Below, piece after piece: positions 1 to 7,668 of a DNA stretch of 7,668 bases. The stretch is from the NCBI GenBank assembly GCA_030038035.1, contig JASHPP010000224.1, positions 1-7,668 on the forward strand. The letters are read 5' to 3'. The translations under genes were made by a program, and so were the position numbers. The notes under the pieces were generated by a model. That model saw only the letters and a list, made by a program, of their open reading frames with translations, did not search any database and had not been told where the DNA came from. This DNA is from Trebonia sp. (GTDB lineage: Bacteria; Actinomycetota; Actinomycetes; Streptosporangiales; Streptosporangiaceae). Numbering within the stretch: the stretch's first letter is position 1; every line of letters begins with the position of its first letter.

Positions 1-183
1 AAGCGAAACGAGCGGAAAGTTTCTGTTCCCGCCGGTATGGATGTCGCCTGCCATTGCGGCCCTCCCAGGGGTTCCTTCCGTCGTCTGGGTTCCCAGGCAA
101 TCTTCCCATTGGCAACGGCCGGGAACCAAGGGGCATATGCGCTTTGGTCCGGGCGGTCGCGAGTCTTGGTACAGTTAGTGGCT
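1..183. other. Non-coding stretch upstream of rpsF
   Basis: I see no credible gene here. The open frames crossing it have no ribosome binding site and no recognisable product, and they run into rpsF in the wrong frame. The stretch holds short self-complementary pieces, such as CTGGGTTCCCAG near 84-95 and ACCAA/TTGGT arms around GCATATGC (125-148), plus the promoter candidate listed separately. The end of any preceding gene lies outside the window. Confidence 0.5.
144..175 (+). promoter_or_regulatory. Candidate promoter for the rpsF operon
   Basis: TACAGT at 170-175 fits the actinobacterial TANNNT -10 pattern and would start transcription near 182, just before the first leader hairpin at 184. 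The nearest -35-like hexamer is TTGGTC (144-149), but its 20-nt spacer is long. A second -35-like hexamer, TTGGCA (109-114), has no good -10 partner. The call rests mainly on position and on the -10 match. Confidence 0.3.
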
Positions 184-243
184 GCGGATCGGCGCCATGC
201 TCGCGCCGCGATCCGCACCCTCCTGTCACGGAAAGACCGTGAC
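184..243 (+). promoter_or_regulatory. Structured rpsF 5' leader, possible S6:S18 autoregulatory RNA
   Basis: Two strong hairpins precede rpsF. The first has a 7-bp outer stem GCGGATC (184-190)/GATCCGC (210-216), a 2-nt bulge on the 3' side (208-209), a 5-bp inner stem GGCGC (191-195)/GCGCC (203-207) and a 7-nt loop. The second is GTCACGG (225-231)/CCGTGAC (237-243) with loop AAAGA. Many bacteria carry an rpsF leader RNA bound by the S6:S18 dimer through a bulged CCG-containing stem, and CCG lies at the bulge here (206-208). Leader position and bulged stem agree with that motif, but I could not align it to the known consensus. The assignment is inference; the hairpins themselves are plain in the sequence. 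Confidence 0.4.
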
Positions 244-274
244 CGCGTCAGTCCAGAGGAGGCACGGGACGCGC

Positions 275-565
275 ATGCGCCACTACGAAATCATGATTAT
301 CCTCGACCCGAACCTTGAGGAGCGCACGGTCCAGCCGTCGCTCGAGGGGTTTCTCAAGGTCGTGACCGGCAACGGCGGCAAGGTCGGCAAGCTTGACATC
401 TGGGGGAAGCGCCGGCTTTCCTACCCGATCGACAAGAAGCCGGAAGGCATCTACGCGGTCGTCGACCTGACCGCGGAGCCGGCAACCGTCCAGGAACTGG
501 ACCGGCAGCTCAACCTCAACGAGGCAGTGCTGCGCACCAAGGTCCTGCGGCCGGAGCACCGCTGA
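275..565 (+). CDS. rpsF: 30S ribosomal protein S6
   Basis: This is the small-subunit protein that pairs with S18 on the 16S rRNA platform. The 96-residue product has the S6 hallmarks: N-terminal [13 protein letters not shown], central [10 protein letters not shown] with the DKKPEGIY segment, and a C-terminal stretch ending in [12 protein letters not shown]. The length is typical for the family. The ATG at 275 is chosen because S6 homology begins exactly there and AGAGGAGG (255-262) lies 12 nt upstream. An upstream in-frame ATG at 197 would add 26 unrelated residues. ssb starts 39 nt after the stop, and the gene leads the rpsF-ssb-rpsR-rplI cluster. A structured leader upstream may mediate feedback by S6:S18. 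Confidence 0.97.
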
Positions 566-604
566 TCCACTCAGCCAACCTCGTTAGCGACCGGGAGTAG
601 TCCG

Positions 605-1093
605 ATGGCGGCAGGAGATACCCAGATCACGGTCGTCGGCAACCTCGTCGACGACCCCGAACTCCGGTTCACCCCGGCCGGGCAGCCGGTGGCGCGGTTC
701 CGGGTCGCCTCGACACCGCGGTTCCGCGACAACGCGAGCGGTGAGTGGAAGGACGGCGACAGCCTCTTCCTCACCTGCAACGTGTGGCGGCAGGCTGCGG
801 AGCACGTGGCCGAGAGCCTGCAGCGCGGGATGCGAGTGATCGTGTCCGGGCGGCTGCGGCAGCGGACGTACGAGACCAAGGAAGGCGAGAAGCGGACCGT
901 GTACGAGGTCGAGGTCGACGACGTCGGCCCGTCGCTGCGGAACGCCTCCGCCGAGGTCAAGCGGGCCAACCGGAGCGGCGGGCAGGGCGGCGGCTCTGGG
1001 TACGGCGGGCAGGGCTCGTCAGGCGGCAGCCGGGCCGAGGCCGACCCGTGGGCCTCCGACTCGGGCGGCTACTCCGACGAACCACCGTTCTAA
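605..1093 (+). CDS. ssb: Single-stranded DNA-binding protein
   Basis: SSB coats single-stranded DNA in replication and repair and recruits partners through its C-terminal tip. The 162-residue protein has an N-terminal OB fold (about residues 4-110, opening with [21 protein letters not shown], with [21 protein letters not shown] in the middle). A glycine/serine-rich linker (about 120-148) follows, and the acidic tip ends in DEPPF. The ATG at 605 has GGAG (594-597) 7 nt upstream. Placement between rpsF and rpsR is the usual arrangement. Nothing suggests truncation; the linker is moderate in length. A tandem 83-bp repeat begins 2 nt after the stop codon, so the 3' end of the message is unusual. 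Confidence 0.97.
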
Positions 1094-1095
1094 GA

Positions 1096-1263
1096 GGATT
1101 AACCCAGAGCAAGATCCCCGGAGCACGTGCGCCGTTAGGCGCAGCCGGGGGGTTCGGGGGGTCGTCCCCCCGGGCTAGGTGGATTAACCCAGAGCAAGAT
1201 CCCCGGAGCACGTGCGCCGTTAGGCGCAGCCGGGGGGTTCGGGGGGTCGTCCCCCCGGGCTAG
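1096..1263. repeat. Perfect 83-bp tandem duplication with hairpin-forming palindromes
   Basis: The 83 bases at 1096-1178 recur without a mismatch at 1181-1263 (period 85, with 2 nt GT between copies). Each copy runs from GGATTAACCC to CGGGCTAG. Each holds the 8-bp palindrome GCACGTGC (1123-1130), a hairpin TGCGCC/GGCGCA with loop GTTA (1128-1143), and a strong hairpin CGGGGGG (1155-1161)/CCCCCCG (1166-1172) with loop TCGT. The array fills nearly all of the space between the ssb stop and the rpsR translation signals. No protein is supported in it. It could be a REP-like or small mobile palindromic element, a transcription attenuator, or a recent slippage duplication. The sequence alone does not decide. 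Confidence 0.93.
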
Positions 1264-1274
1264 CAAACTACCAT

Positions 1275-1289
1275 CCCCGCGATGCGGGG
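1275..1289 (+). promoter_or_regulatory. Hairpin just upstream of the rpsR ribosome binding site
   Basis: CCCCGC (1275-1280) and GCGGGG (1284-1289) form a 6-bp all-G/C stem with a 3-nt GAT loop, ending 7 nt before the AAGGAG (1297-1302) that serves rpsR. It may be an RNA processing site, a stabiliser of the rpsR-rplI message, or an attenuation element. There is no U-tract, so it is not a classical terminator. The function is unproven. Confidence 0.4.
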
Positions 1290-1309
1290 CTCTGCTAAGG
1301 AGCACCATG

Positions 1310-1546
1310 ATGGCCAAGCCAGCACTGCGCAAGCCGAAGAAGAAGGTCTGCGTGTTCTGCCAGGAGCGGATCACCTATGTCGACTACAAGGACACGGGCC
1401 TGCTCCGCAAGTACATCTCCGACCGCGGCAAGATCCGCGCCCGCCGGGTGACCGGGAATTGCACCAGGCACCAGCGCGACGTCGCGACCGCGATCAAGAA
1501 CGCCCGCGAGATGGCGCTGCTCCCGTACACGAGCACGGCTCGCTGA
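1310..1546 (+). CDS. rpsR: 30S ribosomal protein S18 (zinc-ribbon type)
   Basis: S18 binds the 16S rRNA platform next to S6. The 78-residue product opens [19 protein letters not shown] and contains the S18 signature [18 protein letters not shown], then [21 protein letters not shown], and ends in [11 protein letters not shown]. The paired cysteines CVFC together with C and H in GNCTRH look like the zinc-binding form common in actinomycetes. There are two adjacent ATGs, at 1307 and 1310. I chose 1310 because AAGGAG (1297-1302) is then 7 nt away and the product starts with the usual MAKP; 1307 would leave only 4 nt. rplI follows after 17 nt and is surely co-transcribed. Confidence 0.96.
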
Positions 1547-1563
1547 GCAGGGGAGGACGACCG

Positions 1564-2025
1564 ATGTCTCGCAAGCAGATGAAGCTGATCCTCACCCAGG
1601 AGGTCGGCGGCCTCGGAGCGCCCGGTGACGTGGTGGACGTGGCCCCCGGCTACGGGCGGAACTACCTGCTTCCCCGCGGGTTCGCGATGCAGTGGACGCG
1701 CGGTGCGGAAAAGCAGGTCGAACTGATCAAGCGGGCCCGCGCGGCCCGCGAGATCCGCACCCTCGAGGACGCCCAGGCGGCGGCCGGGCGGCTGGAGAAG
1801 CTGACCGTTCGGCTGACGCGGCGCGCCGGGTCGAACGGGCGGCTGTTCGGGTCGGTGGGGGCGTCCGACATCGCGGCGGCGGTCCGCGAGGCCGGGGGTC
1901 CTGAGGTCGACAGGCGCAAGATCGTGGTTCCCGACCCGATCAAGTCGGCCGGGTCGCACCGCGTGCAGGTCCGGCTGCACCCCGATGTGAGCGCCAACGT
2001 CACCGTCGAGATCACGGCAGGCTGA
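1564..2025 (+). CDS. rplI: 50S ribosomal protein L9
   Basis: L9 is the elongated two-domain protein on the side of the large subunit. The 153-residue product has the N-terminal domain KLILTQEVGGLGAPGDVVDV with the GYGRNYLLPRGFA signature, a connecting helix rich in Ala/Arg/Glu, and a C-terminal domain with GRLFGSVGASDIAAAV and ending VTVEITAG. The ATG at 1564 has GGAGG (1552-1556) at a spacing of 7 nt. This gives a five-residue MSRKQ extension before the more usual MKLIL start at 1579, which lacks such spacing. A DnaA-box-like 9-mer overlaps the stop codon. Confidence 0.96.
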   Translation: MSRKQMKLILTQEVGGLGAPGDVVDVAPGYGRNYLLPRGFAMQWTRGAEKQVELIKRARAAREIRTLEDAQAAAGRLEKLTVRLTRRAGSNGRLFGSVGASDIAAAVREAGGPEVDRRKIVVPDPIKSAGSHRVQVRLHPDVSANVTVEITAG

Positions 2026-2082
2026 TCCACAGCCGTGCGCTGGTTTCCCACAGCCCGCTCCACAGGGTCGGCTGTGTCCACA
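2023..2082 (+). promoter_or_regulatory. DnaA-box-like 9-mers at the end of rplI
   Basis: TGATCCACA (2023-2031) differs from TTATCCACA at one position. GTGTCCACA (2074-2082) differs from TTGTCCACA at one position. TTTCCCACA (2044-2052) and CGCTCCACA (2056-2064) are weaker matches. All point in the same direction. They extend the cluster in front of dnaB, though part of this count could be chance. Confidence 0.35.
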
Positions 2083-2100
2083 CCCGCCTGGCCGGCGGTG
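2081..2100. terminator. Candidate terminator between convergent rplI and the minus-strand gene
   Basis: CACCCGCC (2081-2088) pairs with GGCGGTG (2094-2100) around loop TGGCC, giving 7 bp with one bulged C. It lies between the stop of rplI and the stop of the convergent minus-strand gene at 2105, where a two-way terminator is expected. No U-tract follows, which is common for actinobacterial terminators but weakens the call. Confidence 0.35.
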
Positions 2101-2104
2101 CGCC

Positions 2105-2308
2105 TCATCCCGGTGGCGTGCTGTCGGCTGGTGCCGTGTAGTGCTCCGTGCGCCTGGCCAGCTCGGGGTCGAGAGCGCTGACCATCAGCCAGAGATCCGC
2201 TATCCGCGCGGCCAGTTCCTGGCTGCTCGCATCCCCCTGCGCGTCGCTGGCTAGCTGGTCAATCGCTTCCGCGATCCGGTCGATCGCGTCCCCCGTGATC
2301 GAACACAC
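2105..2308 (-). CDS. Small hypothetical protein, probably leaderless
   Basis: The 67-residue product is predicted to be mainly helical and charged, with ITGDAIDRIAEAIDQLAS, then ELAARIADLWLMVSALDPEL, and a loose Pro/Thr tail. No transmembrane segment, signal peptide or catalytic motif is visible. I do not recognise a named family; the DPELARR ending resembles small actinobacterial proteins of unknown function. G/C at third codon positions is as high as in neighbouring genes, which supports real coding. The frame stays open upstream to 2425 but has no ATG, GTG or TTG except the GTG at 2308. There is no ribosome binding site, but TATGCT (2320-2315 on this strand) lies 6 nt before the GTG, as expected for a leaderless transcript. 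The gene converges on rplI. Confidence 0.6.
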   Translation of the reverse strand: MCSITGDAIDRIAEAIDQLASDAQGDASSQELAARIADLWLMVSALDPELARRTEHYTAPADSTPPG

Positions 2309-2314
2309 GCGCGA

Positions 2315-2320
2315 AGCATA
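2315..2320 (-). promoter_or_regulatory. -10 element for a leaderless transcript
   Basis: TATGCT on the minus strand matches TANNNT and ends 6 nt before the GTG at 2308, so transcription should begin at or very near the start codon. No good -35 hexamer is seen 17-19 nt upstream, which is usual for actinobacterial leaderless promoters. Confidence 0.4.
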
Positions 2321-2450
2321 GCGGAGCAGGCCGGGCTGGCGCAGCCGCTCGGCCGTGCTGCCCGCCTGGCGCCTGACCGGACGCTGCCACAGCCGGCACT
2401 GCTCGTTCGGAATAGGGGAAAGACCCTAGCCGCCCACCGTGCCGCACCCT

Positions 2451-2670
2451 TTTTCCACAGGCAAGCGGATGCGCGTTGTGGAATGTGACTGTGGATATCG
2501 GGCCAGAGAAAATCCGCCAGGTTTTTCTCCTGCACACCTTGTGGAATCCGTCCTCGCAGGTAACTGGTGCCTTTCGGGGGGCCGCGGCCTGGGCTGGTCC
2601 ACAGGAAACTCCACTGGCTGCGCACAGGTTGGCCGGGGTTAACCGACCTGTTCTCTACAGGTTATCCACA
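2451..2670. promoter_or_regulatory. Cluster of DnaA-box-like 9-mers upstream of dnaB
   Basis: TTATCCACA at 2662-2670 is a perfect DnaA box. TTTTCCACA (2451-2459) differs at one position, TGGTCCACA (2595-2603) differs from TTGTCCACA at one position, and 2490-2498 read on the minus strand is ATATCCACA, also one mismatch. Weaker TGTGGAA cores lie at 2477 and 2540. DnaA is the bacterial initiator and also a transcription factor, so these could control dnaB or titrate DnaA. The actinobacterial origin itself normally lies between dnaA and dnaN, neither of which is here. Binding is inferred from sequence only. Confidence 0.55.
2624..2651. repeat. Imperfect inverted repeat beside the perfect DnaA box
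   Basis: ACAGGTTGG (2624-2632) pairs with CCGACCTGT (2643-2651) over 9 positions with one T-G wobble, around a 10-nt loop containing GGTTAA. It ends 10 nt before the TTATCCACA at 2662. It may be a protein-binding dyad or a hairpin; the function is unknown. Confidence 0.4.
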
Positions 2671-2678
2671 GGGTGGTG

Positions 2679-2707
2679 TTGGCGGGTGCCGCCGTGTCCG
2701 CCAGAAT
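2679..2707 (+). promoter_or_regulatory. Candidate dnaB promoter
   Basis: TTGGCG (2679-2684) and CAGAAT (2702-2707) are spaced by 17 nt and resemble sigma-70-type -35 and -10 hexamers. Transcription would start near 2714, leaving a leader of about 64 nt before the GTG. The perfect DnaA box ends 8 nt upstream of the -35, a reasonable position for a regulator. Confidence 0.4.
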
Positions 2708-2777
2708 GTCAGAGCCCTTCGATAAGACGGTGTCTGTGCGGGGGTGAGCCCATTACTGCTGGGGGAGGTGGCGTCGG

Positions 2778-4931
2778 GTGAGCGTGGCCGAACTGGCGCA
2801 GCGGGGCGAGGAATTCGAGCGGATGCCGCCGCACGACGTCGCCGCCGAGCAATGCGTTCTCGGGGGAATGCTGCTGTCTAAGGACGCGATCTCGGACGTG
2901 CTCGAGGTCATCAGGCCCGTCGACCACTACAGGCCCGCGCACCAGATCGTGCACGAGGCGATCCTCGACCTGTACGCGCGCGGCGAGCCCGCGGACCCGA
3001 TCACGGTGGCCAACGAGCTCACCAGGCGGGGCGAGCTGGCCCGGATCGGCGGCGCCCCGTACCTGCACACGCTGATCGCGTCCGTGCCGACGGCCGCCAA
3101 CGCCGGCTACTACGCGCGGATCGTCAGGGAGCGGGCGATCCTGCGGCGGCTGGTGGAGGCCGGGACGCGGATCGTGCAACTCGGCTACGCGGGCGACGGG
3201 GACGCCGACGAGCTTGTGGACAGGGCGCAGGCGGAGGTGTTTTCTGTCACCGACCGGCGGATCGCCGAGGACTACCACTCGCTGTCTGAGATCATGCCGG
3301 GCGCGCTGGAGGAGATCGAGGCGATCAGCGCGCACGGCGGGGGGATCACGGGCGTGCCGACCGGGTTCACCGACCTGGACACGCTGACCAACGGCCTGCA
3401 CCCGGGCCAGATGGTCGTGATCGCGGCCCGCCCCGCGGTCGGCAAGGCGCTCGCGCTCGACACCCCGCTGGCCACTCCGGGCGGGTGGACGACGATGGGA
3501 CAGGTGCGGACCGGCGACGCGCTGGTGGGCGCGGACGGCAGGCCGACCCGGGTGATCGCCGTGACCGAGGTCATGCGCGGGCGGCCGTGCTTTCAGGTGG
3601 AGTTCTCCGACGGGGAGGTGATCGTCGCCGACGAAGGCCACCAGTGGCTCACCTGGACGTCGCACGCCGCGGGCTTCGTGCCGCCCCAGGTCGTGACGAC
3701 GGGACAGCTGGCCGCGGCGCTGAGCTGCCCGGCTCCCGGCGGGCGATCCCGGTACGCGATAGCCATGCCGCGACCCCTTGACCTGCCCGCGGCCGACCTG
3801 CCCGTGCCCCCGTACGCGCTTGGCGCCGCGCTCGCCGGCCGGGTCATGGCCGGCCGGGTGCTTGCGGGCGGCGTCGCGGCGGGCGGCGTCGCGGCGGGCG
3901 GGGGGCCCGGGCGCATCCCGCCCAGGTACCTGCGGGCGAGCGCCGCCCAGCGCCGGGAGCTCCTCGCCGGCCTGCTTGGCGTGGACCGGGTGACCGGACC
4001 GGCGCGACTGACGCTGCCGAGCGAGGCGCTCGCGGCCGACGTGCGCGAGCTGATCCACAGCCTCGGCTTCCAGTCCACCACGGCCACCGGATCGCCGGGA
4101 CGCCACGTGGTCCGCTTCACCGACGCGCTGCCCTGGCGGTACGTCGTCGCGGTCAGGCCGGTGGCGTCCGTCCCCGTGCGCTGCGTGCAGGTGGACAGCG
4201 CCGACCACCTGTACCTGGCCGGCCGCGCCATGATCCCGACGCACAACTCCGCGCTGGCCCTCGACTTCGCGCGCTCGGCGAGCATCAGGCACCAGCTGCC
4301 GACGGTGCTGTTCAGCCTGGAGATGGGGCGCAACGAGATCACGATGCGGCTGCTGTCCGCGGAGGCGCGGGTGCCGATGCACGTCATGCGCACCGGCCAG
4401 ATGAGCGACGACGACTGGGCCAGGCTGGCCAGGCGGATGAGCGAGGTCGCGGACGCGCCGCTGTTCATCGACGACTCGCCGAACATGTCGCTGATGGAGA
4501 TCAGGGCCAAATGCCGTCGGCTCAAGCAGCGATACGACCTGAAGCTGGTCATCATCGACTACCTGCAGCTGATGTCTTCGGCCCGGCGGGTGGAGAACCG
4601 GCAGCAGGAGGTGTCGGAGTTCTCCCGGTCGCTGAAGCTGCTCGCCAAGGAACTCGACGTCCCCGTGGTAGCGCTTTCCCAGCTCAACCGCGGTCCTGAG
4701 CAGCGGCAGGACAAGAAGCCCATGCTTTCTGACCTGCGTGAAAGCGGTTCTATCGAACAGGATAGCGACGTGGTGATCCTGTTGCACCGCGAGGACCACT
4801 ACGAGCCTGAGTCAGCGCGGGCGGGCGAGGCGGACCTGATCATCGCCAAGCACAGGAACGGGCCGACCGCGACCGTGACGGTGGCCTTCCAAGGCCACTA
4901 CAGCCGCTTCGTGGACATGGCGCCGTCCTGA
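2778..4931 (+). CDS. dnaB: Replicative DNA helicase DnaB, intein-containing precursor
   Basis: DnaB is the hexameric helicase that unwinds DNA at the fork. The 717-residue precursor contains a 267-residue intein; the spliced helicase would have 450 residues, normal for the family. The N-terminal domain (about residues 16-120) opens with PHDVAAEQCVLGGMLLSKDAI. The RecA-like ATPase domain begins near TGVPTGFTDLDTLTNGL (about 191). Its Walker A loop ARPAVGK ends at Lys223 and resumes with Ser491 after the intein. Walker B is LVIIDYLQLM with Asp594, and SQLNRGPE and RESGSIEQDSDVV follow. The GTG at 2778 (MSVAE) has GGGGGAGG (2761-2768) 9 nt upstream. The second insertion site used by other DnaB inteins, RESG/SIEQ, is uninterrupted, but codons around it are unusual. 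Confidence 0.96.
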   Translation: MSVAELAQRGEEFERMPPHDVAAEQCVLGGMLLSKDAISDVLEVIRPVDHYRPAHQIVHEAILDLYARGEPADPITVANELTRRGELARIGGAPYLHTLIASVPTAANAGYYARIVRERAILRRLVEAGTRIVQLGYAGDGDADELVDRAQAEVFSVTDRRIAEDYHSLSEIMPGALEEIEAISAHGGGITGVPTGFTDLDTLTNGLHPGQMVVIAARPAVGKALALDTPLATPGGWTTMGQVRTGDALVGADGRPTRVIAVTEVMRGRPCFQVEFSDGEVIVADEGHQWLTWTSHAAGFVPPQVVTTGQLAAALSCPAPGGRSRYAIAMPRPLDLPAADLPVPPYALGAALAGRVMAGRVLAGGVAAGGVAAGGGPGRIPPRYLRASAAQRRELLAGLLGVDRVTGPARLTLPSEALAADVRELIHSLGFQSTTATGSPGRHVVRFTDALPWRYVVAVRPVASVPVRCVQVDSADHLYLAGRAMIPTHNSALALDFARSASIRHQLPTVLFSLEMGRNEITMRLLSAEARVPMHVMRTGQMSDDDWARLARRMSEVADAPLFIDDSPNMSLMEIRAKCRRLKQRYDLKLVIIDYLQLMSSARRVENRQQEVSEFSRSLKLLAKELDVPVVALSQLNRGPEQRQDKKPMLSDLRESGSIEQDSDVVILLHREDHYEPESARAGEADLIIAKHRNGPTATVTVAFQGHYSRFVDMAPS
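3447..4247 (+). other. Class 3 intein in the DnaB P-loop, with a degenerate homing endonuclease
   Basis: The intein is a self-splicing segment of 267 residues between Lys223 and Ser491 of the precursor. Block A reads ALALDTPLATPGGWTTMG, so residue 1 is Ala and not Cys or Ser. Block B is VADEGHQWLT with His65 and Trp67, and Asp62 stands where the usual TxxH threonine would be. Block F is VRCVQVDSADHLYLAG with Cys246, and block G is IPTHN followed by Ser+1, with Thr265, His266 and Asn267. Trp at B:12, Cys at F:4 and Thr at G:5 are the class 3 triplet, in which the block F Cys replaces the missing N-terminal nucleophile. The middle part is a worn LAGLIDADG region: LLAGLLGVDR (172-181) and PYALGAALAG (122-131) have lost key residues. 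Endonuclease activity is unlikely. Confidence 0.93.
3831..3905 (+). repeat. Five 15-bp repeats inside the intein (pentapeptide run)
   Basis: Five in-frame 15-nt units encode LAGRV, MAGRV, LAGGV, AAGGV and AAGGG (precursor residues 352-376). The third to fifth units are almost identical in DNA: a 15-nt period starting at 3864 repeats exactly twice and then partly. The run sits where the first LAGLIDADG helix and following domain of a homing endonuclease should be, so slippage expansion seems to have replaced or overwritten that domain. Confidence 0.85.
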
Positions 4932-5061
4932 ACTCGACGGTGGAGCCTGACCGTGGCCAGGGCCGCGAAGACGCCGGGCGGCGGCACCAGCATTCCGGCG
5001 GCGTGTTCCCACATCCTTCGTCCGTCCTTGCCGGCTGCCCGCAAGTGCTGGCGGTGCCAGG

Positions 5062-5067
5062 TTGACA
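5062..5067 (+). promoter_or_regulatory. Candidate -35 hexamer of the arsR operon
   Basis: TTGACA is a perfect -35 match. The matching -10 is unclear: CGATAT (5088-5093) would give a 20-nt spacer and TATAAC (5091-5096) a 23-nt spacer, both long. TATTAA (5105-5110) is another -10 candidate lacking a good -35. All -10 candidates touch or lie within the inverted repeat operator. Confidence 0.4.
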
Positions 5068-5091
5068 ACGAAGCAGGGCCGGGGACACGAT

Positions 5092-5123
5092 ATAACCATC
5101 TAGCTATTAAACAGGATGGTTAT
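5092..5123. promoter_or_regulatory. Operator-like inverted repeat before the ArsR gene
   Basis: ATAACCATC (5092-5100) and GATGGTTAT (5115-5123) are perfect 9-bp arms separated by 14 nt. The repeat ends 2 nt before the ATG at 5126 and covers the likely -10 region and the weak ribosome binding site AGGA (5113-5116). ArsR-type repressors bind such dyads in their own promoters, so autorepression is the natural reading. Confidence 0.65.
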
Positions 5124-5125
5124 GA

Positions 5126-5515
5126 ATGGCTGCGGACCAGCTCAGCCTCGTGTTCGGGGCGCTCGCCGACCCGACCCGGCGGGCGATCCTGGCCCGGCTC
5201 GCCGACGGCGAGGCGACTGTCGCCGAGCTCGCCGCGCCGTTCAGCATGTCCCAGCCCGCGGTCTCTAAGCACCTGAAGGTGCTCGAGCAGGCGGGCCTGA
5301 TCTCGCGGAACCGGCGGGCCACCGCACGGCTCAGCCGCCTGGAGGCCGAGCCGCTCCGCGAGGTGGCCACCTGGCTGGCCCGCTACCAGCGGTTCTGGGA
5401 CGAGAGCCACGAGCGGCTCGATGACCTGCTGGCGGCACTGCAGGCCGGCGGGGAACAAGATCCCTGCCCTGACCCGGCAGCGACACAGAATGGAAGCGAC
5501 GATGAGCAAGACTGA
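5126..5515 (+). CDS. ArsR-family winged-helix transcriptional regulator
   Basis: The 129-residue protein has the ArsR/SmtB winged helix: LVFGALADPTRRAILARLADG (residues 7-27), AELAAPFSMSQPAVSKHLKV as the helix-turn-helix with the recognition helix, then LEQAGLISRNRRATARLSRLE as the wing. No CxC metal motif is present in the DNA-binding helix; the only cysteine is in the C-terminal tail. A metal sensor is therefore unlikely. It belongs to the type that accompanies SRPBCC/AHSA1 proteins. The ATG at 5126 matches the start of homology; the ribosome binding site is weak. The stop overlaps the next gene by 14 nt, so the two are translationally coupled. The dyad at 5092-5123 is its likely operator. 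Confidence 0.9.
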   Translation: MAADQLSLVFGALADPTRRAILARLADGEATVAELAAPFSMSQPAVSKHLKVLEQAGLISRNRRATARLSRLEAEPLREVATWLARYQRFWDESHERLDDLLAALQAGGEQDPCPDPAATQNGSDDEQD

Positions 5516-5855
5516 GATCACCGCCGAACCCGGCATCCCGGTGATCGTCATCAGCCGCGAGTTCGACGCGCCGCGCGACCTGGTGTTCCGCGCTCACACC
5601 GACCCGGACCTGCTCGTGCAGTGGCTCGGCCCGCGCGACCTTTCCACGGCCGTCGACCGGTACGAGGTCCGCAACGGCGGCGCCTGGCGCTACGTGCAAA
5701 CCGATGCCGAGGGCAACGCCTACGGCTTCCACGGCGTCTTCCACGGCGACCCTTCGCCGGACGCGATCGTGCAGACCTTCGAGTTCGAGGGCGCGCCCGG
5801 TCACGTCTGCCTGCAGAGCGCCACCTTCGCCGAGCGAAGCGGCAAGACGCTGTGA
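5502..5855 (+). CDS. SRPBCC (AHSA1-like) domain protein, C-terminally truncated
   Basis: The 117-residue product begins MSKTEITAEPGIPVIVISREFDAPRDLVFRAHTDPDLL in the manner of AHSA1/START-like proteins (quoted in pieces: REFDAPRDLVFRAHTDP, then QWLGPRDL, NGGAWRYV, YGFHGVFHG and QTFEFEG). These ligand-binding helix-grip proteins are usually about 150-160 residues; here the sequence ends at AERSGKTL, so the last strand and the long C-terminal helix are missing. The fold may not be stable, and the gene may be a pseudogene. The ATG at 5502 has GGAAG (5492-5496) 5 nt upstream and overlaps the regulator gene by 14 nt. The frame continues after TGA into a reductase remnant. Confidence 0.75.
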   Translation: MSKTEITAEPGIPVIVISREFDAPRDLVFRAHTDPDLLVQWLGPRDLSTAVDRYEVRNGGAWRYVQTDAEGNAYGFHGVFHGDPSPDAIVQTFEFEGAPGHVCLQSATFAERSGKTL

Positions 5856-6254
5856 CCCAGGCGCCAGATCCCGAGTTCCCCGCAAGCCCCGGCCGACCAG
5901 CGCGCCCTCGCCGGAGCACTCAACAACCTGCGCCCCTTCCTCATCTCCCGCCGGAAGAAACCCGTCCCGTGGCCGAACGCGGAACTGCTCGTTTCCCACG
6001 ACGACGAGCAGCTGTCCGACGCGGTGCGCAAGGAGAAGGCAAAGCCGGGAAAGGACCTCGGTGTCCCCGGCGGCATCCGCACCGCCCAGACCTTCGTCCG
6101 CCTCGGGCTCGTCGACGAATACGTCCTCACCGTGCACCCCGTCGCGCTCGGCAGCGGCAAGCGCGTATTCACTGGCAAGACCGGCGTGGAGCTAATCGAC
6201 GCCAAGACCTACCGGTCAGGAGTGATACGCGCACGCTACCGGCCAGCCCGCTAA
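5856..6254 (+). pseudogene. Remnant of a RibD/dihydrofolate-reductase-like protein (C-terminal half)
   Basis: The frame from 5856 to the TAA at 6252-6254 is open for 132 codons. From about 5904 it encodes ALAGALNNLRPFLISRR, then PVPWPNAELL, PGKDLGVPGGIRTAQTFV, LVDEYVLTVHPVALGSGKRVF and a closing RSGVIRARYRPA. These match the C-terminal half of RibD-C-type reductases that often sit beside ArsR/AHSA1 pairs. The N-terminal half with the beginning of the NADPH fold, about 80-90 residues, is missing. There is no ATG; the first usual start is the GTG at 6024, giving 76 residues without a ribosome binding site. The stretch 5856-5900 reads better in another frame (TQAPDPEFPASP), hinting at a frameshift near the junction. 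Confidence 0.7.
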
Positions 6255-6352
6255 CCGCCGCCGGGGCGAAGAACTGGTGAATCTCTTCGACCTCGGAATC
6301 CGCCGGTAGTCAATCCTGAAGACCAGTAAGGAAAACAGCCAGCCGTAACAGC

Positions 6353-6358
6353 AGGAGG
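6353..6358 (+). promoter_or_regulatory. Strong ribosome binding site of the PEP-synthase-like gene
   Basis: AGGAGG, 6 nt before the ATG at 6365, decides the start. It is the strongest such site in the window's accessory part. The 110-nt gap behind it (6255-6364) contains no clear promoter; a weak TTCGAC (6286-6291) to GTCAAT (6309-6314) pair is the best candidate. Confidence 0.7.
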
Positions 6359-6364
6359 CAGCTC

Positions 6365-7668
6365 ATGGGCGCGCAGGAACCTCTGGTGATGGACCTTGGT
6401 GATCCGGGTGCCGGTCCCGGGACCGCCGGAGGCAAGGGATCATCACTGGCCCGCCTTACCCGCGCCGGGTTCCGTGTCCCGCCTGGCTTCTACGTGACGA
6501 CCAGTGCGTACCTAGACTTCATCGGCCGAGACGGCCTGCGCGAGCAGCTGCTATCCGCTGTCTCGGAGGGGAGCCCGGCCGCACGGATCGGGGATCTGTT
6601 CGCCGACCGTTCCCTCCCGGCCGAGACGGCCGACGCGATTACGAGGGCTTACGCCGCTCTCGGTGCCGAAGTCCCCGTCGCGGTCCGTTCCTCCGCGACC
6701 GTCGAGGACCAGCCGGGCATGTCTGCCGCCGGGCAGCACGACACGTACCTGAACGTGCGCGGTGAGGCGGCCGTACTCGACGCGGTCAAGCGGTGCTGGG
6801 CGTCGCTGTGGTCGGAGCGGGCCATCGCCTACCGGGCCAGCCATGGCATCGACCCGGGTCAGGTAGGTATCGCCGTTGTCGTACAGCGTCTCGTCCCCGC
6901 CGAGGCGGCCGGTGTCCTGTTCACGGCCGATCCGCTCGGCGGCCCTGGCACCAGGAACGCGGTCGCCGGCAGCGCAGGCCCGAGTGACGCCGGCCTCAGC
7001 GACGCGGTGTTCATCAGCGCGAACTGGGGTCTGGGTGAGTCCGTCGTTGCTGGTGATGTCACCCCCGATGTCGCGGTCGTGGACCGGGCCTCCAAAACTC
7101 TCGTCAGCTACCAGACGGGCCGCAAGGAAACGATGACCGTGGCCGACGGTCTAGCGACGCGAGCCGAAGACACCCCGCCCGGATTGCGCGCCAAGAACGT
7201 ACTGACGCCGGACCAGGCGGTGGAGCTCGCCCAGGTCGGCCTGCAGATCGAGAAGCTGTACGGCGAACCGGTGGACGTCGAGTGGGCGCTGGTCGCGGGA
7301 CAGTTCGACATCCTCCAGGCCCGCCCGATCACGACCCCGCCCGCGCCCAGTGGCAGCACGCCCGCCCGCGCTCGCGTCCCCGACGACCAAGAGCAGTGGA
7401 ACGACAGTCTCACCGGCGACTACCTGTGGAGCAACAGCAACCTCGGCGAGGCGTTCCCGGACGTGATGACACCCGCCACGTGGTCGTTCGTCGAACTGCT
7501 CATGTCGCGCATGGTGTTCCCGCCGAGCCTGCCCGGCTACAACGGCTACGGGCGGATCGGCGGCCGTTTCTACGTGAACGTGAGCGTGTCGATGGCGCTT
7601 GAGTCGCTGGTCGGCATCTCACCCCGCCGGTTCATTTCGCTGCTGAGCCCGGTAGTCGGCCGGCTTCC
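6365..7668 (+). CDS. PEP-synthase / rifampin-phosphotransferase-like protein (5' part, runs off the window)
   Basis: 434 complete codons are visible, without a stop. The N-terminal ATP-grasp domain (PPDK_N) is clear: GGKGSSLARLTRAGFRVPPGF (from residue 22), VRSSATVEDQPGMSAAGQHD (from 107), GVLFTADP (183-190), NWGLGE (220-225), EPVDVEWAL, and QARPIT (318-323), which closes the domain. From Trp355, WSNSNLGEAFPDVMTPATWS resembles the linker region of rifampin phosphotransferases and related dikinase-like enzymes rather than classical PpsA. Such enzymes use ATP and a phospho-histidine domain to phosphorylate pyruvate or a small molecule; the histidine domain lies beyond the window. The ATG follows AGGAGG. 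More A/T at third positions than in dnaB agrees with an accessory gene. The substrate cannot be told. Confidence 0.88.
   Translation, partial: MGAQEPLVMDLGDPGAGPGTAGGKGSSLARLTRAGFRVPPGFYVTTSAYLDFIGRDGLREQLLSAVSEGSPAARIGDLFADRSLPAETADAITRAYAALGAEVPVAVRSSATVEDQPGMSAAGQHDTYLNVRGEAAVLDAVKRCWASLWSERAIAYRASHGIDPGQVGIAVVVQRLVPAEAAGVLFTADPLGGPGTRNAVAGSAGPSDAGLSDAVFISANWGLGESVVAGDVTPDVAVVDRASKTLVSYQTGRKETMTVADGLATRAEDTPPGLRAKNVLTPDQAVELAQVGLQIEKLYGEPVDVEWALVAGQFDILQARPITTPPAPSGSTPARARVPDDQEQWNDSLTGDYLWSNSNLGEAFPDVMTPATWSFVELLMSRMVFPPSLPGYNGYGRIGGRFYVNVSVSMALESLVGISPRRFISLLSPVVGRL

Follow-up and report, generated by a model that had tools for sequence, protein, structure and literature searches.

The window, meaning the whole 7,668-nucleotide stretch of Trebonia sp. 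DNA that was analysed, raises the question of how a replicative helicase gene whose Walker A loop is split by 267 additional codons could still yield an intact loop, and of what the insert itself has retained. The gene, dnaB (2778..4931, plus strand), runs from a GTG start to a stop at 4929-4931 and encodes an intein-containing precursor of 717 aa in one uninterrupted frame across N-extein, intein, and C-extein. The N-extein (residues 1-223; 2778..3446, plus strand) ends in the ARPAVGK of the Walker A loop, and the C-extein (4248..4928, plus strand) begins with the +1 Ser that also completes this loop. The whole protein scored 531.5 bits against the NCBIfam DnaB model TIGR00665 (cut-off 385.25) and matched Pfam DnaB_C (4.8e-101) and DnaB N (2.2e-33); with the intein removed, a DnaB of 450 aa with the ordinary Walker A sequence GKS remains. 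There was no second intein in the window DnaB, in which LRESGSIEQD is continuous in the C-extein. P0001, an entry of the protein collection with 3 member sequences, differed from the window DnaB at 4 of 717 residues.

The gene order in the window is rpsF, ssb, rpsR, rplI, and then dnaB, which is common in actinobacterial chromosomes, and no Rfam match was found within the window. Between rplI and dnaB lies a 67-aa frame (2105-2308, minus strand) without a Pfam match at E<=0.001. An AHSA1-family frame (5421-5855, plus strand) and a RibD_C piece (6024-6254, plus strand) are close neighbours; the former matches only positions 1-90 of the 125 in its profile and the latter only the last third of its own, and the stretch between them appears truncated or rearranged. 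A protein start with a PPDK_N domain (6365-7666, plus strand; 7.4e-86) continues past the window edge. This domain occurs in PEP synthases and rifampicin phosphotransferases.

The first-pass annotation had proposed a class 3 intein at 3447..4247 (plus strand) that splits the Walker A loop, and every sequence feature that we tested, as well as the structure model, agreed with it. Specifically, the insertion between GK and S of the P-loop is exact: AAG (Lys223, the Lys of GK) precedes 3447, 267 codons follow, and TCC (Ser) comes directly after 4247. This site, GK^S, is named DnaB site b, and M. smegmatis DnaBi1 is inserted at the same Walker A position (PMC6195587). The intein ends in Thr-His-Asn and, as had been claimed, starts with Ala, with no nucleophile (Cys, Ser, or Thr) at position 1. 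Its N-terminal splicing half (residues 1-72, blocks A and B; 3447..3662, plus strand) was delimited by alignment to 6rix and 6bs8, the boundary at residue 72 being our choice. Block B in this half reads DxxH, not TxxH, from Asp62 (3630-3632) to His65 (3639-3641; together 3630..3641, plus strand), and Trp67 (3645..3647, plus strand) supplies the W of the WCT triplet. The C-terminal half (residues 228-267, blocks F and G; 4128..4247, plus strand) holds Cys246 (4182..4184, plus strand), the C of the triplet, which by its position in block F would be the internal and initiating nucleophile. Thr265-His266-Asn267 (4239..4247, plus strand) provide the T of the triplet, the penultimate His, and the terminal Asn, and with the +1 Ser the block G residues and the His-Asn end are complete.

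All three triplet residues therefore stand where the first-pass annotation had put them, and in our alignment Trp67 and Cys246 pair with the same residues of 6rix and 6bs8. The published counterparts are Trp67, Cys118, Thr137, Asp62, His65, and Cys48 in M. smegmatis (PMC6195587) and Cys124, His65, Thr143, and Trp67 in M. chimaera (PMC7664689). Ala1, Asp62, His65, Trp67, Cys246, Thr265, His266, and Asn267 were present in all 116 parsed relatives. These rows were parsed from the 120 relatives listed out of 4814 that the protein search found among 7991 candidates scored; the window stands in for its near-copy P0001, and P0063, P0064, P0095, and P0113 lie outside the parsed set.

Our comparisons with solved structures pointed to the same class. 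The best phmmer matches of the window intein in the PDB were 6rix (6.7e-40), 6riy (4.3e-39), and 6bs8 (1.6e-37), all of them class 3 mycobacterial DnaB inteins (PDB titles; PMC7664689), and the matched parts were window intein residues 1-73 and 228-267; with E-values of 6.7e-40 to 1.6e-37, a chance explanation is excluded. At E<=1 the search returned seven distinct sequences, the fourth being a gp41-1 intein variant (0.02) and two of the other three being unrelated proteins at 0.38. With the 267 aa as sole query, neither Pfam nor NCBIfam identified the intein in a useful way (TIGR01443, the intein C-terminal region, reached 0.23, below cut-off), and the PDB comparison settled the matter. The window intein is modelled with a HINT fold that agrees with the class 3 crystal structures. 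In a splicing-domain tree of 112 columns and 194 rows, which left 110 of 191 inner branches open, we relied only on a group of 28 rows (support 100), all from the window clade, that includes the window. More broadly, and with poor resolution, the window lay among actinobacterial DnaB inteins with 6bs8 and 6rix in the same radiation. As a new example, the window intein joins a well-studied family with structures and experiments from mycobacteria. We consider it very probable that this P-loop insert of an actinobacterial DnaB, Trebonia-like (Streptosporangiales) by its relatives, is a class 3 intein competent for splicing. This high confidence covers class 3 splicing alone and does not extend to the remnant or the switch discussed below.

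Because its residues are present in the window intein, the class 3 pathway known from the family can be proposed for it. Cys246 would attack the Lys(-1)-Ala1 peptide bond with help from His65, Asp62, and Thr265, and the N-extein would then be transferred to the +1 Ser. Cyclisation of Asn267 would be aided by His266, and an O-N shift would link GK to S and complete the Walker A loop. It is reasonable to predict that the helicase ATPase cannot form before splicing. That splicing may act as a switch on replication is plausible by analogy with M. smegmatis, the experimental support for such a switch coming from mycobacterial relatives.

With regard to redox control, the window intein has a Cys48 codon (3588..3590, plus strand), a point that the first-pass annotation did not contain, and together with Cys246 it possesses the cysteine pair of redox-switched DnaB inteins. 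In M. smegmatis, H2O2 leads to a Cys48-Cys118 disulfide and splicing was lost in 7/7 Cys48 replacements, and the 2018 paper terms this counterpart residue, the redox partner, 'non-conserved' (PMC6195587); Cys48 is present in M. leprae as well (PMC8557812). Our counts showed Cys48 in 115/116 protein rows (Ser in P0096) and in 79/80 genome loci (Thr in L064). One of the two genome search patterns itself held Cys48, and in a separate count on the 69 loci that did not match this pattern, 68 had the residue. It was also found in 49/49 loci from whole-genome searches, 38 of which differ from all 80 over residues 1-72 and one of which (L142) sits in another host protein, giving a combined count of 117/118 distinct sequences. 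When 23 viral class 3 loci, which lie in contexts other than the DnaB site, were aligned to the window, 16 (12/17 distinct) had Cys at this position, with Val in four, Ile in one, and a gap in two.

A cysteine called non-conserved for the mycobacterial intein is thus nearly universal at this site in the sampled actinobacteria, which is a comparative point; the portions of the intein Cys48 literature available to us, including PMC7360933 and PMC8557812, carried no statement of its wide conservation. By these alignments, Cys48 is a family feature with exceptions. A strict need for it everywhere is disfavoured because Ser and Thr exceptions exist, and the same changes stopped splicing in M. smegmatis. 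Its conservation is compatible with either redox control or structure as the reason for retention, and one of these needs may be general, since the residue is nearly universal in the sampled actinobacteria. By analogy, Cys48 and Cys246 of the window would be the same pair that halts splicing of the M. smegmatis relative under oxidation.

The middle of the intein (residues 73-227), on which the first-pass annotation was silent, is recognisable by its motifs as an eroded LAGLIDADG endonuclease. All parts lie on the plus strand: remnant 1 (residues 73-132; 3663..3842), whose C-terminal end is a pseudo-LAGLIDADG block C, LGAALAGR, without the catalytic Asp (3819-3842); a Gly/Ala-rich, fast-evolving linker (residues 133-155; 3843..3911); and remnant 2 (residues 156-227; 3912..4127) with a pseudo-LAGLIDADG block E, LLAGLLGVDR (3960-3989). 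The first catalytic Asp, in block C, was absent from all 62 clade rows (P0002-P0062 together with the window), which have Gly (60), Arg (1), or Gln (1) there; the window residue is Gly131. Read ungapped, block E keeps the second Asp (Asp180) in 7/62 rows including the window, a residue pairing that is ambiguous because MAFFT puts a gap at that point. The next residue, at the position of the motif Gly, was Arg in 62/62 rows, and Arg132 and Arg181, which end the two former active-site motifs, were both invariant throughout the clade. No Pfam LAGLIDADG family matched the window intein at E<=1; P0086 is among the relatives with a listed PF14528 match.

In most full-length relatives (about 419 aa), Cys-rich stretches separate the two LAGLIDADG motifs, LGDG and LDTDG, and the window intein is ~150 residues shorter, with most of the missing residues near the linker. 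In a second, less uniform group of 20 rows (P0065-P0085, P0084 excluded), the motifs have been lost in other ways, and same-site forms in related genomes are as short as 175 aa (L126, L132) and 152 aa (L143). Among these relatives, class 3 DnaB inteins at this site thus range in length from 419 aa to about 150 aa. In the structure model the remnant is predicted to be an ordered, folded domain; pLDDT is low at model residues 142-156, which correspond to intein 137-151 in the linker. The endonuclease of the window intein is dead by its motifs and, since the first catalytic Asp is missing in 62/62 rows, the intein is probably immobile. Its ancestor would have been a mobile intein with a LAGLIDADG endonuclease that has since been shortened.

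Intein matches were found at E<=1e-30 in 118/345 genomes of the order of G001 and at E<=1e-10 in 59/100 genomes of the family of G337, where some weak matches may be other-site inteins. The genome collection yielded at least 580 relatives among at least 595 candidate stretches; our 80 loci were taken from these relatives, and the two closest genomes found by later searches, G337 and G339, are outside the 80. Among the relatives from the protein search, some close ones are named Trebonia sp. and Streptosporangiaceae. From the 41 genomes of the G337 family without an intein match, 30 were chosen, and 29 of them had a C-extein match; 30 loci from these 29 genomes (G062 contributed two) included 29 with an uninterrupted GKS. 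One locus (L181, genome G208) has another insert with an N-terminal Cys (GKCIWAQT) at the same DnaB P-loop site, which may therefore be occupied by two lineages of inteins. The later tree set excludes L181 and also L177, whose DnaB is less similar (C-extein identity 61%). Two further observations concern the family at large. Genome G031 has a class 3 member of the family (L142, 360 aa) in another P-loop protein, with FAKKGSGK before and TVLLNCIT after it. In genome G001, four contigs together carry seven matches to the window intein at E<=1e-10, so several class 3 inteins may coexist in a single genome.

In G049, a near relative with 93% identity in the C-extein, the site carries no insert (L153). 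A quick-search extein tree of 95 rows, with intein status set by motif patterns and length, assigned the window to a 54-row group (SH-aLRT 99) without fixing its place inside the group; the group contained decayed or short inteins, the one empty allele of G049, and P0102 with full motifs. This tree fits both loss and the original state for the empty allele. Extein and intein distances were correlated (r 0.61 over 76 rows; r 0.39 over 56 clade rows; 0/2000 permutations as high), which fits inheritance with dnaB after the loss of mobility, with occasional exchange. The window intein probably persists by inheritance with dnaB and not by homing. The 23 loci of the same intein kind on viral contigs, whose upstream sequence is unlike DnaB, were rejected as a recent source, none being close enough (27-54% identity). 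The string ALALD occurs both at the intein start (3447-3461) and at C-extein +2 to +6 (4251-4265); we rejected a copied target site, as several viral class 3 inteins start with ALALDTP beside unrelated C-exteins, and the repeat is probably a coincidence.

A further point absent from the first-pass annotation is that the remnant looks constrained although it is dead. For the two closest pairs, each of which spans half of the intein, remnant dN/dS was 0.10 and 0.20, and it was 0.25-0.58 in four more distant pairs (0.58 and 0.28 against G002, 0.49 and 0.46 against G335, 0.42 and 0.42 against G336, 0.25 and 0.26 against G334), where 3/8 intervals exceed 1; our claim of selection is confined to the two close DNA pairs. 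Mean pairwise difference over the 62 rows was 0.70 for the linker, as against 0.20 and 0.26 for the remnant and 0.11-0.16 for the splicing halves. By dN/dS the linker is no clean neutral control (0.20 against G339, interval 0.09-0.87, 14 codons with saturated dS; 0.49 against G002 and 0.44 against G334, both with wide intervals). The C-extein values (G339 0.39, G002 0.26, G335 0.22, G336 0.26) were left unused, as a second intein or misalignment has probably raised them.

What kind of insert this is, and what its remnant does, can be explained in other ways. An intein of class 1 or class 2 type with another first step is very improbable: the analyses made gave nothing in its favour, and Ala1, the WCT triplet, DxxH instead of TxxH, the best sequence and fold matches, and the (poorly resolved) tree position beside 6bs8 and 6rix all speak against it. 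It is also possible, at slightly less than an even chance in our view, that the class 3 intein splices but is a selfish passenger without a switch role, whose remnant need only remain soluble. Such a passenger would persist because it is only very rarely deleted precisely from the P-loop, and the homing cycle expects inteins with dead endonucleases to linger, as only precise deletion works (PMC3229294). The patchy spread within one family (59/100 genomes), the empty site of one close relative, and the faster evolution of the remnant in the four distant pairs than in the closest two agree with this explanation, but Arg132 and Arg181 in 62/62 rows are not obviously kept by solubility alone.

The constraint itself leans toward an endonuclease that the splicing domain needs, and there is about an even chance that the remnant has been retained since it still folds against that domain. 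A required partnership of this kind, a mutualism as in the Methanococcus jannaschii TFIIB intein, seems to us rather unlikely overall. The low dN/dS of the closest pairs, the small differences relative to the linker, the modelled ordered domain, and the archaeal precedent of a degenerate endonuclease needed by its splicing domain (PMC6801210) argue for it. However, L126, L132, and L143 are same-site class 3 inteins without most of the remnant, M. smegmatis DnaBi1 (139 aa) splices without any (PMC6195587), and the distant pairs show weaker constraint; because forms of 139-175 aa exist, class 3 splicing is possible without a remnant. More doubtful still is the idea that the dead LAGLIDADG endonuclease of the Trebonia-like clade, with its invariant Arg132 and Arg181, has been recruited as a partner or regulator devoted to class 3 splicing, one that could time the gain of helicase ATPase activity. 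A clade of inteins with a dead but apparently constrained remnant offers a direct test of whether such remnants await loss or have been put to use.

When compared with known systems, the window intein is like M. smegmatis DnaBi1 (6bs8; PMC6195587) in host protein and P-loop site. Both have Ala1, Cys48, Asp62, His65, Trp67, the block F Cys, a THN end, and the +1 Ser, and their splicing halves are 66% identical. DnaBi1 differs in its 139-aa length, its short linker, and the lack of an endonuclease domain, whereas the window intein has 267 aa with a remnant; M. smegmatis DnaB also contains DnaBi2, a second intein without a counterpart in the window, and splicing and redox control are experimental for DnaBi1, whereas for the window intein they are predicted. 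The M. chimaera DnaB1 intein (6rix, 6riy; PMC7664689), at 145 aa, likewise has no space for an endonuclease domain. The 419-aa class 3 DnaB inteins (P0086, P0092, P0102, L122) share the site, the splicing domain, and a homologous middle with the window, but unlike it they keep LGDG (LGDG/TGDG) and LDTDG, ~150 extra residues, and Cys-rich stretches, and are likely still mobile. The Methanococcus jannaschii TFIIB intein (PMC6801210) resembles the window in having a degenerate endonuclease inside a working intein; it is archaeal and sits in another host protein, and its dependence on the endonuclease domain is experimental, whereas for the window such dependence is suggested by the constraint on the remnant.
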